Assembly: GCF_021390675.1 (NCBI RefSeq)
Contig: NZ_JAJEJV010000004.1
Coordinates: 744,001 to 808,000 of the forward strand
Reading direction: 5' to 3'
Length of the DNA stretch: 64,000 bases
Source: Dyella sp. 2HG41-7
GTDB lineage: Bacteria > Pseudomonadota > Gammaproteobacteria > Xanthomonadales > Rhodanobacteraceae
Positions 1-64,000 of the stretch are shown piece by piece. The notes under the pieces are model-generated. The model worked only from the letters and a program-made list of their open reading frames with translations. It was not told the DNA's origin and searched no databases. The number at the start of each line of letters is the position of its first letter. Within the stretch, counting starts at the first letter, position 1. The position numbers were made by a program, and so were the translations under genes.

Positions 1-1177
1 GCGGCGTGATGGGCGTCGGCGGCGTCACGGGTGTGGGCGGTGTGGCCGGTGTTGGCGGCGTGGCAGGCGTCGCAAACGACTGCGGCGTGGACGCGAACAC
101 GAAAGCGGTTGTTGGCGGAGCCGTCGACTGCGATGCGGCATCGCCGGCGGTCACGCGATAAGGAAGAATGCCCACCGCAGCAATCGCCGCAACGAGCAGC
201 CAACTGCGCACGCGCGGCGTGCCGTCGTTCACACTTTGCTGCAGCATGATCAATCGCCTCTTTAAATGGAGGAAGGTCGACGACGCGCCGGCAAGACTGG
301 AATGCATCGGATCTACCACGCCCAGGCGCACCAGCAGATGCCCGTAGTGTTGGGGCGTTGCGTCGTGACGCTGCAGCACCTGCGCGTCGCACGCAGCTTC
401 GCGGTACACCGCGTACTCGCGCATCGCCCACACGACCATCGGATGAAAAAAGAACAGGCGCTGCGCGACAGCGGGTATCCAGCCCAGCCACAAATCGCCG
501 CGTCGGACATGCGCCAGCTCGTGCGCGATCGCCATCGACAATTCGTCCGACGACAACGTTTGTTCGGCGGGCAATAGCACGACGGGGCGCCAAAGACCGC
601 TGACTTGCGGCGAGACGATCGCATCGGAGACACGCAGTGCCGGTATGCGACGCATGCCGAGCGCGCGCGCCTGATTCGAGTAAAGGGTCTGCAATGCGGC
701 GCTTTCCGACGGTTTTGCTTCGCGCAGCAAGGCATGGCTTTCGAACCATTCCCGTGCGGTCAGCACGATCTGCAGCACGACAAAGGACAGCCACAGCAAC
801 ACCAGCGCTTCCGACCACGACCACGCGGACGTCGCCACGTGCGACGCAGATGCGCTGCCGAACGCTGCCGTCGCGGACAGCGCGCGGGGAACGTAGGCAG
901 GGTTGGTGGCGTGCACGTACTCGACGGCGACATGCGCCGAACTGTCCACGGCCACCGGTGCGGGCGTCAGCCATCGCAATTGCACCGGCGTTTTCACGGC
1001 CATGCCAAGCACGAGTTGCGCGGCGACGAGCCACCACAACATGCAACGAATCGAAGGCGCCAGCCGCGGCACGTAGCGCATCAACAACCACAATCCCGCG
1101 ATCAGCACGGTCGCTTGCGCCGTGGTCCAGATCAGGCGTGACAACAGCGTGTCGGCGAGAGGGATCAAGGTATCCAT
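1..1177 (-). CDS. BlaR1/MecR1-type M56 sensor metallopeptidase, 3' end outside window
   Basis: The protein reads from ATG at 1177 towards position 1 without a stop, so the C-terminus lies outside the window. Hydrophobic segments lie near residues 17-37, 43-61, 122-140 and around 318. The zinc-peptidase motif HELAH (about residues 219-223) is followed by RRGD and by a downstream EAACDAQ segment that carries the third metal ligand in this family. After the last membrane segment comes a Thr/Pro repeat (units of TPATP/TPVTP/TPITP), probably an extracytoplasmic stalk. In known systems M56 proteins sense envelope or beta-lactam stress and cleave the paired BlaI repressor. The start codon lies one base beyond the stop of that repressor, so the two are co-transcribed. 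The actual signal is unknown and no beta-lactamase gene is adjacent. Confidence 0.88.
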   Translation of the reverse strand, partial: MDTLIPLADTLLSRLIWTTAQATVLIAGLWLLMRYVPRLAPSIRCMLWWLVAAQLVLGMAVKTPVQLRWLTPAPVAVDSSAHVAVEYVHATNPAYVPRALSATAAFGSASASHVATSAWSWSEALVLLWLSFVVLQIVLTAREWFESHALLREAKPSESAALQTLYSNQARALGMRRIPALRVSDAIVSPQVSGLWRPVVLLPAEQTLSSDELSMAIAHELAHVRRGDLWLGWIPAVAQRLFFFHPMVVWAMREYAVYREAACDAQVLQRHDATPQHYGHLLVRLGVVDPMHSSLAGASSTFLHLKRRLIMLQQSVNDGTPRVRSWLLVAAIAAVGILPYRVTAGDAASQSTAPPTTAFVFASTPQSFATPATPPTPATPPTPVTPPTPITP

Positions 1178-1178
1178 A

Positions 1179-1565
1179 TCAAGCATCCTTGCGCCTGGAT
1201 TGCAGTTGCGCGACCAGCGCCTCGAGCTCGGCCAATTCGTTATCGCTGACGTCCGCCTTCTGCGACATCCACGCGACGAACGGCGAGAGCGAACCGGACA
1301 ACGTCTTCTCGACAAACTGACCCACGGCATTGTTCAACGCTTCGCCCGGTCCCGTCGCGGTGGTGTAGCGATAGACGCCTTCCACATGGCGGCGTTTCAG
1401 ATACGACTTCGCGCGCAAGCGCTCCATCATCGTCAACACGGTGGAGCGCGCCAGGCCACGCGACTCGCCGAAATCGGCGGCCACTTCGCCCACCGACGCG
1501 TGTTCGTGTTCGGCCAGGTAATGCAGGAGCGCGAGCTCCTGGTCGCCGATCGAGGGTTTGGTCAT
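1179..1565 (-). CDS. BlaI/MecI/CopY-family transcriptional repressor
   Basis: This 128-residue winged-helix protein has the usual family length. The N-terminal half (residues 1-75) carries the helix-turn-helix, with a VLTMMERLRAKSYLKRR stretch matching the recognition-helix and wing region of BlaI repressors. The C-terminal half is the dimerisation and cleavage region. It is the first gene of a two-gene operon with the M56 peptidase, which would cleave it to relieve repression. Two 18-bp palindromes of the TACA/TGTA type lie 16-62 bp upstream of its start, so it very likely represses its own operon. The regulated targets beyond the operon cannot be told from this window. Confidence 0.92.
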   Translation of the reverse strand: MTKPSIGDQELALLHYLAEHEHASVGEVAADFGESRGLARSTVLTMMERLRAKSYLKRRHVEGVYRYTTATGPGEALNNAVGQFVEKTLSGSLSPFVAWMSQKADVSDNELAELEALVAQLQSRRKDA

Positions 1566-1580
1566 GATGGTGCACTCGCC

Positions 1581-1627
1581 TGACTACAGTTGTAGTCAAC
1601 GCTACGCCATGACTACGCCTGTAGTCA
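1581..1627. promoter_or_regulatory. Two BlaI-type operators
   Basis: Two 18-bp palindromes lie at 1581-1598 (TGACTACAGTTGTAGTCA) and 1610-1627 (TGACTACGCCTGTAGTCA). Their starts are 29 bp apart, close to three helical turns. Both contain the ACTAC...GTAGT dyad typical of BlaI/MecI operators and sit just upstream of the repressor gene. I infer autoregulation of the repressor-peptidase operon. Confidence 0.85.
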
Positions 1628-1779
1628 ATAGGCCTTTCGACCGCCGAAACTGAATGCGCTCCCGTCTGAGCGCCAAGGGACATAGCACGAAGGTCACCCC
1701 TTGAGGTCACACAAGCTGCGCATACTTTCTTCGATGCCTGCATCGTGCCGGCGCCCTTAGCAGTCCAACGGATATCCCC

Positions 1780-2421
1780 ATGACTCCCCAGGAACAAACT
1801 CTTCTCGACGATTTCCTTCAGCGCCTGGCCGCCGTCAACGGCGTGGCCAAGGACGCGCAGGCCGATGCGCTGATTCACCAGCGCCTGGCCGGTCAGCCCG
1901 ATGCGTTGTACTTGCTCGTGCAACGCAGCTTGTTGCAACAGCACGCGCTGGACGCAGCCAAGGCGCAAATTGCGCAGTTGCAAGCGAAAGCGGCGGGCCA
2001 ACAGGGCGGCGGCAGTTTCCTCGGCGGACAGCCTTCCGCATGGGGCTCGGCGCCGCCGCCGATGCCGCAACAGCAAGCGGCCCCAACCTGGCGCGATCGT
2101 TTGTTCGGCGGCAGCAGCGCGCCCGCGCCGCAAAGCGCCGCGCCGAGTTTCCTGCAAAGCGCCGCAACCACGGCTGCCGGTGTCGCCGGCGGCATGTTCC
2201 TGTTCGACGGCATTGAAAGCCTGCTCGGCGGTCATCATGGCGGCGGACTCTTCGGCGGCGGCTTCGGCGGCCAGCCCGAAGTGATCGAAAACGTCACCGA
2301 AAACAATTTCTACGACGACGGCAACGCGTCGAACGGCGGCGGTCAGGATTTCACCAACACTGATTTCGACGACAACAACTTCGACGGCGGCGGATTCGAC
2401 GACGACAGCAGCTGGACGTGA
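1780..2421 (+). CDS. DUF2076 domain-containing protein
   Basis: This 213-residue protein starts MTPQEQTLLDDFLQRL and continues with a helical segment rich in Gln and Ala (residues 1-75), the signature of the DUF2076 family. The middle is Gly/Pro/Ala-rich, with a short hydrophobic Gly/Ala stretch near residues 125-145. The C-terminus is strongly acidic, rich in Asp, Asn and Gly. No signal peptide is evident. Family members are described only as putative periplasmic or membrane-associated proteins of unknown function. It stands alone between the BlaI operon and the nrd cluster and ends at a clear terminator. Confidence 0.85.
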   Translation: MTPQEQTLLDDFLQRLAAVNGVAKDAQADALIHQRLAGQPDALYLLVQRSLLQQHALDAAKAQIAQLQAKAAGQQGGGSFLGGQPSAWGSAPPPMPQQQAAPTWRDRLFGGSSAPAPQSAAPSFLQSAATTAAGVAGGMFLFDGIESLLGGHHGGGLFGGGFGGQPEVIENVTENNFYDDGNASNGGGQDFTNTDFDDNNFDGGGFDDDSSWT

Positions 2422-2448
2422 ATCACCGATCGCAACGCCCATAACGCA

Positions 2449-2481
2449 AACAGCCTCCATCGCGGAGGCTGTTTTGTTTTG
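2449..2481 (+). terminator. Rho-independent terminator after the DUF2076 gene
   Basis: A 10-bp perfect stem (AACAGCCTCC / GGAGGCTGTT) with the loop ATCGC is followed by a T-rich tail, TTGTTTTG. It lies 28 bp after the stop codon of the DUF2076 gene. Confidence 0.85.
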
Positions 2482-2497
2482 CAACGACGCAAACGCG

Positions 2498-2944
2498 TTA
2501 AGCGTCGAGCTGCTTGCTAAAGAAGATGCGGTAATTGCCCGGCGGATCGCTGGGAATCGATCCCATCTCCACCCAGCCGTTTTTCTTGTAGAACTCAGGC
2601 GCCTGAAACGTATTGGTGTGCAACAAGCCGTGGCGGCAGCCGCGACGTACCGCTTCCTCTTCGGCCATGCGCAACACGCGGCTACCCAAGCCCGTGCCGC
2701 GCAGCGATTCGGCCACGAAAAACACCTCGACAAACAACATCCCGCGCGACGTGCGGCCCGTAAGCCCGCCTAGCACGTCGCCGGTTTCGGGATCTTTCAC
2801 CAGCACGGCGAGCGCGCGTTGATCGTCGATGCGCGTGGCAGCCAGATTGAACTGACTCAACTGCGCGCGAACCGACAGCACATCGGCAGGGTCCGGCGTA
2901 TCGGTAAGAATGACAAGCGGCATGTTCATGACGACAGATTGCAT
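2498..2944 (-). CDS. GNAT-family N-acetyltransferase
   Basis: This protein of about 148 residues has the GNAT fold. The acetyl-CoA pyrophosphate loop is visible as ESLRGTGLGSRVL, and near the C-terminus comes a typical APEFYKKNGW motif. The ATG at 2944 overlaps the nrdB stop by one base (TGATG), so translation is probably coupled to nrdB. Internal ATGs at 2929 and 2923 are alternative starts. The acetylated substrate is unknown. Its place directly behind nrdB suggests only co-transcription, not a proven link to nucleotide metabolism. Confidence 0.82.
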   Translation of the reverse strand: MQSVVMNMPLVILTDTPDPADVLSVRAQLSQFNLAATRIDDQRALAVLVKDPETGDVLGGLTGRTSRGMLFVEVFFVAESLRGTGLGSRVLRMAEEEAVRRGCRHGLLHTNTFQAPEFYKKNGWVEMGSIPSDPPGNYRIFFSKQLDA

Positions 2945-3963
2945 CAGAACGCCATGTCGAACGCCACCTCTCCCTCCACGCCCACCTGATAGGCCGACAC
3001 GCGCCGCTCGAAAAAGTTGGTGACTTCCTGCACGTCCTGCAGGTCCATAAAGTCGAACGGGTTCTTGGCGCCGTACTTCTTCGGCAGATCGAGCTGGGCG
3101 AGGCGTTGATCGGCGCAATATTCCAGGTATTGGCGCATATCCTTCACCGACAAGCCGGCCACGCCGCCGGAAAGCACGTCTTCGGCAAACTGCGTTTCGC
3201 AGGCGATGGCTTCTTCCAGCATGGCTTCGACATCTGCACGCATCGCGTCGTCGAACAAATCCGGATCTTGCGCGCGCACGGTGCGCACCACGGAAAAAGC
3301 GAACGCCATATGACCCGATTCGTCGCGGAACACCCAATTGGTGCCCGACGCCAAGCCATGCAGCAGTCCGCGCGAGCGCAGGAAATACACGTACGCAAAC
3401 GCGGCAAAGAAAAACAGCCCTTCGATGCAGGCCGCGAAACAGATCAGGTTCAGCAGAAACTGACGGCGCTGCTCGCGCGTTTCCAGTCGCCGCAAGTCCT
3501 GGACGGAGTCGATCCACTTAAAGCAGAACGCACCTTTCTGCTTGATCGACGGAATGTTTTCGATCGCGGCAAACGCTTTATTGCGCTCGTTCGGATCGGG
3601 GATGTAAGTGTCCAGCAACGTGAGATAGAACTGCACATGCAGCGCTTCTTCGAACAACTGGCGCGACAAATACATGCGCGCTTCCGGCGCGTTGATGTGC
3701 TGATAAAGGTTCAACACCAGGTTGTTCGCGACGATGGTGTCGCCCGTAGCGAAGAATGCCACTAAACGATGGATCAGGTGACGATCCGCATCCGTCATCT
3801 TCGACTTGAGGTCGGTGACGTCGAGCGAAAAATCCACTTCTTCCACCGTCCAGGTGTTTTTGATCGCGTTGCGATACATCTCGTAGAACTCGGGGTAGCG
3901 CATCGGGCGCAGGGTGAGTTCGAAGCCGGGGTCGAGGATGTGTTGGGGTTGCGAGGCGTTCAA
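2944..3963 (-). CDS. nrdB: Ribonucleoside-diphosphate reductase, class Ia, beta subunit
   Basis: The protein is the radical-generating small subunit that, with NrdA, reduces ribonucleoside diphosphates to deoxyribonucleotides. It has about 339 residues. Di-iron ligands are recognisable: Asp75 (ATGDT), Glu106 and His109 (EEALH), then a later Glu (IEGLFF) and Glu/His (RDESGHM). The radical tyrosine is four residues after the ligand His, at Tyr113. I place the start at TTG 3963 because a GAGGA ribosome-binding site lies 7 bases upstream and the family begins at this point. The reading frame stays open upstream, but that part reads through a dispersed repeat (VVPAKARTQ). A GIY-YIG gene on the other strand separates it from nrdA. 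Confidence 0.93.
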   Translation of the reverse strand: MNASQPQHILDPGFELTLRPMRYPEFYEMYRNAIKNTWTVEEVDFSLDVTDLKSKMTDADRHLIHRLVAFFATGDTIVANNLVLNLYQHINAPEARMYLSRQLFEEALHVQFYLTLLDTYIPDPNERNKAFAAIENIPSIKQKGAFCFKWIDSVQDLRRLETREQRRQFLLNLICFAACIEGLFFFAAFAYVYFLRSRGLLHGLASGTNWVFRDESGHMAFAFSVVRTVRAQDPDLFDDAMRADVEAMLEEAIACETQFAEDVLSGGVAGLSVKDMRQYLEYCADQRLAQLDLPKKYGAKNPFDFMDLQDVQEVTNFFERRVSAYQVGVEGEVAFDMAF

Positions 3964-3990
3964 CGTGATGTCCTCAGGAAATTTTGTAGG

Positions 3991-4029
3991 AAGTCGCTGG
4001 GTCCGGGCTTTCGCCGGGACGACGAGTGT
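3991..4029. repeat. GC-rich palindromic repeat, left flank of the GIY-YIG cassette
   Basis: This 39-bp unit begins AAGTCGCTGGGTCCGGGC and contains the imperfect palindrome CCGGGCTTTCGCCGGG. A near-identical copy in direct orientation lies at 4430-4468, and an inverted related copy lies at 4377-4410. It sits 28 bp upstream of the proposed nrdB start. Confidence 0.85.
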
Positions 4030-4063
4030 GAGGGGTGTTGGAGGATTTGCCGGAAGCAAATGG

Positions 4064-4375
4064 ATGCCGAAAATCGTCATCATGAGATCGCGGCAACCCA
4101 GTGTTTATATACTTGCTAGTAGACGGAACGGTGTTTTGTACGTCGGGGTAACCTCGGATCTGGTTCAACGAGTGTGGCAACATCGTTCTGGCTTTATTTC
4201 GAGCTTCACGAGAGCTCACGCTGCATATTGCCTCGTCTGGTATGAGCTGCACGAAACGATGGAATCAGCGATAAGCCGCGAGAAGTTATTGAAGAAGTGG
4301 CATCGCCAATGGAAGTTAGAACTCGTTGAGCGTTTCAATCCGTACTGGAACGACCTTTATCCAACCTTGCTTTAA
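4064..4375 (+). CDS. GIY-YIG nuclease-like small protein
   Basis: This 103-residue protein consists of one GIY-YIG domain. VYIL and LYVGVTSDL correspond to the GIY and YIG strands. They are followed by QRVWQHRSG with the conserved Arg and His, and by MESAISREKLLKKW with the conserved catalytic Glu. Small stand-alone members of this UvrC-N-like family are common in proteobacteria and their role is not established. The start at 4064 is chosen because GGAAG lies 7 bases upstream; ATG 4082 is an alternative. The gene lies between nrdA and nrdB on the opposite strand, framed by dispersed GC-rich repeats, which suggests it arrived as a small mobile cassette. Confidence 0.85.
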   Translation: MPKIVIMRSRQPSVYILASRRNGVLYVGVTSDLVQRVWQHRSGFISSFTRAHAAYCLVWYELHETMESAISREKLLKKWHRQWKLELVERFNPYWNDLYPTLL

Positions 4376-4376
4376 A

Positions 4377-4468
4377 CCCGTCGCCCCGGCGAAGGCCGGG
4401 GCCTAGTGTCTTTTGCTCGTCTGTAACTGAAGTCGCTGGGCCCCGGCTTTCGCCGGGGCGACGAGACT
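4377..4468. repeat. Pair of inverted GC-rich repeats, right flank of the GIY-YIG cassette
   Basis: One copy (4377-4410, with core CCCCGGCGAAGGCCGGGG) is inverted relative to the next (4430-4468, with core CCCCGGCTTTCGCCGGGG). The second copy is a direct repeat of 3991-4029 and ends at the TAA stop codon of nrdA (4469-4471). The core GGCGAAGGCCGG recurs in the repeat pair at 43390-43506. Confidence 0.85.
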
Positions 4469-6964
4469 TTATTGGCAAGCCTCGCAGTACTCGGGATTTT
4501 CGAGAGAACAGAACACGGCGGCCGTCGCTTCATCCTGCGCGCTGGGCGCAAGCACAGCAGTCGCCGACGCAGTCACCGTCGTCTTCGCTATCTTCGTCGC
4601 CGGACGCGAGCGCAAGTAATACGTCGTTTTGACGCCAGACTTCCACGCGTACATGTACATCGAGCTCAGCTGCCCAATGTTCGGGTTCTCCATAAACAAA
4701 TTCAGCGACTGGCTTTGATCGATATACGCACCGCGTGCGGCGGCCAAGTCGATCAACACTTTCTGCGGCAACTCCCACACGGTGCGATAGATTGAGCGCA
4801 GGCGTTCCGGAATCGCGGCGATGTTCTGGATCGAACCTTCCGCAAGCTTGATCGCGTCGCGGACTTCGGGCGTCCACAATCCCAATGTTTTCAGCTCTTC
4901 CACCAGGTAGCGATTCACTACCAGAAAGTCGCCCGACAAGGTCTCGCGCTTGAACAGGTTGCTGACTTGCGGCTCGATGCATTCGTAGCAGCCGGCAATG
5001 GACGCGATGGTTGCGGTGGGCGCAATGGCGATCAGCAGCGAGTTGCGCAAGCCATTCGTTTTGATCGCGTCGCGCAACGCGTCCCAGCGAGCGGTGTCGT
5101 GCGGCGTTGCGGCTTTCCAGTAGTCGAACTGCAATTCGCCGTGGGCCGCGCGGGTTTCGGCAAAGCCCGGGTGCGCGCCGCTTTGCTCGGCTAAGGCGTT
5201 CGATTGCGCCAACGCGTTGTAGTAGATCTCTTCGGCGATGCGCGTGGAAAGCGCTAGCGCTTCGGCCGAATCGAAAGGTAGGCGCAGCTTGAAGAACACA
5301 TCCTGCAAGCCCATCACACCCAGGCCCACCGGGCGCCATTTGCGATTGGCCGTCGCGGCTGTGTCGATCGGATAGAAGTTCAGATCGATCACACGATCGA
5401 GCTGCCGCACCGCGGTGCGCACGGTGGTGGCGAGTTTGGCGAAATCGAACGCGCCATCCACGACATGGCGGGAGAGGTTGATTGAGCCGAGATTGCAAAC
5501 CGCGGTTTCACCGGCGTTGGTGACTTCCAGAATCTCGGTGCACAGATTCGAGAGATGAATGACGTTCTCAGGCTTTGCCGTCTGATTGCTGGTGGCGTTG
5601 CTGCGATCCTTGAAAGTCATCCAGCCGTTGCCGGTCTGCGCCAGCGTGCGCAACATGCGTGCATACAGTTCGCGTGCCTTGACCGTTTTGACCGCCAAAC
5701 CTTCGGCTTCCGCCTTGTGGTAGGCGCGTTCGAAGGTTTCGCCCCAGGTGTCCACGAAATGCGGCACGACTTTGGGATCGAACAGCGACCAGTTGCCGTC
5801 GTGCTCGACGCGGCGCATGAATTCGTCGGGAATCCAGTTGGCGAGGTTGAGGTTGTGCGTGCGGCGCGCTTCATCGCCGGTGTTATCGCGCAGTTCCAGA
5901 AACTCTTCGATATCCGCGTGCCACGGTTCCAGATACACGCACGCCGCGCCTTTGCGCTTGCCACCTTGATTCACGGCGGCGACGGACGCATCCAGCGTTT
6001 TTAGCCACGGCACCAAACCGTTCGAGTGTCCGTTGGTGCCTTTGATCAGCGAACCGCGCGAGCGCACGCGCGAATATGCCAAGCCGATACCACCGGCGAA
6101 TTTGCTGAGCTTGGCGACGTCGCCGTACTTCTCGTAAATCGATTCCAACGAATCCTGCGGCGAATCGAGCAGGAAGCACGAACTCAACTGTTCGTGCGCC
6201 GTACCGGCGTTGAAAAGCGTCGGCGAGCTGGCGATGTACTCTAGCGAGGAGAACAAACGATACAGCTCCAGCGTCTCGGCGATATCGTTGCCGCCGAGCG
6301 CACAGGCGATACGCATAAAAAAATACGGCGGTGTTTCGATCACCTTGCGCAATTGCGGATGACGCAACAGATAGCGGTCGTAGACCGTACGCAAACCGAA
6401 GTATTCAAAGCGGCGCGTGGCGAGCGGATCGATCGCGTCGTTGAGCTTGCGCGCATTGGCCATCACGAAATCGCGCAAACGCTCATTGGCGATGCCCAGT
6501 TCCGCGCCACGCGCGATGGATTGCGAAAAACTCTGGATTTCCTGGCCGCTCACTTCCTTGTCGATAAAGGCGCTGAGCAGGCGCGCGGCGAGCTGGCCGT
6601 ATTCGGGTTCTTCCGCGGTCAAGGCTGCGGAGGTGCGAATGGAAAGCTGATCGAGCTCTTGCGTGCTGGCGCCGTCGTACAAGCCGCCGATGGTTTTCAG
6701 CGCGACGCGCAACGGATCGACGCCGTGCAAACCTTCCGCGCTGCGCGTGACGGCGCGCACGATCTTGTTGACGTCGACGACTTCGTGTCGGCCGTTGCGC
6801 TTGGTGACGCGCATCTGGCCGGGGTTGTGCGGGGGCGTGAGGGCGAACGGTGTTTCGGCAGTGGCGGACATCGTGAGGTTCGTGTTCGTGGCGTCGGCGG
6901 AAAACGCGGACGTGTCAGCGCGAACGTCGTTACGCTCGCGCGATTCGGTATCGATAGGCTGCAT
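4469..6964 (-). CDS. nrdA: Ribonucleoside-diphosphate reductase, class Ia, alpha subunit
   Basis: This is the catalytic large subunit, about 831 residues. An ATP-cone allosteric domain (MRVTKRNGRHEVVDVNKIV) is followed by the ten-stranded barrel. Active-site features are visible: a first redox Cys in LSSCFLLDS, the NLCTE motif holding the catalytic Asn, Cys and Glu, and AVCNLGSINL with the second redox Cys. The C-terminal tail has the redox pair CEACQ. The start at ATG 6964 has GGAG 9 bases upstream; the frame stays open to 7006 but without better support. The gene lies behind a cobalamin riboswitch and a promoter with NrdR-like and DnaA boxes, and is separated from nrdB by the GIY-YIG cassette. 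Confidence 0.96.
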   Translation of the reverse strand: MQPIDTESRERNDVRADTSAFSADATNTNLTMSATAETPFALTPPHNPGQMRVTKRNGRHEVVDVNKIVRAVTRSAEGLHGVDPLRVALKTIGGLYDGASTQELDQLSIRTSAALTAEEPEYGQLAARLLSAFIDKEVSGQEIQSFSQSIARGAELGIANERLRDFVMANARKLNDAIDPLATRRFEYFGLRTVYDRYLLRHPQLRKVIETPPYFFMRIACALGGNDIAETLELYRLFSSLEYIASSPTLFNAGTAHEQLSSCFLLDSPQDSLESIYEKYGDVAKLSKFAGGIGLAYSRVRSRGSLIKGTNGHSNGLVPWLKTLDASVAAVNQGGKRKGAACVYLEPWHADIEEFLELRDNTGDEARRTHNLNLANWIPDEFMRRVEHDGNWSLFDPKVVPHFVDTWGETFERAYHKAEAEGLAVKTVKARELYARMLRTLAQTGNGWMTFKDRSNATSNQTAKPENVIHLSNLCTEILEVTNAGETAVCNLGSINLSRHVVDGAFDFAKLATTVRTAVRQLDRVIDLNFYPIDTAATANRKWRPVGLGVMGLQDVFFKLRLPFDSAEALALSTRIAEEIYYNALAQSNALAEQSGAHPGFAETRAAHGELQFDYWKAATPHDTARWDALRDAIKTNGLRNSLLIAIAPTATIASIAGCYECIEPQVSNLFKRETLSGDFLVVNRYLVEELKTLGLWTPEVRDAIKLAEGSIQNIAAIPERLRSIYRTVWELPQKVLIDLAAARGAYIDQSQSLNLFMENPNIGQLSSMYMYAWKSGVKTTYYLRSRPATKIAKTTVTASATAVLAPSAQDEATAAVFCSLENPEYCEACQ

Positions 6965-7149
6965 GGTGGGCGCTCCGGCTATGGAGCCTGTCCAGGCCGG
7001 ACGCATCCGGTTGAAGAGGACAGACTCCTAGGTCTCAACCGCCTGCTCCCGCGCGCAGGGCTGATGTGGCGGTTTGCGCGGTCGATCGCCCGACACGGGT
7101 AAGACATCCGCGTCGTGCGACATACCTCCCCGCGGAGGCCGTCACGAGC

Positions 7150-7171
7150 GGCATGACATTCCGGTCATGCC
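7150..7171 (-). other. Hairpin in the nrdA leader, possible riboswitch expression platform
   Basis: A perfect 8-bp stem (GGCATGAC / GTCATGCC) with the loop ATTCCG lies immediately downstream of the B12 box in the leader transcript. No U-tract follows, so it does not look like an intrinsic terminator. It may be part of the riboswitch switching module or a leader-stabilising hairpin. Confidence 0.5.
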
Positions 7172-7173
7172 GT

Positions 7174-7335
7174 GTCGGCAGGTCTTCGGACTTGCGGATG
7201 TGAGCCTTGCGGCCCGCCTACTCACCCTGCTTCCCGGCCGGCGAAGGCCAGTGCGTCATTGGGCTTTGGTCTCCGCTTACCGCTGCGGGGCAGTTCCGGA
7301 TTCCCACCGGATTCCCGAGTCGCCCTCAGATTGCT
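7174..7335 (-). ncRNA. Cobalamin (B12) riboswitch upstream of nrdA
   Basis: Read on the minus strand, the leader contains the conserved elements in order: GGGAATCCGGTGGGAATCC, then ACTGCCCCGCAGCGG, then CACTGG, CCGGGAAG, and finally the B12 box AAGTCCGAAGACCTGCC (about 7177-7193). The aptamer starts some 20 nt after the predicted transcription start and ends about 210 nt before the nrdA start codon. In bacteria that also own a B12-dependent class II reductase, such switches turn off the B12-independent enzyme when cobalamin is available. That is the likely role here, although no nrdJ is in the window. Confidence 0.93.
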
Positions 7336-7355
7336 CCGATTGCGACGACCGACGA

Positions 7356-7403
7356 GCACAACATATCGGGGTAGTCGGGATCGGTCAACCCAATAACTTG
7401 TGG
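7356..7403 (-). promoter_or_regulatory. nrdAB promoter with two NrdR-like boxes
   Basis: On the minus strand a -35 element TTGACC (7388-7383) and a -10 element TATGTT (7365-7360) are separated by exactly 17 bp. Two 16-bp sequences resemble the NrdR box consensus (ACACAATATATTGTGT): CCACAAGTTATTGGGT (7403-7388, 12 matches) and CCCCGATATGTTGTGC (7371-7356, 11 matches). Their centres are 32 bp apart, the usual spacing of NrdR box pairs, and the second covers the -10 element. I infer repression by NrdR, which senses dATP/ATP. Confidence 0.75.
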
Positions 7404-7419
7404 ATAAGCCGGTGGATAA
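7399..7419 (-). promoter_or_regulatory. Two DnaA boxes upstream of the nrdA promoter
   Basis: On the minus strand TTATCCACA (7407-7399) is a perfect DnaA box, and TTATCCACC (7419-7411) differs at one base. They are 12 bp apart and lie just upstream of the -35 element, the first overlapping the upstream NrdR-like box. DnaA regulates nrdAB through similar sites in E. coli, so DnaA control is likely here. Confidence 0.75.
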
Positions 7420-7477
7420 GCGGCGTGGCGCCAAGCCGGATGCGGCTTAAAAATTTTTTGATCAAGACGGGTCGCGG

Positions 7478-7774
7478 CTACTTTGCGATCGCCACGATGA
7501 TCGCCGCCCACATCAACACCAACCCGGCGGCGAAGCTTCGACGCGCCGGCGCGATCCGTTCGACGGCGCCGTCGGCGATCGGCGTGGTCGCGATCCAGAT
7601 CGTGGCGCCCAGGGCGATGAAACTGAGAAAGGCCAGGCACACCACCATGATGTCGCGCGCGCTCCACGGCGTGGGTTCGTGCACGCCCCAGTAACCGAGA
7701 AAGGCCATTCCCATCGCCGACATCGTGGCGGACGCGGAGCACAGCCCGACAACCGAACCCGTTGGTGCGCGCAT
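7478..7774 (-). CDS. Small three-helix membrane protein of unknown function
   Basis: This 98-residue hydrophobic protein has three predicted membrane segments, near residues 8-30, 41-63 and 80-97. Short charged loops include EPTPWSAR and VERIAPARR. The ATG at 7774 has GGGAG 7 bases upstream, which supports it over the longer open frame. I do not recognise the family. It is divergent from the alpha-galactosidase gene and faces the same direction as nrdA, but lies upstream of the nrd promoter and so is probably its own unit. Confidence 0.6.
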   Translation of the reverse strand: MRAPTGSVVGLCSASATMSAMGMAFLGYWGVHEPTPWSARDIMVVCLAFLSFIALGATIWIATTPIADGAVERIAPARRSFAAGLVLMWAAIIVAIAK

Positions 7775-7874
7775 GCGGCGACTCCCGGTAGATATGCCCA
7801 AAGATCGTAACGCAACACATGACACAAGCTCCGTGTCGGCTATGCTCCGACGCTTGTCGATAAGGAGCGAAGCG

Positions 7875-9083
7875 ATGAGCCAGCGCAGTCGAGCCGTAAC
7901 ACGGTGGTTGGTGTTGTTGAGCATGCTGATGATGCCGTGGTTCGCGACGGCCGCGCCATCCGACGCTGCAACGCTCGCGCGCACGCCCCCGATGGGCTGG
8001 AACAGCTGGAATCATTTCGGCCCCGATGTCACCGACGCGGACATTCGCCACGCCGCTGATGCGATGGTGAGCAGCGGTATGGCGAAAGCCGGTTATCAGT
8101 ACGTGATCATCGACGACGGCTGGCAAGGCGAGCGCGATGCGCAAGGCGTCTTGCATCCGAACAAGAAATTTCCAGACATGAAAGCGCTGGCCGATTACGT
8201 GCACAGCAAAGGCTTGAAGTTCGGCATCTACTCCTCGCCTGGCGAACAAACCTGCGGCGGCTTCACCGGCAGCTACGGACATGAAGCGCAAGACGCGAAG
8301 TTGTTCGCCAGCTGGGGCGTGGACTATCTCAAATACGATCTGTGCAGCTTCCACAAACATATGGAAGGTAAAAGCGAAGCCGAGCAGACGGCGATGATGA
8401 AATCGGCGTATCGCCTGATGCATCAATCGCTGGCGGCCACCGGCCGTCCGATCGTGTACGCGCTGTGCAGTTATGGCTGGGGACGCGTGTGGTCGTGGGG
8501 CGCCGAGGTCGGCGCCAATCTGTGGCGCTCCACCGACGATATTCAAGCCAATTACGACAGCATGATGTTCAACGCGAATGCGCAGCTAGGCTTGCAGCGT
8601 TTCGCCGGACCCGGTCACTGGAACGACGCGGACATGCTGGAAATCGGCAACAAGGGTATGGATACGCAAGCGACCGAACGCACGCATATGAGTTTGTGGG
8701 CATTGCTCGCGGCGCCGCTGATCGCCGGCAACGATCTCTTCACGATGGATGCCACGACGCGCGACGTGCTCACCAATCCCGAAGTGCTTGCCGTCAATCA
8801 AGATGCGCTCGGCAAAGCCGGCCGCCGCGTGATGCAAGAAGGACCGATCCAACTTTGGATGCGTCCGCTGGCCGACGGCACCATGGCCGTAGGTTTGTTC
8901 AATACGCTCAATCACGATTTGAGCGCGACGGTGGATTTCAAAGCGCTGGGATTGCACGGCGAGGTGACTGCACGCGATTTGTGGGCGCAGCGCGATCTCG
9001 GTGAGATCGACGACAAGCATGTGTTCAGCGTGCCGTCCCTCGGCGTGGTGATGCTGAAACTGGGCAAGTCATCCACGCCGTAA
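7875..9083 (+). CDS. Secreted alpha-galactosidase, glycoside hydrolase family 27
   Basis: This 402-residue enzyme would release terminal alpha-galactose from oligosaccharides or plant polymers. A signal peptide (residues 1-27, ending ATAAP) precedes the GH27 barrel. The family opening TPPMGWNSWNHFG is present, as is YVIIDDGWQ. The catalytic nucleophile Asp155 lies in KYDLC, and the likely acid/base Asp221 or Asp222 in WRSTDDI. A C-terminal beta domain completes the usual length. AAGGAG lies 7 bases before the ATG. It stands alone, with a convergent gene downstream, so no galactoside operon is visible. Confidence 0.93.
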   Translation: MSQRSRAVTRWLVLLSMLMMPWFATAAPSDAATLARTPPMGWNSWNHFGPDVTDADIRHAADAMVSSGMAKAGYQYVIIDDGWQGERDAQGVLHPNKKFPDMKALADYVHSKGLKFGIYSSPGEQTCGGFTGSYGHEAQDAKLFASWGVDYLKYDLCSFHKHMEGKSEAEQTAMMKSAYRLMHQSLAATGRPIVYALCSYGWGRVWSWGAEVGANLWRSTDDIQANYDSMMFNANAQLGLQRFAGPGHWNDADMLEIGNKGMDTQATERTHMSLWALLAAPLIAGNDLFTMDATTRDVLTNPEVLAVNQDALGKAGRRVMQEGPIQLWMRPLADGTMAVGLFNTLNHDLSATVDFKALGLHGEVTARDLWAQRDLGEIDDKHVFSVPSLGVVMLKLGKSSTP

Positions 9084-9134
9084 TGCATCGATGCAGCGCG
9101 CGACACAACGTCGGCGCTGCATGTTTTCGCGCGC

Positions 9135-9515
9135 TTACATGCTCACATCGATCTCGATCGGATAATTCGTCGATCCGGTCTGCTTGGGCGGCGCGGGAAA
9201 GGTCCAGTTCGAGAATTGACCGGCCAGACATTTGGCGACTGGCGTCGGTGCGCGCACTTCCACATTCAGCGGACGGCCGTCGGGCGAAATATCCGCCACT
9301 AGCGTAAACGGCGATTTATCCGCGGGTGCGTTGCTGGCGAGGCAGCCTTTGAGCGTATCCGTCATCGGATTGCCGGTCTTGGCCCAGAATTGCTTTTGAT
9401 AGGCGGGGCCGGTGGCGCTCGCTTCCAACATCTTGGCGCGCTGCACGCGTTCGTTGAAGGTGTCGGGCGCGGCGGGTGCGCCGGCGAGCAAAGCAATAGC
9501 GAAGACAGTCAGCAT
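9135..9515 (-). CDS. Small exported protein of unknown function
   Basis: This 126-residue protein has a short N-terminal hydrophobic signal (MLTVFAIALLAGAPAAP). The mature part is rich in Pro, Thr and Lys and has two Cys residues (GCLA and KCLAG) that could pair. The segment PDGRPLNVEVRAPTPVAKCL followed by an aromatic FSNWTFP resembles the edge of TonB-C-like folds, but this is only a weak resemblance. GGGAG lies 7 bases upstream of the ATG. It ends convergently with the alpha-galactosidase and shares direction with zapE upstream. Confidence 0.65.
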   Translation of the reverse strand: MLTVFAIALLAGAPAAPDTFNERVQRAKMLEASATGPAYQKQFWAKTGNPMTDTLKGCLASNAPADKSPFTLVADISPDGRPLNVEVRAPTPVAKCLAGQFSNWTFPAPPKQTGSTNYPIEIDVSM

Positions 9516-9599
9516 CGAGAGCTCCCGAATCCAGGCGTAAGCGGCACGGTAACAGCATGCAAGAACGCGGAACAGCGCGCGCGTCGAGCGCCGATGCGC

Positions 9600-10709
9600 T
9601 TACTCGGGCCGATGCGCAAGCCCCAGATATTCTTCGCTTTGCATTTCGATCAGCCGCGATTCCGTGCGACCGAATTCCGCGCGCAGTCGCTCGCCATCGT
9701 ACAGCTCGGTGATCGGCGCGCCGGCGGAAAGAATCAGCTTGACGTGGCGGTCGTAGAACTCGTCTACCAATTGCACGAAACGTTTGGCGGGATCTTCGCT
9801 GTAGATGGTGAATTGCGGCACGTTGGAAAGAATGATTTCCGGCGCCGTTTTGGCGAGCGCGATGTAGTCGGCGACCGCGCGCGGACCGTCGCAAAGCGCG
9901 GCGAAGTCGAACCACAGGATATTGCCGGCGCGCTTGCGCACCGGAATCGGGCGATCGTTGATCACGATGTCGCCGCCGTCGACCACATTGCCTTGCGCTT
10001 GGCTGGAAAAGATTCGCGTCAACGCACGCTCCGCTTCAAGACCGGGCGGCGTGTGATATACCGGCGCGTGCGTCAGCGCGCGCAATCGCCAGTCGTGCGC
10101 GGAAATCATTTCCACTACATGGCAATGCTGGTTGATGGAGGCGATCGCCGGCAAAAAGCGCGCACGTTGCAGGCCGTCCTTATAAAGATTGTCCGGCGCG
10201 GTGTTCGAAGTCGTGACCAAGGAGACGCCGCGCGCGAACAGCGCTTCCATCAGATTGGCCAGGATCATCGCATCGCCGATGTCGTTGACCAGAAACTCGT
10301 CCAGGCAAAGCACGCGGCAGCGCGCGGCAATGTTCGCGGCGACTTCGACCAGCGGATCCTGACGTTCGCCCAGATCGCGCAATTGTTCGTGCACTTCGCC
10401 CATAAAGCGATGGAAGTGGCGTCGAAGCGCGACGCCGTGCGGCAAGCTCGCAGCGAACAGATCCATCAGAAATGTTTTGCCGCGTCCCACGCTTCCCCAT
10501 AGATACAAACCCGGAACGGCGCGACGTTCTTCGGCGCCAAGCAACGACTTTAGACGGCCAAACAAGCCGTTGCCGTTTTCATTGACAGCGCACAGCGCCG
10601 CTTGCATGCGGTCCAATTCCGGCAGCACGGCAAGCTGCGCGGGGTCGGAGCTCCAGCGGTGAGCGGCAACGCCTTCTTGATAACGTGCGCTGGGCGAAAT
10701 TTCAGCCAT
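9600..10709 (-). CDS. zapE: Cell division ATPase ZapE (AFG1/LACE1 family)
   Basis: This 369-residue P-loop ATPase has Walker A GSVGRGKT (about residues 72-79) and Walker B VLCLDEF. The motif FHRFMGEVHEQL is typical of the AFG1 family. ZapE acts in the cytoplasm on the FtsZ ring during late division and under stress in E. coli. The length matches bacterial family members. A REP doublet separates it from the upstream hydrolase gene, so it may have its own promoter. Confidence 0.93.
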   Translation of the reverse strand: MAEISPSARYQEGVAAHRWSSDPAQLAVLPELDRMQAALCAVNENGNGLFGRLKSLLGAEERRAVPGLYLWGSVGRGKTFLMDLFAASLPHGVALRRHFHRFMGEVHEQLRDLGERQDPLVEVAANIAARCRVLCLDEFLVNDIGDAMILANLMEALFARGVSLVTTSNTAPDNLYKDGLQRARFLPAIASINQHCHVVEMISAHDWRLRALTHAPVYHTPPGLEAERALTRIFSSQAQGNVVDGGDIVINDRPIPVRKRAGNILWFDFAALCDGPRAVADYIALAKTAPEIILSNVPQFTIYSEDPAKRFVQLVDEFYDRHVKLILSAGAPITELYDGERLRAEFGRTESRLIEMQSEEYLGLAHRPE

Positions 10710-10740
10710 CGTCTGTAAACCTTGAAGCTAGCGAACTATT

Positions 10741-10892
10741 TCCTCTCCCTTCTGGGGAGAGGGTTAGGGTGAGGGGTCAATCTTGCGAAGAAATGTCGAG
10801 CGCTGTGATTGCAGAAAACATTCTTCGTGTTGTTGTGGTCATGGCAAGCGCGGCCCCTCACCCCAACCCTCTCCCCGGAGGGGAGAGGGAGT
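10741..10892. repeat. REP doublet 1 (inverted pair)
   Basis: Two GC-rich palindromic units face each other: 10741-10778 (with GGGGAGAGGGTTAGGG, then TGAGGGG) and 10853-10892 (CCCCTCACCCCAACCC, then CTCTCCCCGGAG). The 74-bp centre carries short inverted CTTGC/GCAAG sequences. Three more doublets of the same design lie at 17363, 46301 and 48194. Confidence 0.9.
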
Positions 10893-10904
10893 GAAAGAAG
10901 GGCA

Positions 10905-11591
10905 TCAATCGCGCGCGGGCGGCAGATAATCCAACACCCAATGCTTCACGACGCCGCGCAAATCCATCAGGCGTCGATGAAAGAAATGTCCCGTCTCGGG
11001 CATGCGAGTCAACTCGGGCGGATGTTCGAGGCTGTCGACCCAATCGAACACCGACTGCGGCTCCACCACTTCGTCTTCTTCGCCCATCACGACCAACCAC
11101 GGGCAGGTGGGTAACGCCAGTGTTTCGTGCGACCAGCGGCCGACCGGTGGCGCGATGCTGATCAAGGCGTCGGCTTTCATCTTCACGGCGTTGCGCAAGG
11201 TGACATAGCTGCCGAAGGAAAAGCCCGCCAGCCACAGCACGTCGTTCGGGCGCACTTTGCGCACCCATGCGACCACGGCGGTGAGGTCGTCGCTTTCGCC
11301 GCGGCCATTGTCGTATTCACCGGCCGATTCGCCGCCGCTGCGGAAATTGAAGCGCAGCGTGTCCAAGCCGCTTTCGCGCAGGCTGCGTTCCAGCATGGTC
11401 ACCACTTTGTTGCGCATGGTGCCGCCATCTTTGGTATTGGGATGGCAGATCACTACGACGCCGCGGCGCGCGTCCGCACGCTCTGCCACATCGCTGATGG
11501 CTTCGAGCTGGCCGACGGGGCCTTGCAGGGTGAATTCGGTGAGTGCGTCCGGAAATTCGGACGGATCGGCGGTGGGGGCGGTGGACGTCAT
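10905..11591 (-). CDS. Alpha/beta hydrolase (KANL3/Tex30-like)
   Basis: This protein of 228 residues has an alpha/beta-hydrolase core. The oxyanion region is ICHPNTKDGGTM, the nucleophile elbow is GFSFGS, and the catalytic His lies in ETGHFFHR. An acidic residue follows the VVMGEEDEVV strand. Such short members without a lid domain are annotated as hydrolases of unknown substrate. The start at 11591 is a choice; ATG 11600 is three codons upstream and neither has a strong ribosome-binding site. Downstream of it on the minus strand lies REP doublet 1 and then zapE. Confidence 0.85.
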   Translation of the reverse strand: MTSTAPTADPSEFPDALTEFTLQGPVGQLEAISDVAERADARRGVVVICHPNTKDGGTMRNKVVTMLERSLRESGLDTLRFNFRSGGESAGEYDNGRGESDDLTAVVAWVRKVRPNDVLWLAGFSFGSYVTLRNAVKMKADALISIAPPVGRWSHETLALPTCPWLVVMGEEDEVVEPQSVFDWVDSLEHPPELTRMPETGHFFHRRLMDLRGVVKHWVLDYLPPARD

Positions 11592-11643
11592 GACGCCCAT
11601 GATAGCGGGCCGGCATGGCGCACGTTCTTGTGGCCCGCGTTCC

Positions 11644-11672
11644 AAACAAAAACGCCGCCCGGAGGCGGCGTT
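11644..11672 (-). terminator. Rho-independent terminator of the cytochrome c gene
   Basis: On the minus strand a 9-bp perfect stem (AACGCCGCC / GGCGGCGTT, loop TCCG) runs into TTTTTGTTTGG. It lies just after the stop codon of the cytochrome gene. Confidence 0.88.
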
Positions 11673-11693
11673 GTCGGCGAAGCGAAATCCGGC

Positions 11694-12227
11694 TTATTTC
11701 GCCTGATTCACGATCCAGGTGACGGCCGCTTTCACCTGCGCATCGGTCAGCGCCGGATTACCGCCCTTGGCTGGCATGTTGTTGCCGTCCGGGCCTTTAT
11801 AGCCATCGGTGGCGTGCTTGATCAGCGTATCCAGGCCTTCGGCAATACGCGGCGCCCACATCGCCTTGTTGCCCAGCACGGGCGCACCCGCGACGCCGGC
11901 GGTGTGGCAGCTGTGGCAAAGGTTGTCGTAGATGGTCTTGCCGTCGGTGGTGCCGCCGTAAGCGACCTGCGCGGCGGCTGCTTTGGCGGCGGCATCCTGC
12001 GCGGCCAACATGGCGGCGCGACCGGTGTTGCCTGCATAGACCGCACCGTTAGGGGCCATGCTGGCGGAAAGTTGTTGCGCGGCGTTCGGGTCGGTTTCCT
12101 TCGGCTCGTGCTCGTAGATCGTCCATGCGGTGAAGATCAGGACCAGGGTCAGTATGCCGAGACCGGCGATAAGCAACGAAAACTGATGCAGGAAGCTCTG
12201 GTCGGATTTGCTCATGGAACCGCTCAC
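11694..12227 (-). CDS. Membrane-anchored c5-type cytochrome c
   Basis: This protein of about 177 residues has an N-terminal membrane anchor (residues 21-42, hydrophobic LIAGLGILTLVLIFTAW) and a periplasmic haem domain. The haem-binding motif is CHSCH, and an axial Met lies in NNMPAKGGNPAL, the c5 family pattern. The linker is Ala-rich. It probably shuttles electrons to a terminal oxidase or another periplasmic acceptor. GTG 12227 has GGAG 7 bases upstream; ATG 12215 is four codons inside and also plausible. No other respiratory gene is adjacent. Confidence 0.88.
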   Translation of the reverse strand: MSGSMSKSDQSFLHQFSLLIAGLGILTLVLIFTAWTIYEHEPKETDPNAAQQLSASMAPNGAVYAGNTGRAAMLAAQDAAAKAAAAQVAYGGTTDGKTIYDNLCHSCHTAGVAGAPVLGNKAMWAPRIAEGLDTLIKHATDGYKGPDGNNMPAKGGNPALTDAQVKAAVTWIVNQAK

Positions 12228-12689
12228 GCATGTACTCCAGTCATCGAATGATTAATCTGGAAAGCCGTCACGTCCCCCGTGACCGCCTCGCCGCCCCCAG
12301 GCGACCATGCCGTGGCAAATCGGAACAATCCGGCCGCCACGGGCACGAAGCCTCGGAGTATAGACGAAGCCCACAACAAGTTGAGGTACCGCGTCGCAGG
12401 GTCGCAAGCGGCTTGCAATGGCGTTCGTGTACGCCATCGTCAATAAGGCAGGTCGGCGCCACCTTGCAGACAGGCGGTCATGCTTCGCTGTTACGCTTGG
12501 CAGTTGAGGTGCGCCAACGTGCGTGGAGCGCTTCACGGACCCTGCCATCGGTCATAAGGCACCTGTGTCAACTGGCATTGTCCAACGTCGTTAAGCAGCC
12601 CCTATGCTTGTTCCACTGATGTAGGGCAAGAAAGCATCGTTTGTGTCGGCGGGGTCGGGAGGCTCCGCCGTCTATTCCAGGAGTTTCAC
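12228..12689. other. Intergenic region between the divergent cytochrome c and RND operons
   Basis: This 462-bp stretch has no reading frame with convincing protein features on either strand. It must hold the promoters of the cytochrome gene (minus) and of the RND efflux operon (plus). An AGGAG ribosome-binding site lies about 7 bases before the adaptor ATG. I saw no clear operator palindrome and no regulator gene. Confidence 0.6.
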
Positions 12690-13946
12690 ATGTCGCGTTT
12701 TTGGAAGATCGCGTTGATCGTGATCGCCGTGCTTGTGGTGGGCGGGGTCGCATTCCGCTTGCTGCATAAACCAGGACAGACGGCCGGGGCAGGGCGCCAC
12801 GGCGGTCAGGCGGCCGGTCAAAACGGCGGCCCGGGTGGCGCCAACGGTCAGGACAACACGCCCGTGCCGGTGACGGTCGAACCCACGGTGAAGCAGGCCG
12901 TGCCGGTCTATCTCACCGCCATCGGAACGGTGACCGCGCTCAACAACGTGACGATCAACCCGCAGGTCGGCGGCCAGCTTTGGGCGATCAATTTCAAAGA
13001 AGGCCAAGCTGTGCACAAGGGCGACGTGATCGCCCAGATCGATCCGCGCACGTATCAGGCTGCGTACGATCAGGCGGTAGCGAAGCAGAAGCAGGACGAA
13101 GCATCGCTCGCCACGGCCAACAGCACCTTGGATCGCAATCAGAAGTTGGTCGCCAACGGTTACGTCGCGGCGTTGAACATCGACACGTACCGCAACAACG
13201 TCAATCAGCTCAGAGCAACGGTGATTGCCGACGAAGCCGCCGCGCGTTCGGCCAAAGTGCAGCTCGACTTCACCAAGATCATTTCGCCGATCGATGGCGT
13301 GGCCGGCATTCGCCAGGTCGATCCGGGCAACGTGGTCACCACCACCACCGCGATCGTCACGCTCACGCAGGTGCAGCCGATCTATGTGCTCTTCACGCTG
13401 CCGGAGCAAAACCTCGAGGCGGTGCACGATTCGTTCCAGAACGGCGCGGAGAAATTGGAAGTGATCGCGCTCGATCGCGCCGACGCGCATCCGCTCGACA
13501 CCACCGGCACGCTGGAAGTGGTCGATAACTTGATCGACACGTCCACCGGCACGTTCAAGCTGCGCGCTATCTTCAGCAATCCCAAGAGCACGCTGTGGCC
13601 CGGTCAATTCGTGAACGTGCGCCTGCGCGTGCGCACGGTCGCTGGCGGTCTGGTGATTCCGGCGCAGGCAGTGCAGCGCGGTCCCGATGGCGATTTCGTC
13701 TACAAGCTGAAACCGGATCAGACGGTGGCGATGCAAGCCGTCGCGGTGGCAGGCGAAGTGGGCGATAGCCACGTGATGGTCAGCAAGGGCCTGGACGAAG
13801 GCGACCAAGTGGTCACCGAAGGCCAGTTCCGTCTGAAGCCCGGCAGCAAGGTGCAAGCGCTGAAACCCGGCGAAGTGCCCGCAGCGCCGAGCCCCACGGA
13901 TGCGGACAAGAAGAAATCGAAGCGCCGCGGCGGCTCCGATTCCTGA
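12690..13946 (+). CDS. RND efflux periplasmic adaptor, MdtA-like
   Basis: This 418-residue membrane-fusion protein links an inner-membrane RND pump to an outer-membrane channel. It has an N-terminal signal anchor (residues 5-24) and a Gly/Gln-rich linker. The lipoyl half-motif INFKEGQAVHKGDVIAQID is followed by an alpha-hairpin (DQAVAKQKQDEASLATAN onwards), and the second lipoyl half IISPIDGVAGIR is typical of MdtA. The C-terminus is basic (KKKSKRRGG). It is the first gene of a three-gene operon with two permeases. No outer-membrane factor is present here, so a TolC homologue elsewhere is needed. Confidence 0.92.
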   Translation: MSRFWKIALIVIAVLVVGGVAFRLLHKPGQTAGAGRHGGQAAGQNGGPGGANGQDNTPVPVTVEPTVKQAVPVYLTAIGTVTALNNVTINPQVGGQLWAINFKEGQAVHKGDVIAQIDPRTYQAAYDQAVAKQKQDEASLATANSTLDRNQKLVANGYVAALNIDTYRNNVNQLRATVIADEAAARSAKVQLDFTKIISPIDGVAGIRQVDPGNVVTTTTAIVTLTQVQPIYVLFTLPEQNLEAVHDSFQNGAEKLEVIALDRADAHPLDTTGTLEVVDNLIDTSTGTFKLRAIFSNPKSTLWPGQFVNVRLRVRTVAGGLVIPAQAVQRGPDGDFVYKLKPDQTVAMQAVAVAGEVGDSHVMVSKGLDEGDQVVTEGQFRLKPGSKVQALKPGEVPAAPSPTDADKKKSKRRGGSDS

Positions 13947-14099
13947 TCAAACGCAATGAAGTCGACACGAGGCATGAATAGCACGAGCGCGACAACGCAT
14001 TACCTCCACACACCGACGATGCGTCGCGGTGTGTGGGCGACGTTGTCCGTCCGCGCCACGTCCTCGGTCCCGCGTCCCCACCATTAAGACGGCTCTCCG

Positions 14100-17000
14100 A
14101 TGGGATTCTCCTCGCTCTTTATCCGCCGACCCATCGCCACCGCACTGTTGATGGTGGCGGTGATGTTGCTCGGCGTGCTCGGCTATCGCCAGCTGCCCGT
14201 ATCCGCGCTGCCGGAAATCGAAGCGCCCAGCCTGGTGGTCACCACCACGTATCCGGGCGCCAGCGCGTCGACCATGGCGTCGTTGGTGACAACGCCGCTG
14301 GAGCGCAACCTGGGTCAGATTTCCGGTCTGGACATGATGACGTCCGACTCGTCGGCAGGTCTGTCGACCATCGTGTTGCAGTTCAATATGGACCGCGACA
14401 TCGATATCGCCGCGCAAGACGTGCAAGCGGCGATCAATCAGGCGCGCGGCACGCTGCCTAGCACGCTGCCGTATCCGCCGGTGTACAACCGCGTGAATCC
14501 GGCGGACGCGCCGATCATGACGCTGATGCTCACATCCAACAGCCGCCAGCTGCGCGACGTGAACGATCTGGCCGATTCGATCCTCGCGCAGAAGTTGTCG
14601 CAGGTGCAGGGCGTGGGTCTGGTGTCGATCGCCGGCAACGTGCGTCCGGCCGTGCGTATTCAGGTGAATCCGGCGCAGCTCGCCAACCTGGGCCTCACCA
14701 TGGAAGACGTGCGCAATGCGTTGACCGAGGCCAACGTAAATGCGCCCAAAGGCACGCTCAACGGCGTCTCACAGTCGTACACCATTTCCACCAACGACCA
14801 GCTCGTCACCGCGGCGGAATACAAGAACACCATCATTTCCTACAACAGCAACAACGGCGCGCCGGTGCGTTTGGCCGACGTGGCGAAGGTGGTCGACGGC
14901 GTCGAGAACGATCAGCTCGCGGCGTGGGCGAACGGCAAGCCGGCGGTGTTGTTGGATATCCGTCGCCAGCCGGGCGCGAATATCGTGCAGACGGTGCAGT
15001 CCATCCGCGACATCTTGCCGCAGCTGCGCAGTGTGTTGCCGGCGGACGTGCATCTGGATGTATTCGCCGACCGCACCGTCACCATTCGCGCGTCGGTGGA
15101 AGACGTGCAGTTCACCCTGTTGCTGACCATCGCGCTGGTGGTGGCGGTGATCTTCGTGTTCTTGCGCCGCCTGTGGGCCACGATCATTCCGTCGGTCGCG
15201 GTGCCCCTGTCGCTGCTCGGCACGTTCGGCGTGATGTCGTTCGCCGGCATGTCGCTGGACAACTTGTCGCTGATGGCGTTGACCGTTGCGACCGGCTTCG
15301 TAGTGGACGATGCGATCGTGATGATCGAAAACATCGTGCGCTACATCGAGCAAGGTAAGGAAGGGAAAGAAGCCGCGGAGATCGGTGCGAAGGAAATCGG
15401 CTTCACCGTGTTGTCGTTGACGGTGTCGTTGATCGCCGTGTTCCTGCCGCTGTTGCTGATGCCCGGCGTCACCGGCCGCCTGTTCCACGAATTCGCATGG
15501 GTGCTCGCCACGGCCGTGGTGATCTCGATGCTGGTGTCGTTGACGCTCACGCCGATGATGTGCGCGTACCTGCTGCGTCCCGATGCGCTGCCCGAAGGCG
15601 ACGACGCGCACGAGCGTCACGCCGCGGCGGGCAAGCGCACGGTGTGGGCGCGCACCGTCGCGATCTACGAAGGCACGCTTGATTGGGTGCTTGATCATCA
15701 GCGCACCATGATCGCGGTCGCGTTTATCGCCGTGGTCGTCACCGTGTTCCTGTACATCGTCATTCCCAAAGGCCTGTTGCCCGAACAGGACACGGGCCTG
15801 GTCACCGGCGTGGTGCAGGCCGATCAGAACGTGGCGTTCCCGCAGATGGAGCAGCGCACCAAGGCTGTCGCCGATGCGTTGCAGAAGGATCCGAACGTGG
15901 CCGGTGTCGCGGCCTTTATCGGCGCCGGCACCATCAACCCCACGCTTAACCAAGGCCAGCTCAGCATCGTGCTGAAGGATCGCAGCAAGCGCGGCAGCTT
16001 GGACGAAGTCGTGCAGAGTTTGCAGAACGCCGCGGCCAATATTCCGGGCGTGGAGCTGTATCTGAAACCCGTGCAGGACGTGACCCTGGATACGCGCGTG
16101 GCGGCCACCGAGTATCAGTACTCGATGTCCGACGTGAACGGACCCGAGTTGTCGCAGTACGCCTTGCAGATGACGCAGGCGTTGCGTCAGCGTCCTGAGC
16201 TCGCGGACGTGGACAACAATCTGGCCGATCAAGGTACGGCGCTCAAGCTCACCATCGATCGCGACAAATCCAGCACGCTCGGCGTGCCGGTGCAGACCAT
16301 CGACGACACGCTGTACGACTCGTTCGGTCAGCGTCAGATCTCCACCATCTTCACGCAGCTCAATCAGTATCGCGTGGTGCTTGAAGTGGAACCGCAATTC
16401 CGCACCAGCACCGCGCTGCTCAATCAGCTCACCGTCAAGAGCAACGGCAGCGGCGCGTTGACGGGCAGCAACGCCACCACGTTCGGACAGGCGACGTCGA
16501 GCAACTCGTCCACCACCACCGGCATCGCCACGGCCAACACCGGCATCATCATCGGTGCGGGCGGTGCGATTCCGTTGGCGTCGCTGGTGAATGCGGAAGT
16601 GACGACCTCGCCGCTGGTGATCAGTCACCAACAGCAGCTGCAGGCGGTGACGGTGTCGTTCAACCTGGCGCCGGGTTATTCACTCTCCGAAGCGGTAGAT
16701 GCGATCAATACGGTCGAAAAGCAGCTCAACCTTCCACCGCAAGTGCGCGGTCAGTTCATCGGCAAGGCAGCTGAGTTCTCGTCGTCGCTGAGTAACGAAG
16801 CGTTGCTGCTGCTCGCCTCGATCATCGTGATCTACATCGTGCTAGGCGTGCTGTACGAAAGCTACATCCATCCCATCACGATCATCTCGACCTTGCCGCC
16901 GGCCGGCGTGGGTGCGTTACTCGCACTGATCCTTTGCAACATGAGCCTGTCGGTGGACGGCATCGTGGGCATCGTGTTGCTGATCGGTATCGTGAAAAAG

Positions 17001-17339
17001 AACGCGATCATGATGATCGACTTCGCGATCGAGGCGCAGCGCACCGGTATGAAGCCGCGCGACGCGATTCGCCGCGCGTGCCTGCTGCGTTTCCGCCCGA
17101 TCATGATGACCACTGCGGCGGCCATGCTCGGCGCATTGCCGCTCGCCTTGGGTACCGGCATCGGTTCGGAATTGCGCCGTCCGCTTGGCGTGTCGATCGT
17201 CGGCGGTCTGTTGCTTTCGCAGCTGGTGACGCTTTACACCACGCCGGTGATTTATCTCTATATGGAACGGTTCTCCGATTGGCTGCGCGAGCGACGAGAG
17301 CGGCGAGCGCTTCGTCACGCCGCACGCGGCGCGACATGA
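14100..17339 (+). CDS. RND multidrug efflux permease, MdtB-like
   Basis: This 1079-residue inner-membrane proton-drug antiporter has twelve predicted membrane helices and two large periplasmic loops. It opens with FIRRPIATALLMVAVMLLG, as HAE1 pumps do. The proton-relay Asp pair lies in GFVVDDAIVMIEN. The segment around 16440-16560 is an unusually Ser/Thr/Asn/Gly-rich insertion in the second periplasmic loop. The start is ATG 14100, 153 bp after the adaptor. Together with the next permease it resembles the MdtBC heteromultimer, whose substrates include bile salts and novobiocin in E. coli. The substrates here are not known. Confidence 0.93.
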   Translation: MGFSSLFIRRPIATALLMVAVMLLGVLGYRQLPVSALPEIEAPSLVVTTTYPGASASTMASLVTTPLERNLGQISGLDMMTSDSSAGLSTIVLQFNMDRDIDIAAQDVQAAINQARGTLPSTLPYPPVYNRVNPADAPIMTLMLTSNSRQLRDVNDLADSILAQKLSQVQGVGLVSIAGNVRPAVRIQVNPAQLANLGLTMEDVRNALTEANVNAPKGTLNGVSQSYTISTNDQLVTAAEYKNTIISYNSNNGAPVRLADVAKVVDGVENDQLAAWANGKPAVLLDIRRQPGANIVQTVQSIRDILPQLRSVLPADVHLDVFADRTVTIRASVEDVQFTLLLTIALVVAVIFVFLRRLWATIIPSVAVPLSLLGTFGVMSFAGMSLDNLSLMALTVATGFVVDDAIVMIENIVRYIEQGKEGKEAAEIGAKEIGFTVLSLTVSLIAVFLPLLLMPGVTGRLFHEFAWVLATAVVISMLVSLTLTPMMCAYLLRPDALPEGDDAHERHAAAGKRTVWARTVAIYEGTLDWVLDHQRTMIAVAFIAVVVTVFLYIVIPKGLLPEQDTGLVTGVVQADQNVAFPQMEQRTKAVADALQKDPNVAGVAAFIGAGTINPTLNQGQLSIVLKDRSKRGSLDEVVQSLQNAAANIPGVELYLKPVQDVTLDTRVAATEYQYSMSDVNGPELSQYALQMTQALRQRPELADVDNNLADQGTALKLTIDRDKSSTLGVPVQTIDDTLYDSFGQRQISTIFTQLNQYRVVLEVEPQFRTSTALLNQLTVKSNGSGALTGSNATTFGQATSSNSSTTTGIATANTGIIIGAGGAIPLASLVNAEVTTSPLVISHQQQLQAVTVSFNLAPGYSLSEAVDAINTVEKQLNLPPQVRGQFIGKAAEFSSSLSNEALLLLASIIVIYIVLGVLYESYIHPITIISTLPPAGVGALLALILCNMSLSVDGIVGIVLLIGIVKKNAIMMIDFAIEAQRTGMKPRDAIRRACLLRFRPIMMTTAAAMLGALPLALGTGIGSELRRPLGVSIVGGLLLSQLVTLYTTPVIYLYMERFSDWLRERRERRALRHAARGAT

Positions 17340-17362
17340 CATGAAGGGATGGCCGGCAGTTG

Positions 17363-17502
17363 CCTCCTCTCCCCTCCGGGGAGAGGGCTGAGGTGAGGGG
17401 CTGCGCTGGCGGAGTTGCGTCTTGCAGCGCGAAATTTGATTTACTTGCATTCTCGCAAGGCCGACCCCTCACCCCAACCCTCTCCCCGGAGGGGAGAGGG
17501 AG
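17363..17502. repeat. REP doublet 2 (between the two RND permease genes)
   Basis: The inverted units lie at 17363-17400 (CTCCCCTCCGGGGAGAGGG, then TGAGGTGAGGGG) and 17465-17502 (CCCCTCACCCCAACCC, then TCTCCCCGGAGGGGAGAGGG). The doublet fills most of the gap between two genes that should be co-transcribed, so it is probably transcribed and may form a stable mRNA structure. Confidence 0.9.
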
Positions 17503-17544
17503 CGACAGCCTCAACCAATCCGCAGCTCGCACGTTGTTTCAAGC

Positions 17545-20500
17545 ATGAATATTTCCGCGGCTTTCATTCGACGTCCCATCGGCACTTCTCTGTTGGCGAT
17601 GGGCGCCTTCGTCATCGGTGTGATCTGCTACTTGCTGTTGGGCGTATCCGCGTTGCCGGACATGCAGTTTCCCGTGATTTTCGTCAGCGCCAGCCAGGCA
17701 GGCGCCAGCGCCGAAACCATGGCGGGCACGGTGGCGGCGCCGCTGGAGCGTCATCTGGGTCAGGTGCCGGGCATCGACACCATGCGTTCGTCCAGTTCGT
17801 TGGGCAGTACGCAGATTTTTTTGATGATGGATAGCGGGCGCAACATCGACGACGCTGCGCGCGATGTGCAAGCCGCGATCAATGCCGCGCAAGCGGATCT
17901 TCCGTCGGGTCTCAACAGTCCGCCCAGTTACGAAAAAGCCAACCCGAACGACGATCCGATCATCGTCTTTGCGTTGACCTCCGAAACGCAATCGGCGCGC
18001 GATCTGTACGACGTCGCCGATTCGCTGTTAGCGCAGCGCCTGCGTCAGCTCAAAGGCGTGTCGGAAGTGGATATCACCGGCGCCGCCACGCCAGCCGTGC
18101 GCGTCGATGTGAATTTGCGCGCGCTCAACGCCATGGGCATTTCGCCCGATCAGCTGCGCAATGCGCTGACCGCGGCCAATGTGTTCGAACCGCAGGGATT
18201 CCTGACCGACGGCAAGACCACCATGGCGGTGCAGGCGAACGACGCGCTGCACGACGCGGCCGATTTCGCCGATCTGGTGATTTCCACCAACGGCAAGGGC
18301 GTGCCGGTGCGATTGAGGGACATCGCCAAGGTCTACGACGGTCAACAGGATGCGTATCAGGCGGCCTGGTTCCAGGGCAAGCCGGCGATCCTGATGTACG
18401 TCTACAAGCAATCGGACGCCAACATCATCGGCACCACGGATCGGGTGAAGGCGGAAGTGCCGCTGTTGCAAAGCTTTCTGCAACCCGGCACGAAACTCAT
18501 ACCGTATTTCGACGGCACGCCGACCATTCGCGCGTCGTTGCACGAGGTTCAAGCCACCCTGCTGATCAGTCTGGCGATGGTGGTGATGGTGATGGCGCTG
18601 TTCCTGCGTCGCCTCGCGCCGACCTTGATCGCGGCGGCGGCCGTGCCGCTCTCGCTCGCCGGCGCGGCGACGATCATGTACGCGCTGCATTTCACCTTGA
18701 ACAACCTCACCTTGCTCGCCCTGGTGGTGGCGATCGGCTTTGTGGTGGACGACGCGATCGTGGTGATCGAAAACGTCATTCGCCATATCGACCAGGGCAT
18801 GTCGCGCATGCAAGCGGCGTTGACGGGTGCGCGCGAAATCGGCTTCACCATCGTGTCGATTACCGCATCGCTGGTCGCCGTGTTTATTCCGTTGCTGTTT
18901 ATGGGCGGCATCACCGGCATGTTCTTCAAGGAATTTACCTTGACGCTGGTGGCGGCCATTGTCGTATCGGCGCTGGTATCGCTAACCCTGACGCCGTCGC
19001 TGTGCGGACTTTTTCTCAAAGGGCACGACGAAGAAAAAGAGCCGTCGAAGCTGAGTCGCACGCTCGAACGCATGCAGGAAAGCATGCAGAAGACCTACGC
19101 GGCGTTGTTGGATTTCTCGCTACATCACGCATTGCTGTTCTCGCTTACGCCGCTGTTCCTGATTGGCCTCACCGTGCTGATCGCGATGTCCGGCCAAATC
19201 AAAACCAGCCTGTTCCCCGCGCAAGACACCGGATTGATACGCGGACGCGCGACGTCGGGCGCGACCGTTTCCTTCCAGGATTCGGTCAATCGCCAACAGC
19301 GTCTGATCGACATGCTATTGCACGATCGCGATGTCAAGGTTGTGGGTTCGCGTTTGGGCAGCACGCGACAGGGCGCTGCGGGCACCTTCGATATTCAGCT
19401 CAAGACGCATGCGGAAGGCCGCAAGGACGACACGTTCACCGCGCTGACGCGGTTGAGCAAGAAAGCGGCGAAGTATCCCGATCTCAATGTACGACTGCGC
19501 GCCATTCAGGATTTGCCAAGTTTCGGTGGCGGCGGTACCGGCCAGGGCGCGCAATACGAAATTTCGCTGCAGAGCGACGACAACAACAAGCTGACGTTGT
19601 GGCTGCCCAAGCTGGTCGACGAGTTGCGCAAGAATCCCAAGCTGCGCGATGTCGGCAGCGATCTGGACGACGCCGGGCTGCAACAGAACGTCGTGATCGA
19701 TCGCGACAAGGCCGCGGCGCTGGGCGTGAATGTCGGCACCATCGATTCGGTGATCTACGATTCGTTCGGTCAGCGGCAGGTGAGTACGATCTACTCGGAT
19801 CTCAACCAGTACAAAGTGGTGGTGAACGCGATCCCTGGACAAACCGCCACGCCGCGATCCATCGACGATCTACTGGTGCGTTCGACCAACGGCAATATGG
19901 TGCGCGTCTCCGCCTTCGCGCATCAGGAGCCGGGGCTTGCGCCCACGCAGGTGTCGCACACGAATCAATACACCACCATGAGCCTGAGCTTCAATCTCGC
20001 GCCGGGCATCAGCATGGGCGAGGCATTGCAGATCGTGCAGGCCACCGCCAACAACATGCGCATGCCGGGCGATATCAAGCTCGATATCGGCGGCGACTTC
20101 CGCCGCTTCCAGCAATCGCAGAGCGGCATGTTGTTCCTGCTGCTCGGTGCGATCATTACGGTCTACATCGTATTGGGCATTCTTTACGAAAGCCTAATTC
20201 ACCCCGTCACCATTCTTTCCACGCTGCCCGCAGCAGGCGTCGGCGCCTTGCTCGCCTTGTGGTTCACTAACACCGAACTTTCGGTGATCGCGCAAATCGC
20301 CCTGGTGTTGCTGATCGGCATCGTGAAAAAAAACGCGATCATGATGATCGACTTCGCCCTGGTCGCGCAGCGCGAGCACGGCAAGTCGCCGCTGGAAGCG
20401 GCGCGCGAAGCGAGTTTGGTGCGTTTCCGCCCGATCATGATGACGACGATGGTGGCCATTCTCGCTGCATTGCCGATCGCGATCGGTCTTGGCGAAGGCT

Positions 20501-20688
20501 CCGACTTGCGTCGTCCGCTTGGTATCGCGCTGATCGGCGGTTTGCTGATTTCGCAGAGCTTGACGCTGCTCAGCACGCCTGCGCTCTACGTGATCTTCTC
20601 TTGCCTAAGCGAACGTTGGGCGGCATGGCGCGCGCGCCGCAAAGTGCGCAAAGGCGGAAGCCAGCCTGTGTTGACGCGACCATCGTGA
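17545..20688 (+). CDS. RND multidrug efflux permease, MdtC-like
   Basis: This 1047-residue protein is the second RND pump subunit of the operon. It begins FIRRPIGTSLLAMGAFVIG and carries the proton-relay Asp pair in GFVVDDAIVVIEN. Twelve membrane helices and two periplasmic loops are expected, and the length matches MdtC. It lacks the Ser/Thr-rich loop of the first permease. The gene ends at a strong bidirectional terminator shared with the convergent TonB-dependent receptor. By analogy with MdtABC the two pumps probably assemble together with the single adaptor. Confidence 0.93.
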   Translation: MNISAAFIRRPIGTSLLAMGAFVIGVICYLLLGVSALPDMQFPVIFVSASQAGASAETMAGTVAAPLERHLGQVPGIDTMRSSSSLGSTQIFLMMDSGRNIDDAARDVQAAINAAQADLPSGLNSPPSYEKANPNDDPIIVFALTSETQSARDLYDVADSLLAQRLRQLKGVSEVDITGAATPAVRVDVNLRALNAMGISPDQLRNALTAANVFEPQGFLTDGKTTMAVQANDALHDAADFADLVISTNGKGVPVRLRDIAKVYDGQQDAYQAAWFQGKPAILMYVYKQSDANIIGTTDRVKAEVPLLQSFLQPGTKLIPYFDGTPTIRASLHEVQATLLISLAMVVMVMALFLRRLAPTLIAAAAVPLSLAGAATIMYALHFTLNNLTLLALVVAIGFVVDDAIVVIENVIRHIDQGMSRMQAALTGAREIGFTIVSITASLVAVFIPLLFMGGITGMFFKEFTLTLVAAIVVSALVSLTLTPSLCGLFLKGHDEEKEPSKLSRTLERMQESMQKTYAALLDFSLHHALLFSLTPLFLIGLTVLIAMSGQIKTSLFPAQDTGLIRGRATSGATVSFQDSVNRQQRLIDMLLHDRDVKVVGSRLGSTRQGAAGTFDIQLKTHAEGRKDDTFTALTRLSKKAAKYPDLNVRLRAIQDLPSFGGGGTGQGAQYEISLQSDDNNKLTLWLPKLVDELRKNPKLRDVGSDLDDAGLQQNVVIDRDKAAALGVNVGTIDSVIYDSFGQRQVSTIYSDLNQYKVVVNAIPGQTATPRSIDDLLVRSTNGNMVRVSAFAHQEPGLAPTQVSHTNQYTTMSLSFNLAPGISMGEALQIVQATANNMRMPGDIKLDIGGDFRRFQQSQSGMLFLLLGAIITVYIVLGILYESLIHPVTILSTLPAAGVGALLALWFTNTELSVIAQIALVLLIGIVKKNAIMMIDFALVAQREHGKSPLEAAREASLVRFRPIMMTTMVAILAALPIAIGLGEGSDLRRPLGIALIGGLLISQSLTLLSTPALYVIFSCLSERWAAWRARRKVRKGGSQPVLTRPS

Positions 20689-20691
20689 CGG

Positions 20692-20723
20692 CACTTTCTC
20701 CCTTGCAAGCAAGGGAGAAAGTG
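20692..20723. terminator. Bidirectional hairpin between the RND operon and the TonB receptor
   Basis: A perfect 14-bp stem (CACTTTCTCCCTTG / CAAGGGAGAAAGTG) with the loop CAAG lies between two convergent genes, 3 bp after the permease stop and 13 bp before the receptor stop. There is no strong T-run on either side, but its position and stability suggest termination or transcript protection. Confidence 0.7.
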
Positions 20724-20736
20724 GCGGTGCGATCAC

Positions 20737-23700
20737 TTAGAAGAATTTCTGCTCGTACTTGAGATATATCACGCGACCGATGTCGTATTGCGGGTTGTAG
20801 GGGAACTGGCTGTAGCCGTCGGTTCCCGTCGGGCCAAGCGGGCCGGCCACGCTAAACACGCCGGTGTACGACAGTGGCGCCTTGCGATTGAAAACATCCG
20901 TCGCGCCCACGGCGATGCGTCCGTGCCACGGTGCATCCCAATTCACTTGCAGGTCGTTGAACGCAAGACCGCCTTGCGTGTTCAATCCTGTCGGCGAGTT
21001 GACGAGGTCCTTGTTGGGATTGTTGCAGGGGAAGACTTCGTTCAACGCCGGATTAGGTGGAATGCACGGCTCCGATAGCGACGAGTAATAGCGAAGCGTC
21101 CAGGTCGCGCCGAAGTTTTTGTACTTCCAGTTGATGTTGACCGTGGAGCGGAAGCGCCAGATCGGACCGAGCACGGTGTCGTACGAACCCAGCGTGTTGG
21201 AGATCACCGGTCCGTTCGGCGTGATTTGCTCCTTCACCGAATGGATGTACGTGCTGTTCGAGTCGAACTTGAACTGTCCCACAGGCGTCTCCGGGAACAG
21301 ATAGCTCAAGCTCAGATCTTCGCCGCGTTCCTCCACGAAGCCTTGATTGACCAACGCCTGCAGCAGATTGATCACTTGGCCGTACGTCGGTCCCGACGCA
21401 GTGGATCGCTGGAACTGCGTGCATTGCTGCGCATCGCCCAGCAGGTAGCAGTTGTCGAGAATGCTGCTGGCGGTCGGCAGCGTAATGACATTGGCGATCC
21501 GGATGCGGTACCAGTCGGCCGTGATGTTCAGGCCGCTCACATAGTGCGGACTGTAGACGAAGCCCGCCGTATACGTCCGCGACGTTTCCGGTTTCAGCGC
21601 CGCATTCGCGCCGGTGAAGTACGGCGTGGTGCTGGTGAAGTTCGGGTTCGGAATCGGCGAACCGTTGGCCGTCAGTTGCGTGAAGCCCGCAGGTAACGCA
21701 GGCAGACCCGCAAAGCCGTTCAAGCAACGTTGCTTCACCGTGGCGTTGCCGGTCAAACCGAAATTCGCGTCGCACGGATCGGTGTAGGTCGTGAAGCTCT
21801 GCATCGTGCCGCCGTACAAGTTCGCGATGGCCGGCGCGCGGAAACCTGTGCCGTAGCTGGCGCGAACCAGCAGATCGGTGATCGGCTGCCACGAGAGCTT
21901 GAACTGGTTGTTGTTGGTGTTGCCGAAGTTGCTGTAGCGCGAGAAGCGATGCGCAAGATCGAAGTTCAACAACTGTGCGCCCGGCATATCCTTCAACACC
22001 GGCAAGTTGACTTCCAGATACGCCTCGTTGAGTCCGTAGGCGCCGCGTCCGGGATTTTGCTGCAGATTGGTATTGAGCCCCAGTTGCGTGAATTCGTCCG
22101 GCGTGGCGCCGCCAGACACGCCGCGATGATCCGCGCCAATCGCGAACGTCGCGTCGCCGCTGCCCAGCGACTGCGGGAACGTGAACATATCGCCGGTCAG
22201 ATCGGCGCTGACGATCTTCATCTGACTGTACGAACGCGTGCCTGCGACGATGTTGAGGTAGTTGATCTCGGCCGGCGTGAGGCCACCCGAACCCGAGAAC
22301 GGATTGAGCGGAACGCAACCGGCGATCACGTGACCCGGCGTGCCGCACTCCACCACGCCGTTCGGTCCCAGGAAAGAAGGCCCGACGGCGTTGTACACGT
22401 TCACCATGTTGAGATTGCCCGGCCCGAAACTCGACTGGGTATAGCGATAGTCGCTGTAACCCACGTCCCAACTGAACTGCCGTTCGCCCAACGCAAAATC
22501 GCCGTCCAGGCCTGCGCGCCAACCGTATTGCTTGATGTTGTTGTCAACCACGCGGTTGGGATACTGCAGCGGCAGGTTGAACTGCAGGCTGTTTCCCGGC
22601 AACGGGTTGTAATAGCTGTTCGGCGACAGCGTTGGGAAATAGGTCGCCGGGAAAGTCCCTGCTGGCAGTCCCAGCGCTTGCGCGAGATGTGCGCCGTTGG
22701 CAGGCGTCAACGAACTTAGCGGATAACCGCCGATGCCCACGGTGGAGTCGGCCGTGTTGTACGTGCCGATCAGGCTGGCGGTGATGTGATCAGTCACCTT
22801 GTAATCGCCCTTGAGTAAATAGGATTTCAGGCGATTGTTCGGCACCAGCGTTTCGAGAAACGCCGAATTGGCGTAGTCGTTGTTGAAATACGGCGAGGGA
22901 TATTGCGCGCCAAACGTATTGACGTGGTAGTTGGCGATATTCAACCCGTTCTGGCCCATGTTGACGGTGAGCGGGCCGTTGGCCAATTGCGGCAAGCTTT
23001 CCGGCAAGCCGGTCGCCGGATTGAGCGCGCCGGTGATCGTGCCGAAAGGCGATTGCTGCATGCTCTGCGGATAATTCGGCCCAAAGCTGAAATAGCCGTA
23101 TTTGCTGTAAGCGCGATCGTCCGCATTCAATGCGTTCGTATTCTGGAACGTCATGTTCAACAGGATCGATCCGCGGGAAAATTTCTTCCCGCCGGTCAAA
23201 CTGAATTGACCGGTTCTGCCGTCGCCGCCAGGCGAATACACACTGTTGTAGGTATCCAGCTGCACGCCGTCGAAATCCTTTTTCGTAATGATGTTGACGA
23301 CGCCGGAAATCGCATCGGAACCGTAAATCGCCGACGCGCCGTCCTGCAGAATTTCCACGCGATCGATAATCGAGCTGGGAATCGTGCTGAGATCGGTTTG
23401 GCCGAAGATATCTGTGGTCCATCGCTGACCGTCGACCAGTACCAGCGTGCGTGGCGCACCGAGTCCGCGCAGACTCACGTACTGGCCCACGATATTGCCG
23501 AGCGTGCTCTGATTGCTGGTGCCGGCCGAACCGACCGACGACACGTTCTGCAAAATTTGCCCGACGCTGACGAAGCCTTGTTCTTGCAGCGCCTGATGCG
23601 TGAGTTCCGTTACCGGCTGCGCGGTTTCCACATCCACGCTGCGGATCATCGAGCCGGTTACCGTGATGCCTTGCAAAGTGACGGTTTTCTGCGGTGCAGG

Positions 23701-23898
23701 CGCGGCGGTTTGCGCGTTAGTTGTTTGCGCGGTCGTGGTCTGCGTTGCGTTGGATGACGTCGTTGTTTGCGTTGCGGTTGGTGCTGGAGTTGGTGCGGTG
23801 TTTGCCGTTTGGCCTTTGGCCACCGTCGCCAAGACACAACCTCCCAGCGCCATGGCCATGCGAATGGCCATAGTCAGATTTTGATGTCGAGCGTTCAC
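20737..23898 (-). CDS. TonB-dependent outer-membrane receptor
   Basis: This protein of about 1053 residues has a signal peptide and then a Thr/Gln/Ala/Asn-rich low-complexity stretch with repeats of TTTAQTT type. A TonB-box-like segment (ITVTGSMIRS) precedes the plug domain, with VSLRGLGAPRTLVLVDGQR and EILQDGASAIYGSDAISGV. The long beta-barrel ends in an aromatic residue (EQKFF). I place the start at GTG 23898 because GGAGG lies 7 bases upstream, giving VNARHQN. The substrate is not apparent. The type resembles large receptors for carbohydrates or peptides in Xanthomonadales rather than siderophore receptors. No transporter is adjacent. Confidence 0.92.
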   Translation of the reverse strand: MNARHQNLTMAIRMAMALGGCVLATVAKGQTANTAPTPAPTATQTTTSSNATQTTTAQTTNAQTAAPAPQKTVTLQGITVTGSMIRSVDVETAQPVTELTHQALQEQGFVSVGQILQNVSSVGSAGTSNQSTLGNIVGQYVSLRGLGAPRTLVLVDGQRWTTDIFGQTDLSTIPSSIIDRVEILQDGASAIYGSDAISGVVNIITKKDFDGVQLDTYNSVYSPGGDGRTGQFSLTGGKKFSRGSILLNMTFQNTNALNADDRAYSKYGYFSFGPNYPQSMQQSPFGTITGALNPATGLPESLPQLANGPLTVNMGQNGLNIANYHVNTFGAQYPSPYFNNDYANSAFLETLVPNNRLKSYLLKGDYKVTDHITASLIGTYNTADSTVGIGGYPLSSLTPANGAHLAQALGLPAGTFPATYFPTLSPNSYYNPLPGNSLQFNLPLQYPNRVVDNNIKQYGWRAGLDGDFALGERQFSWDVGYSDYRYTQSSFGPGNLNMVNVYNAVGPSFLGPNGVVECGTPGHVIAGCVPLNPFSGSGGLTPAEINYLNIVAGTRSYSQMKIVSADLTGDMFTFPQSLGSGDATFAIGADHRGVSGGATPDEFTQLGLNTNLQQNPGRGAYGLNEAYLEVNLPVLKDMPGAQLLNFDLAHRFSRYSNFGNTNNNQFKLSWQPITDLLVRASYGTGFRAPAIANLYGGTMQSFTTYTDPCDANFGLTGNATVKQRCLNGFAGLPALPAGFTQLTANGSPIPNPNFTSTTPYFTGANAALKPETSRTYTAGFVYSPHYVSGLNITADWYRIRIANVITLPTASSILDNCYLLGDAQQCTQFQRSTASGPTYGQVINLLQALVNQGFVEERGEDLSLSYLFPETPVGQFKFDSNSTYIHSVKEQITPNGPVISNTLGSYDTVLGPIWRFRSTVNINWKYKNFGATWTLRYYSSLSEPCIPPNPALNEVFPCNNPNKDLVNSPTGLNTQGGLAFNDLQVNWDAPWHGRIAVGATDVFNRKAPLSYTGVFSVAGPLGPTGTDGYSQFPYNPQYDIGRVIYLKYEQKFF

Positions 23899-24415
23899 GA
23901 CAATTCCTCCCTGTCTGCTTGGGTGTGGGGACACGCATGCTTATTCCTTCCCTGGTTTGGAGAGCCACCGGGATCGCGCCGTTATGGGGGAGTGCGCGAC
24001 CCATAAAGGTTTTATGAAGAAATCGCCAATGACTAAAGAGCCAATTTGCTCGGAAATTCTTTAAAAGAAAATGCCATCACGAAAACTTGCGTTGCGCGCC
24101 ATGTGAGCAAGTCGATGCGGTATTTTCAGTATGAAATGTAGACGCGTTAGCAAAAGCGCATTGGGCGCGTGTCGCAATCGACGGCGGCGATTTGAGAAGC
24201 GGATCGTGATCGAAAATCAATGCGTTAGAGATAGCGGGGAAACAGCGGCGAAAGCCGTTCCAATCGACTCACCTACGGCTTGTCATAAAACGCATTTCGC
24301 CAAGGGCTTTTCGCAAAGAGATCGACGCGCGAAACGAAAGACTTTGCGTGCGTTGCGCGATGCCAATTCGTTCGAACTTTCGACGAAATACCGTCGAAAT
24401 AGCCGTCCAAAAGCG
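23899..24415. other. AT-richer intergenic region upstream of the TonB receptor
   Basis: This stretch of about 517 bp is visibly less GC-rich than its surroundings. The open frame on the plus strand around 24131-24478 is Arg/Lys-rich without recognisable structure, so I do not call a gene. The receptor promoter must lie in the first 150 bp. I found no clear operator or riboswitch. Confidence 0.5.
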
Positions 24416-24814
24416 TTAAAGCCGCGTCGCCAATTCGATATGCGTAAGTTCGCCGCAGATATCGCTAAGGCGAGTTAATAGAATATGCCGATGCGCGCCG
24501 ACCTCCGCCGGCGTCCGCCCGATGCCGTGAAGTTCGGCGCAACGCAATGCAGCTTGATAAGCGAACAAGGGGCCGGGCACTTCCGAACGACGATGCGCAT
24601 CGCCTTGCCACAACACCGCCACCCATCCTTCTTCGCGTTCCGCGCCGGATTCGTTGACCGGCATCAGCAGCGTCCCATCGACCAACGACAACGCGCAATC
24701 GTGACCGTCGGCAAATTGAAACGTGTACAACGGCATCAATTCGGCGATGTAATCGACGATGCGCTGACTCAATCCGTGCATGCGACTCCCCATCGGTGGC
24801 AAGAATTGGTGCAT
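24416..24814 (-). CDS. Hypothetical protein, about 132 residues
   Basis: I do not recognise the family. The protein is soluble, with alternating charged and hydrophobic segments (SQRIVDYIAELMPLYTF, then EEGWVAVLWQGDAHR) and the pattern of a small mixed alpha/beta domain. It contains several His residues near the C-terminus (VGAHRHILLTRLSD). Start codons at 24814, 24793 or 24781 are all possible; 24781 has GGGGAG four bases upstream. It is divergent from the PAS-LuxR regulator at 25141. Confidence 0.5.
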   Translation of the reverse strand: MHQFLPPMGSRMHGLSQRIVDYIAELMPLYTFQFADGHDCALSLVDGTLLMPVNESGAEREEGWVAVLWQGDAHRRSEVPGPLFAYQAALRCAELHGIGRTPAEVGAHRHILLTRLSDICGELTHIELATRL

Positions 24815-25140
24815 GGTAGCCCATCGTAGTGGCAATCATGAACTTGGCGGGTTCAAAGTCGAGGTTCCGCATCCGCGACATTGAAGGGGTGGTTCCTTTG
24901 CTTTAAGCATTAGAAATGCCCTACACGCACATTCTCCCTGAGTCGGTTCTCTAAACGCCTGATGATTTGGCAGCGTTTACAGGTACGCCTTTTATGGAAG
25001 TGACAGGGGAGAAATGCAATGTGCGCGACGCGCGCGACTACCAGAGGTCGTTCCGTGAATTTGTGGAAATTGATGACTGAGCTGAACTTTTCGAACTCGT
25101 TTTCCATTGCCGATCACGTCAATGGCATTCGGGTGCGTTC

Positions 25141-25887
25141 ATGACAATGATGGATGTGGACGCACTGCGCGATATCGAAGCGCAGCTTCACACGATGTTT
25201 GAGGGTCAGCAAGGCTATTGGGGATGTAAGAATTCCGATTCGATTTTTTTATATGCCAATCCGGAGTTCGGCAGGATCATCGGCATGAAGCACCATCGGG
25301 ACGTCACCGGGAAGACGGACTTCGACATGCCGTGTGGCACGGTTGCCTGTGCCGCGACATTTCGGGAACAGGATAAGGAGGTCGTTCTTGGCGGTAAATC
25401 ACTGCGCGTGTTGAACGTACATCCTTTTGCCGATGGACAATGGCGCGCTTTCCTGACGACAAAGCGACCGTTCCGCAATCGGAGTGGCAAGGCGATCGGC
25501 ATCAGCTTTCATGGTCAAGACATCACGGCGCCGATGACAATTGAGCTGAGCTCGTTACTTGGTCGTATTTATAGCGGCGACCTGAAGTCAGGTGAAGTAG
25601 CGCGAGGTAGCTATTGCGTAGGCGATGGCGTAGGTGAATCCGCCACATTGACGACACGCGAGTCGGAAGTTCTTTTTTTTCTGATTCGCGGCCAATCGGC
25701 CAATCGGATCGCTGAGATCTTCCGGATATCGGTGCGCACTGTCGAAGGTCATATCGATGCGCTTCGTCAAAAATTTATGTGCGCGGGCAAGGCTGCTTTG
25801 ATCGAAAAGGCCATCTATCTCGGTTATCTGCGCTGTATTCCAAAAACGCTCTTTAACAGGCAGCTGTCGCTCATTTTGCGGGATTGA
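25141..25887 (+). CDS. PAS-domain LuxR-family transcriptional regulator
   Basis: This 248-residue protein has an N-terminal PAS domain (about residues 20-130, with YANPEFGRIIGM and the GKTDFDMP loop). A C-terminal LuxR helix-turn-helix follows (about residues 168-230: LTTRESEVLFFLIRG, then SVRTVEGHIDALRQKF). It is probably a DNA-binding regulator responding to a small ligand or redox signal. Its base composition is more AT-rich than the flanking housekeeping genes. It sits at the head of the RHS locus and may control it, but this is inference from position. Confidence 0.87.
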   Translation: MTMMDVDALRDIEAQLHTMFEGQQGYWGCKNSDSIFLYANPEFGRIIGMKHHRDVTGKTDFDMPCGTVACAATFREQDKEVVLGGKSLRVLNVHPFADGQWRAFLTTKRPFRNRSGKAIGISFHGQDITAPMTIELSSLLGRIYSGDLKSGEVARGSYCVGDGVGESATLTTRESEVLFFLIRGQSANRIAEIFRISVRTVEGHIDALRQKFMCAGKAALIEKAIYLGYLRCIPKTLFNRQLSLILRD

Positions 25888-26072
25888 TGTGTCGAACGGC
25901 CTGCGGAGCGCGAGTCGTGTGAGGAGTGCGACGAAAACATTGTAAGAAAACGCCGCTTTCTGTCGTTCACCGTACTTTCTACGGATGCACGCGGGCGCAC
26001 GAATCTTTCAGCATCGTTGAAATGGTAGGCGCCACGAGAACGCAGCCATCCTCAAAACAACGGAGCGGGCAC

Positions 26073-26345
26073 ATGAAAACACGGTTGGCGGCAACGATCG
26101 CTTTGGCTCTTGCGGCGATATTCGCAATGGGTTCTCAGGCGTACGCGTTGTCCGGACAGCTTCAGTCCATGCTTGCGTCGCCGTCTCAAATTGGGCGAGG
26201 CGCCCAAATACAAACCGCTGGGTCGTTGGCGGTGAGCTATCAGTACGACAGTCTGGGGCGCCTGATCCAGGAGACCTATCCAGCAAATACGGCGACATAC
26301 AGCTACGACGCAGCGGGCAACCGTATTCAAGCCAGCACTTATTAA
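26073..26345 (+). CDS. Tiny secreted RHS/YD-repeat protein
   Basis: This 90-residue protein has a signal peptide (residues 1-26, cleaved near AYALS), a short linker and two YD motifs: YQYDSLGRLIQETYP and YSYDAAGNRIQAS. Such YD repeats normally occur in tens within RHS or teneurin-like proteins of over 1000 residues, so this is either a minimal stand-alone form or a remnant. GGAGCGGG lies just upstream of ATG 26073. A gene for another exported protein follows after 44 bp, and then the large transglutaminase/RHS gene. Confidence 0.75.
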   Translation: MKTRLAATIALALAAIFAMGSQAYALSGQLQSMLASPSQIGRGAQIQTAGSLAVSYQYDSLGRLIQETYPANTATYSYDAAGNRIQASTY

Positions 26346-26389
26346 ATACAGCAGTCTGGACGTAACACTCTACGCAACGGAATTGCACG

Positions 26390-26860
26390 ATGAATACCTA
26401 TTTTTCGAAGGCGCCGACGGTCTTGCTTGCAGTCGTTTTTGCAGTGGTCATCCCGGGCGTGAAAGCGCAAAACATGAAGTCCCAACCGGTGGCGTCACAG
26501 CCGGTGTCGATTGCAACACCTATGCCGCCATCCCAGCTGAGCATGCCGCTCGTGGGGCTCGACGAAGGGCAGCGATTTCAAGCGAGTCGCGCTGTGCTTC
26601 CAAGCAGCGTACCAGTGCGGCGCAACGTGCCAAGTGTCGGTTCGGCCGAAGCACAGCCATCGTTGTCTGGCGTCAACGGCGAAGTTTTGGCCAACCCGTT
26701 GGAGCGGCCAACGCTCGGCCATGCCCTACCCACCACCACCACGACACCGCTTGGATTTCCGCGCGCCGACTTCGCAATCGACCGAGGCAAGGCCGCCATA
26801 AAGACGTCGAGCGCAAGTCAATCATCCGGCTCCGCCGTCAGCAACGCCGTCATTCAGTAA
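26390..26860 (+). CDS. Exported Ser/Pro/Val-rich protein of unknown function
   Basis: This 156-residue protein has a signal peptide (about residues 1-26, ending GVKAQ). The mature part is low-complexity, rich in Ser, Pro, Val and Thr, with a TTTTT run and no recognisable domain. It probably belongs to the operon of the flanking RHS-type genes (44 bp after one, 100 bp before the other). The composition suggests a disordered surface or periplasmic protein. Confidence 0.6.
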   Translation: MNTYFSKAPTVLLAVVFAVVIPGVKAQNMKSQPVASQPVSIATPMPPSQLSMPLVGLDEGQRFQASRAVLPSSVPVRRNVPSVGSAEAQPSLSGVNGEVLANPLERPTLGHALPTTTTTPLGFPRADFAIDRGKAAIKTSSASQSSGSAVSNAVIQ

Positions 26861-26960
26861 TACCAGTGCTGCGCGTGAAGCTCGCGCGCCACGCACAAAG
26901 TTATCTCCATGCATTGGTCTACGTCGTCGTACGGCCATCTACCAGGAAGGTAAGCATCTC

Positions 26961-29390
26961 ATGCGCTCGTTTCTACGGAAGACGCGTCAAGCGTTGGCAG
27001 CCACAGCTGTCATGGTTATTGCAGCCGGCAGCGCGAGTTACGCACCCGCTACGGTGGCGGCGCCACTGCCTACTCTTACGTGTACCCCGCCTGCGGCAGA
27101 ACCGGAAATTGCCGCGCTCGCGCGTGCGTTGGAATACAACCTCGGACTGATCTACGAATACGTCTATTACAACGTCGACTACTCGCCCACCTGGGGATCG
27201 AAGAAGGGCGCGTTGGGTACGTATCTGGATCGACGCGGCAACGGCATTGATCAAAACACGCTGTTCGTGGAATTGCTGCGGCAGTCGTGCATAAGCGCCA
27301 ATTTCCGCTACGGTGCGGTGACCGTGCCCACCAGCGCCATGGCCAACTTGCTGGGCGTCGAAAACAGCGTTGCCGCGGTGTCCACAGCGCTTGGCAATGG
27401 TGGTTTCTCCGGCAACCTCGATGCCACCAACACCACCATCAACATGGTTTGGACCGAAGCTGTCTCCAACGGATTGCGGTATGAGTTGGACCCATCGTTT
27501 AAGTCGTACGCCGCCTACAAGCCTATCGATCTGGGCCAGGCCATGGGCTATTCGCGCAGCAACTTGCTTGCTGCCGTGGCGGGCGGCGCAACGGCTATCC
27601 CGGGCATGCCGGCAGGCGTCAATTCGGTCAAAGGCTTCAGCCGCGCTCAGCTCACCAGTCAGCTCAATGCCTATTCGGGCAACTTGGCGAACTACCTGAA
27701 GGCCAATCAGCCTTCCAGTTCGAGCAAACAGATTTACGGTGGGCGGGACATCACCAGCGACTATTACGGTTCTACCTTTCCAGCAACGGGAACGCTTTAC
27801 AGCGCGTTGCCGAGTTCCTTCGAAACGGTTTACACCGTTGCGGTATCGAACAACGCGGACGGCTCCGGTGCCGCGTTCAGCGTAAACGTGTATGCCAGCC
27901 AGATCGCCGGCAAACGTCTCACCCTCACTTACAACGCTTCTTCGCAACCCGTGCTCGCGCTGGATGGCGTCACGTTAGCGACGGGCAACGCGACATCCGC
28001 GCCGACGCAAACCGTGTCGATGACGGTGCAGCACCCCTATCCGGCAGGCGCCAACTTCTCCACCTGGACCGTTCGGCCGCAAGTAAAAACAGGAGGTGTC
28101 TATGCACTGATGCTGGTGGCGGGCGAACTGGGGCGCGATACGCTCACGCGCCATCAAAAAGCGGTTCAGCGTTTTACGCAAGCGGGCCAAACCGCCGAAC
28201 CTGCAATGGGCGAAAGTCTGGCGGCGATTGGCACGGCCTACCTTAGTCAATCCGATCGCGCGACGCAGTTCTTCGGCGATTACTTTGGCTTTATCGACGT
28301 ACGCCATGCGGCCATGGGCATTGCCGGCAATTCGGGTGCGGCTTATGTGGATTTTCCCGCGCAGACCAATAGTGCCAGCCCCTTCAAGGCCAGCATGGCG
28401 ACCGACGACATGCGTGCCGCGATCATCGGCATTAACCTGTTCAACAGTACGCTTGAATCGACGGCCGTCGATCAGTTGCAACAGAACCCCGCCGTTTCAA
28501 CCGTGCGCATGTTCGACTTTGCCAACACAGATGGCACCGGTTTTATCGAGGCCACCAACGCCAATTGGAGTCAGGTACAAAATCTATTGACCAACTGGAG
28601 CGCCGGTGACAAAGCCTCCATGGCCGCCTATCTGCAGGCCAACCCAGCGAACGGTCAACTTTTTATCCCGCAGAACGGTGCGCGCAAAGTCGCTAGCTGG
28701 ACGGGCAGCGGTTATTACCAATTCAACAGTGCGGGCAACATTTTCACCATGGCCTACCTGATTTCCGGTGGCTATTACGGCGGCTATGCCACGCAAATCA
28801 CCTACACCAGCCCGTTGACCGCCATGTTTTCGGCAGCGGCGACCAGCCAGTGGTCTATGCCTTCTCCAGTAACAGCTGAACCCATCGACATGTTCTCCGG
28901 TGCGTATCTCTACGACCACCAAGACATCGATGTCGGCACCGACAAGTTCCCCTTCAATCTCGCGCTTACGCGTTCCTACAACTCCAACAACACCGCGCAA
29001 CCCACCGAACTGGGCAATGGCTGGCGCCACAACTACATGATGTCGGCCATGATCGACAGCGACAGCTATCTCGCCTTCGGCACCGACAATCCAACATCCG
29101 CCGTGCCTTCCGCCGTGATGGCCTATGTACTGAAAGACCTTTCCACCTCGCCCACGCCCAATCTCACCAACACCGTGGTGGGCTCGCTGTCGGCAAGTTG
29201 GATGATGGATCAGTTGGTCGACAACGCCGTCACGCTGAGTCTTGATAGCGGCACCAAGAAGTTCGTAAAAATTCCCACCGCCACCGGCTCGGTCTATGTG
29301 CCGCCGCCGGGTGATGCGTCCACCCTCGTTGTCGATGCGAATACCAAGGCCATTACGCTCACCGACAAATTCAAGAACGTCTATCGGTAG
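26961..29390 (+). CDS. Transglutaminase-like/RHS protein, truncated before its YD repeats
   Basis: This exported 809-residue protein has a signal peptide (residues 1-33) and then a transglutaminase-like region near residues 45-120 (YVYYNVDYSPTWGSKKGA, then QNTLFVELLRQ). Towards the C-terminus comes the RHS-associated DUF6531-type segment (EPIDMFSGAYLYDHQDIDV and LALTRSYNSNN). In the family this is followed by hundreds of residues of YD repeats, but here the frame stops at TDKFKNVYR. The next bases, in another frame, encode the tail of a type II secretion N/C protein. I infer that a deletion or recombination removed the repeat region, so the product is probably non-functional or altered. Confidence 0.8.
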   Translation: MRSFLRKTRQALAATAVMVIAAGSASYAPATVAAPLPTLTCTPPAAEPEIAALARALEYNLGLIYEYVYYNVDYSPTWGSKKGALGTYLDRRGNGIDQNTLFVELLRQSCISANFRYGAVTVPTSAMANLLGVENSVAAVSTALGNGGFSGNLDATNTTINMVWTEAVSNGLRYELDPSFKSYAAYKPIDLGQAMGYSRSNLLAAVAGGATAIPGMPAGVNSVKGFSRAQLTSQLNAYSGNLANYLKANQPSSSSKQIYGGRDITSDYYGSTFPATGTLYSALPSSFETVYTVAVSNNADGSGAAFSVNVYASQIAGKRLTLTYNASSQPVLALDGVTLATGNATSAPTQTVSMTVQHPYPAGANFSTWTVRPQVKTGGVYALMLVAGELGRDTLTRHQKAVQRFTQAGQTAEPAMGESLAAIGTAYLSQSDRATQFFGDYFGFIDVRHAAMGIAGNSGAAYVDFPAQTNSASPFKASMATDDMRAAIIGINLFNSTLESTAVDQLQQNPAVSTVRMFDFANTDGTGFIEATNANWSQVQNLLTNWSAGDKASMAAYLQANPANGQLFIPQNGARKVASWTGSGYYQFNSAGNIFTMAYLISGGYYGGYATQITYTSPLTAMFSAAATSQWSMPSPVTAEPIDMFSGAYLYDHQDIDVGTDKFPFNLALTRSYNSNNTAQPTELGNGWRHNYMMSAMIDSDSYLAFGTDNPTSAVPSAVMAYVLKDLSTSPTPNLTNTVVGSLSASWMMDQLVDNAVTLSLDSGTKKFVKIPTATGSVYVPPPGDASTLVVDANTKAITLTDKFKNVYR

Positions 29391-29707
29391 GTGCGTCATA
29401 TCAGGGATGGACATTGTCGACTTTGGATGCCGGTCGCGCGGTGTTCAGAAAAGGCAACGATTCGGCGGAATTGATTTTTCCTTCTCGCGACAAGACGGCG
29501 AGCAACAAAGTCGACGTGGTGTCCGGTGCAGCGGTGAATCGAGTGCCGCAACAAGAGCCGATGATGACGAGAGATGGCGATGTGGCCGCCAGCGGGTCGT
29601 CCGCGTCGATGGACGACACCAGCGAGCGGCAGGCAAAACTCGAATCACTTAAGCAAGTGGTGATGCATCGGCGGAGTGGGGCATCGGACACGGCAGGAGG
29701 CCGTTGA
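29384..29707 (+). pseudogene. 3' fragment of an xpsN/gspC-type secretion gene
   Basis: From about 29384 this frame reads VGASYQGWTLSTLDAGRAVF and continues through ELIFPS to a C-terminal SERQAKLESLKQVV. The intact XpsN-type protein of the main operon (52574-53293) has the matching sequence GNWKLIQVLPRSAIFA, TELKLP and SERLQKLRAAILK at the same place before its secretin gene. The N-terminal membrane anchor and most of the periplasmic domain are missing. A possible TTG start at 29414 would give 97 residues without a signal, so I read it as a remnant. It is followed directly by a complete secretin gene, as in an xps operon. Confidence 0.75.
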
Positions 29708-29710
29708 TCA

Positions 29711-31873
29711 GTGCGCATATCACGTATTGTTCCTGTTGTAGCGCTTTGTTTGAGTGCATGCGCGTATGCGCCGCATCGCGGCGGAGACAATTTGTATCAA
29801 GAGGCGCTTGACGGCGTGGGCAAGCCTGTCCCCATGCCGCTATCGGTTGGTGCGCCAGCGCTGCATCCTACCGGCGAAGCGCAAGCGGCACATGCGTTGA
29901 CTAAAGGAACTGGCCAGTTTGTTCATCCCTCCAGTCTCGCCAAGCCACGCGTGCGTTCAGACGCGAGCGGCGAGGTGAATTTTCGCTTCGAGGATCAGCC
30001 TATTCAGGCCGTCGTGCAGGTGATTCTTGGCGACTTATTGAAGGTGCCGTACACGATGGCGCCAGGGGTGGATGGGCGCGTCACTTTTTCCACGGCCGCA
30101 CCCGTGGATCAAACGCAAGCGTTTTCCGTGTTGGAGTTGTTGCTGTCCTGGACCGACAACGCACTGGTTCGCAAAGGTGACGGCTATATGGTGCTCCCCG
30201 CCAAGCAAGCGCTGGCCGGGAATCTTGTGCCCCGTTTGAATGCGACCTCGCAATCGGGCTTGCAGGTACGCCTGTTTCCCCTGCGTTACATTGCAGCGTC
30301 GCAAATGCAAAAGCTGCTGGCGCCCTTTGCGAAGTCAGAGGCACTTTTGCAAGTGGACGATCAGCGCAATTTGCTGACGCTCGTGGGTACTAGCGAAGAG
30401 TTGCAGAATTATCAGCAAGCCATCGATTCGTTTGATGTGAACTGGCTGCAGGGAATGTCCGTGGCGGTGTTCAATCTGCAACATACCGATGTGGGGGCTT
30501 TGCAGAGTCAGCTGGACACGCTGTTCGGTCTTAAGGCGGATACACCGATGGCGGGCATGGTGCGTTTCGTTTCCGTGGAGCAGGCCAATACGTTGATCGC
30601 CATCAGTACGCAGCCCGACTACCTGGAAGAAGTGCAAGACTGGGTCGAGCGTATCGACCGGGGCAAAGACAATCGAGCACAGCTCTACGTGTATGACGCG
30701 CGCCATATCGATGCGGAAGATCTCGCAGGCTATCTCAACGACATTTACGGCGAGAGTAGCGGCGCATCGCCTCAAAAAAGTGGCGCCGTCGGGCCCGGGC
30801 TCGCTGTGGCGACTTTGGGGCCAGGTGCGGCGAATGGATCTGTCGGTGGGTTAGGGAGCAATGCGCCCGCCTTCGGCAGCGCGGGCGGAACGGTGGCTCC
30901 GTCTTCCCCTCAGGCGGCAGGTGTCGCAGGGGCGGGCAAGGCCAATGCGACGCTTGCGAACGGCGTACGTATTACCGCAGCGGATGCTGGCAATCAGCTG
31001 CTGGTTCGTGCAACGCCTGAGCAGTGGGAAGACATGTTGCCGGCTATCCATCGGCTCGACGCGATGCCAATGCAAGTGCAGATCGAGATGCGTGTACTGG
31101 AAGTGAGCCTGACGGGCGATTTCCAGTTTGGCGTGCAGTGGTATCTCCAAGGCTTGGCGGGTCAGGCTGCCGATAGCGGCCAGGCATCCAATCCAAGGCA
31201 AATTGCGGTAGGAAAAGCGAGCGCCACCTATAATCCCAGCGACACGTTTTTCTATTCCTTCGTCAACCATCGCATGCAAGTGGCGCTCCATGCGATGGAG
31301 AGCAGCGGCAACACACGTGTACTTTCTGCGCCTTCCGTGATCGTTGCCAACAAGCAGTCTGCTCATGTGCAAGTGGGTAGTCGAATTCCGATCACGCAGA
31401 ACTACATCGATACGTCCGGCAGCGCGAATGCGACCCTTGGCAACGTGGAATATCAGGACACGGGCGTCATTCTTGATGTCACGCCGCGCGTAAATCCTGG
31501 CGGGCTCGTGTACATGACGGTCGGGCAGCAAGTGAGCAACGTGGATACCACGGCCGCGGCGAATGCTAATGGCAACCCAACCATCCAACAACGACAAATC
31601 AGCACGCACGCGATCGTGCAAAGCGGGCAGACCGTGCTGCTCGGTGGATTGATCCAGCAAAACGATTCTCAAGGCGATGCACGCGTTCCCCTAATAGGGC
31701 GCGTTCCTTTGCTTGGACATCTGTTCGGGACGACCTCGCGCTCCCATGATCGTACGGAGCTGATCGTGCTCATTACGCCGACAGTCATTGCAAACAGCGA
31801 CGACGCTCGTCGAATTACCGAAGAATATCGGCGCAAGCTCAAAGCGCTGCAGCCTTTGCCTGCCAAGCGCTAA
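29711..31873 (+). CDS. Second type II secretion secretin (GspD paralogue), lipoprotein
   Basis: This 720-residue outer-membrane secretin has a lipoprotein signal with the lipobox LSAC (Cys17). N0 to N3 domains follow; for example FRFEDQPIQAVVQVILGDLL matches the main GspD closely. The C-terminal secretin domain has VQVGSRIPITQNY and QTVLLGGLIQQ. A Gly/Ala/Ser-rich linker lies near residues 355-410. The start is GTG 29711 with AGGAGG about 10 bases upstream. It is a clear paralogue of the secretin at 53297, but its only type II neighbour is an xpsN fragment. It may be an orphan still usable with the main system, or a relic. Confidence 0.88.
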   Translation: MRISRIVPVVALCLSACAYAPHRGGDNLYQEALDGVGKPVPMPLSVGAPALHPTGEAQAAHALTKGTGQFVHPSSLAKPRVRSDASGEVNFRFEDQPIQAVVQVILGDLLKVPYTMAPGVDGRVTFSTAAPVDQTQAFSVLELLLSWTDNALVRKGDGYMVLPAKQALAGNLVPRLNATSQSGLQVRLFPLRYIAASQMQKLLAPFAKSEALLQVDDQRNLLTLVGTSEELQNYQQAIDSFDVNWLQGMSVAVFNLQHTDVGALQSQLDTLFGLKADTPMAGMVRFVSVEQANTLIAISTQPDYLEEVQDWVERIDRGKDNRAQLYVYDARHIDAEDLAGYLNDIYGESSGASPQKSGAVGPGLAVATLGPGAANGSVGGLGSNAPAFGSAGGTVAPSSPQAAGVAGAGKANATLANGVRITAADAGNQLLVRATPEQWEDMLPAIHRLDAMPMQVQIEMRVLEVSLTGDFQFGVQWYLQGLAGQAADSGQASNPRQIAVGKASATYNPSDTFFYSFVNHRMQVALHAMESSGNTRVLSAPSVIVANKQSAHVQVGSRIPITQNYIDTSGSANATLGNVEYQDTGVILDVTPRVNPGGLVYMTVGQQVSNVDTTAAANANGNPTIQQRQISTHAIVQSGQTVLLGGLIQQNDSQGDARVPLIGRVPLLGHLFGTTSRSHDRTELIVLITPTVIANSDDARRITEEYRRKLKALQPLPAKR

Positions 31874-31895
31874 CTTCAGGCCTATTTCCGCTTGA

Positions 31896-34322
<2,427 letters not shown>

Positions 34323-34342
34323 ACATCATCGATGTGCGAAAA

Positions 34343-34368
34343 ACGGGGCCTACAGGCCCCGTTTTTTT
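34343..34368 (+). terminator. Rho-independent terminator of icd
   Basis: An 8-bp GC stem (ACGGGGCC / GGCCCCGT) with the loop TACA is followed by a run of T residues, starting 20 bp after the icd stop. Confidence 0.93.
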
Positions 34369-34470
34369 GTCCGCGTGCCGTGTGCCATATGGATGAGTAC
34401 ACGTTCGACACAACGTGCCGCTAGAATCCGCCAGAACTGCTTGTCTCCCCAGCGAACCAGGAACCATCTC

Positions 34471-35508
34471 ATGCGTGTTTCCTTGGCCATTGGATTGTTG
34501 GCCGTCGTTTTCTCCGCGACGGCGTGGTCGCAATCGACTCCTCCTGCGGCGAGCAGTTCTGCTTCTTCGTCTCCCGCGCAGGCGCGCGTTTTGTCGACCG
34601 TGGTGGTAACGGGCGTACAGCCGGGACCTGGTTTATGGAAGGTGAGCAAGGACGGCCATGTGATGTGGGTGCTCGGCACGCTGACGCCGTTGCCGAAGAA
34701 GATGGAATGGCGTTCGACGGAAGTGGAGCAGGCCGTGGCGCATTCGCAGGAGTTGCTCGAAGCGCCGACCGCGGAATTGAAAATCGACGCGAACTTTATC
34801 AGCAAACTTGCGCTGATTCCTTCCGCCTACGGCGCACGCAAAAATCCCAACGGCGAGAACCTGCAGCAGATTCTGCCGCCGGAGATGTACGCGCGCTGGG
34901 AGACGCTGAAGCAGCCGTATTTCGGCGACAGTCGCGGCATCGAGTATTGGCGTCCCATCCTGGTTGCGCAGAAGCTCTATGAAAAAGCCTTGGACAAGGC
35001 GGGACTCACCAACGGCAGCGATATCAACAAAGCCGTACGCAAGATGGCGGACCGACACGATGTCAAACGCGTACCAGTGACATACACGCTGGTGGTGGCG
35101 CATCCGCGCGATGCGCTGGACACGATCAAGCAGACCAACCTGCACGACATCAGTTGCCTCAACCAAACCATGGATACGGTGCAGAACGACATGGGTACGC
35201 TCGCGCAACGCGCCAATGCGTGGTCGACCGGCGATATCCAGGCCTTGCGCAGCTTTGCCGTAAACGGCCGCCACGAGTCGTGCATCATCGCTGTCGTCAA
35301 CGCCGATTTTGCGCAGCAACTTGGGCTGCACGATCTTCCCGAGCGCATCGACCAGGCATGGCTCGATGCGGCGAGAGCCGCCCTTGCCCTCAACAATCAA
35401 ACCTTCGCGATATTGCCGATGGGGCAAGTGTTGGATTCGGAAGGGGTTCTGGCGAGGCTGAAAGCCCAGGGCTATTCCGTCCAGGCGCCCGACGAGTGGG
35501 ATCGATAA
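34471..35508 (+). CDS. TraB/GumN family protein, exported
   Basis: This 345-residue protein has a signal peptide (residues 1-20) and a Ser/Ala-rich linker. The TraB/GumN domain begins at GLWKVSKDGHVMWVLGTL, a recognisable family motif with the conserved GT.H/P region. The C-terminus has the typical AILPMGQVLDSEGVLARLKAQGY, where most relatives have a His/Gly motif (VGALHL). The His is replaced by Met here (PMGQVL), so a key residue may be missing. The family belongs to the Tiki/EreA superfamily of putative metallo-peptidases. ATG 34471 has AGGAA upstream. Confidence 0.85.
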   Translation: MRVSLAIGLLAVVFSATAWSQSTPPAASSSASSSPAQARVLSTVVVTGVQPGPGLWKVSKDGHVMWVLGTLTPLPKKMEWRSTEVEQAVAHSQELLEAPTAELKIDANFISKLALIPSAYGARKNPNGENLQQILPPEMYARWETLKQPYFGDSRGIEYWRPILVAQKLYEKALDKAGLTNGSDINKAVRKMADRHDVKRVPVTYTLVVAHPRDALDTIKQTNLHDISCLNQTMDTVQNDMGTLAQRANAWSTGDIQALRSFAVNGRHESCIIAVVNADFAQQLGLHDLPERIDQAWLDAARAALALNNQTFAILPMGQVLDSEGVLARLKAQGYSVQAPDEWDR

Positions 35509-35590
35509 GTCGACCGAATCGACACGTGTTCCAACCACCCTGCTAGAGTTGTTTTGGGGTGTACGGAATCACTCGGCTAAGGGGAAGGAA

Positions 35591-36454
35591 ATGAAGCGAT
35601 TCGTTTCGGCGCTGATGGCGCTGATGTTGTTGTTTGGCAGCGCGGTCGCCGCACAGGGCGAGCAGGGTCAAGAAGGCAAAAGTCCGATCGCATCGTTGCC
35701 GTGGCAGATGGGGCCGACGACCGTCAAAGTCGGCAGTCACGCGACGCTGAATGTGCCGGATGGTTACGCGTTCCTGGATGCGCCCGGCACACGTTCGCTC
35801 AATGAAATTTTTCATAATCCGCCCACGGATGCGGACGAGTACACGCTCGCACCCAAGAACCTCGACTGGGTGGCGTTTTTCTCGTACGAAGATATCGGTT
35901 ACGTCAGGGATGACGAAAAGCTCGATCCGGATGCGATTCTTCAGTCGTACCGCGACGGTACGGAGCAAAGCAATAAAGAGCGCAAATCGCGCGGATGGGG
36001 CGAGCTCAATATCATTGGATGGAAGGCTCAGCCGGAATACGACGCGCAAATTAAATCGCTGACGTGGTCGATCCTCGCCGAGGACGTGCCGTCGCATCAC
36101 CAGATCGTCAACTACAACGCGCGTCTGCTCGGCAGGCACGGTGTGATGGATGTCGTGGTGGTGACACCGCCGGAAAAACTCACCGCAGCCATCGGCGATT
36201 TCAAAAGTACCTTGCCCGGCTTCCAGTACGCTCAGGGCGAAAATTACGCGGACTATCGCCCGGGCGATCACGTGGCCGAATACGGTCTGGCGGCGTTGAT
36301 CACCGGCGGCGCATTGGCCGTTGCGGCGAAGAAAGGTTTGTTCACCGTGATTGGTGGATTTCTCGTGGCGGCGTGGAAATTCGTGTTAGCCGCATTTGTC
36401 GCGATGGGCGCGTGGTTCAAAAATCTTTTCAAGAAAAAACAGCAGACGCCATGA
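35591..36454 (+). CDS. DUF2167 domain membrane protein
   Basis: This 287-residue protein has a signal peptide (about residues 1-21) and a long extracytoplasmic DUF2167 domain, with SHATLNVPDGYAFLDAPGT and WSILAEDVPSHHQIVNYNA. Two C-terminal hydrophobic segments (near residues 233-272) are followed by a Lys-rich tail. GGGGAAGGAA precedes ATG 35591. Its stop overlaps the next ATG by 4 bp, so it opens a three-gene operon with a membrane protein and a J-domain protein. The function of DUF2167 proteins is not established. Confidence 0.88.
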   Translation: MKRFVSALMALMLLFGSAVAAQGEQGQEGKSPIASLPWQMGPTTVKVGSHATLNVPDGYAFLDAPGTRSLNEIFHNPPTDADEYTLAPKNLDWVAFFSYEDIGYVRDDEKLDPDAILQSYRDGTEQSNKERKSRGWGELNIIGWKAQPEYDAQIKSLTWSILAEDVPSHHQIVNYNARLLGRHGVMDVVVVTPPEKLTAAIGDFKSTLPGFQYAQGENYADYRPGDHVAEYGLAALITGGALAVAAKKGLFTVIGGFLVAAWKFVLAAFVAMGAWFKNLFKKKQQTP

Positions 36455-37173
36455 CGTTGCACGACGGGTGGATGTTGCTGGGCGGAGTCGTAGCGTTGTA
36501 TCTCTACGACTCCGCGCTGCTGCTGTTCCACAACGAGATCGTGCTGGTCGGCAAGCGTCGCGGTTACGGCGTTTCGGCAGGATCGAGTCTCGTGCTCGCG
36601 GGGCGGCATGTGTTTCTGCCGTCGCCGCTTTGCCCGCATCAACCGCTTTTTCGTATGAGCTGGTCGGAAAGAGGGCAGCCGGTCGAAGGCGGAAAACCTT
36701 TGCGCATTGCGCGCGTACGCATTGCGCTTTCGGCGATGTCGTATTGGATGTGGCTGCTGTTGACCTTGTTTGTCGTGGGGCTGCCGTACGTGTTGCTGGT
36801 GTCGCACGATCCCAAGCTGCTGTTGGCATGGATCGCGTCGGTCTACACGGTTATCGTGGCGATCCTGATGCAGGTCTACCGTTACCGAAAGGCGTTGAAT
36901 CTCACGCGCCGCGCCGTGGCGGCCGTGGCGCTGGATGCATTGTTGTGCGCGCCATTCGCGTTGAACATCGTGCGCAAGATCGGTTTGCGTCAGTCGTTGA
37001 ATATCGATCTGCGTGTTGCCGCAACATCCTTGCTGCCCGAGGCCGCCGTCAAGCAGCTGGCGGCCGTTCTGCGTCAGCGGATCGAGATCAGCCTTGGATT
37101 TATCGAGCCCGGCGATGCGCAGTTCTTGGCGTTGTCCGCGTATTTGAACGACTTCGAGGCATTGTGCCGATGA
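36451..37173 (+). CDS. Integral membrane protein of unknown function in the DUF2167 operon
   Basis: This 240-residue protein has an N-terminal hydrophobic segment (residues 7-25) and two central membrane helices (about residues 90-110 and 117-137) separated by a short loop. A soluble C-terminal part of about 100 residues follows. I do not recognise the family. The ATG overlaps the upstream stop (ATGA), and its own stop overlaps the next gene in the same way, so the three products are made together and probably act together. Confidence 0.82.
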   Translation: MTLHDGWMLLGGVVALYLYDSALLLFHNEIVLVGKRRGYGVSAGSSLVLAGRHVFLPSPLCPHQPLFRMSWSERGQPVEGGKPLRIARVRIALSAMSYWMWLLLTLFVVGLPYVLLVSHDPKLLLAWIASVYTVIVAILMQVYRYRKALNLTRRAVAAVALDALLCAPFALNIVRKIGLRQSLNIDLRVAATSLLPEAAVKQLAAVLRQRIEISLGFIEPGDAQFLALSAYLNDFEALCR

Positions 37174-37544
37174 CCGCCGTCGACATCATCGTTATTGCTG
37201 CCGGCTTGCTGTTCGGCTATCGCCTGGTCAGCAATTACCTGTCTCCAACGGTAGACAAAAGCGCGCCGCGCAATGAGCGCCCGCAAAGCGATTCGCCGCG
37301 CCAACAGACGTGGGAGCGGAACTGGGAATCGGCGGAGCCGCGCGGTCCCGCGTGGTTCGAAACGCTAGGCGTGCCCGAAAACGCCGACCAGGCGGAGATC
37401 GACCGCGCTTATCGGTTGAAGATCAGCCAATACCATCCGGACAAAGTCGCGCAGATGGGCGAAGACATTCGCAGGATGGCCGAGGCCAAGACCAAAGAAA
37501 TCAACGCCGCCTACGAGGCGGCGATGAAATCCCGACGTCGTTAG
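37170..37544 (+). CDS. Membrane-anchored J-domain (DnaJ-like) protein
   Basis: This 124-residue protein has an N-terminal membrane helix (residues 4-21), a polar linker, and a C-terminal J domain (about residues 60-122). The J domain contains the diagnostic HPDK motif within YHPDKVAQMGEDIRR. Such short J proteins recruit and stimulate DnaK at a membrane site. It is the last gene of the DUF2167 operon, which suggests a role in folding or remodelling the two upstream membrane proteins or their partners. It overlaps the convergent aldo/keto reductase gene by 4 bp. Confidence 0.9.
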   Translation: MTAVDIIVIAAGLLFGYRLVSNYLSPTVDKSAPRNERPQSDSPRQQTWERNWESAEPRGPAWFETLGVPENADQAEIDRAYRLKISQYHPDKVAQMGEDIRRMAEAKTKEINAAYEAAMKSRRR

Positions 37545-38485
37545 GCGCTGGCTTTATCCAGCGCATCGATGTCGCTGGGCGAGAGCGAAAGCGATGCGGC
37601 GCCGATCAGCTCGCGCAATTGGTCCACCGACGTGGCGCTGGCGATGGGCGCCGTGATGCCGGGACGAGCCATCAGCCACGCGAGCGCAACCTGCGATGGC
37701 GTCGCCTTATGCGATGCGGCGATATCGTCCAGCGCGGCCAGCACCTTCAAGCCTTGCGGCGTGAGATATTTTTTCACCGCGCCGCCGCGCGCGCTGCTCT
37801 TGGCCAGATCGGCGTCGCTTCGATATTTGCCGCTGAGAAATCCGCTGGCGAGCGCGTAATAGTTGATAACGCCGATGCTTTCTTCGCGAACCAGCGGTTC
37901 CAGCTCTCGCTCGTAACCCGGGCGGCTCATCAGGTTGTACTCGGGCTGCAAACTTTCGTAGCGGGGTAGGTTGTGTTGCTTCGACATGTTCAGCGCTTCG
38001 GCAAAACGGTCGACGCCGTAATTCGAAGCGCCGATCACACGCACTTTGCCTTCTTCGATCAAGGTGGCGAACGCACCCAGCGTTTCGCTCAGCGGCACGG
38101 TGGCATCGTCTTCGTGCGCCTGATAAAGATCGATGGTGTCGGTCTGCAGGCGCTTGAGCGATCCTTCCACGGCCTGGCGGATGTTCATCGGCGACAGGCC
38201 GCGGTGTTCGACCCACTTGGCGACCTTGGTGGCGATCAGCACTTGGTTGCGCTTGCCGCTGCGCTTGAGCCATTTGCCGATGATGGTTTCCGATTCGCCG
38301 CCCCGATTGCCCGGCGCCCACGCCGAATAGACGTCCGCCGTATCGATCAGATTGAAACCGGCGTCGACGAAGGCATCGAGCAATTCGAACGAGCGCTGTT
38401 CGTCCACGCTCCATCCAAACACATTGCCGCCGAAGGCGAGCGGAGCGACGGAAAGCGCGGAGCGGCCAAGTTGGCGCAATTGCAT
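37541..38485 (-). CDS. Aldo/keto reductase
   Basis: This 314-residue NADPH-dependent oxidoreductase has the AKR barrel. The catalytic tetrad is visible: Asp in DTADVYS with the Tyr in the same motif, Lys in IATKVAKW and His in YQAHEDD. Its length and sequence match the YajO/YghZ-like bacterial group. ATG 38485 has GAGGA 7 bases upstream. A LysR regulator lies 360 bp away in divergent orientation and may control it. The physiological substrate is unknown. Confidence 0.93.
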   Translation of the reverse strand: MQLRQLGRSALSVAPLAFGGNVFGWSVDEQRSFELLDAFVDAGFNLIDTADVYSAWAPGNRGGESETIIGKWLKRSGKRNQVLIATKVAKWVEHRGLSPMNIRQAVEGSLKRLQTDTIDLYQAHEDDATVPLSETLGAFATLIEEGKVRVIGASNYGVDRFAEALNMSKQHNLPRYESLQPEYNLMSRPGYERELEPLVREESIGVINYYALASGFLSGKYRSDADLAKSSARGGAVKKYLTPQGLKVLAALDDIAASHKATPSQVALAWLMARPGITAPIASATSVDQLRELIGAASLSLSPSDIDALDKASA

Positions 38486-38569
38486 GAACAAATCCTCGGG
38501 AAGGCTGGCGGGCGCGTCATCGTGCGATGACCCGATAACCTTACCGAGTTGGGTGTGCGTGTGCAGGAA

Positions 38570-38743
38570 TCAAGCGCAGCAAGCGCGCTCGTTTTTCGGG
38601 CGAGGGTGCAATGGAAGCTCGGCGACATCCACCTCGACGGACGGTTGCTTGCAGTCGCAAGCCGGCGCATCGGGTCGCCAGGCCAACTGGGCGGGCGTGA
38701 CGTGGCCGTGAAGGAACAGCAGATCGATCCATGGCGAGCGCAT
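38570..38743 (-). CDS. Possible small protein, about 57 residues
   Basis: The frame reads MRSPWIDLLFLHGHVTPAQL and continues with a CDC motif and a final CCA. It lies between the aldo/keto reductase and the divergent LysR gene, on the reductase strand. Short proteins with a similar SPWxDLLxLHGH opening occur in Xanthomonadales as far as I recall, but I cannot verify this. The start may instead be GTG 38758 or TTG 38779. No promoter or strong ribosome-binding site was seen. Confidence 0.4.
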   Translation of the reverse strand: MRSPWIDLLFLHGHVTPAQLAWRPDAPACDCKQPSVEVDVAELPLHPRPKNERACCA

Positions 38744-38844
38744 GGCAAACGGTTCCACGTTTGGGGTGGGTGTGCTCAAGGTAATGGGCTGGGGTTACAG
38801 GAAAAAGCGATATATTCACAAGCCAGATTTGAGGATTATTCAAC

Positions 38845-39762
38845 ATGAGTCGGGTGCCGCTCGGTCTATTGCATCAGTTCGTGCAGGTGGCGCGGTTGGG
38901 CAATCTTTCGCGCGCTGCCGAACAGGCCAATCTCACGGTAAGCGCGTTGAGCCATCAAATGCGCCAACTGGAAGAGCGGCTGGAGCGCCGTTTGTTCGAA
39001 CGCGGTCCGCGCGGCGTGACGTTGACGGTGGAAGGCTGCAGCCTGTTGGAATCCGTCGGCGAACATTTCGACGGCATCGAACACGCGTTGTCGCGCTATC
39101 GCGAACGCCGCCACGATGCGCTGACCTTGAGCGCCAGCCCCGGCATTATTTCCAGTTGGTTGATGCCGCGATTACCGGACTTGCTTTCGGCGCATCCGGA
39201 GCTGGAGTTCAATCTGCAATCCACCACGGCGCTGGTGAATTTCGACCTCGAAGCCGTGGACGCCGCCGTGCGTTACGGCAAAGGCGAGTGGGAAGGTCTG
39301 CGCAGCGAATACCTGTTCGGCGAATGGATTGCGCCGGTGGCGGCGCCCGAATTGGTGGCTCGCATGGCCGACAAAGATCCGCTCGATCTTTCGAACTGGC
39401 CGTTGATCGGCGACCCCAATCGCAACAATCGCTGGGTCGATTGGTTCGCGCATTACGGTGGTGAGCCGCCGCGGCGCTACGTCGCGCATGTGGATACGGT
39501 CGATGCGTTGCGTCAGGCGGCGCTGGAAGGATTGGGCGTCGCGTTGGGACGCATGGTGACGTCCAAATCGTTGATCGATGCGGGGCGGCTGGTGGTGCTC
39601 GGCGATCGCTATTTGCCGGTGCCCGAGGCGTATTTTCTGGTGTATCCGCTGCGCTCGGAAGACCATCGCGGCATGGCTACGTTTCGCACTTGGCTGCATG
39701 ACGAAGCGGCAGCGTATTGCCGCGACATGCCACAGCCTCGACGCGATGAGGCTGCGGCCTGA
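38845..39762 (+). CDS. LysR-family transcriptional regulator
   Basis: This 305-residue protein has an N-terminal winged helix (residues 1-65: LLHQFVQVARLGNLSRAAEQ, then SALSHQMRQLEERL) and a LysR substrate domain of the GcvA-like group (residues 90-295). GAGGA lies 9 bases before the ATG. It diverges from the aldo/keto reductase and the small frame beside it, and these are its most likely targets. The inducer is unknown. Confidence 0.92.
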   Translation: MSRVPLGLLHQFVQVARLGNLSRAAEQANLTVSALSHQMRQLEERLERRLFERGPRGVTLTVEGCSLLESVGEHFDGIEHALSRYRERRHDALTLSASPGIISSWLMPRLPDLLSAHPELEFNLQSTTALVNFDLEAVDAAVRYGKGEWEGLRSEYLFGEWIAPVAAPELVARMADKDPLDLSNWPLIGDPNRNNRWVDWFAHYGGEPPRRYVAHVDTVDALRQAALEGLGVALGRMVTSKSLIDAGRLVVLGDRYLPVPEAYFLVYPLRSEDHRGMATFRTWLHDEAAAYCRDMPQPRRDEAAA

Positions 39763-39769
39763 GAAGAAC

Positions 39770-40627
39770 TCAAGTGCCGCCGAGTTCGCTCATCAATTGC
39801 AGGGAAGGTTCGGCCGCGGAGATGCTGCCCGGCGGGATAGCGTCGGAGGACGGGGACGCTTTCGCATCTTGCTTCGCCCAGGGAATCGATACACGCGGGC
39901 CGGGAATGTAGGGTTCCCATTGACCGTATGTGTCTTTGTTCGACGGGTGCGATCGGTCGATGAGGCCGAAATTAACCGGGACGCGGACGTACCAGTACGG
40001 ATCGCTGACGTGCTTGCCCGTGCTCGGGAGATGGTACGTCCACTTCTTGGCGGCGTTTACCGCGGCGCTGCCAAGCATGTGTCGGAAATGCTCCATTTGG
40101 TTTTCGTCACCGTATTCATCCAAGTTCACTTGCTCGGCCGCAACATCCTCGACCTGCCCCTGTTTGCCGACGCGCAAGAATAAATAGACCGTACCCTCCA
40201 CGCGATATTGAATGGCTTCGGGCGGGTAGATTGGCAATGGCCGGTCTTTGAAGCTGACCTGATCGGTTGGCGTCGCGTTCGGCTCACCGAAGCTGGCGCT
40301 GGCGATGCTGATCGAATCGTGGGTGTCGTCGATGCGTTTGGCGACGATGCGCACATTCATGCGGGCGCGGTGAATCGCGTTGATGTTGTCGTTGAGATGG
40401 AACTTCCAGTTCGGCGCAGCCTTCTGCATCAAGTCGACCACGACGGAAGGAAGCTTCTCCGGGTGATCGACCGTGTACTGATGTACGGTGCCGTCTGGCA
40501 TGACTTCGATCCAGCCCGTCACCAACATGCTCGCTTCAGAGAGCTTGCGTACCGCGTTCGCACTGCGTCCTGCCCACGCTGTGCACGCCAACAGCAAGCA
40601 CAACGTTCCCAACATCCATCGCTTCAT
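39770..40627 (-). CDS. Exported protein with TonB C-terminal-like domain
   Basis: This 285-residue protein has a signal peptide (residues 1-18, ending TAWAG). The mature part contains an energy-transducer TonB-like domain: PPEAIQYRVEGTVYLFLRVG followed by AAVNAAKKWTYHLP, matching the family pattern in which a strand ends at the W/Y motif. It lacks the Pro-rich spacer and N-terminal anchor of true TonB, so it probably is not an energy coupler. ATG 40627 is chosen because AGGGG lies 9 bases upstream. It ends 8 bp from the convergent LysR gene. Confidence 0.8.
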   Translation of the reverse strand: MKRWMLGTLCLLLACTAWAGRSANAVRKLSEASMLVTGWIEVMPDGTVHQYTVDHPEKLPSVVVDLMQKAAPNWKFHLNDNINAIHRARMNVRIVAKRIDDTHDSISIASASFGEPNATPTDQVSFKDRPLPIYPPEAIQYRVEGTVYLFLRVGKQGQVEDVAAEQVNLDEYGDENQMEHFRHMLGSAAVNAAKKWTYHLPSTGKHVSDPYWYVRVPVNFGLIDRSHPSNKDTYGQWEPYIPGPRVSIPWAKQDAKASPSSDAIPPGSISAAEPSLQLMSELGGT

Positions 40628-40807
40628 ATACGGCATCCCCTGGAAGTTATGGATGAGTATAGCCAAGCAAAATACCGTCGTGACGACGTATAAAATCACC
40701 CGATCTGAATGGTTACTGTGTTGATATCGTTGGCGTAAACTGCTGATCGCCGAACATTATTGATTGGCACTGCATCCTGTTTTATTGGCAAGTCATAAGG
40801 ATTTTCT

Positions 40808-41470
40808 ATGCCGAGTACCGCCATCCTCATTGACGGCGCTTTCTTCCTTGCCCGCTACCGAAAAGTGTGGAGCGATCGCGATGTCAACGACGCCCGCACG
40901 GTCGCCAAAACCGTTTTCGGCATGGCGCTCGAACACCTCAAAGCCTTGGATCGTCCGCGCGAAGCGCTGTATCGCATTTTCTTTTACGACTGCCCGCCGC
41001 TGGAAAAAGTGCTGATCAAACCGGTAAGCGGCGAGAGCATCGATTTTTCCCGCACCGGCGCCGCAGGTTTTCGTCGCGATCTGCACGATCAGTTGCGTCG
41101 CCAACGCAAGATGGCGCTGCGCTTGGGGCGGCTCACCGATCGCGGCGAATGGAAGCTCAAACATCAGGCTTATCAGCAGCTGCGCGACGAATCTCTTTAT
41201 TGGGAAGACCTTACCGACGAGCACTTCGAGCCGGATATGCGCCAGACCCAGGTCGATATGAAGATCGGCATCGACATTGCTGCGCTGGCCTACAAGAAGC
41301 AGGTGGATCAGATCGTATTGGTCGCCGGCGACGCCGATTTCATTCCGGCGGCGAAGTTGGCGCGCTACGAAGGCATCGATTTCATTCTCGACCCGATGTG
41401 GCAGGGCATTGCGCCGGACTTGCACGAGCATATCGACGGCCTGCAGTCGGTGTGTCCGAGACCGTTCTAG
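40808..41470 (+). CDS. NYN domain protein (putative RNase)
   Basis: This 220-residue protein has a NYN/PIN-like nuclease fold. The first acidic residue lies in ILIDGAFF, and the characteristic QVDMKIGIDIAALAYKKQVD and VLVAGDADFIPAAKLA supply further Asp residues. Such LabA/NYN proteins are thought to act as metal-dependent ribonucleases. AAGGA lies about 7 bases upstream of ATG 40808. It is a single gene followed by a MITE-like element, and no toxin or antitoxin partner is evident. Confidence 0.88.
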   Translation: MPSTAILIDGAFFLARYRKVWSDRDVNDARTVAKTVFGMALEHLKALDRPREALYRIFFYDCPPLEKVLIKPVSGESIDFSRTGAAGFRRDLHDQLRRQRKMALRLGRLTDRGEWKLKHQAYQQLRDESLYWEDLTDEHFEPDMRQTQVDMKIGIDIAALAYKKQVDQIVLVAGDADFIPAAKLARYEGIDFILDPMWQGIAPDLHEHIDGLQSVCPRPF

Positions 41471-41528
41471 CGTTCGGCAGGAATATTTTTGACGGCCAAG
41501 GTAGGTTTTTGCCGACTTTGGCCGTCTG

Positions 41529-41795
41529 AGGGTCTGTTCGCACTATTTGCGTGGCCCGCGTTGTCGATGAGTGGCCGACAGGTGGTAGTGCGTGGCGCCG
41601 GCTTGACTGGCTGTCAAGTCAAGCCGCGCGCTGCCGCATGGCGGCCACTCATCGACAACCCGAAGGGCCGGGTCTGTTTGCCCGCCATTCGGCGTCATCG
41701 CTCAGTCGTGTACGGACGTACACTCCCTCGCTCTTCCTTGGCTGGCGCGCAAACAGATCCCGGCGCGGGCCACGCAAATAGTGCGAACAGACCCT
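41529..41795. mobile_element. MITE-like element with 32-bp terminal inverted repeats
   Basis: This 267-bp element is bounded by perfect 32-bp inverted repeats (41529-41560, starting AGGGTCTGTTCGCACTATTT, and 41764-41795). Inside are a second perfect 17-bp inverted pair (GTTGTCGATGAGTGGCC at 41560-41576 with 41643-41659) and a third near-perfect pair (GGGTCTGTTTGC at 41670-41681 with 41749-41761). No transposase gene is present. The nested palindromes are typical of non-autonomous elements, though a structured RNA cannot be excluded. I see no clear target duplication. Confidence 0.8.
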
Positions 41796-41890
41796 AATGA
41801 CTGTGCGGCAGTCGTAAACTAATCGTAAAATAGATCCCGTCGCTGCACGACGCTGGCGGCACGTTGCCGCGCGTACACTCGGGAGTAGCC

Positions 41891-42802
41891 ATGAAGATCA
41901 GATTCGCCTTCGGATTATCCGTTGCGTTGTTGCTTGCCGGTGCGGCTCACGCGCAGCAGGCCGGGCAGGATCAGCCTTCGGGCGATCTGGTGCCGCCGAC
42001 CAGCGCCAGCGATTTCACCGCGGGCCAGTTGGATGCGGTGATCGCCGGTTCGTGGCGCTCCGCGCACAACAAGGCGCGCGACGTTTACCGTCATCCGAAA
42101 GGCACGTTGCAATTCTTTGGCTTGCAGCCCGACGAAACGGTGATCGAAATTACGCCGGCCGCCGGTTGGTACACCGAAATCCTCGCGCCGTTGTTGCGCG
42201 ACAACGGTCATTACATTGCGGCGGTTCCGGGCGGCAACGGTTCCGAGGATCGGCAGAACGCGGATGTTCTGCGCGACAAGTTCAAAGCCGATCCCGCCGA
42301 GTACGGCAAGGCCAGCATCGTGGTTTTCAATCCTAAGACGCCCGTGTTCGGCCCGCCCGGCTCGGCGGACATGGTGCTGACGTTCCGCAACGTGCATAAC
42401 TGGGCGGAAGCGGGTACGGCCGAAGCGTATTTCAAGGCGTTTTATGCCGTGTTGAAACCCGGCGGCACGCTTGGCGTCGAGGATCATCGCGCGGCGCCCG
42501 GCGCCAGCTTCGACGCGGTCAAGAGCAGTGGTTACCTTCCGACCGACTACGTGATCAAGCTGGCCACCGACGCCGGTTTCAAGTTGGATGAGCAAAGCGA
42601 GATCAACGCCAATCCGAAAGACACCAAAAATTACGCCAAAGGCGTGTGGACCTTGCCGCCGACGCTGACGCTGGGCGATCAGGATCGCGACAAGTACCTG
42701 GCCATCGGTGAATCGGATCGTATGACGTTGCGCTTTGTCAAAGCCGGCACAAAGAAAGCGGCTACGCCTGCCGCATCGTCGTCGAGCGCGACGACGCATT
42801 GA
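41891..42802 (+). CDS. Exported class I methyltransferase-like protein (COG4798 type)
   Basis: This 303-residue protein has a clear signal peptide (residues 1-21, ending AHAQQ). It carries a methyltransferase-like fold: VIEITPAAGWYTEILAPLL corresponds to motif I, and DMVLTFRNVHNW and LKPGGTLGVEDHR to the later motifs. The usual glycine-rich G.G.G loop is reduced to PAAGWYTE. The C-terminus is Ala/Ser/Thr-rich. Export is odd because SAM is cytoplasmic, so the protein may bind a different ligand or be inactive. GGGAG lies upstream of the ATG. Confidence 0.85.
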   Translation: MKIRFAFGLSVALLLAGAAHAQQAGQDQPSGDLVPPTSASDFTAGQLDAVIAGSWRSAHNKARDVYRHPKGTLQFFGLQPDETVIEITPAAGWYTEILAPLLRDNGHYIAAVPGGNGSEDRQNADVLRDKFKADPAEYGKASIVVFNPKTPVFGPPGSADMVLTFRNVHNWAEAGTAEAYFKAFYAVLKPGGTLGVEDHRAAPGASFDAVKSSGYLPTDYVIKLATDAGFKLDEQSEINANPKDTKNYAKGVWTLPPTLTLGDQDRDKYLAIGESDRMTLRFVKAGTKKAATPAASSSSATTH

Positions 42803-42810
42803 TCGGGGCG

Positions 42811-42836
42811 AACCCTCTTCCAAATGGGAGAGGGTT
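42811..42836 (+). terminator. Hairpin between the methyltransferase-like gene and rluE
   Basis: An 11-bp stem with one mismatch (AACCCTCTTCC / GGGAGAGGGTT) and the loop AAAT lies 9 bp after the methyltransferase-like stop. It resembles a half REP unit. The T-run is short, so termination may be partial. Confidence 0.5.
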
Positions 42837-42851
42837 TGAACGAAACCCATC

Positions 42852-43382
42852 ATGCTTATTGCGCTGAACAAACCGTTCGGTGTGCTGTGCCAGTTCACGA
42901 CCAACGATGGACGTCCCACGTTGGCGGACTTCGTGCGGCAGAAAGACGTCTATCCCGCCGGGCGCCTCGATCACGACAGCGAAGGTTTGTTGCTGCTCAC
43001 CGACGATGGCGGCCTCGCACATCGTTTGACTGATCCCAAACACAAGCAACCGAAAACCTACTTGGTGCAAGTGGACGGTGCATTGACTGATGAAGCGCTG
43101 CAAGCGCTACGACGCGGCGTGACATTGAACGATGGTCCGACCTTGCCGGCCATGGCCGAGCACGCGCAAGAACCGTCATGGCTGTGGCCGCGCGATCCGC
43201 CCGTGCGATTTCGCAAAAACATTCCCACCAGCTGGTTGACGATCACGTTGCGCGAAGGGCGCAATCGGCAAGTGCGCAGGATGACTGCCGCTGTGGGGTT
43301 TCCGACCTTGCGCCTGATACGTGTGAGCATCGGCAACCATGCGTTGGATGGATTAAAACCAGGCGAGATGCGCGCGCTCTAG
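42852..43382 (+). CDS. rluE: 23S rRNA pseudouridine synthase RluE
   Basis: This 176-residue enzyme is of the RsuA/RluE group and, like E. coli RluE, should modify uridine 2457 of 23S rRNA. The catalytic Asp lies in [14 protein letters not shown]. The family motifs KTYLVQVDG and [11 protein letters not shown] are present. There is no S4 domain, as in RluE, and the length fits. It lies 50 bp after the methyltransferase-like gene on the same strand. Confidence 0.93.
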
Positions 43383-43389
43383 CGACAAT

Positions 43390-43506
43390 GTCATTCCGGC
43401 GAAGGCCGGAATCCAGTCAAAAATCCCGTGCGAAGTACACGAAGCGTTCTGTAATGAGTGCTTCGCACAACGTGTTTCACTGGATTCCGGCCTTCGCCGG
43501 AATGAC
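43390..43506. repeat. Inverted pair of GC-rich dispersed repeats
   Basis: Perfect 28-bp inverted copies lie at 43390-43417 (starting GTCATTCCGGCGAAGGCCGG) and 43479-43506. The 61-bp centre contains a shorter inverted GTGCGAAG/CTTCGCAC pair. The core GGCGAAGGCCGG is shared with the repeats around the GIY-YIG gene at 4 kb. It lies between the convergent rluE and tatD and may also serve as a terminator. Confidence 0.88.
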
Positions 43507-43545
43507 GTGAGGCACGATACAAACGCTTGCAATGTCTTGGAAACA

Positions 43546-44331
43546 TTACAACCCAAAGAATGCCTTCGTCGCCGCTGCGCTGTTCGCCGCCGTCACTTCC
43601 ACCGGCTCGCCACGATCCCGCGCGATTTCCTCGCAAATATGCCTCAAATACATCGGTTCGTTCCGTCGATGGCTCGGCTGCGGACGCACGGTGCGCGGCA
43701 GGAGATACGGCGCATCCGTTTCAATCATCAGGCGGTTCGCCGGAATCTCGCGCACGAATTCGCGCAGATGCGTGCCGCGTCGTTCGTCGCAGATCCAGCC
43801 GGTGATGCCGATATGGCAATCCAGGGCGAGATAGTCAAGCAAGGCTTCGCGCGTATCGGTAAAGCAATGCACCACCACGGCGGGTACTTTGTCGCGATAG
43901 CGTTTGAGCAGGTCGAGGAAATCGTGATGCGCATCGCGCTGATGCAAAAAAAGCGGCTTGCCCACGTCCACCGCAATCTGCAATTGCCGCTCGAACACGG
44001 TGAGCTGCGCATCGCGCGGCGAATAATTGCGGTGATAGTCCAGGCCGGTTTCGCCGACGGCGCGAACTTCCGGCGCATGCGCGAGGTTGCGCAGGTGCGC
44101 GTCGGTGTGGTCGTTGTAGTCGACGGCGTGATGCGGATGTACGCCCGCCGTGGCGTAGAGCTTGCCGGGATGCGAACGGGCAAGCTCGAGCGCGTGATCG
44201 CTACCGGTATGTGACGCCCCCGTGACGATCATTTGATTCACGCCATGCGCCAATGCGCGCTCCAGCACCGCCTGAAAGTCGTGCTGAAAAGATTCGTGGG
44301 TGAGGTTGGCCCCAATATCGATAAGCTGCAT
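43546..44331 (-). CDS. tatD: TatD family metal-dependent DNase
   Basis: This 261-residue TIM-barrel hydrolase begins MQLIDIGANLTHESF, with the TatD metal-binding region. Further ligands are visible: Glu in AVGETGLDYHRNY, His in KPLFLHQRDAH and VVVHCFTDTREAL, and Asp in MIETDAPYLLPR. TatD enzymes have 3'-5' exonuclease and AP endonuclease activity in repair and apoptosis-like DNA breakdown. ATG 44331 is chosen because the family begins here; the frame stays open upstream without homology. It is divergent from the type II secretion operon. Confidence 0.94.
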   Translation of the reverse strand: MQLIDIGANLTHESFQHDFQAVLERALAHGVNQMIVTGASHTGSDHALELARSHPGKLYATAGVHPHHAVDYNDHTDAHLRNLAHAPEVRAVGETGLDYHRNYSPRDAQLTVFERQLQIAVDVGKPLFLHQRDAHHDFLDLLKRYRDKVPAVVVHCFTDTREALLDYLALDCHIGITGWICDERRGTHLREFVREIPANRLMIETDAPYLLPRTVRPQPSHRRNEPMYLRHICEEIARDRGEPVEVTAANSAAATKAFFGL

Positions 44332-44553
44332 GCAGAACCCTTTTTGAGTTTCCATTGTCCCATAAGCCGTCAAGGCGTCGCGTTTTTGCTGCTTCTTCGC
44401 GCGTTGCAGCATGAACGAACGCCCCGGTGCACGATCGCGGCTCCAAAGCAAGGCTCGCCAGCCACTTTGTGGATGTGTTACGAATGGGATTCGCCATTCG
44501 ACGCGTGGGGACGCCGGGGGCCTGAAATTCCATAACGACCAACGGGGTGGAAT

Positions 44554-46287
44554 ATGTCGGCAGCGTTGAAGCCGGCGTCCTTCGGGACGGTAAAAGGCAC
44601 GGAAGACCACGAATCGGCAGTGTGCGCACTGCTGGTCGCGCGTGGGCGCCTGAAAGACAACGATCTGGCGCGCGCCAAGCGCCTGCACGAAGAAGCTCCC
44701 GAGGGCACGCTGACGGCGCTGCTCGCCCGACTTGGATTGGTCTCCGAGCGTGATCTTGCCGAAGCCTGGGCCGAGCGCTTGCAAGCGCCGCTATTGGCGG
44801 CGCGCGATGCGCCGGATATGCCGCCGGCCGATCTCGATGTGTCTATCCGTTTTCTCAAGCAGCAACATGTGGTGCCGGTGCGCCTTGGCGACGACGGTCT
44901 CGCATTGATGGTGGCGGACCCGGCCGACTCCTATCCATTGCATGCGGTGCAGCTGGCTTCCGGTAAGCCGGTGGCGTTGTGCATCGGCCTTCGGTCAGAA
45001 ATCGATGATTTGATCGAACGTTATTACGGACAAGGTCGTTCCGCGATGGGCGCCATTGTGGAAAACCTCGATGGCAGCGCGGCCGAAGAAGACGATGTGG
45101 AGCATCTGCGCGATCTGGCGTCCGAAGCGCCGGTGATTCGTCTTGTCAATCTGATCCTCCAGCGTGCGGTCGAGCAGCGCGCGTCCGACGTGCATATCGA
45201 GCCGTTCGAAAATCGCCTCAAGGTGCGCTATCGCATCGACGGCGTGTTGCACGAAGTGGAAGCGCCGCCGTCCAGTTCCACCGCCGCCGTAATCAGCCGC
45301 GTGAAGATCATGGCGAAACTCAATATCGCCGAGCGTCGCTTGCCGCAGGACGGACGCATTCAATTGCGCGTGCAAGGCAAAGAGCTGGATCTTCGCGTTT
45401 CCACCGTCCCCACCAGTTTCGGCGAATCGGTGGTGATGCGTATTCTCGATCGCGAAACGGTGGTGTTCGATTTCGAATCGTTGGGATTCACCAACCACTT
45501 CCAGAAGCGTTTCGTCGACGTGCTGGAGCGTCCGCACGGCATTCTGCTGGTCACCGGTCCTACCGGCTCGGGTAAAACCACCACGTTGTACACCGCGTTG
45601 TCGAAGATCAACACGCCGGGCGTCAAGATCATCACCGTCGAAGATCCGGTGGAGTATCAGCTCGAAGGCATCAACCAAATTCAGGTGAAGCCGCAAATCG
45701 GGCTGGATTTCGCCAACGCACTGCGCTCGATCATGCGTCAGGATCCGGATGTGATCATGATCGGCGAAATGCGCGATCTGGAAACCTGCCGCATCGCCAT
45801 CCAATCCGCGCTGACCGGTCACTTGGTGTTGTCCACGCTGCATACCAACAGCGCGTCGGGCGGCGTGACGCGCTTGCTCGATATGGGCGTGGAAGATTAT
45901 CTGCTTGGCTCCACCGTTAACGGTATTCTTGCGCAGCGCCTGGTGCGTCGACTCGATGCGGAAACCGCGATTCCGTATGAAGCGCCGCCGGAAGTCGTCC
46001 AGCAATTCGAGCTGGAGAAATACACCGACGAACGTCCCATTCGCTTGTGGAAGCCGGGCAGCAGCGCGTCCAATCCCACCGGGTATCGCGGCCGTCGCGC
46101 CATCATGGAATTTCTGGTGATGAGCGATTCGCTGCGCCGCCTAGTGATGCAACGTGCCGACGCCAGTGAAATCGAACGTCAAGCGCGCGCCGAAGGTATG
46201 CGTACGATGTATGAGGACGGTATCGCCAAGGCCGTGGCGGGCATCACCACCATCGAGGAGGTGTTGCGTGTTACGCAGGAGGGTTAA
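44554..46287 (+). CDS. gspE: Type II secretion ATPase GspE/XpsE
   Basis: This 577-residue cytoplasmic ATPase powers pseudopilus assembly. The N-terminal GspE-N domain (residues 1-160) leads to the ATPase core, with Walker A GPTGSGKTT (about residues 335-343), an Asp box in VEDPVEYQ, Walker B IMIGEMRD (about 401-408) and a His box TLHTN. The zinc-binding tetracysteine segment usual in GspE is missing: residues 466-512 (RRLDAETAIPYEAP to SNPTGYRGR) contain no Cys. It is the first gene of the xps-type operon. REP doublet 3 lies between it and gspF. Confidence 0.96.
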   Translation: MSAALKPASFGTVKGTEDHESAVCALLVARGRLKDNDLARAKRLHEEAPEGTLTALLARLGLVSERDLAEAWAERLQAPLLAARDAPDMPPADLDVSIRFLKQQHVVPVRLGDDGLALMVADPADSYPLHAVQLASGKPVALCIGLRSEIDDLIERYYGQGRSAMGAIVENLDGSAAEEDDVEHLRDLASEAPVIRLVNLILQRAVEQRASDVHIEPFENRLKVRYRIDGVLHEVEAPPSSSTAAVISRVKIMAKLNIAERRLPQDGRIQLRVQGKELDLRVSTVPTSFGESVVMRILDRETVVFDFESLGFTNHFQKRFVDVLERPHGILLVTGPTGSGKTTTLYTALSKINTPGVKIITVEDPVEYQLEGINQIQVKPQIGLDFANALRSIMRQDPDVIMIGEMRDLETCRIAIQSALTGHLVLSTLHTNSASGGVTRLLDMGVEDYLLGSTVNGILAQRLVRRLDAETAIPYEAPPEVVQQFELEKYTDERPIRLWKPGSSASNPTGYRGRRAIMEFLVMSDSLRRLVMQRADASEIERQARAEGMRTMYEDGIAKAVAGITTIEEVLRVTQEG

Positions 46288-46300
46288 ATGCACTTCTTCG

Positions 46301-46434
46301 CCCTCTTCCCTCCGGGGAGAGGGCTGGAGTGAGGGGTCATTCTCGCGTCCGATCATCATCGGAGCCCACGTCGATGTGGCGTCGACGCAAGACACGCCCC
46401 TCACCTCAATCCTCTCCCCAAAGGGGAGAGGAGG
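46301..46434. repeat. REP doublet 3 (between gspE and gspF)
   Basis: The inverted units lie at 46301-46336 (CCCTCTTCCCTCCGGGGAGA, then GAGTGAGGGG) and 46397-46434 (CCCCTCACCTCAATCC, then CTCCCCAAAGGGGAG). The doublet occupies most of the gap between the gspE stop and the gspF start, inside an operon whose other genes mostly overlap. Confidence 0.9.
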
Positions 46435-46458
46435 CGAACGCGAAGAGCTGGTCTTTAT

Positions 46459-47676
46459 ATGAGCCAGTTCCGCTACCGCGCCGTCAGCGCCTCCGGCGAA
46501 ATCGTGCAAGGACATATGGAGGCCGCGAGCCTCGACGAAGTGATCGTGCGCCTGCAGGATCAAGGTCACACGCCGCTCGAAGCCAAGCCCGCCGATGCAG
46601 GCGGCGCAAGCGGCGGATTCGCCGGCTTCTTTAAGCGTGGTCCTTTCAGCGGCGATCAGCTCGCGCAGTTCACGCATCAGCTCGCGACGCTATTGGGCGC
46701 GGGTCAACCGCTCGATCGCGCGCTCGGCATCTTGATGGATTTGCCCGAAGGCGAGCACGCGAAAAAACTGATCGAACGCGTGCGCGATCGCGTGCGTGGC
46801 GGCACACCGTTGTCGCAGGCGATGGACGAAGAGCACGGCGTATTTCCCAAGCTCTATATCGCGCTGGTGCGCGCGGGCGAAGTGGGCGGTTCGCTGGAAG
46901 ATACCCTGCGCCGTCTCGCCGATTATCTCGAACGCTCGCAGCAACTGCGCGGCAGCATTATCAACGCGCTGATCTATCCGGCGTTTTTGATGGTCGGCGT
47001 GCTGGGTTCGCTGCTCTTGCTGCTTACCTATGTCGTGCCGCAGTTCGTGCCGATTTTTCAGGATATGCAGGTGCCGATTCCGTGGATCACCCGCGTCGTG
47101 CTGGCGGTCGGCACCACACTGCAGGATTGGTGGTGGTTGATCCTGGTGTTGATCGTCGGCGGCGTGCTGGTGTGGCGCGCGCGCATGCGCGATCCGGCGT
47201 TGCGTTTGGCGTGGCACGAACGTCTCTTAAAACTCCGACTGGTCGGCCCGCTGGTTTTGAAAGTGGAAACCGCGCGGCTGGCGCGCACGCTGGGCACCTT
47301 AGTGAAGAACGGCGTGCCGCTGCTGTCGGCGTTGGGCATCGCGCGCATGGTGACGTCCAATCGCGCCCTGGATGAATCGCTGGTCCAGGCCACCGACATG
47401 GTCAAAGGCGGCAACGGTTTGAGTCTGGCGCTCGGGCAATCACAACGCTTTCCGCGCCTGGCCATTCAAATGGTGCAGGTGGGCGAAGAGGCCGGTCAGC
47501 TCGACACTATGCTGCTGAAAGTGGCCGATACGTTCGAGCTGGAAAGCCGGCGTTCGATCGATCGCCTGCTGGCCGCGCTGGTGCCCGCGTTGACCATCGT
47601 AATGACGGGGTTCGTCGCCATCATCATGGCGGCCATCCTGCTGCCGCTGCTCAGTCTTACCAGCAACATTCAATGA
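46459..47676 (+). CDS. gspF: Type II secretion inner-membrane platform protein GspF
   Basis: This 405-residue polytopic platform protein has two T2SSF domains. The N-terminal AVSASGEIVQGHMEAASLDE and the domain opening QLAQFTHQLATLLGAGQPLD are typical. Three membrane helices lie near residues 170-195, 215-235 and 375-400. It binds GspE and converts ATP hydrolysis into pseudopilin extraction. It starts 171 bp after gspE because a REP doublet intervenes. Confidence 0.96.
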   Translation: MSQFRYRAVSASGEIVQGHMEAASLDEVIVRLQDQGHTPLEAKPADAGGASGGFAGFFKRGPFSGDQLAQFTHQLATLLGAGQPLDRALGILMDLPEGEHAKKLIERVRDRVRGGTPLSQAMDEEHGVFPKLYIALVRAGEVGGSLEDTLRRLADYLERSQQLRGSIINALIYPAFLMVGVLGSLLLLLTYVVPQFVPIFQDMQVPIPWITRVVLAVGTTLQDWWWLILVLIVGGVLVWRARMRDPALRLAWHERLLKLRLVGPLVLKVETARLARTLGTLVKNGVPLLSALGIARMVTSNRALDESLVQATDMVKGGNGLSLALGQSQRFPRLAIQMVQVGEEAGQLDTMLLKVADTFELESRRSIDRLLAALVPALTIVMTGFVAIIMAAILLPLLSLTSNIQ

Positions 47677-47735
47677 TCGGCGCTGTCCGAATTCATAGCT
47701 TTTCAGTTCACGCTTCGACACGGAGAAACCAACCT

Positions 47736-48176
47736 ATGCAGTACAGATATCCTCGAACCCGGCAGCTGCGTGGACCGTATCGCAACGCCGGCTTCACCTT
47801 GCTGGAAATGCTGGCGGTGATCGTGCTGATCGGCATCGTCGGCGCCATCGTGGTGCGACAGGTTGGCAGCAGTGTGGACAAGGGCAAGTTCGGCGCCGGC
47901 AAGGCGCAGCTCACCACTTTGAGCCAGGCAATCGACGCGTATGCGCTCGACAACGGTTCGGCGCCCGCGCAGTTGGAGGATCTCGTTTCCAAACCGGCGA
48001 ATGCGACCAATTGGCAAGGGCCTTATGTAAAGCCGTCGCAGCTCAAAGATCCGTGGGGGCACGACTTTGGCTACAAGCACCCCGGCGAGCACGGGAACTA
48101 CGATTTGATCTTTTACGGCCGTGACGGTAAGCCTGGTGGCGACGGTTACGACGCGGATGTAGGTAACTGGCAATGA
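47736..48176 (+). CDS. gspG: Major pseudopilin GspG
   Basis: This 146-residue major pseudopilin has a prepilin peptidase site after Gly in RNAGFTLLEMLAV, with Glu5 of the mature protein. A long N-terminal hydrophobic helix is followed by the GspG fold with VKPSQLKDPWGHDFGYK and a calcium-binding DGKPGGDGYDADVGNW at the C-terminus. The start ATG 47736 has GGAG 11 bases upstream; the open frame upstream to 47673 is not needed. Its stop overlaps an ATG at 48173. Confidence 0.96.
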   Translation: MQYRYPRTRQLRGPYRNAGFTLLEMLAVIVLIGIVGAIVVRQVGSSVDKGKFGAGKAQLTTLSQAIDAYALDNGSAPAQLEDLVSKPANATNWQGPYVKPSQLKDPWGHDFGYKHPGEHGNYDLIFYGRDGKPGGDGYDADVGNWQ

Positions 48177-48193
48177 CGAATGCGCGCGCCCCG

Positions 48194-48328
48194 TTCCCTC
48201 TCCCCTCTGGGGAGAGGGTTAGGGTGAGGGGCCGCTCTTGCGATGAGAGTGGTTCTACGCGCGTTTTTATGGGATTTACGGCAAGCCTTGGCCCCTCACC
48301 CCGACCCTCTCCTCAGAGGGGAGGGGGA
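48194..48328. repeat. REP doublet 4, covering the 5' end of gspH
   Basis: The inverted units lie at 48194-48231 (TCTCCCCTCTGGGGAGAGG, then GGGTGAGGGG) and 48292-48328 (CCCCTCACCCCGACCC, then TCCTCAGAGGGGAGGGGG). The last bases directly precede the GTG proposed as gspH start. The whole doublet is in frame with an ATG at 48173 that overlaps the gspG stop. Confidence 0.9.
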
Positions 48329-48781
48329 GTGAAAGGTGCGCGAGGTTTCACCTTGCTGGAAATGCTCGCGGTCATCATCCTGATCGGCATCGCCGCGGCG
48401 GCGGTTTCGATTTCTGTGGCGCATGGCCTGGCGAGTGCGCGCATCAACGCGGCGGCCAGCGAACTCGCCGCATCGCTCCGCGCCACGCGCACGCAAGCGA
48501 TCGTGCATCAGCAGCAAAGCGTCTTCGAGCTCGATACACGCGATGCGACGTATCGCGGCGCCGATAGGCGCGATGTGCATTTGCCGAAAGGGTTGGATCT
48601 CTCGATCACCAGCGCCGCGAGCGATCAATCGCGCGGCGATACGGCTCGCATTCGTTTCTTTCCCGACGGCAGTTCCACGGGTGGGCGCATCACTTTACGC
48701 AGCGGGCAGCGCGAGTGGCACGTCAACGTGTCGTGGCTGACCGGCGCCATCAATATTTTCGACACGGGTACGCACTCGTGA
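48329..48781 (+). CDS. gspH: Minor pseudopilin GspH
   Basis: This minor pseudopilin of 150 residues has a prepilin site in KGARGFTLLEMLAVII and a GspH-type beta domain. From GTG 48329 the leader is only VKGARG, and the purine-rich end of REP doublet 4 (GAGGGGAGGGGGA) lies just upstream as a ribosome-binding site. An in-frame ATG at 48173 overlaps the gspG stop; from there the leader would be 57 residues, made of translated REP sequence. I prefer the GTG, because prepilin leaders are short. The stop overlaps the gspI start (GTGA). Confidence 0.9.
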   Translation: MKGARGFTLLEMLAVIILIGIAAAAVSISVAHGLASARINAAASELAASLRATRTQAIVHQQQSVFELDTRDATYRGADRRDVHLPKGLDLSITSAASDQSRGDTARIRFFPDGSSTGGRITLRSGQREWHVNVSWLTGAINIFDTGTHS

Positions 48782-49188
48782 ACGCGTCGCCTCGCCACGC
48801 GCGCGGTTTCAGTCTGCTGGAAATGATCGCCGCCATCATGCTGCTGGCGATCGCGTTCGGCGCGCTGATGGAAGTGGCGGGCGGCTCGATAAGGCTGTCG
48901 CAAAAAGCATCCGATTACACCCATGCTGCGTTGTGGGCGCGCTCGAAGCTCGATTCCCAATTCGTGCTGGAGCCCGTGCAGGCAGGTACGACGCAAGGCA
49001 AGTTTGACGATACGTACCGCTGGCGTTTGCAAGTCACGCCGTGGGTGGCGCCCGGCGTGCCGCCGCCGACAACGCAGTATGCGTTTCATATGTTCAAGCT
49101 CGATCTCGACGTGATGTGGGGAGAGGCGCCGTTCGAGCACACCGCGCGTTTCAGTACGCTGCGCATGGGCAGCGGTAGCGGGCCATGA
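48778..49188 (+). CDS. gspI: Minor pseudopilin GspI
   Basis: This 136-residue minor pseudopilin has a short leader (VNASPRHARG) and a cleavage site before FSLLEMIAAIMLL. The C-terminal domain includes the region YRWRLQVTPW. It starts at GTG 48778, overlapping the gspH stop by 4 bp, and its own stop overlaps gspJ. It caps the pseudopilus together with GspJ and GspK. Confidence 0.93.
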   Translation: MNASPRHARGFSLLEMIAAIMLLAIAFGALMEVAGGSIRLSQKASDYTHAALWARSKLDSQFVLEPVQAGTTQGKFDDTYRWRLQVTPWVAPGVPPPTTQYAFHMFKLDLDVMWGEAPFEHTARFSTLRMGSGSGP

Positions 49189-49907
49189 AGCGTTTCATTC
49201 GCTCCACGCATCATCGTTCTCGCATGCGGGGAAGCGCTCGCACGAAGTATGTCCACGGCTTTACGCTGCTCGAAGTGCTCGGCGCGATGGCGCTGCTCGC
49301 GTTGTTGTTGCTCGGCGTGTATTCGGGTGTGCGTTCGGCCACGCATACCGTGCAGGCCGGCGAGGTGAAGATCGAGCAACTCGACGAAGTGCGTTCCGCA
49401 CAGGAATTTCTGCGTCGTGAGTTGGCGCAAGCGATGGCGCAACCGTTGGAGCATGACGACAACGGCAATGTCATCTTCTTCGACGGTAGCGCCGAAACCA
49501 TGCGTTTTGTCGCGCCATTGCCCGGTTATCTGGGACGGATGGGGCCGCAAATGGTCGAGCTGAAGCTGATCAAGGGCGAGCACGGCAAGCAGTTGGTGGC
49601 GAGTCTGGCGGTGCTGCCGCCGGATGGCAGCGCGGTCAAACCGTTAGGTGATCCGCAGGTATTGATGGATCACGTTATCGACGGCGGTTTCAGTTATCGC
49701 GGCGTCGATCAGATGGGCCGGCCGACGGATTGGCAAAGTACGTGGAAATCCTCAGGCACGATGCCGAATCTGGTCACCATCAATCTGGCGTTGCCGCACG
49801 ATCGTCGTTGGCCGCTGTTGAGCGTGCCGCTGCGCGTCAATGCTGCGGCGATGCAAGGACCCGGCAATCTTTTGCGCGGCCTGCGTGGTCCGGGAGCCGG
49901 GCCATGA
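49185..49907 (+). CDS. gspJ: Minor pseudopilin GspJ
   Basis: This 240-residue minor pseudopilin has a longer leader (about 25 residues, basic) and the site KYVHGFTLLEVLGAMALLAL. The mature domain has LDEVRSAQEFLRRELAQAM, the GspJ signature region. It overlaps gspI and gspK by 4 bp at each end. With GspI and GspK it forms the tip complex of the pseudopilus. Confidence 0.94.
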   Translation: MKRFIRSTHHRSRMRGSARTKYVHGFTLLEVLGAMALLALLLLGVYSGVRSATHTVQAGEVKIEQLDEVRSAQEFLRRELAQAMAQPLEHDDNGNVIFFDGSAETMRFVAPLPGYLGRMGPQMVELKLIKGEHGKQLVASLAVLPPDGSAVKPLGDPQVLMDHVIDGGFSYRGVDQMGRPTDWQSTWKSSGTMPNLVTINLALPHDRRWPLLSVPLRVNAAAMQGPGNLLRGLRGPGAGP

Positions 49908-50779
49908 TGCGCATCGGTCGACGCAATCAGCGCGGCGTGGGTCTGCTGGTGGTGATGTGGGCGTGTACGTTGCTGGCGATTTTGCTGGGCGGTTACGCGG
50001 CTTTGGCGCGTACCGAAGGATTGCAGGCGAATTATCAATTCCAGCAAGCCCAGGCTCACTATGCGGCGGAGGCGGGACTGATGCGCGCGGTCTACGCGTT
50101 GCAGTCCCCCAACGTCAACGATCGGTGGATCGCCGACGGTCGCGTGTATCCGATGCTGTTTGACCAGGCCAAAGTCGGCGTGTCGATCACCTCGGAAAGC
50201 GGCAAGGTGGATTTGAATTCGGCCACGCCCGACGTGCTCACCAATTTGTTTCGCAATGTCGGCGTCGATCCGGGACACGCCAGCGCCATCGCGCAGGCGA
50301 TTATCGATTGGCGCAGCTTTTCGTTGACGCCCCAGCAAACTACGCAACGCAAGGCTGCCTACGCGGCGGCGGGTCGCGACTACGCGCCGCGCAGCGGTCC
50401 GTTCGCCAGCGTGGAAGAACTGCAGATGGTGCTGGGCGTCACCCCTGAGATGTACGCAAAAGTCGCGCCCTACGTCACGATCTGGTCGGGCCGATCCAGT
50501 CCCGATCCGAACACCGCGCCGCTGATCGCCTTGGCCTCGGCGCCTGGCATGGACCTGCAACATGCGGCGGCGATCATTGCCGCACGTCCGGCCAACGCGG
50601 GGGCGAATGCCGCCCCGGGGCTGGTCGCCAACAACGGCATCACGCATAGTATCCGCTCGGAAGCGATACTCGCCGATGGAACGCGCGCGGTCTTGCGCAC
50701 CACGGTTCGCTTGCAGGGATTCAGGCCTGGTGCGCAGGCTTTTGCGGTGTTGCGCTGGCAAGAGGGAGATGAGGAGTGA
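49904..50779 (+). CDS. gspK: Minor pseudopilin GspK
   Basis: This 291-residue minor pseudopilin starts MMRIGRRNQRGVGLLVVMW, a GspK-type leader whose mature N-terminus lacks the Glu5 found in other pseudopilins. The tail has SAM-like helices with SGKVDLNSATPDVLTNLF and SVEELQMVLGVTPEMYAKV. The start is ATG 49904, overlapping the gspJ stop. It is the largest minor pseudopilin and sits at the tip. Confidence 0.95.
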   Translation: MMRIGRRNQRGVGLLVVMWACTLLAILLGGYAALARTEGLQANYQFQQAQAHYAAEAGLMRAVYALQSPNVNDRWIADGRVYPMLFDQAKVGVSITSESGKVDLNSATPDVLTNLFRNVGVDPGHASAIAQAIIDWRSFSLTPQQTTQRKAAYAAAGRDYAPRSGPFASVEELQMVLGVTPEMYAKVAPYVTIWSGRSSPDPNTAPLIALASAPGMDLQHAAAIIAARPANAGANAAPGLVANNGITHSIRSEAILADGTRAVLRTTVRLQGFRPGAQAFAVLRWQEGDEE

Positions 50780-51936
50780 ATTCCGCGACGCAGACACTGC
50801 GACCGCAGCTTGATCGCGCACGCCGTGCCTGGCGCGGATCGCCGTTGCCGGCGTTCTTCGCCTGGTGGGGCGGCGAATTGCGCAATCTGTTGCCCGTGCG
50901 CTGGCAATCCTTTTTTAGCGGCGGCAACGTGTGGTGCCTGCTGCATCACCACGAAGGGCAATGGTACGTGCGGCGCAGCGGTCAGGCGCAAATTTCCGCA
51001 CCTTGGAGCGATGCGCTCGAAGCGCCCGAACAGCAAGGCTTGTTGAATGCCGCGGTCGCCGATGTAGATCGTCAGGATCTGCGGCTCGCGTTGTGCTTGT
51101 CACAAGAAGCCATCTTGCACAAACGTTTGTTGTTGCCCGAAGCGGCACGCGACAACTTGCGTCAGATCGGCGCGTTCGAAATGGATCGGCAAACGCCGTT
51201 CCGCGTCGATCAGGTGTACTACGACTTGCGCGAAGTACCCGGTGCTGCGCCGGTCGGCCGCATCGCCGCCGAACTGGTAGTCGCGCCGCGCGCCGTGGTG
51301 GATGCGAAGCTGGAACATCTGCGCAACGCCGGCATCGCGATCGACGCGGTGGATCTGTGCAAGGGCGACGCGCGACTGGGCGTGAACCTGTTGCCGCCGG
51401 AGATGGCGCGCCCGCATCGCGATCCGCGCCGGCGCCTCAATCTCGCATTGGCCGCCGCCGCAGCGTTGTTGATCGTGCTGTGCCTGGGGCAATGGCTGCA
51501 CAATCGCCAGGAAGCGCTGACCGCCATGCAAACGCAGGTGGACGATATGCGCGGCGACGCCCAGAAAATCGCGCTGCTGCGCAAGCAATTGGAAGACAGC
51601 ACCAGCGCGTCGGGTTTTCTTGCGAAACGCAAAACCGATTCCGTCGCCATCGTCGATGTGCTGCAGGATCTCACAGCGCGCATTCCCGACGACACATGGC
51701 TGGAGCGCTTCACCATCGACAGCGCCGGCCGCGTGGGCATGCAGGGGCAAAGCGCGAAAGCGGCGTCGCTGATCGATGTACTGCAGAGCAGCAAGTTGCT
51801 CACCGGCGCGAATTTCCAAGGCGTCATTCAGCGCGATCCAGCGACCAACAAAGAACGATTCTTTATGGACGCGCAATTGCGCAATCCCGCCACGGGCAAA
51901 CCGGCCGCCAGCAGTAGCGCGGGAGGATCGCCATGA
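50776..51936 (+). CDS. gspL: Type II secretion inner-membrane protein GspL
   Basis: This 386-residue bitopic protein has a cytoplasmic actin-like N-terminal domain (residues 30-205), one membrane helix (about residues 225-242, LALAAAAALLIVLCLGQWL) and a PilN-like periplasmic domain with a coiled region. It anchors GspE to the membrane and pairs with GspM. The start is GTG 50776, with a GTGA overlap with gspK, and its stop overlaps gspM. Confidence 0.93.
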   Translation: MNSATQTLRPQLDRARRAWRGSPLPAFFAWWGGELRNLLPVRWQSFFSGGNVWCLLHHHEGQWYVRRSGQAQISAPWSDALEAPEQQGLLNAAVADVDRQDLRLALCLSQEAILHKRLLLPEAARDNLRQIGAFEMDRQTPFRVDQVYYDLREVPGAAPVGRIAAELVVAPRAVVDAKLEHLRNAGIAIDAVDLCKGDARLGVNLLPPEMARPHRDPRRRLNLALAAAAALLIVLCLGQWLHNRQEALTAMQTQVDDMRGDAQKIALLRKQLEDSTSASGFLAKRKTDSVAIVDVLQDLTARIPDDTWLERFTIDSAGRVGMQGQSAKAASLIDVLQSSKLLTGANFQGVIQRDPATNKERFFMDAQLRNPATGKPAASSSAGGSP

Positions 51937-52577
51937 ACCTCCGGCCCATGAAGCCCGCGGAAAGCCGCATCGCCGCCATCGGTTTGCTGTTGCTGGTGTT
52001 GGTGCTGGCGTACTTCTTATTGCTGCATTGGTGGTTCGTGGCGCCGCTGCGCGACATCGATAGCCAAATGGACGATCTGCGCGACACGCAAAGCCGCTAT
52101 GCCGCCGCCATTGCGGAGAAACCGCAGCTTGAAAACCGTATCGCGCAACTCGGTCGCAATCAGACCGACAGCAGCACATTCCTACCGGAAAGCGATCCGA
52201 ACGCCGCTTCCGCGGCGTTGATGCAGCGGGTGGTCGACGACGCTGCTGCGCATGCGCAAGAAGGCAGCTGCGAAGTCAGCCAGAAGATGCCGGTCAACAA
52301 TCCGGGCGCCACGCCGAACGATCCCTATCAAAAAGTGGTGGTGAGCATCAGCCTGCATTGCGATATGCAGCCTTTGATCGGCCTGCTTTACACGCTCGAA
52401 AAGGGCAAGCCGTACTTGTTTGTGCAGGATTTCAGCGTGTATCGCAATCCGCTGGTGAATGCGCAAAAGAACGTCGCGCCGCTGGAAGTGCAATTCACGC
52501 TCGCTGGTTATGTGCACGCCGCGCCCGGCGCGCCGCCGCCGCCGAATGGGCAGCCGCCGGGAGGCGAGGACGAATGA
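51933..52577 (+). CDS. gspM: Type II secretion inner-membrane protein GspM
   Basis: This 214-residue bitopic protein has one N-terminal membrane helix (about residues 14-33, AAIGLLLLVLVLAYFLLLHW) and a PilO-like periplasmic domain, with LIGLLYTLEKGKPYLFVQDF. The C-terminus is Pro/Gly-rich. It stabilises GspL. ATG 51933 overlaps the gspL stop and its own stop overlaps the next gene. Confidence 0.92.
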   Translation: MNLRPMKPAESRIAAIGLLLLVLVLAYFLLLHWWFVAPLRDIDSQMDDLRDTQSRYAAAIAEKPQLENRIAQLGRNQTDSSTFLPESDPNAASAALMQRVVDDAAAHAQEGSCEVSQKMPVNNPGATPNDPYQKVVVSISLHCDMQPLIGLLYTLEKGKPYLFVQDFSVYRNPLVNAQKNVAPLEVQFTLAGYVHAAPGAPPPPNGQPPGGEDE

Positions 52578-53293
52578 ACGCCGCCGCGCAGCGCAGTCTT
52601 ACCCCCATGCTCGGCATCGTGGTCGCCGGGTTCGGCGTCGTGCTTTTGTCCCTGCTTTTCGGCGCGGGTCGCGGCGTGAGCTGGGATCCACCACGTCCTG
52701 CGCCGCCGCTGCCCACCGCGCGTGCGGTGACCTTGCCGGTGCCGCCGCCGCTGCCGACCTACGCCAAGGTGTGGGATCACCCCCTGTTCGCCGCCGACCG
52801 CAAGCCGATCGTCACCAGCGGCGGCGGGACCGAAGGTGTTAGCCTGGGCGATCTGCAGCTGACCGGCATCATTCTCACGCCCACACTGCATATGGCTTTG
52901 CTCGGCCCGGCCAACGCCAAGCCCGACGATACGAGTCAGCAAGTGAGCGTGCGCGAGGGAGCGGTGTTGCCGGATGGCAATTGGAAGCTCATCCAGGTGT
53001 TGCCGCGCTCGGCGATCTTTGCATCACCTACTGGTCGCACGGAACTGAAGCTGCCTGCGGGCGCTCCGATAGATCAACAAGCGATGCCTTCATCGGCGCC
53101 AGCGCCAGCGGAAAACGCATCGCGTGAACAAGCGATACCCATGGTGCCGCCCGGCGAAGTTTTACATCACGGTCCGAATGAGCCGCCACCGCCGCCAAAC
53201 AACGCGCAGTCGGAGCGGTTACAAAAACTCAGGGCAGCCATTCTTAAGCAGCGTTCCCAGCAACAGCAAAACGGGAATCAGGGAGAACACTGA
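52574..53293 (+). CDS. xpsN: Type II secretion protein XpsN (GspC-type link to the secretin)
   Basis: This 239-residue protein has an N-terminal membrane helix (about residues 12-32), a Pro-rich spacer and a GspC-type homology region: LGDLQLTGIILTPTLHMALL and VREGAVLPDGNWKLIQVLPR, ending TELKLP. The C-terminus is Pro-rich then helical (SERLQKLRAAILKQRS). In Xanthomonas XpsN occupies this place before xpsD and does the GspC job of contacting the secretin. A fragment of a paralogue lies at 29.4-29.7 kb, also before a secretin gene. Confidence 0.88.
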   Translation: MNAAAQRSLTPMLGIVVAGFGVVLLSLLFGAGRGVSWDPPRPAPPLPTARAVTLPVPPPLPTYAKVWDHPLFAADRKPIVTSGGGTEGVSLGDLQLTGIILTPTLHMALLGPANAKPDDTSQQVSVREGAVLPDGNWKLIQVLPRSAIFASPTGRTELKLPAGAPIDQQAMPSSAPAPAENASREQAIPMVPPGEVLHHGPNEPPPPPNNAQSERLQKLRAAILKQRSQQQQNGNQGEH

Positions 53294-53296
53294 CAC

Positions 53297-55711
53297 ATGT
53301 CCAACACGCGTATGCACACCTATCCACGCCGCTGCCTGCAAATCGGCGCGATCGCGTTGGTCGTCTTCCTGAGCGGTTGCGCGAACAATCGGCCGTTGGC
53401 GCAGCCTGACAATCACGAGCTCGAACGCGAAGCGGTCGCGGGCACTGAAAAGCCCGCACCGCAACCGCAGGCGCTCAACAGCAACCTCAATAATCCGCCG
53501 CCGGCGCCGTCGGTAGCGAGCATCAAACCCGGAACCGGACAATTCGTGCAGCCCACTGCGCTGGCGACGCCGCGTCGTCCCGCGTCGGGCGCGGGCGCGG
53601 TGACGTTCAATTTTGAAAATCAGCCGGTGCAGGCGGTGGTGAAAGCGATCCTTGGCGATCTGCTGCACGAGAACTACACGATCGTGCCGGGCGTGCAGGG
53701 CAACATCTCGTTCTCCACGTCCGAACCGGTCGATAGCAGCCAGGCCATGCCGATCTTGGAAACGCTGCTTTCCTGGACGCACAACGCGCTGGTGAAAACC
53801 GACGGGCGCTATGTCGTGATGCCCGACAAAGATGCGGTTGCCGGCAATGTCGCGCCGAGCCTCGGCGCCATTGCGCCTGCCGGAGGATTGCAAGCGCGGC
53901 TGTTTCCGCTGCATTACATCTCCGCCGATCAGATGCAAAAACTGTTGAAGCCGTTTGCGCGCGCCGATTCCATTTTGCTCGTCGACAACGCGCGCAACGT
54001 GCTCGTGGTGTCCGGCACGCCGGACGAACTGGCCAATTACAATCGCACCATTCGCACCTTCGATGTCGATTGGTTGCGCGGCATGTCGGTGGGCGTATTC
54101 AACCTGCAGCACGCGCAGATTGAAGATCTGATGCCGCAGCTCGACGGCATGTTCGGAACCAAAGGCGACACGCCGCTGGCGGGCATGTTCCGCTTCATTC
54201 CGATCAAGCGCACCAATGCACTGGTGGTGATCAGCACGCAACCCAGTTACCTCAACGAAATCGGCAACTGGATCGCGAAGATCGATCTGGGCGGTGGCAA
54301 CGAGCCGCAACTTTATGTCTACGACGTGCGCAATATCAGCGCGGCGGATCTGGCGCATTACCTCGCGCAGATCTACACCGACAGCAGCGGTGGTGGTTCC
54401 AACGATCGCGGCGGCAGCGTCGCGCCCGGCGCAGGCGGCGCCACCACGCTCGGCATCGGCAACAACGCGGGCGGCGGTTCGGCAGGCGGTATGGGTAGCA
54501 CTGCAGGTGGCTTCGGCAGCACCACAGGTTCCTCTGGCGGTCTTTCGTCCGGCGGCTTGGGTGGCAGCAGCGGCGGTATCGGATCGACGGGCTATTCGTC
54601 CGGCACAAGTGGTGGATTCGGCTCATCCTCGACCGGCGGTCTCGGCGGCGGGACCGCCGTCAACGGCGTGGGCATGAACGGCGGCCTCGCCAACACGCAA
54701 AGCCAGGATCAGGGCTACAGCTCCAAGGACGGCAGCGTGCGCATCGGCTCGGTCAGCGCCAACAATCAATTGCTGGTGCGCGCGCGTCCCGCGCAGTGGC
54801 AGGAAATTCTCGGCGTCGTCAAACAACTCGATCTGCCGCCGTTGCAAGTGCAGATCGAGACGCGCGTGTTCGAAGTGGATTTGACCGGCGACTTCCAGTT
54901 CGGTGTGCAGTGGTATCTGCAGGGCTTGGCCGGAACCACGGACAACAACGGCACCATCACGCCGGGCAATCCGTATGCGCATCGCATGATCGGCTTGGGT
55001 GGCGGCATCGGAAATGGCAGCACGTCCACCAACACCTACGGTGGACAACCATTCTTCTATTCGTTCCTTAGTTCGAACCAGAAATTCCAGGTCGCGATTA
55101 ACGCGCTTGAAACCAACCAAAACACCAAGACGCTCTCTGCACCGTCGCTGGTCGTGCTCAACAACCAGATCGCGCATATCCAGGTGGGCGATCAGGTGCC
55201 GGTGAATCAGACCTATTACACCGGCCTGGGCACGGGCACCGGCACCACCGTGGGCGAAGTGCAATACATCCCAACCGGCATCATTCTCGATGTGCAGCCG
55301 CGCGTGAACCCGGGTGGCCTGATCTATCTCAACATCGATCAGCAGGTCAGCCAGATCAATGGCACGGCCAACAGCCAAGGCAACTACACCATTTCGCAAC
55401 GCCAGATCGCCACGCAGCTTGGCGTGCAAAATGGTCAGACGGTGTTGCTTGGCGGGTTGATCCAGTCGGCGGTCACGAAAGGCAACACCGGTGTTCCCGG
55501 TCTGAATCGGATTCCGATCTTGGGCAAGTTGTTCGGCAGCACCGGCGATAACAAGACGCGTCAGGAACTGATCGTGCTAATTACCCCGCGCGTGATTACC
55601 GACAGCGACGATGCCAAGCAGATCACCGACGAATACCAGGAGAAATTCCAGTCGCTGGCGCCGCTGCGTGGCCAGACGCCTCCGCCGCTGGAATATCCGT
55701 TGCGTCGATAA
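53297..55711 (+). CDS. gspD: Type II secretion secretin GspD, lipoprotein
   Basis: This 804-residue outer-membrane secretin has a lipoprotein signal with lipobox LSGC. N0-N3 domains follow (FNFENQPVQAVVKAILGDLL, then LFPLHYISADQMQKLLKPF). In the N3 region a long Gly/Ser-rich insertion covers about 54390-54700. The C-terminal secretin domain has IQVGDQVPVNQTYY and QTVLLGGLIQS. It closes the xps-type operon 3 bp after xpsN and is followed by a hairpin. The lipid anchor suggests it reaches the outer membrane without a separate GspS pilotin. Confidence 0.96.
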   Translation: MSNTRMHTYPRRCLQIGAIALVVFLSGCANNRPLAQPDNHELEREAVAGTEKPAPQPQALNSNLNNPPPAPSVASIKPGTGQFVQPTALATPRRPASGAGAVTFNFENQPVQAVVKAILGDLLHENYTIVPGVQGNISFSTSEPVDSSQAMPILETLLSWTHNALVKTDGRYVVMPDKDAVAGNVAPSLGAIAPAGGLQARLFPLHYISADQMQKLLKPFARADSILLVDNARNVLVVSGTPDELANYNRTIRTFDVDWLRGMSVGVFNLQHAQIEDLMPQLDGMFGTKGDTPLAGMFRFIPIKRTNALVVISTQPSYLNEIGNWIAKIDLGGGNEPQLYVYDVRNISAADLAHYLAQIYTDSSGGGSNDRGGSVAPGAGGATTLGIGNNAGGGSAGGMGSTAGGFGSTTGSSGGLSSGGLGGSSGGIGSTGYSSGTSGGFGSSSTGGLGGGTAVNGVGMNGGLANTQSQDQGYSSKDGSVRIGSVSANNQLLVRARPAQWQEILGVVKQLDLPPLQVQIETRVFEVDLTGDFQFGVQWYLQGLAGTTDNNGTITPGNPYAHRMIGLGGGIGNGSTSTNTYGGQPFFYSFLSSNQKFQVAINALETNQNTKTLSAPSLVVLNNQIAHIQVGDQVPVNQTYYTGLGTGTGTTVGEVQYIPTGIILDVQPRVNPGGLIYLNIDQQVSQINGTANSQGNYTISQRQIATQLGVQNGQTVLLGGLIQSAVTKGNTGVPGLNRIPILGKLFGSTGDNKTRQELIVLITPRVITDSDDAKQITDEYQEKFQSLAPLRGQTPPPLEYPLRR

Positions 55712-55720
55712 CGCATCGCG

Positions 55721-55748
55721 CCCCTCCTCGGTGTAGAGCGAGGAGGGG
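55721..55748 (+). terminator. Hairpin terminator of the type II secretion operon
   Basis: A 10-bp perfect stem (CCCCTCCTCG / CGAGGAGGGG) with the loop GTGTAGAG is followed by ATTTCG. It lies 10 bp after the gspD stop. Confidence 0.75.
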
Positions 55749-55799
55749 ATTTCGCACGCGCGGTCCGGATGCGGCAGCGGACCGATTATCATCGTGTGC

Positions 55800-58304
55800 A
55801 TGAATGCACCGCAGTTTCCCATCGCGCCGTTATTGCCGGATATCCGCGCCTCGCTGGCTGAGCAGCCGCGACTGGTGCTGGAAGCGCCGCCCGGCGCCGG
55901 CAAAACCACGCAGGTGCCCCTTGCGTTGCGCAACGAAGCGTGGCTCGACGGCAAAAAGATCGTAATGCTCGAACCGCGCCGGATCGCGGCGCGCGCGGCG
56001 GCGCAATTTATGGCGCAGCAACTGGGCGAGCAAGTCGGCCAGACGGTGGGTTATCGCATTCGCTTCGAATCGAAAGTCAGTGCGTCCACGCGCATCGAAG
56101 TGGTGACGGAAGGTATTCTCACGCGCCTGATTCAAGACGATCCCGAACTCACCGGTATTGGCGCGATTCTGTTCGACGAATTTCACGAGCGGCATCTCGC
56201 GGGTGATCTTGGCGCCGCGCTTGCGTTGGATATTCAAAACACCTTACGGCCTGATCTGCGTTTGGTGGTGATGTCTGCCACGCTCGATGGCGAACGCATT
56301 GCGCAATGGCTGGATGCGCCGCGCATCAGCAGCCCAGGCCGCAGCTTTCCCGTTCGTATCGACTATCCTCCGTCGCGAACGCAGGAAAACGTCGAGCAAC
56401 ATCTCGTGCGCGTCGTGCGACAGGCGCTGGAAGAAAACGATGGCGACGTACTGACGTTTTTGCCGGGCCGTCGCGAGATTGCGCGCCTGCAAGGCATGCT
56501 GAATCAGGCGGTGCAACGTGACGATCTCGATGTCGTCGCATTGCACGGCGAATTATCGTTGGCCGAGCAGCAACTCGCGTTGGCGCCGGCGGAAGAGGGC
56601 ATGCGCCGTGTCGTATTAGCGACCAACGTCGCCGAATCCAGCGTCACCTTGCCCGGCATTCGCGTGGTGATCGACGTTGGCCTCGCGCGCGAGCCACGTT
56701 TCGATCCTAATTCAGGCTTTACGCGCTTGGAGACAGTAAATATCTCGCAGGCGTCTGCCGATCAGCGCGCCGGCCGCGCGGGACGTGTCGCCGAGGGCGT
56801 CGCTTATCGCTTATGGCCGCAAAGCCGACGGCTCGATGCATCGCGCACAGCGGAAATTGCGCAAGCGGAGTTGTCGGGTCTCACGTTGGAATTGGCAGCG
56901 TGGGGCAGCGCGCAATTACCCTGGCTCGATCCACCGCCCAGCGGCGCGCTTGCGCAAGCGCGCGATCTGCTCACACGTCTCGGCGCACTCGACACACAGC
57001 AACGCATCACCGCGCTCGGACGCCGCATGCTCGAGTTAGGCGCCACGCCACGTCTTGGTGCGGCAGCATTGCGCGCGCCCGAAACCTTGCATGCTCTGGT
57101 TGCGGATTTGCTCGCGTTGATGGATGCACGCTCGCCATTGCGTGGAGAGCAAGCACGCAGCGACGACTTTCGCGTGCGAGTCGCCGCGCTGCATGCATGG
57201 CGTGACCGACGCAGCGCGACCGGCTCCAGTCACGGAGCGGACGCGGGCGCATTGGCGGCGATCGAACAGGCCAGCAAAGGTTGGCGTCAGCGCCTGAAGA
57301 TGCGTAGCGCGGCAAGCGGCGTGCCGGACAGTCATGCGGTTGGCGATTTGTTGATCCATGCATTCCCCGATCGCATTGCGCGACAGGACGAAAATAATCC
57401 CTTGCGTTACACGCTCGCCAACGGTCGTGGCGCGCGCTTGCACGATCAAACCGCATTGATGGGCGAACCGTGGCTGGTCGTACTGGATCTGCGGCACGAA
57501 GCGCGCGATAGCCTGATCCTTTCCGCGGCGCCGTTCGATTCACGCGTGTTGGAAGAAGATTACTCCACGCAGTTCCAACGCCTGCGCAACGTGCGGTGGA
57601 ATGATGAACGTGCGATCGTAGAGGCCTTCGAAGAGCGCCGTTTCGGCGCGATCGTACTGGAGCGGCGCAGCGTTCCGATTTTGCCGGAAGACGCCGTTCC
57701 CGCACTGCTGGCCGCGATTCGTCAGCGCGGTCTCGCTGCGTTGCCATGGAGCGAGCATGGGCGGCGCCTGCGCTTGCGCATGCAATCGCTGCGCGAATGG
57801 GTGCCGGAACTTGGATTGCCCGATGTTTCCGACAACCGCTTGCTGGAAACGTTGGAGGATTGGCTCGCACCTTATTTGCAAAACAAGCGCAAGCTCGATG
57901 CGTTATCGGAAGACGATCTTTCGCAAGCGCTCGCTGCCTTGTTCGACTACGAGCAACGCAAGCTTCTGGATGCGCAAGCGCCTGACAGCCTCACCGTTCC
58001 GAGCGGTCAAACGCGTCGTCTCGAATACAGTCCGGGAGCAGCGCCGGTGTTGGCGGTCAAGTTGCAAGAACTATTCGGCCTTGCCGATACGCCGCGTGTG
58101 GCGAACGGTCGTATTCCAGTGACCTTGCATCTGCTTTCACCTGCGGGCCGTCCCATTCAAGTCACGCAAGATTTGAAGGGGTTTTGGGAGCGCACGTATC
58201 CCGAGGTGAAGAAGGAATTGAAGGGGCGGTATCCCAAGCATCCGTGGCCGGACGATCCGTGGACGGCGACGCCGACGCATCGTGCGAAGCCGCGAGGGAC
58301 TTAG
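55800..58304 (+). CDS. hrpB: ATP-dependent helicase HrpB
   Basis: This 834-residue DEAH-type RNA/DNA helicase has Walker A PPGAGKTT (about residues 30-37), a DEFHERH motif near residue 126 in the DEAH position, SATLDGERIA (motif III) and motif VI QRAGRAGRVAEG. The long C-terminal HrpB region ends in KGRYPKHPWPDDPW, a diagnostic family signature. Its role in the cell is poorly defined. ATG 55800 is chosen; GTG 55794 is two codons upstream. It is a single gene between two hairpins. Confidence 0.95.
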   Translation: MNAPQFPIAPLLPDIRASLAEQPRLVLEAPPGAGKTTQVPLALRNEAWLDGKKIVMLEPRRIAARAAAQFMAQQLGEQVGQTVGYRIRFESKVSASTRIEVVTEGILTRLIQDDPELTGIGAILFDEFHERHLAGDLGAALALDIQNTLRPDLRLVVMSATLDGERIAQWLDAPRISSPGRSFPVRIDYPPSRTQENVEQHLVRVVRQALEENDGDVLTFLPGRREIARLQGMLNQAVQRDDLDVVALHGELSLAEQQLALAPAEEGMRRVVLATNVAESSVTLPGIRVVIDVGLAREPRFDPNSGFTRLETVNISQASADQRAGRAGRVAEGVAYRLWPQSRRLDASRTAEIAQAELSGLTLELAAWGSAQLPWLDPPPSGALAQARDLLTRLGALDTQQRITALGRRMLELGATPRLGAAALRAPETLHALVADLLALMDARSPLRGEQARSDDFRVRVAALHAWRDRRSATGSSHGADAGALAAIEQASKGWRQRLKMRSAASGVPDSHAVGDLLIHAFPDRIARQDENNPLRYTLANGRGARLHDQTALMGEPWLVVLDLRHEARDSLILSAAPFDSRVLEEDYSTQFQRLRNVRWNDERAIVEAFEERRFGAIVLERRSVPILPEDAVPALLAAIRQRGLAALPWSEHGRRLRLRMQSLREWVPELGLPDVSDNRLLETLEDWLAPYLQNKRKLDALSEDDLSQALAALFDYEQRKLLDAQAPDSLTVPSGQTRRLEYSPGAAPVLAVKLQELFGLADTPRVANGRIPVTLHLLSPAGRPIQVTQDLKGFWERTYPEVKKELKGRYPKHPWPDDPWTATPTHRAKPRGT

Positions 58305-58361
58305 TGTTTTCAGTGGCGAGGTGGATGCATGTTCAGTGTCTGCTTCACGTTGCCTCCGATG

Positions 58362-58394
58362 ACTCCCTCCCCTACTACACGTAGGGGAGGGAGT
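58362..58394. terminator. Bidirectional terminator between hrpB and the epimerase gene
   Basis: A perfect 14-bp stem (ACTCCCTCCCCTAC / GTAGGGGAGGGAGT) with the loop TACAC lies between the convergent hrpB and epimerase genes. T residues follow only as TTGGTT, so it is a stem-stabilised terminator at best. Confidence 0.7.
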
Positions 58395-58409
58395 TGGTTC
58401 ATGCGACCG

Positions 58410-59384
58410 CTATGCGGCTTTGTAGTGTGCGTGATCGATGTCTGCGCAGCCCAAACCAACAAGCGTCGTGCGCAGCGCTTCATCGAGCGGCGTATAAGGC
58501 TTGCCGCCTAGAAACGTGACAAGTTTGGAGTCATCCATCTGGATCGGCGTCTTCCACAAGTACCGCATCTTGAGCGTCTCCCGCAGCGTCTCGTTGAACG
58601 GCGCAATCAAGGAGATCATCCACCACGGAAAGCGACGCAGCGCGATCTGCGAATTGTCCGCGGCGCGGCGTATCGCATCGGTCATGGCGTGACCGTCCAG
58701 CCAGTAACCGCCGAAATGGAACTGGTCGAATGCCTTCAAATCGTGTTCGCGTTCAAGCAAACGCACCATCGTTTCCGCCACATCCGGCAAGTATGCCCAT
58801 GCATGCTTGTGCGCGTATTCGGCGGGATAGCGAACCGTTTTCACGGGCTTCCCTATGCTGAGCAATCCCTGCGAAAGCCAGTTGTTGCCAGGATGCGGGC
58901 CGAAGAAATCGCCGCAACGCAGAATCAGGGTGCGCACGCCCTCGCGCGCGGCATCGGCAAGGCGGCGTTCCATGTCGACGCGGATCTCGCCTTTGCGCGT
59001 GTGCGGATGCTGCGGCGAATCTTCGCGCAGCGACGGAAACGCATCGGGGCCGTAGTTGTAGATCGTGCCGGGCAGTACGATGCGCGCACCGGTCGCTTTG
59101 GCGGCGGCGATGGTGTTGTCGAGCATCGGCATCACCAGTTTGTCCCATTGACGGTAGCCAGGTGGATTCACTGCGTGCACGATCACGTCCACGCCCTGTG
59201 CCGCCGCGAGCACGTCGGCGCGCTGCATGGCGTCGCCTTGCACCCATTCCATGCCGTCGCGCTCGCTAGGCGCGCTGCGCGCCAGGGCGCGAACTTGCCA
59301 ACCGTGACGCTTCAGCGCCAGGCAGGCCTCGCGGCCGATGCCGCCGTTGGCGCCGATAACCAATGCAGTTTTGGATGTACGCAT
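58410..59384 (-). CDS. NAD-dependent epimerase/dehydratase-family protein
   Basis: This 324-residue extended short-chain dehydrogenase has an N-terminal nucleotide-binding motif GANGGIG and a Tyr in the catalytic position of GTIYNYGPD. The rest of the fold resembles sugar epimerase and related SDR proteins. ATG 59384 has GGAG 8 bases upstream, which excludes the upstream frame to 59411. It is divergent from a LysR gene with 91 bp between them, so it is likely that regulator's target. The substrate is unknown. Confidence 0.88.
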   Translation of the reverse strand: MRTSKTALVIGANGGIGREACLALKRHGWQVRALARSAPSERDGMEWVQGDAMQRADVLAAAQGVDVIVHAVNPPGYRQWDKLVMPMLDNTIAAAKATGARIVLPGTIYNYGPDAFPSLREDSPQHPHTRKGEIRVDMERRLADAAREGVRTLILRCGDFFGPHPGNNWLSQGLLSIGKPVKTVRYPAEYAHKHAWAYLPDVAETMVRLLEREHDLKAFDQFHFGGYWLDGHAMTDAIRRAADNSQIALRRFPWWMISLIAPFNETLRETLKMRYLWKTPIQMDDSKLVTFLGGKPYTPLDEALRTTLVGLGCADIDHAHYKAA

Positions 59385-59475
59385 GACCGTGTCTCCGTGG
59401 AAGTTGTGCACATTCTGGGCGTCGCGCGGATCAAAGAAAATTGCCTAATAACGTTGATCTGTTATACAAATATGT

Positions 59476-60429
59476 ATGGCTAACGAAGAGCCCGGCTGGG
59501 AGTTGTACCGATCCTTCCTCGCGGTGATGCGCGAAGGAAGTCTGTCCGGCGCGGCGCGCATGCTGGGCATGACGCAGCCGAGCCTCGGCCGGCATATCCG
59601 CGAGTTGGAAGAAAGACTCGGCGTTTCGCTGTTTGCCCGTTCTCCGCAAGGTCTGTCGCCGACCGACCTCGCGCACGCCTTGATGCCGCACGCGCAAGCG
59701 ATGGCGTCGGCGTCGGCCGCGTTGCGGCGCGCTGCTACCACGCGTCACGATGCGATGTCCGGTGTGGTGCGCATCACGGCCAGCGACGTGATCGGCGTGG
59801 AAGTGCTGCCACCGATGCTAACCGCGTTTCGCAAGATGCATCCGGGTGCAGTCATCGAACTGTCGCTCTCGAACCAGATGGAAAACCTGCTGCGTCGTGA
59901 TGCCGATATCGCCGTGCGCATGGGGCGTCCCGTGCAGGATGCGTTGGTGGCGCGCCGCATCGGCAATATTCCGTTGGGCATTTACGCGCACAAACGTTAC
60001 TTGGAAGCGCATGGCCATCCGAAGACGATGGCGGATCTCTCCTCGCATGCGTTGATCGGATTCGATCGCGAAACGCCGTATATCCGCAGTATGCGACCCG
60101 CAGGCCTGCCTTATACGCGCGAGCTGTTCGCGCTGCGCACAGACAACGATCTCGCCATGCTGGCGATGTTGCGCGCCGGTTATGGCATTGGTTTTTGCCA
60201 GAGCGGTATCGCGCAGCGCGATCCGAATCTGGTGCGGCTGCTGGCAGACAGCTTTGAACTCAATATGGATACGTGGTTGGCGATGCACGAGGATCTGCGC
60301 CGCAATGCTTTGACGCGCGCGTTGTACGACCACCTCGCAGCCGCGCTGATTGCGTATGCGCAGCCCGGTTCTCCGTCAAAGAAAAAGCGCGGCACATCGC
60401 GCACGCTTCGATCTGCAACGAAACGTTGA
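59476..60429 (+). CDS. LysR-family transcriptional regulator
   Basis: This 317-residue regulator has an N-terminal winged helix (YRSFLAVMREGSLSGAARML, then QPSLGRHIRELEERLG) and a LysR substrate domain. The C-terminus has an unusual Ser/Lys/Arg-rich tail (PSKKKRGTSRTLRSATKR). It is divergent from the epimerase gene, the most likely target. The ATG at 59472 is followed by a stop within four codons, which leaves ATG 59476 as start. It ends 26 bp before the ArsR-type gene, so the two may be co-transcribed. Confidence 0.92.
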   Translation: MANEEPGWELYRSFLAVMREGSLSGAARMLGMTQPSLGRHIRELEERLGVSLFARSPQGLSPTDLAHALMPHAQAMASASAALRRAATTRHDAMSGVVRITASDVIGVEVLPPMLTAFRKMHPGAVIELSLSNQMENLLRRDADIAVRMGRPVQDALVARRIGNIPLGIYAHKRYLEAHGHPKTMADLSSHALIGFDRETPYIRSMRPAGLPYTRELFALRTDNDLAMLAMLRAGYGIGFCQSGIAQRDPNLVRLLADSFELNMDTWLAMHEDLRRNALTRALYDHLAAALIAYAQPGSPSKKKRGTSRTLRSATKR

Positions 60430-60455
60430 AAGCGCGTGCGGACTAGACTTTACGC

Positions 60456-61154
60456 ATGAACGAAGCCAGCCCACTCAACCGTTATCAGTTGGCCGAGCTG
60501 GGCGCGATGCTGGCCGAGCCGGCGCGCGCTGCAATGCTGCTTGCGCTGATGGATGGCACCATGCGGCCCGCGGGTGAATTGGCGAACGTCGCGGGCGTCA
60601 GCGCGGCCACCGCCAGTGCGCATCTGAAGCGCTTGCTCGACGGCGGCCTGCTTGGTCTGCATGAGCAAGGGCGCCACCGCTATTACCGTTTGGCAAGTGA
60701 CGATGTTGCGGCTTGGCTGGAAGCGATGGCGTTGCCTCATGCGACGCGCGTTGTGCCCAAATCCAGTCCGCGCGATGCGGCGCTGTGCCGTGCGCGGACG
60801 TGCTATCGCCATCTTGCGGGGCAGCTGGGCGTGGCGCTGTGCGAAGCCTGGCTGCAACGCGGTTGGTTGCGTGCTGAAAGCGAAGGCATGTGTCTGCTGC
60901 CGCCGGCGGCGGACGCTTTGGTGCAGGCCGGTTGGCAGGCGAGTTCGACGCAACGTTTGTTGCATTTGCGCGGGCGCGGCTGTCTGGATTGGACGGAGCG
61001 CCGTCTTCATCTTGGCGGTGCGCTCGGCGTTGCGATCACGAGTGCGATGCTCGATGCCGGATGGCTGCGACAGGCGCAACGCAATCGCGCGTTGTTGCCG
61101 ACGGCGGATGGCTTGCGTCGACTCGCCGATCTCGGCGTTCGCATCGAGCATTGA
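60456..61154 (+). CDS. ArsR-family winged-helix regulator
   Basis: This 232-residue protein is longer than most ArsR proteins. The N-terminal winged helix (residues 10-85) has LAEPARAAMLLALMDGTMRP and SAATASAHLKRLLDGGLL. The C-terminal 130 residues contain several Cys and His residues (AALCRARTCYRHLAG and LLHLRGRGCLDW) but no clear ArsR metal motif. The longer form resembles a subgroup with a substrate or redox sensing domain. The regulated genes are not apparent here. Confidence 0.87.
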   Translation: MNEASPLNRYQLAELGAMLAEPARAAMLLALMDGTMRPAGELANVAGVSAATASAHLKRLLDGGLLGLHEQGRHRYYRLASDDVAAWLEAMALPHATRVVPKSSPRDAALCRARTCYRHLAGQLGVALCEAWLQRGWLRAESEGMCLLPPAADALVQAGWQASSTQRLLHLRGRGCLDWTERRLHLGGALGVAITSAMLDAGWLRQAQRNRALLPTADGLRRLADLGVRIEH

Positions 61155-61806
61155 AGCAGGCAGGTTAGCGGGGGTTCATGCATGTCGATGCGTCTTCACG
61201 AAGCGCACGCAAGCGGGCGAACGGTTGGATCGTGCAAATGTGAAGTCGCAGTGCATGCTTCAAGACAAAAGCTTGCGGCTAACTTGCTAAGAGCGCCGTC
61301 GCGATTGCCGCTTCATGTCGCCGAAGCGAGCGAATTGGAGAATTGTGCGTGAACGGCAAAGTGCGCGCGCCTTCAAAGCGATAGTCGACGACTTGATACA
61401 CAAGGAAATTTTGTGCGCGCTTCGACCACACGCGGCATCGCGCGCGACGAACGGTCGATTGAAGATGCACGTGGCGCGTCGTGAATTCCTTGTGTTCGCG
61501 TCCTCTGCAAAACAATCACGTTGACGCATTATTTTTCGCTGGCTACTTTCGAAAACATTCGCCACACGGACCTCGGCGAGTGATTCCTTGACGGCGCACA
61601 GTGGCAAGGGGATGCGTCGTTCGAGCGTTGCATTCGGCACTGCCCGCAAAGGGAGCGAGGGGGGAGCAGCAGAGCGCCGAAGCTCGCGGGGATCGTGGGG
61701 ATTCCACCGTTCCAATCCGCGTCGCGTGTGTGCGCGACATCACTGTCGTGAGGTTCGTGCGACCTCATCGGGTTCGTGCGCCCTCAACATTCCTGGGGAG
61801 TGAGAT
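61155..61806. other. Long intergenic region upstream of the sedolisin gene
   Basis: This stretch of about 650 bp holds no reading frame I can support on either strand; the open frames are Arg/Ser/Cys-rich and lack structure. It probably carries the protease promoter and may include remnants of older genes. I found no strong repeat, hairpin or RNA gene in it. Confidence 0.5.
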
Positions 61807-64000
61807 ATGTCTAGTCGTTTTCGTTCCAAGGCCATGCTGATTGCATTGGGCCTGGTCGCGGTCAACGCTGCTTACGTGCAAGCGGCGCCGCTATCGGACG
61901 CAGGCAATCCGGCTGCGGCGAGTTCCGCCGCCATGGTCAACCTGCATCCGGCCGCCAGCTTGCGCAGTGGCGACCAAGTGATGGGGCCGCTGGCCTTTTC
62001 GCAGCCGATGCATGTCGTTGTGACGCTGAAGCTGCGCAACGAGCAGCAACTCGACAACTACATCGCCAAACCCGGCTTCAAGCCGCTGACCTCCGCGCAA
62101 TTCAATGCGCAATACGCGCCCACCGCAGAGCAAGCGCAAGCCGTGGTCGATTACTTGACCAAGGCCGGCTTCAGCAACGTCAAGATCGCTCCCAATCGCG
62201 CGTTGGTGGAAGCCGACGGTCACGCCGATTCCGCGCAGACCGCGTTCAATACGACCTTTGTGCATGTGAAAACGAAGGAAGGTCGCGACGCGTACGCCAA
62301 CAACAGCGCCGTGCAGATTCCCGGCAGTTTGCAGGGTGTCGTCAAATCGGTGCTCGGCATGCAGAACGTGCATGTGGCGCATGTGTTCGCCAAGCGGCTC
62401 AATCCGAACGTCGTGCACACGCATAACGTGACGCCGTTCGCGACGGGTTCGGCGGTGGGGCATGCACCTTCCGATTTTCCGTCGATCTATGGCGCTAGCA
62501 GCATGGCGAACGTGACGTCCGTGCCGATTGGTTCCGTAGCCGAAGGCAGCATGACCAATATCTCCAGCGATTTGGCGGCGACGTATCCGAACGTATCGAT
62601 CAGTTACAAGGGCAATACCAGTGGCAGCGACACCAGCGGCGACGGCGAGTGGGATCTGGATAGCCAGGACATCATCGCGTTCACCAACGTGTCGCAATAT
62701 ACGTTCTACGTGGCGACTGATTTGACCGATGCGAGTCTCGCCACCGACTACAACCTGATCGTGTCGGACAACAACTTGAAGGCCATCGACGTTTCGCTGG
62801 GCGAATGCGAAACCGATGCGCAGTCGAGCGGCGCTGCCGCATCGAACGACACCACCTTCAAGCAGGCCGTTGCACAAGGTCAGACTTTCTTCGTTTCCGC
62901 CGGCGATTCCGGCGCGGACGAATGCGGTAATGGCGGCGTGACGCCAAGCTGGCCGGCGAGTTCGCAATACGTGACGGCCGTGGGCGGTACGGAGGTTTAC
63001 ACCAGCCCTAACACCACGTGGCAGAGCGAAACGGTGTGGAACAACCTCAACGAAAGCGAAGGCGCGACCGGCGGCAGCCCCAGCACCTTCGAGCCGATTC
63101 CGAGCTGGCAGAAGGGCGTGGCGGGCGTCACCAACCAAACGTATCGCGGCGTGCCCGATATCGCGTTCGACGCCAGTCCCGATAGCGGCGCACTGGTGTA
63201 TGTCGACGGCCAAGCCAATCAGCAGATCGGCGGCACCAGCCTTGCAGCGCCGCTCGCGGTGGGCATGTGGGCGCGCGTGTTGCAAGCCAATGGCACGAGC
63301 CTCGGCTTTGCATCGCCCGTGATCTACAAAGTGGCCCAGTCGTCGGCGAGCAACTATGCCGCAGCGTTCCACGACGTGACGTCCGGCAACAACAGCGGCG
63401 AAAACGCAGCCACCGGTTGGGATTACACCACCGGCTGGGGCAGCGCGATCGTCAGCCAGTTCAGCAGTCTGGCAGGTGGCGGCACGTCGACGGGTGGCTC
63501 GCCGGTTGCAGCCTTCACCGATAGCGTGAGCGGCTTAGCCGTAAACTTCACCAACACCTCCACCGATACTGGCGGCACCATCAACGCCTATGCGTGGACG
63601 TTCGGCGATGGCGGCACGTCGACCGCCGCAAGCCCGAGTCACACCTACACGGCTGCGGGCACGTACACCGTTACGCTCAAAGTGACCGACAACACAGGCG
63701 CGACCAACAGCGTCAGTCATTCCGTCACGGTGAGCAGCGGTGGCGGCGGTGGATCGGTGCAAGTGATCGCCAATCCGGACTTCACTAACGGGACGTCGTG
63801 GACGGCGAGCTCGGGCGTGTTGTGCAGCAGCCAGAGCAGCAGCGCGGATTACTGCACGGGCGAAAGCCCGTATACCGGCAGCTGGTTTATGTGGCTGGAC
63901 GGCTATAGCGTCGCGCATACGGATACGTTGTCGCAGTCGGTGACGATTCCGTCCGGCCATACCGCGGCGACGTTGACCTATCAGCTGCATATCGACACCA
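61807..64000 (+). CDS. Secreted sedolisin-type protease (S53) with PKD domain, 3' end outside window
   Basis: The protein reads from ATG 61807 to the window end without a stop, 731 residues so far. A signal peptide (residues 1-26, ending VQAAP) is followed by a pro-kumamolisin activation domain and the S53 catalytic domain. The catalytic Glu281 and Asp285 lie in GEWDLDSQD, the oxyanion Asp probably in SAGDSG, and the nucleophile Ser478 in GGTSLAAP. A PKD domain follows (VNFTNTSTDTGGTINAYAW, then SPSHTYTAAGTYTVTLK). The last 80 residues start another beta-rich domain. Such enzymes are acid-active, secreted proteases, often exported by type II secretion. The xps operon lies 6 kb upstream. Confidence 0.93.
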   Translation, partial: MSSRFRSKAMLIALGLVAVNAAYVQAAPLSDAGNPAAASSAAMVNLHPAASLRSGDQVMGPLAFSQPMHVVVTLKLRNEQQLDNYIAKPGFKPLTSAQFNAQYAPTAEQAQAVVDYLTKAGFSNVKIAPNRALVEADGHADSAQTAFNTTFVHVKTKEGRDAYANNSAVQIPGSLQGVVKSVLGMQNVHVAHVFAKRLNPNVVHTHNVTPFATGSAVGHAPSDFPSIYGASSMANVTSVPIGSVAEGSMTNISSDLAATYPNVSISYKGNTSGSDTSGDGEWDLDSQDIIAFTNVSQYTFYVATDLTDASLATDYNLIVSDNNLKAIDVSLGECETDAQSSGAAASNDTTFKQAVAQGQTFFVSAGDSGADECGNGGVTPSWPASSQYVTAVGGTEVYTSPNTTWQSETVWNNLNESEGATGGSPSTFEPIPSWQKGVAGVTNQTYRGVPDIAFDASPDSGALVYVDGQANQQIGGTSLAAPLAVGMWARVLQANGTSLGFASPVIYKVAQSSASNYAAAFHDVTSGNNSGENAATGWDYTTGWGSAIVSQFSSLAGGGTSTGGSPVAAFTDSVSGLAVNFTNTSTDTGGTINAYAWTFGDGGTSTAASPSHTYTAAGTYTVTLKVTDNTGATNSVSHSVTVSSGGGGGSVQVIANPDFTNGTSWTASSGVLCSSQSSSADYCTGESPYTGSWFMWLDGYSVAHTDTLSQSVTIPSGHTAATLTYQLHIDT

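Follow-up and report, generated by a model that had tools for sequence, protein, structure and literature searches.

REPs with the tag GTAG are, according to the published model, mobilised by RAYTs (PMC2817692). In the sections of that paper on which we draw, three arguments are advanced for these transposases: the flanking REPs are inverted, gene and REP co-evolve, and the presence of the gene correlates with the abundance of REPs. In the part of PMC8266576 cited here, TnpAREP cuts single-stranded REP DNA near the tagged hairpin. REPs with the tag CGTC have been catalogued in five phyla, including dRS3 of Neisseria, with which CGTC-1 of Neisseria was equated (Di Nocera et al., 2013; PMC3733652). 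As far as the cited portions of the latter paper go, CGTC repeats stand without associated transposase genes, no CGTC-flanked transposase was found and a dedicated transposase was apparently missing; it was considered that CGTC families may be heading for extinction. The stems of these REPs open almost invariably with complementary AT (PMC3733652, same portions). Our search of the open-access PMC literature brought up no paper linking GIY-YIG proteins with REPs among the matches listed. Here we present a small GIY-YIG protein which is probably the dedicated mobilising enzyme of CGTC REPs, with REP-gene-REP as the autonomous form and gene-free dimers as MITE-like forms.

The starting point is the window, i.e., the whole stretch of 64,000 nucleotides which was analysed. 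Within it, nrdA, coding for the large chain of ribonucleotide reductase (4469-7006, minus strand; PF02867, PF00317, PF03477), and nrdB, coding for the small chain (2944-3963, minus strand; PF00268; TTG start inferred from sequence), flank a gene on the plus strand at 4082-4375, i.e., antisense to nrdAB. The Pfam domains confirm the identity of both neighbours, between which an initial sequence-only reading had placed the cassette in reverse. That reading had also assigned a GIY-YIG protein of 103 residues. The family assignment holds (PF01541, 58.5 bits), but the length does not: a start at 4082, giving 97 aa, is more likely than one at 4064, because homologues align from this later methionine. 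A scan of the cassette for promoters and terminators found none.

Three palindromes surround the gene and share a common plan, cgtc, an 8-bp stem, a 4-nt loop, the returning stem, and cca or cta. One is located at 3998-4024 on the minus strand (cgtc GTCCCGGC gaaa GCCCGGAC cca, with one stem mismatch). The other two, at 4379-4405 on the plus strand (cgtc GCCCCGGC gaag GCCGGGGC cta) and at 4437-4463 on the minus strand (cgtc GCCCCGGC gaaa GCCGGGGC cca), are the left and right halves of a dimer of 85 bp (4379-4463) with the CGTC ends pointing outward. Repeats at both ends of the cassette and an inverted copy had been noticed before, and they are borne out: a direct repeat of 37 nt (3990-4026 and 4429-4465, 92% identical), an inverted copy (4379-4412 against 4430-4463, 88% complementary) and a second inverted match (4376-4412 against 3991-4027, 78% complementary). 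All of them are the three palindromes plus their tails. The window has 4 matches to the pattern CCGGCNWWNGCCGG, compared with 0.07 expected from shuffles.

The window palindromes fit the published superfamily of CGTC-tagged REPs, as described in the cited portions of PMC3733652. All three carry an unpaired tag of the kind CGTC (or TGTC/CCTC) at one end of the palindrome. Stems of 8-9 bp, loops of 4-5 nt, a 3-nt tail which is mostly CCA, and the formation of dimers are shared as well, with one stem mismatch and one CTA tail as the deviations. Unlike the published stems, those of the window begin with GC or GT rather than AT; the other REP subfamily of this genome, ATTCCGGC, does have AT at the stem foot. 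CTC tags and CGCA tails also occur beside the nuclease. A further difference is the dedicated gene at our loci, whereas the paper, in the portions cited, reports no transposase. Examples are the REP-like dimers next to the nuclease in Sinorhizobium meliloti (L267), G415 (L234) and at L020 and L027, where the tag is CCTC or CTC or the tail is CGCA; we regard these variants as belonging to one and the same system.

A strict pattern, GTCRYYCCNGCGNANGCNGGRRYCC, has 115 matches in the window genome (53 + 62), and its reversed control has 0. Dimers were detected in 18 of 20 stretches of this genome which had been picked for paired cores already shown there; the other two, L244 and L256, have one REP each. 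Among the 18 is the dimer at 43389-43507 of the window (119 bp, no strand assigned). The earlier claim that the repeat core recurs at this place without a nuclease gene is right insofar as the dimer is real and gene-free, but it belongs to the other subfamily: the REPs beside the window nuclease are of the GCCCCGGC type with a short spacer, those at 43389-43507 of the ATTCCGGC type with a long spacer which contains inner hairpins. In the ATTCCGGC dimers (L240-L255 and the one in the window) these inner hairpins change in step on both arms (GTGCGAAGCAC versus GTCCGAAGGAC), which suggests that they are part of a larger structure under selection. The window genome has two nucleases, and each adjoins a dimer of a different REP subfamily.

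What kind of enzyme is this? Five residues, Y9, Y20, R30, E67, and N86, do not vary among 37 sequences, and presumably they have the catalytic roles in the GIY-YIG active site; a nuclease with an active site is therefore expected. The AF2 model of the window protein has a pLDDT of 93.5. The conserved Tyr, Tyr, Arg, Glu, and Asn together with the fold place it in the GIY-YIG superfamily. The nearest solved folds retrieved by Foldseek are UPF0213, Slx1, and the N-terminal domain of UvrC, none at E ≤ 0.001, and a search of PHROGs and NCBIfam with the protein returned no name over the cut-off. With GIY-YIG homing endonucleases and with the single-domain UPF0213 proteins, which we take to be COG2827, it shares the fold, the conserved residues and the stand-alone domain. 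It differs from them in that no intron or host-gene target is seen here, in its hairpin-repeat flanks and in its dispersed copies with MITE-like derivatives. Slx1 processes branched DNA, as the title of structure 6seh says; hairpin-guided cutting by the nuclease is thus plausible.

To look beyond the window, nuclease loci were drawn from 100 relatives, named genomes, a phylum sample, multi-copy genomes, and plasmids. Rows L070-L073, below 60 bits, were left out. Five duplicates were dropped (L004/L001, L120, L144, L155, L190; the counts for individual sets still contain some), which leaves 203 distinct loci of the nuclease subfamily. A CGTC REP lies within 300 bp of the gene in 164 of them. 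REP density is 3.59/kb near the gene (≤300 bp) versus 0.058/kb at 600-1450 bp. The same situation prevails in the individual sets: 52 of 67 loci from relatives (3.42 versus 0.063/kb), 74 of 80 loci from named, multi-phylum genomes, these being the best 80 of at least 579 confirmed candidates (4.06 versus 0.056/kb), and 23 of the best 30 loci from the phylum sample (3.78 versus 0.104/kb). Paralogue and plasmid loci carry a CGTC REP at this distance in 18 of 30 cases, of which one (L230) looks spurious. Among control GIY-YIG loci, i.e., weaker matches from the same search, 1 of 20 has a REP, and its sequence is unlike the others. When 8-bp hairpins were searched for without regard to the tag, GTC stood at exactly one foot in 350 of 408 near the gene versus 18 of 74 far from it. 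Thus, other copies of the gene with flanking repeats, for which the initial reading had advised a search, do exist. Chance as the source of the window repeats and of the pairing is rejected by the excess over shuffles and by the contrasts between near and far densities.

The detector demands GTC and CC/CT and favours C and CCA, which leaves as free observations just the nucleotide preceding the tag and the fourth one of the tail. Across 427 REPs, 88% have C or T and 2% have G immediately ahead of the four-base tag, and in 68% the CCA tail is followed by G. By this strict detector 39 of the 203 loci have no REP; several of the detector-negative loci bear REP-like dimers with a variant tag or tail. 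L067 and L068 (family f7), where no REPs were detected, have divergent nucleases with GSLEVGVSMDL replacing LYVGVT; these may be inactive or repurposed. According to record titles, the REP-bearing loci belong to Pseudomonadota, Planctomycetes, Nitrospira, Nitrospinae, Elusimicrobia, Myxococcota, Dehalococcoidia, and Bipolaricaulota, and many of them come from MAGs. Both loci from Anaerolineae are REP-negative by the detector. Searched with one protein of the subfamily, 50,697 phage records gave no match, and the idea of a phage cargo was rejected; a pattern scan of viral contigs yielded 51 confirmed loci.

Where REPs are borne on both sides (112 distinct loci), the nearest pair is oriented +gene- in 70, -gene+ in 22, ++ in 12, and -- in 8 cases. 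The commonest arrangement is a REP dimer with the gene in its spacer. An alternative is dimer-gene-dimer, e.g., in Azospirillum. The boundaries of 99 elements were inspected for target duplications, which the initial reading had proposed to look for: there is no direct repeat of ≥5 bp at offsets 0-3, and shorter ones are within the range of shuffles.

Different lines of comparison connect the type of REP with the type of nuclease. On a nuclease tree of 156 rows, from which proteins with stops and loci without REPs were excluded, the REP stem type is clustered, with 46 changes compared with a shuffled mean of 81.5. The genome-level tests ignore phylogeny, with the exception of one in which the closest nuclease from another genus was taken: it shares the REP stem type in 32 of the 42 loci for which genus code and core stem type are both available. 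Shuffles of stem type within genera gave a mean of 18.4 and a maximum of 29; 0 of 1000 reached 32. Judged from these comparisons, the REP stem type tracks the nuclease rather than the host.

Usually, genomes which bear the nuclease also hold more REPs, where presence is defined by a best E ≤ 1e-15 and REPs are counted with a single strict pattern, by which some loop types go undetected. In the 100 relatives the median is 31 strict REPs in the 48 genomes with nuclease (6 of these have none) versus 0 in the 52 without. In the phylum sample of 398 genomes, 31 of 102 with nuclease have at least 10 strict REPs versus 12 of 296 without; the pattern covers only some REP types, and 71 of the 102 remain below 10. 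Exceptions exist. Of the 43 phylum-sample genomes with at least 10 strict REPs 12 lack a strong nuclease match, G135 even with 157 REPs, and in the genus of the window three genomes without a strong match still hold 105, 14, and 28 REPs. In the REP-rich genomes G135, G260, G420, and nine others without a strong match the gene may have been lost, may be unassembled, or a different enzyme may be at work.

Signs of mobility are seen in the relative G014. Three nuclease copies (L041, L044, L045) are 85-92% alike over about 490-585 bp, and within 5-kb loci no other likeness was found at E 1e-8. The homology takes in the REPs and sequence beyond them. In a fourth copy, L072, the middle of the nuclease gene is deleted. 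When L044 was used as a query across the genus, its left and right parts were found side by side, gene-free, at many places in G014. We read 20 of these; some retain just part of the left arm. The inner dimer has a spacer of 18 nt in 16 copies and of 54 nt in 3, and it is absent in 1. In the 54-nt spacers the nuclease gene survives with its beginning and the bases upstream of it (34 nt at 91%). In L405 the final 16 nt of the gene follow directly and without mismatch; in L398 and L413 the gene end that follows is similar but, as judged by eye, has mismatches. Because of these gene remnants one can conclude that the three copies derive from gene-bearing ones. The series as a whole corresponds to what is expected of an autonomous element accompanied by internal-deletion (MITE) derivatives. 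In L045 both REPs bear the same 26-nt insert in mirror image, i.e., the two element ends change together; they appear to have been copied from each other.

Occupied and unoccupied sites were compared at several places. Seven relatives have the gene on the left of L044 in common with G014, and the likeness ends immediately ahead of the element. No REP follows within 320 bp in six of them; in the seventh there is a dimer of a different type. The right flank is not syntenic, and no exact empty site was read there. Three aligned records of Sphingobium plasmids contain the element, one of them with a frameshifted gene; at the same place two records have a single palindrome and two have nothing. In Azospirillum lipoferum 4B a dimer-gene-dimer block is positioned between sufB and sufC, where the four aligned relatives have neither gene nor REP. 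At the aligned Sphingobium and Azospirillum sites the intergenic flanks are too diverged, and no base-exact pair of filled and empty sites was found. In four Sphingobium plasmids, compared over 50-kb stretches, most REPs are shared and old; one site was lost together with its flank. A single genome can have up to 9 nuclease matches.

How old is the copy between nrdA and nrdB? Counting the window genome, the nuclease occupies this gap in 16 of 41 genomes and in 10 of 16 members of the genus. In other genera it is present in 6 of 25, all six with CGTC REPs; the remaining 19 gaps have neither nuclease nor detected REP. Of 32 genomes searched, 27 have an nrdB match; 25 of these were counted after one locus without adjacent nrdA and the two G042 fragments had been left out. 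Among the 6 gene-free members of the genus several keep, by eye, a single or degenerate REP, and G013 has none. A single origin of the nrdA-nrdB site is not rejected (AU p 0.554). Seven same-site orthologues gave dN/dS values of 0.07-0.16, with one pair at 0.26, in the 16 of 21 pairs which were computable, many with dS >1; for the recent copies in G014 dN/dS is 0.21-0.49. By its distribution, the nrdA-nrdB copy is an old resident and not a recent insertion, which as a candidate was rejected on the occupancy within and beyond the genus and on the AU test. RAYT genes, too, are said to reside vertically for long times under selection. The initial impression of an insertion into a previously tight operon consequently finds no support if a recent event is meant. 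Relatives which lack the gene at this site, and for which it had led one to look, do exist, in the genus as well as outside, and the case which would have spoken against a mobile cassette, a site filled in all relatives and other copies devoid of repeats, did not occur.

How might such a system operate? The autonomous mobile unit would be CGTC-hairpin-CCA ... gene ... TGG-hairpin-GACG, and gene-free REP dimers would be its non-autonomous, MITE-like derivatives. The enzyme would recognise the REP hairpin, as a single strand or a cruciform, during replication and would cut at the hairpin foot beside the CGTC tag, by analogy with TnpAREP. Host repair or replication would copy the hairpin-bounded segment elsewhere. 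The chemistry of GIY-YIG enzymes is hydrolytic; joining would therefore depend on functions of the host, in contrast to the covalent mechanism of Y1 enzymes. To our knowledge, no covalent intermediate is expected of a GIY-YIG enzyme. The cutting chemistry of the nuclease on REPs is thereby transferred by analogy. At the level of sequence the model is supported by the pairing, the outward CGTC ends, the shared REP type, the dispersed copies, purifying selection, the internal-deletion derivatives in one genome, and no detectable target duplication. With noticeably less assurance than for the role of the enzyme, we lean toward considering this a new class of mobile elements, in which a 97-residue GIY-YIG nuclease as the sole protein spreads CGTC hairpins across several phyla, with nicks guided by structure and copying mediated by the host, without any known family of transposases, retrotransposases or recombinases.

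The GIY-YIG/REP pair would then work like a RAYT system without being a member. RAYT systems reportedly generate no target duplication either, and its lack in our 99 elements sets them apart from DDE transposons and insertion sequences. As in the REP/RAYT systems described in the cited sections of PMC2817692 (REPtrons, REPINs; TnpAREP, IS200/IS605 family), the gene is located between inverted REPs, which is the commonest form here; gene-REP co-evolution and the abundance correlation are present as tendencies with exceptions. Likewise, a short tag is found at the hairpin foot and dimers serve as non-autonomous forms. The differences are the enzyme, a 97-aa GIY-YIG nuclease rather than a Y1/HUH transposase, and the tag, CGTC instead of GTAG; in addition, there are the 39 nuclease loci without a detected REP. 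Since the three arguments put forward for RAYTs are matched here, as tendencies with exceptions, we take the nuclease as the mobilising partner of CGTC REPs. The proposal of a small mobile system distinct from RAYT-linked REPs, made from the window alone, is thus supported by other loci through pairing, co-specificity, abundance, and the G014 copies, and by the lack of a Y1 match in the genome.

The strongest rival is a free-standing homing endonuclease whose gene invades existing REP dimers by cutting and repair copying, with the REPs spreading by other means. It would readily account for the gene in the dimer spacer (+gene- in 70 of 112) and would agree with the 12 of 43 REP-rich genomes that lack a strong nuclease match; single palindromes at the same site in some gene-free relatives are compatible with it, yet are no proof. 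It accounts neither for the gene remnants in three gene-free G014 copies nor for the fact that nuclease presence predicts REP abundance. Further, the homology of the G014 copies spans the REPs and beyond, no REP was detected in the 19 nrdAB gaps of other genera that lack the gene, and in the window genome (G000) no Y1 transposase was found to spread REPs. We consider homing improbable, albeit worth keeping in mind. About half that credit is due to a host-domesticated, structure-specific nuclease for which REPs are regulatory binding sites or hairpins at mRNA ends and not the ends of an element. Purifying selection, the long residence between nrdA and nrdB, and the closest folds, UPF0213, Slx1, and UvrC-N, are in line with domestication, but its patchy presence with up to 9 matches in one genome, the dispersed and deleted copies, and the CGTC ends of the REPs, which in different hosts mostly point outward, argue against it.

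Finally, a RAYT or another Y1 transposase might spread the REPs of this genome with the nuclease as a bystander, as in the published model for GTAG REPs (PMC2817692, cited sections). We give this next to no credence. The Y1_Tnp transposase (PF01797) has 0 matches in the window genome while the control search was positive in 5 of 14 genomes, and because of this RAYT-driven spread is contradicted for the window genome and was rejected. The REP type tracks the nuclease, and the cited portions of PMC3733652 report no CGTC-flanked transposase.

With the GIY-YIG protein as mobiliser, the CGTC REPs, thought since 2013 to be without a dedicated transposase (PMC3733652, cited portions), would have a partner gene, and their spread becomes directly testable. 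If this is true, REP/enzyme partnerships arose with two unrelated enzymes and GIY-YIG nucleases join the likely DNA mobilisers. Annotators would learn that a small 'GIY-YIG nuclease family protein' is in many cases probably the product of a mobile-element gene.

Some individual loci deserve mention. L066 (G085) and L042 (G092) have tandem or array-like repeats in which the nuclease comes in several copies, partly broken, within ~1 kb. In a record of Neisseria gonorrhoeae (L171) the nuclease gene lies within an array of CGTC repeats of the ATTCCCGC type, which are dRS3-like. In the nrdA-nrdB gaps of G014, G005, and G003 (L097, L105, and L107, respectively) a second small ORF, with a YRNRSGxSGV-like start, is positioned between the CGTC REP and nrdB.
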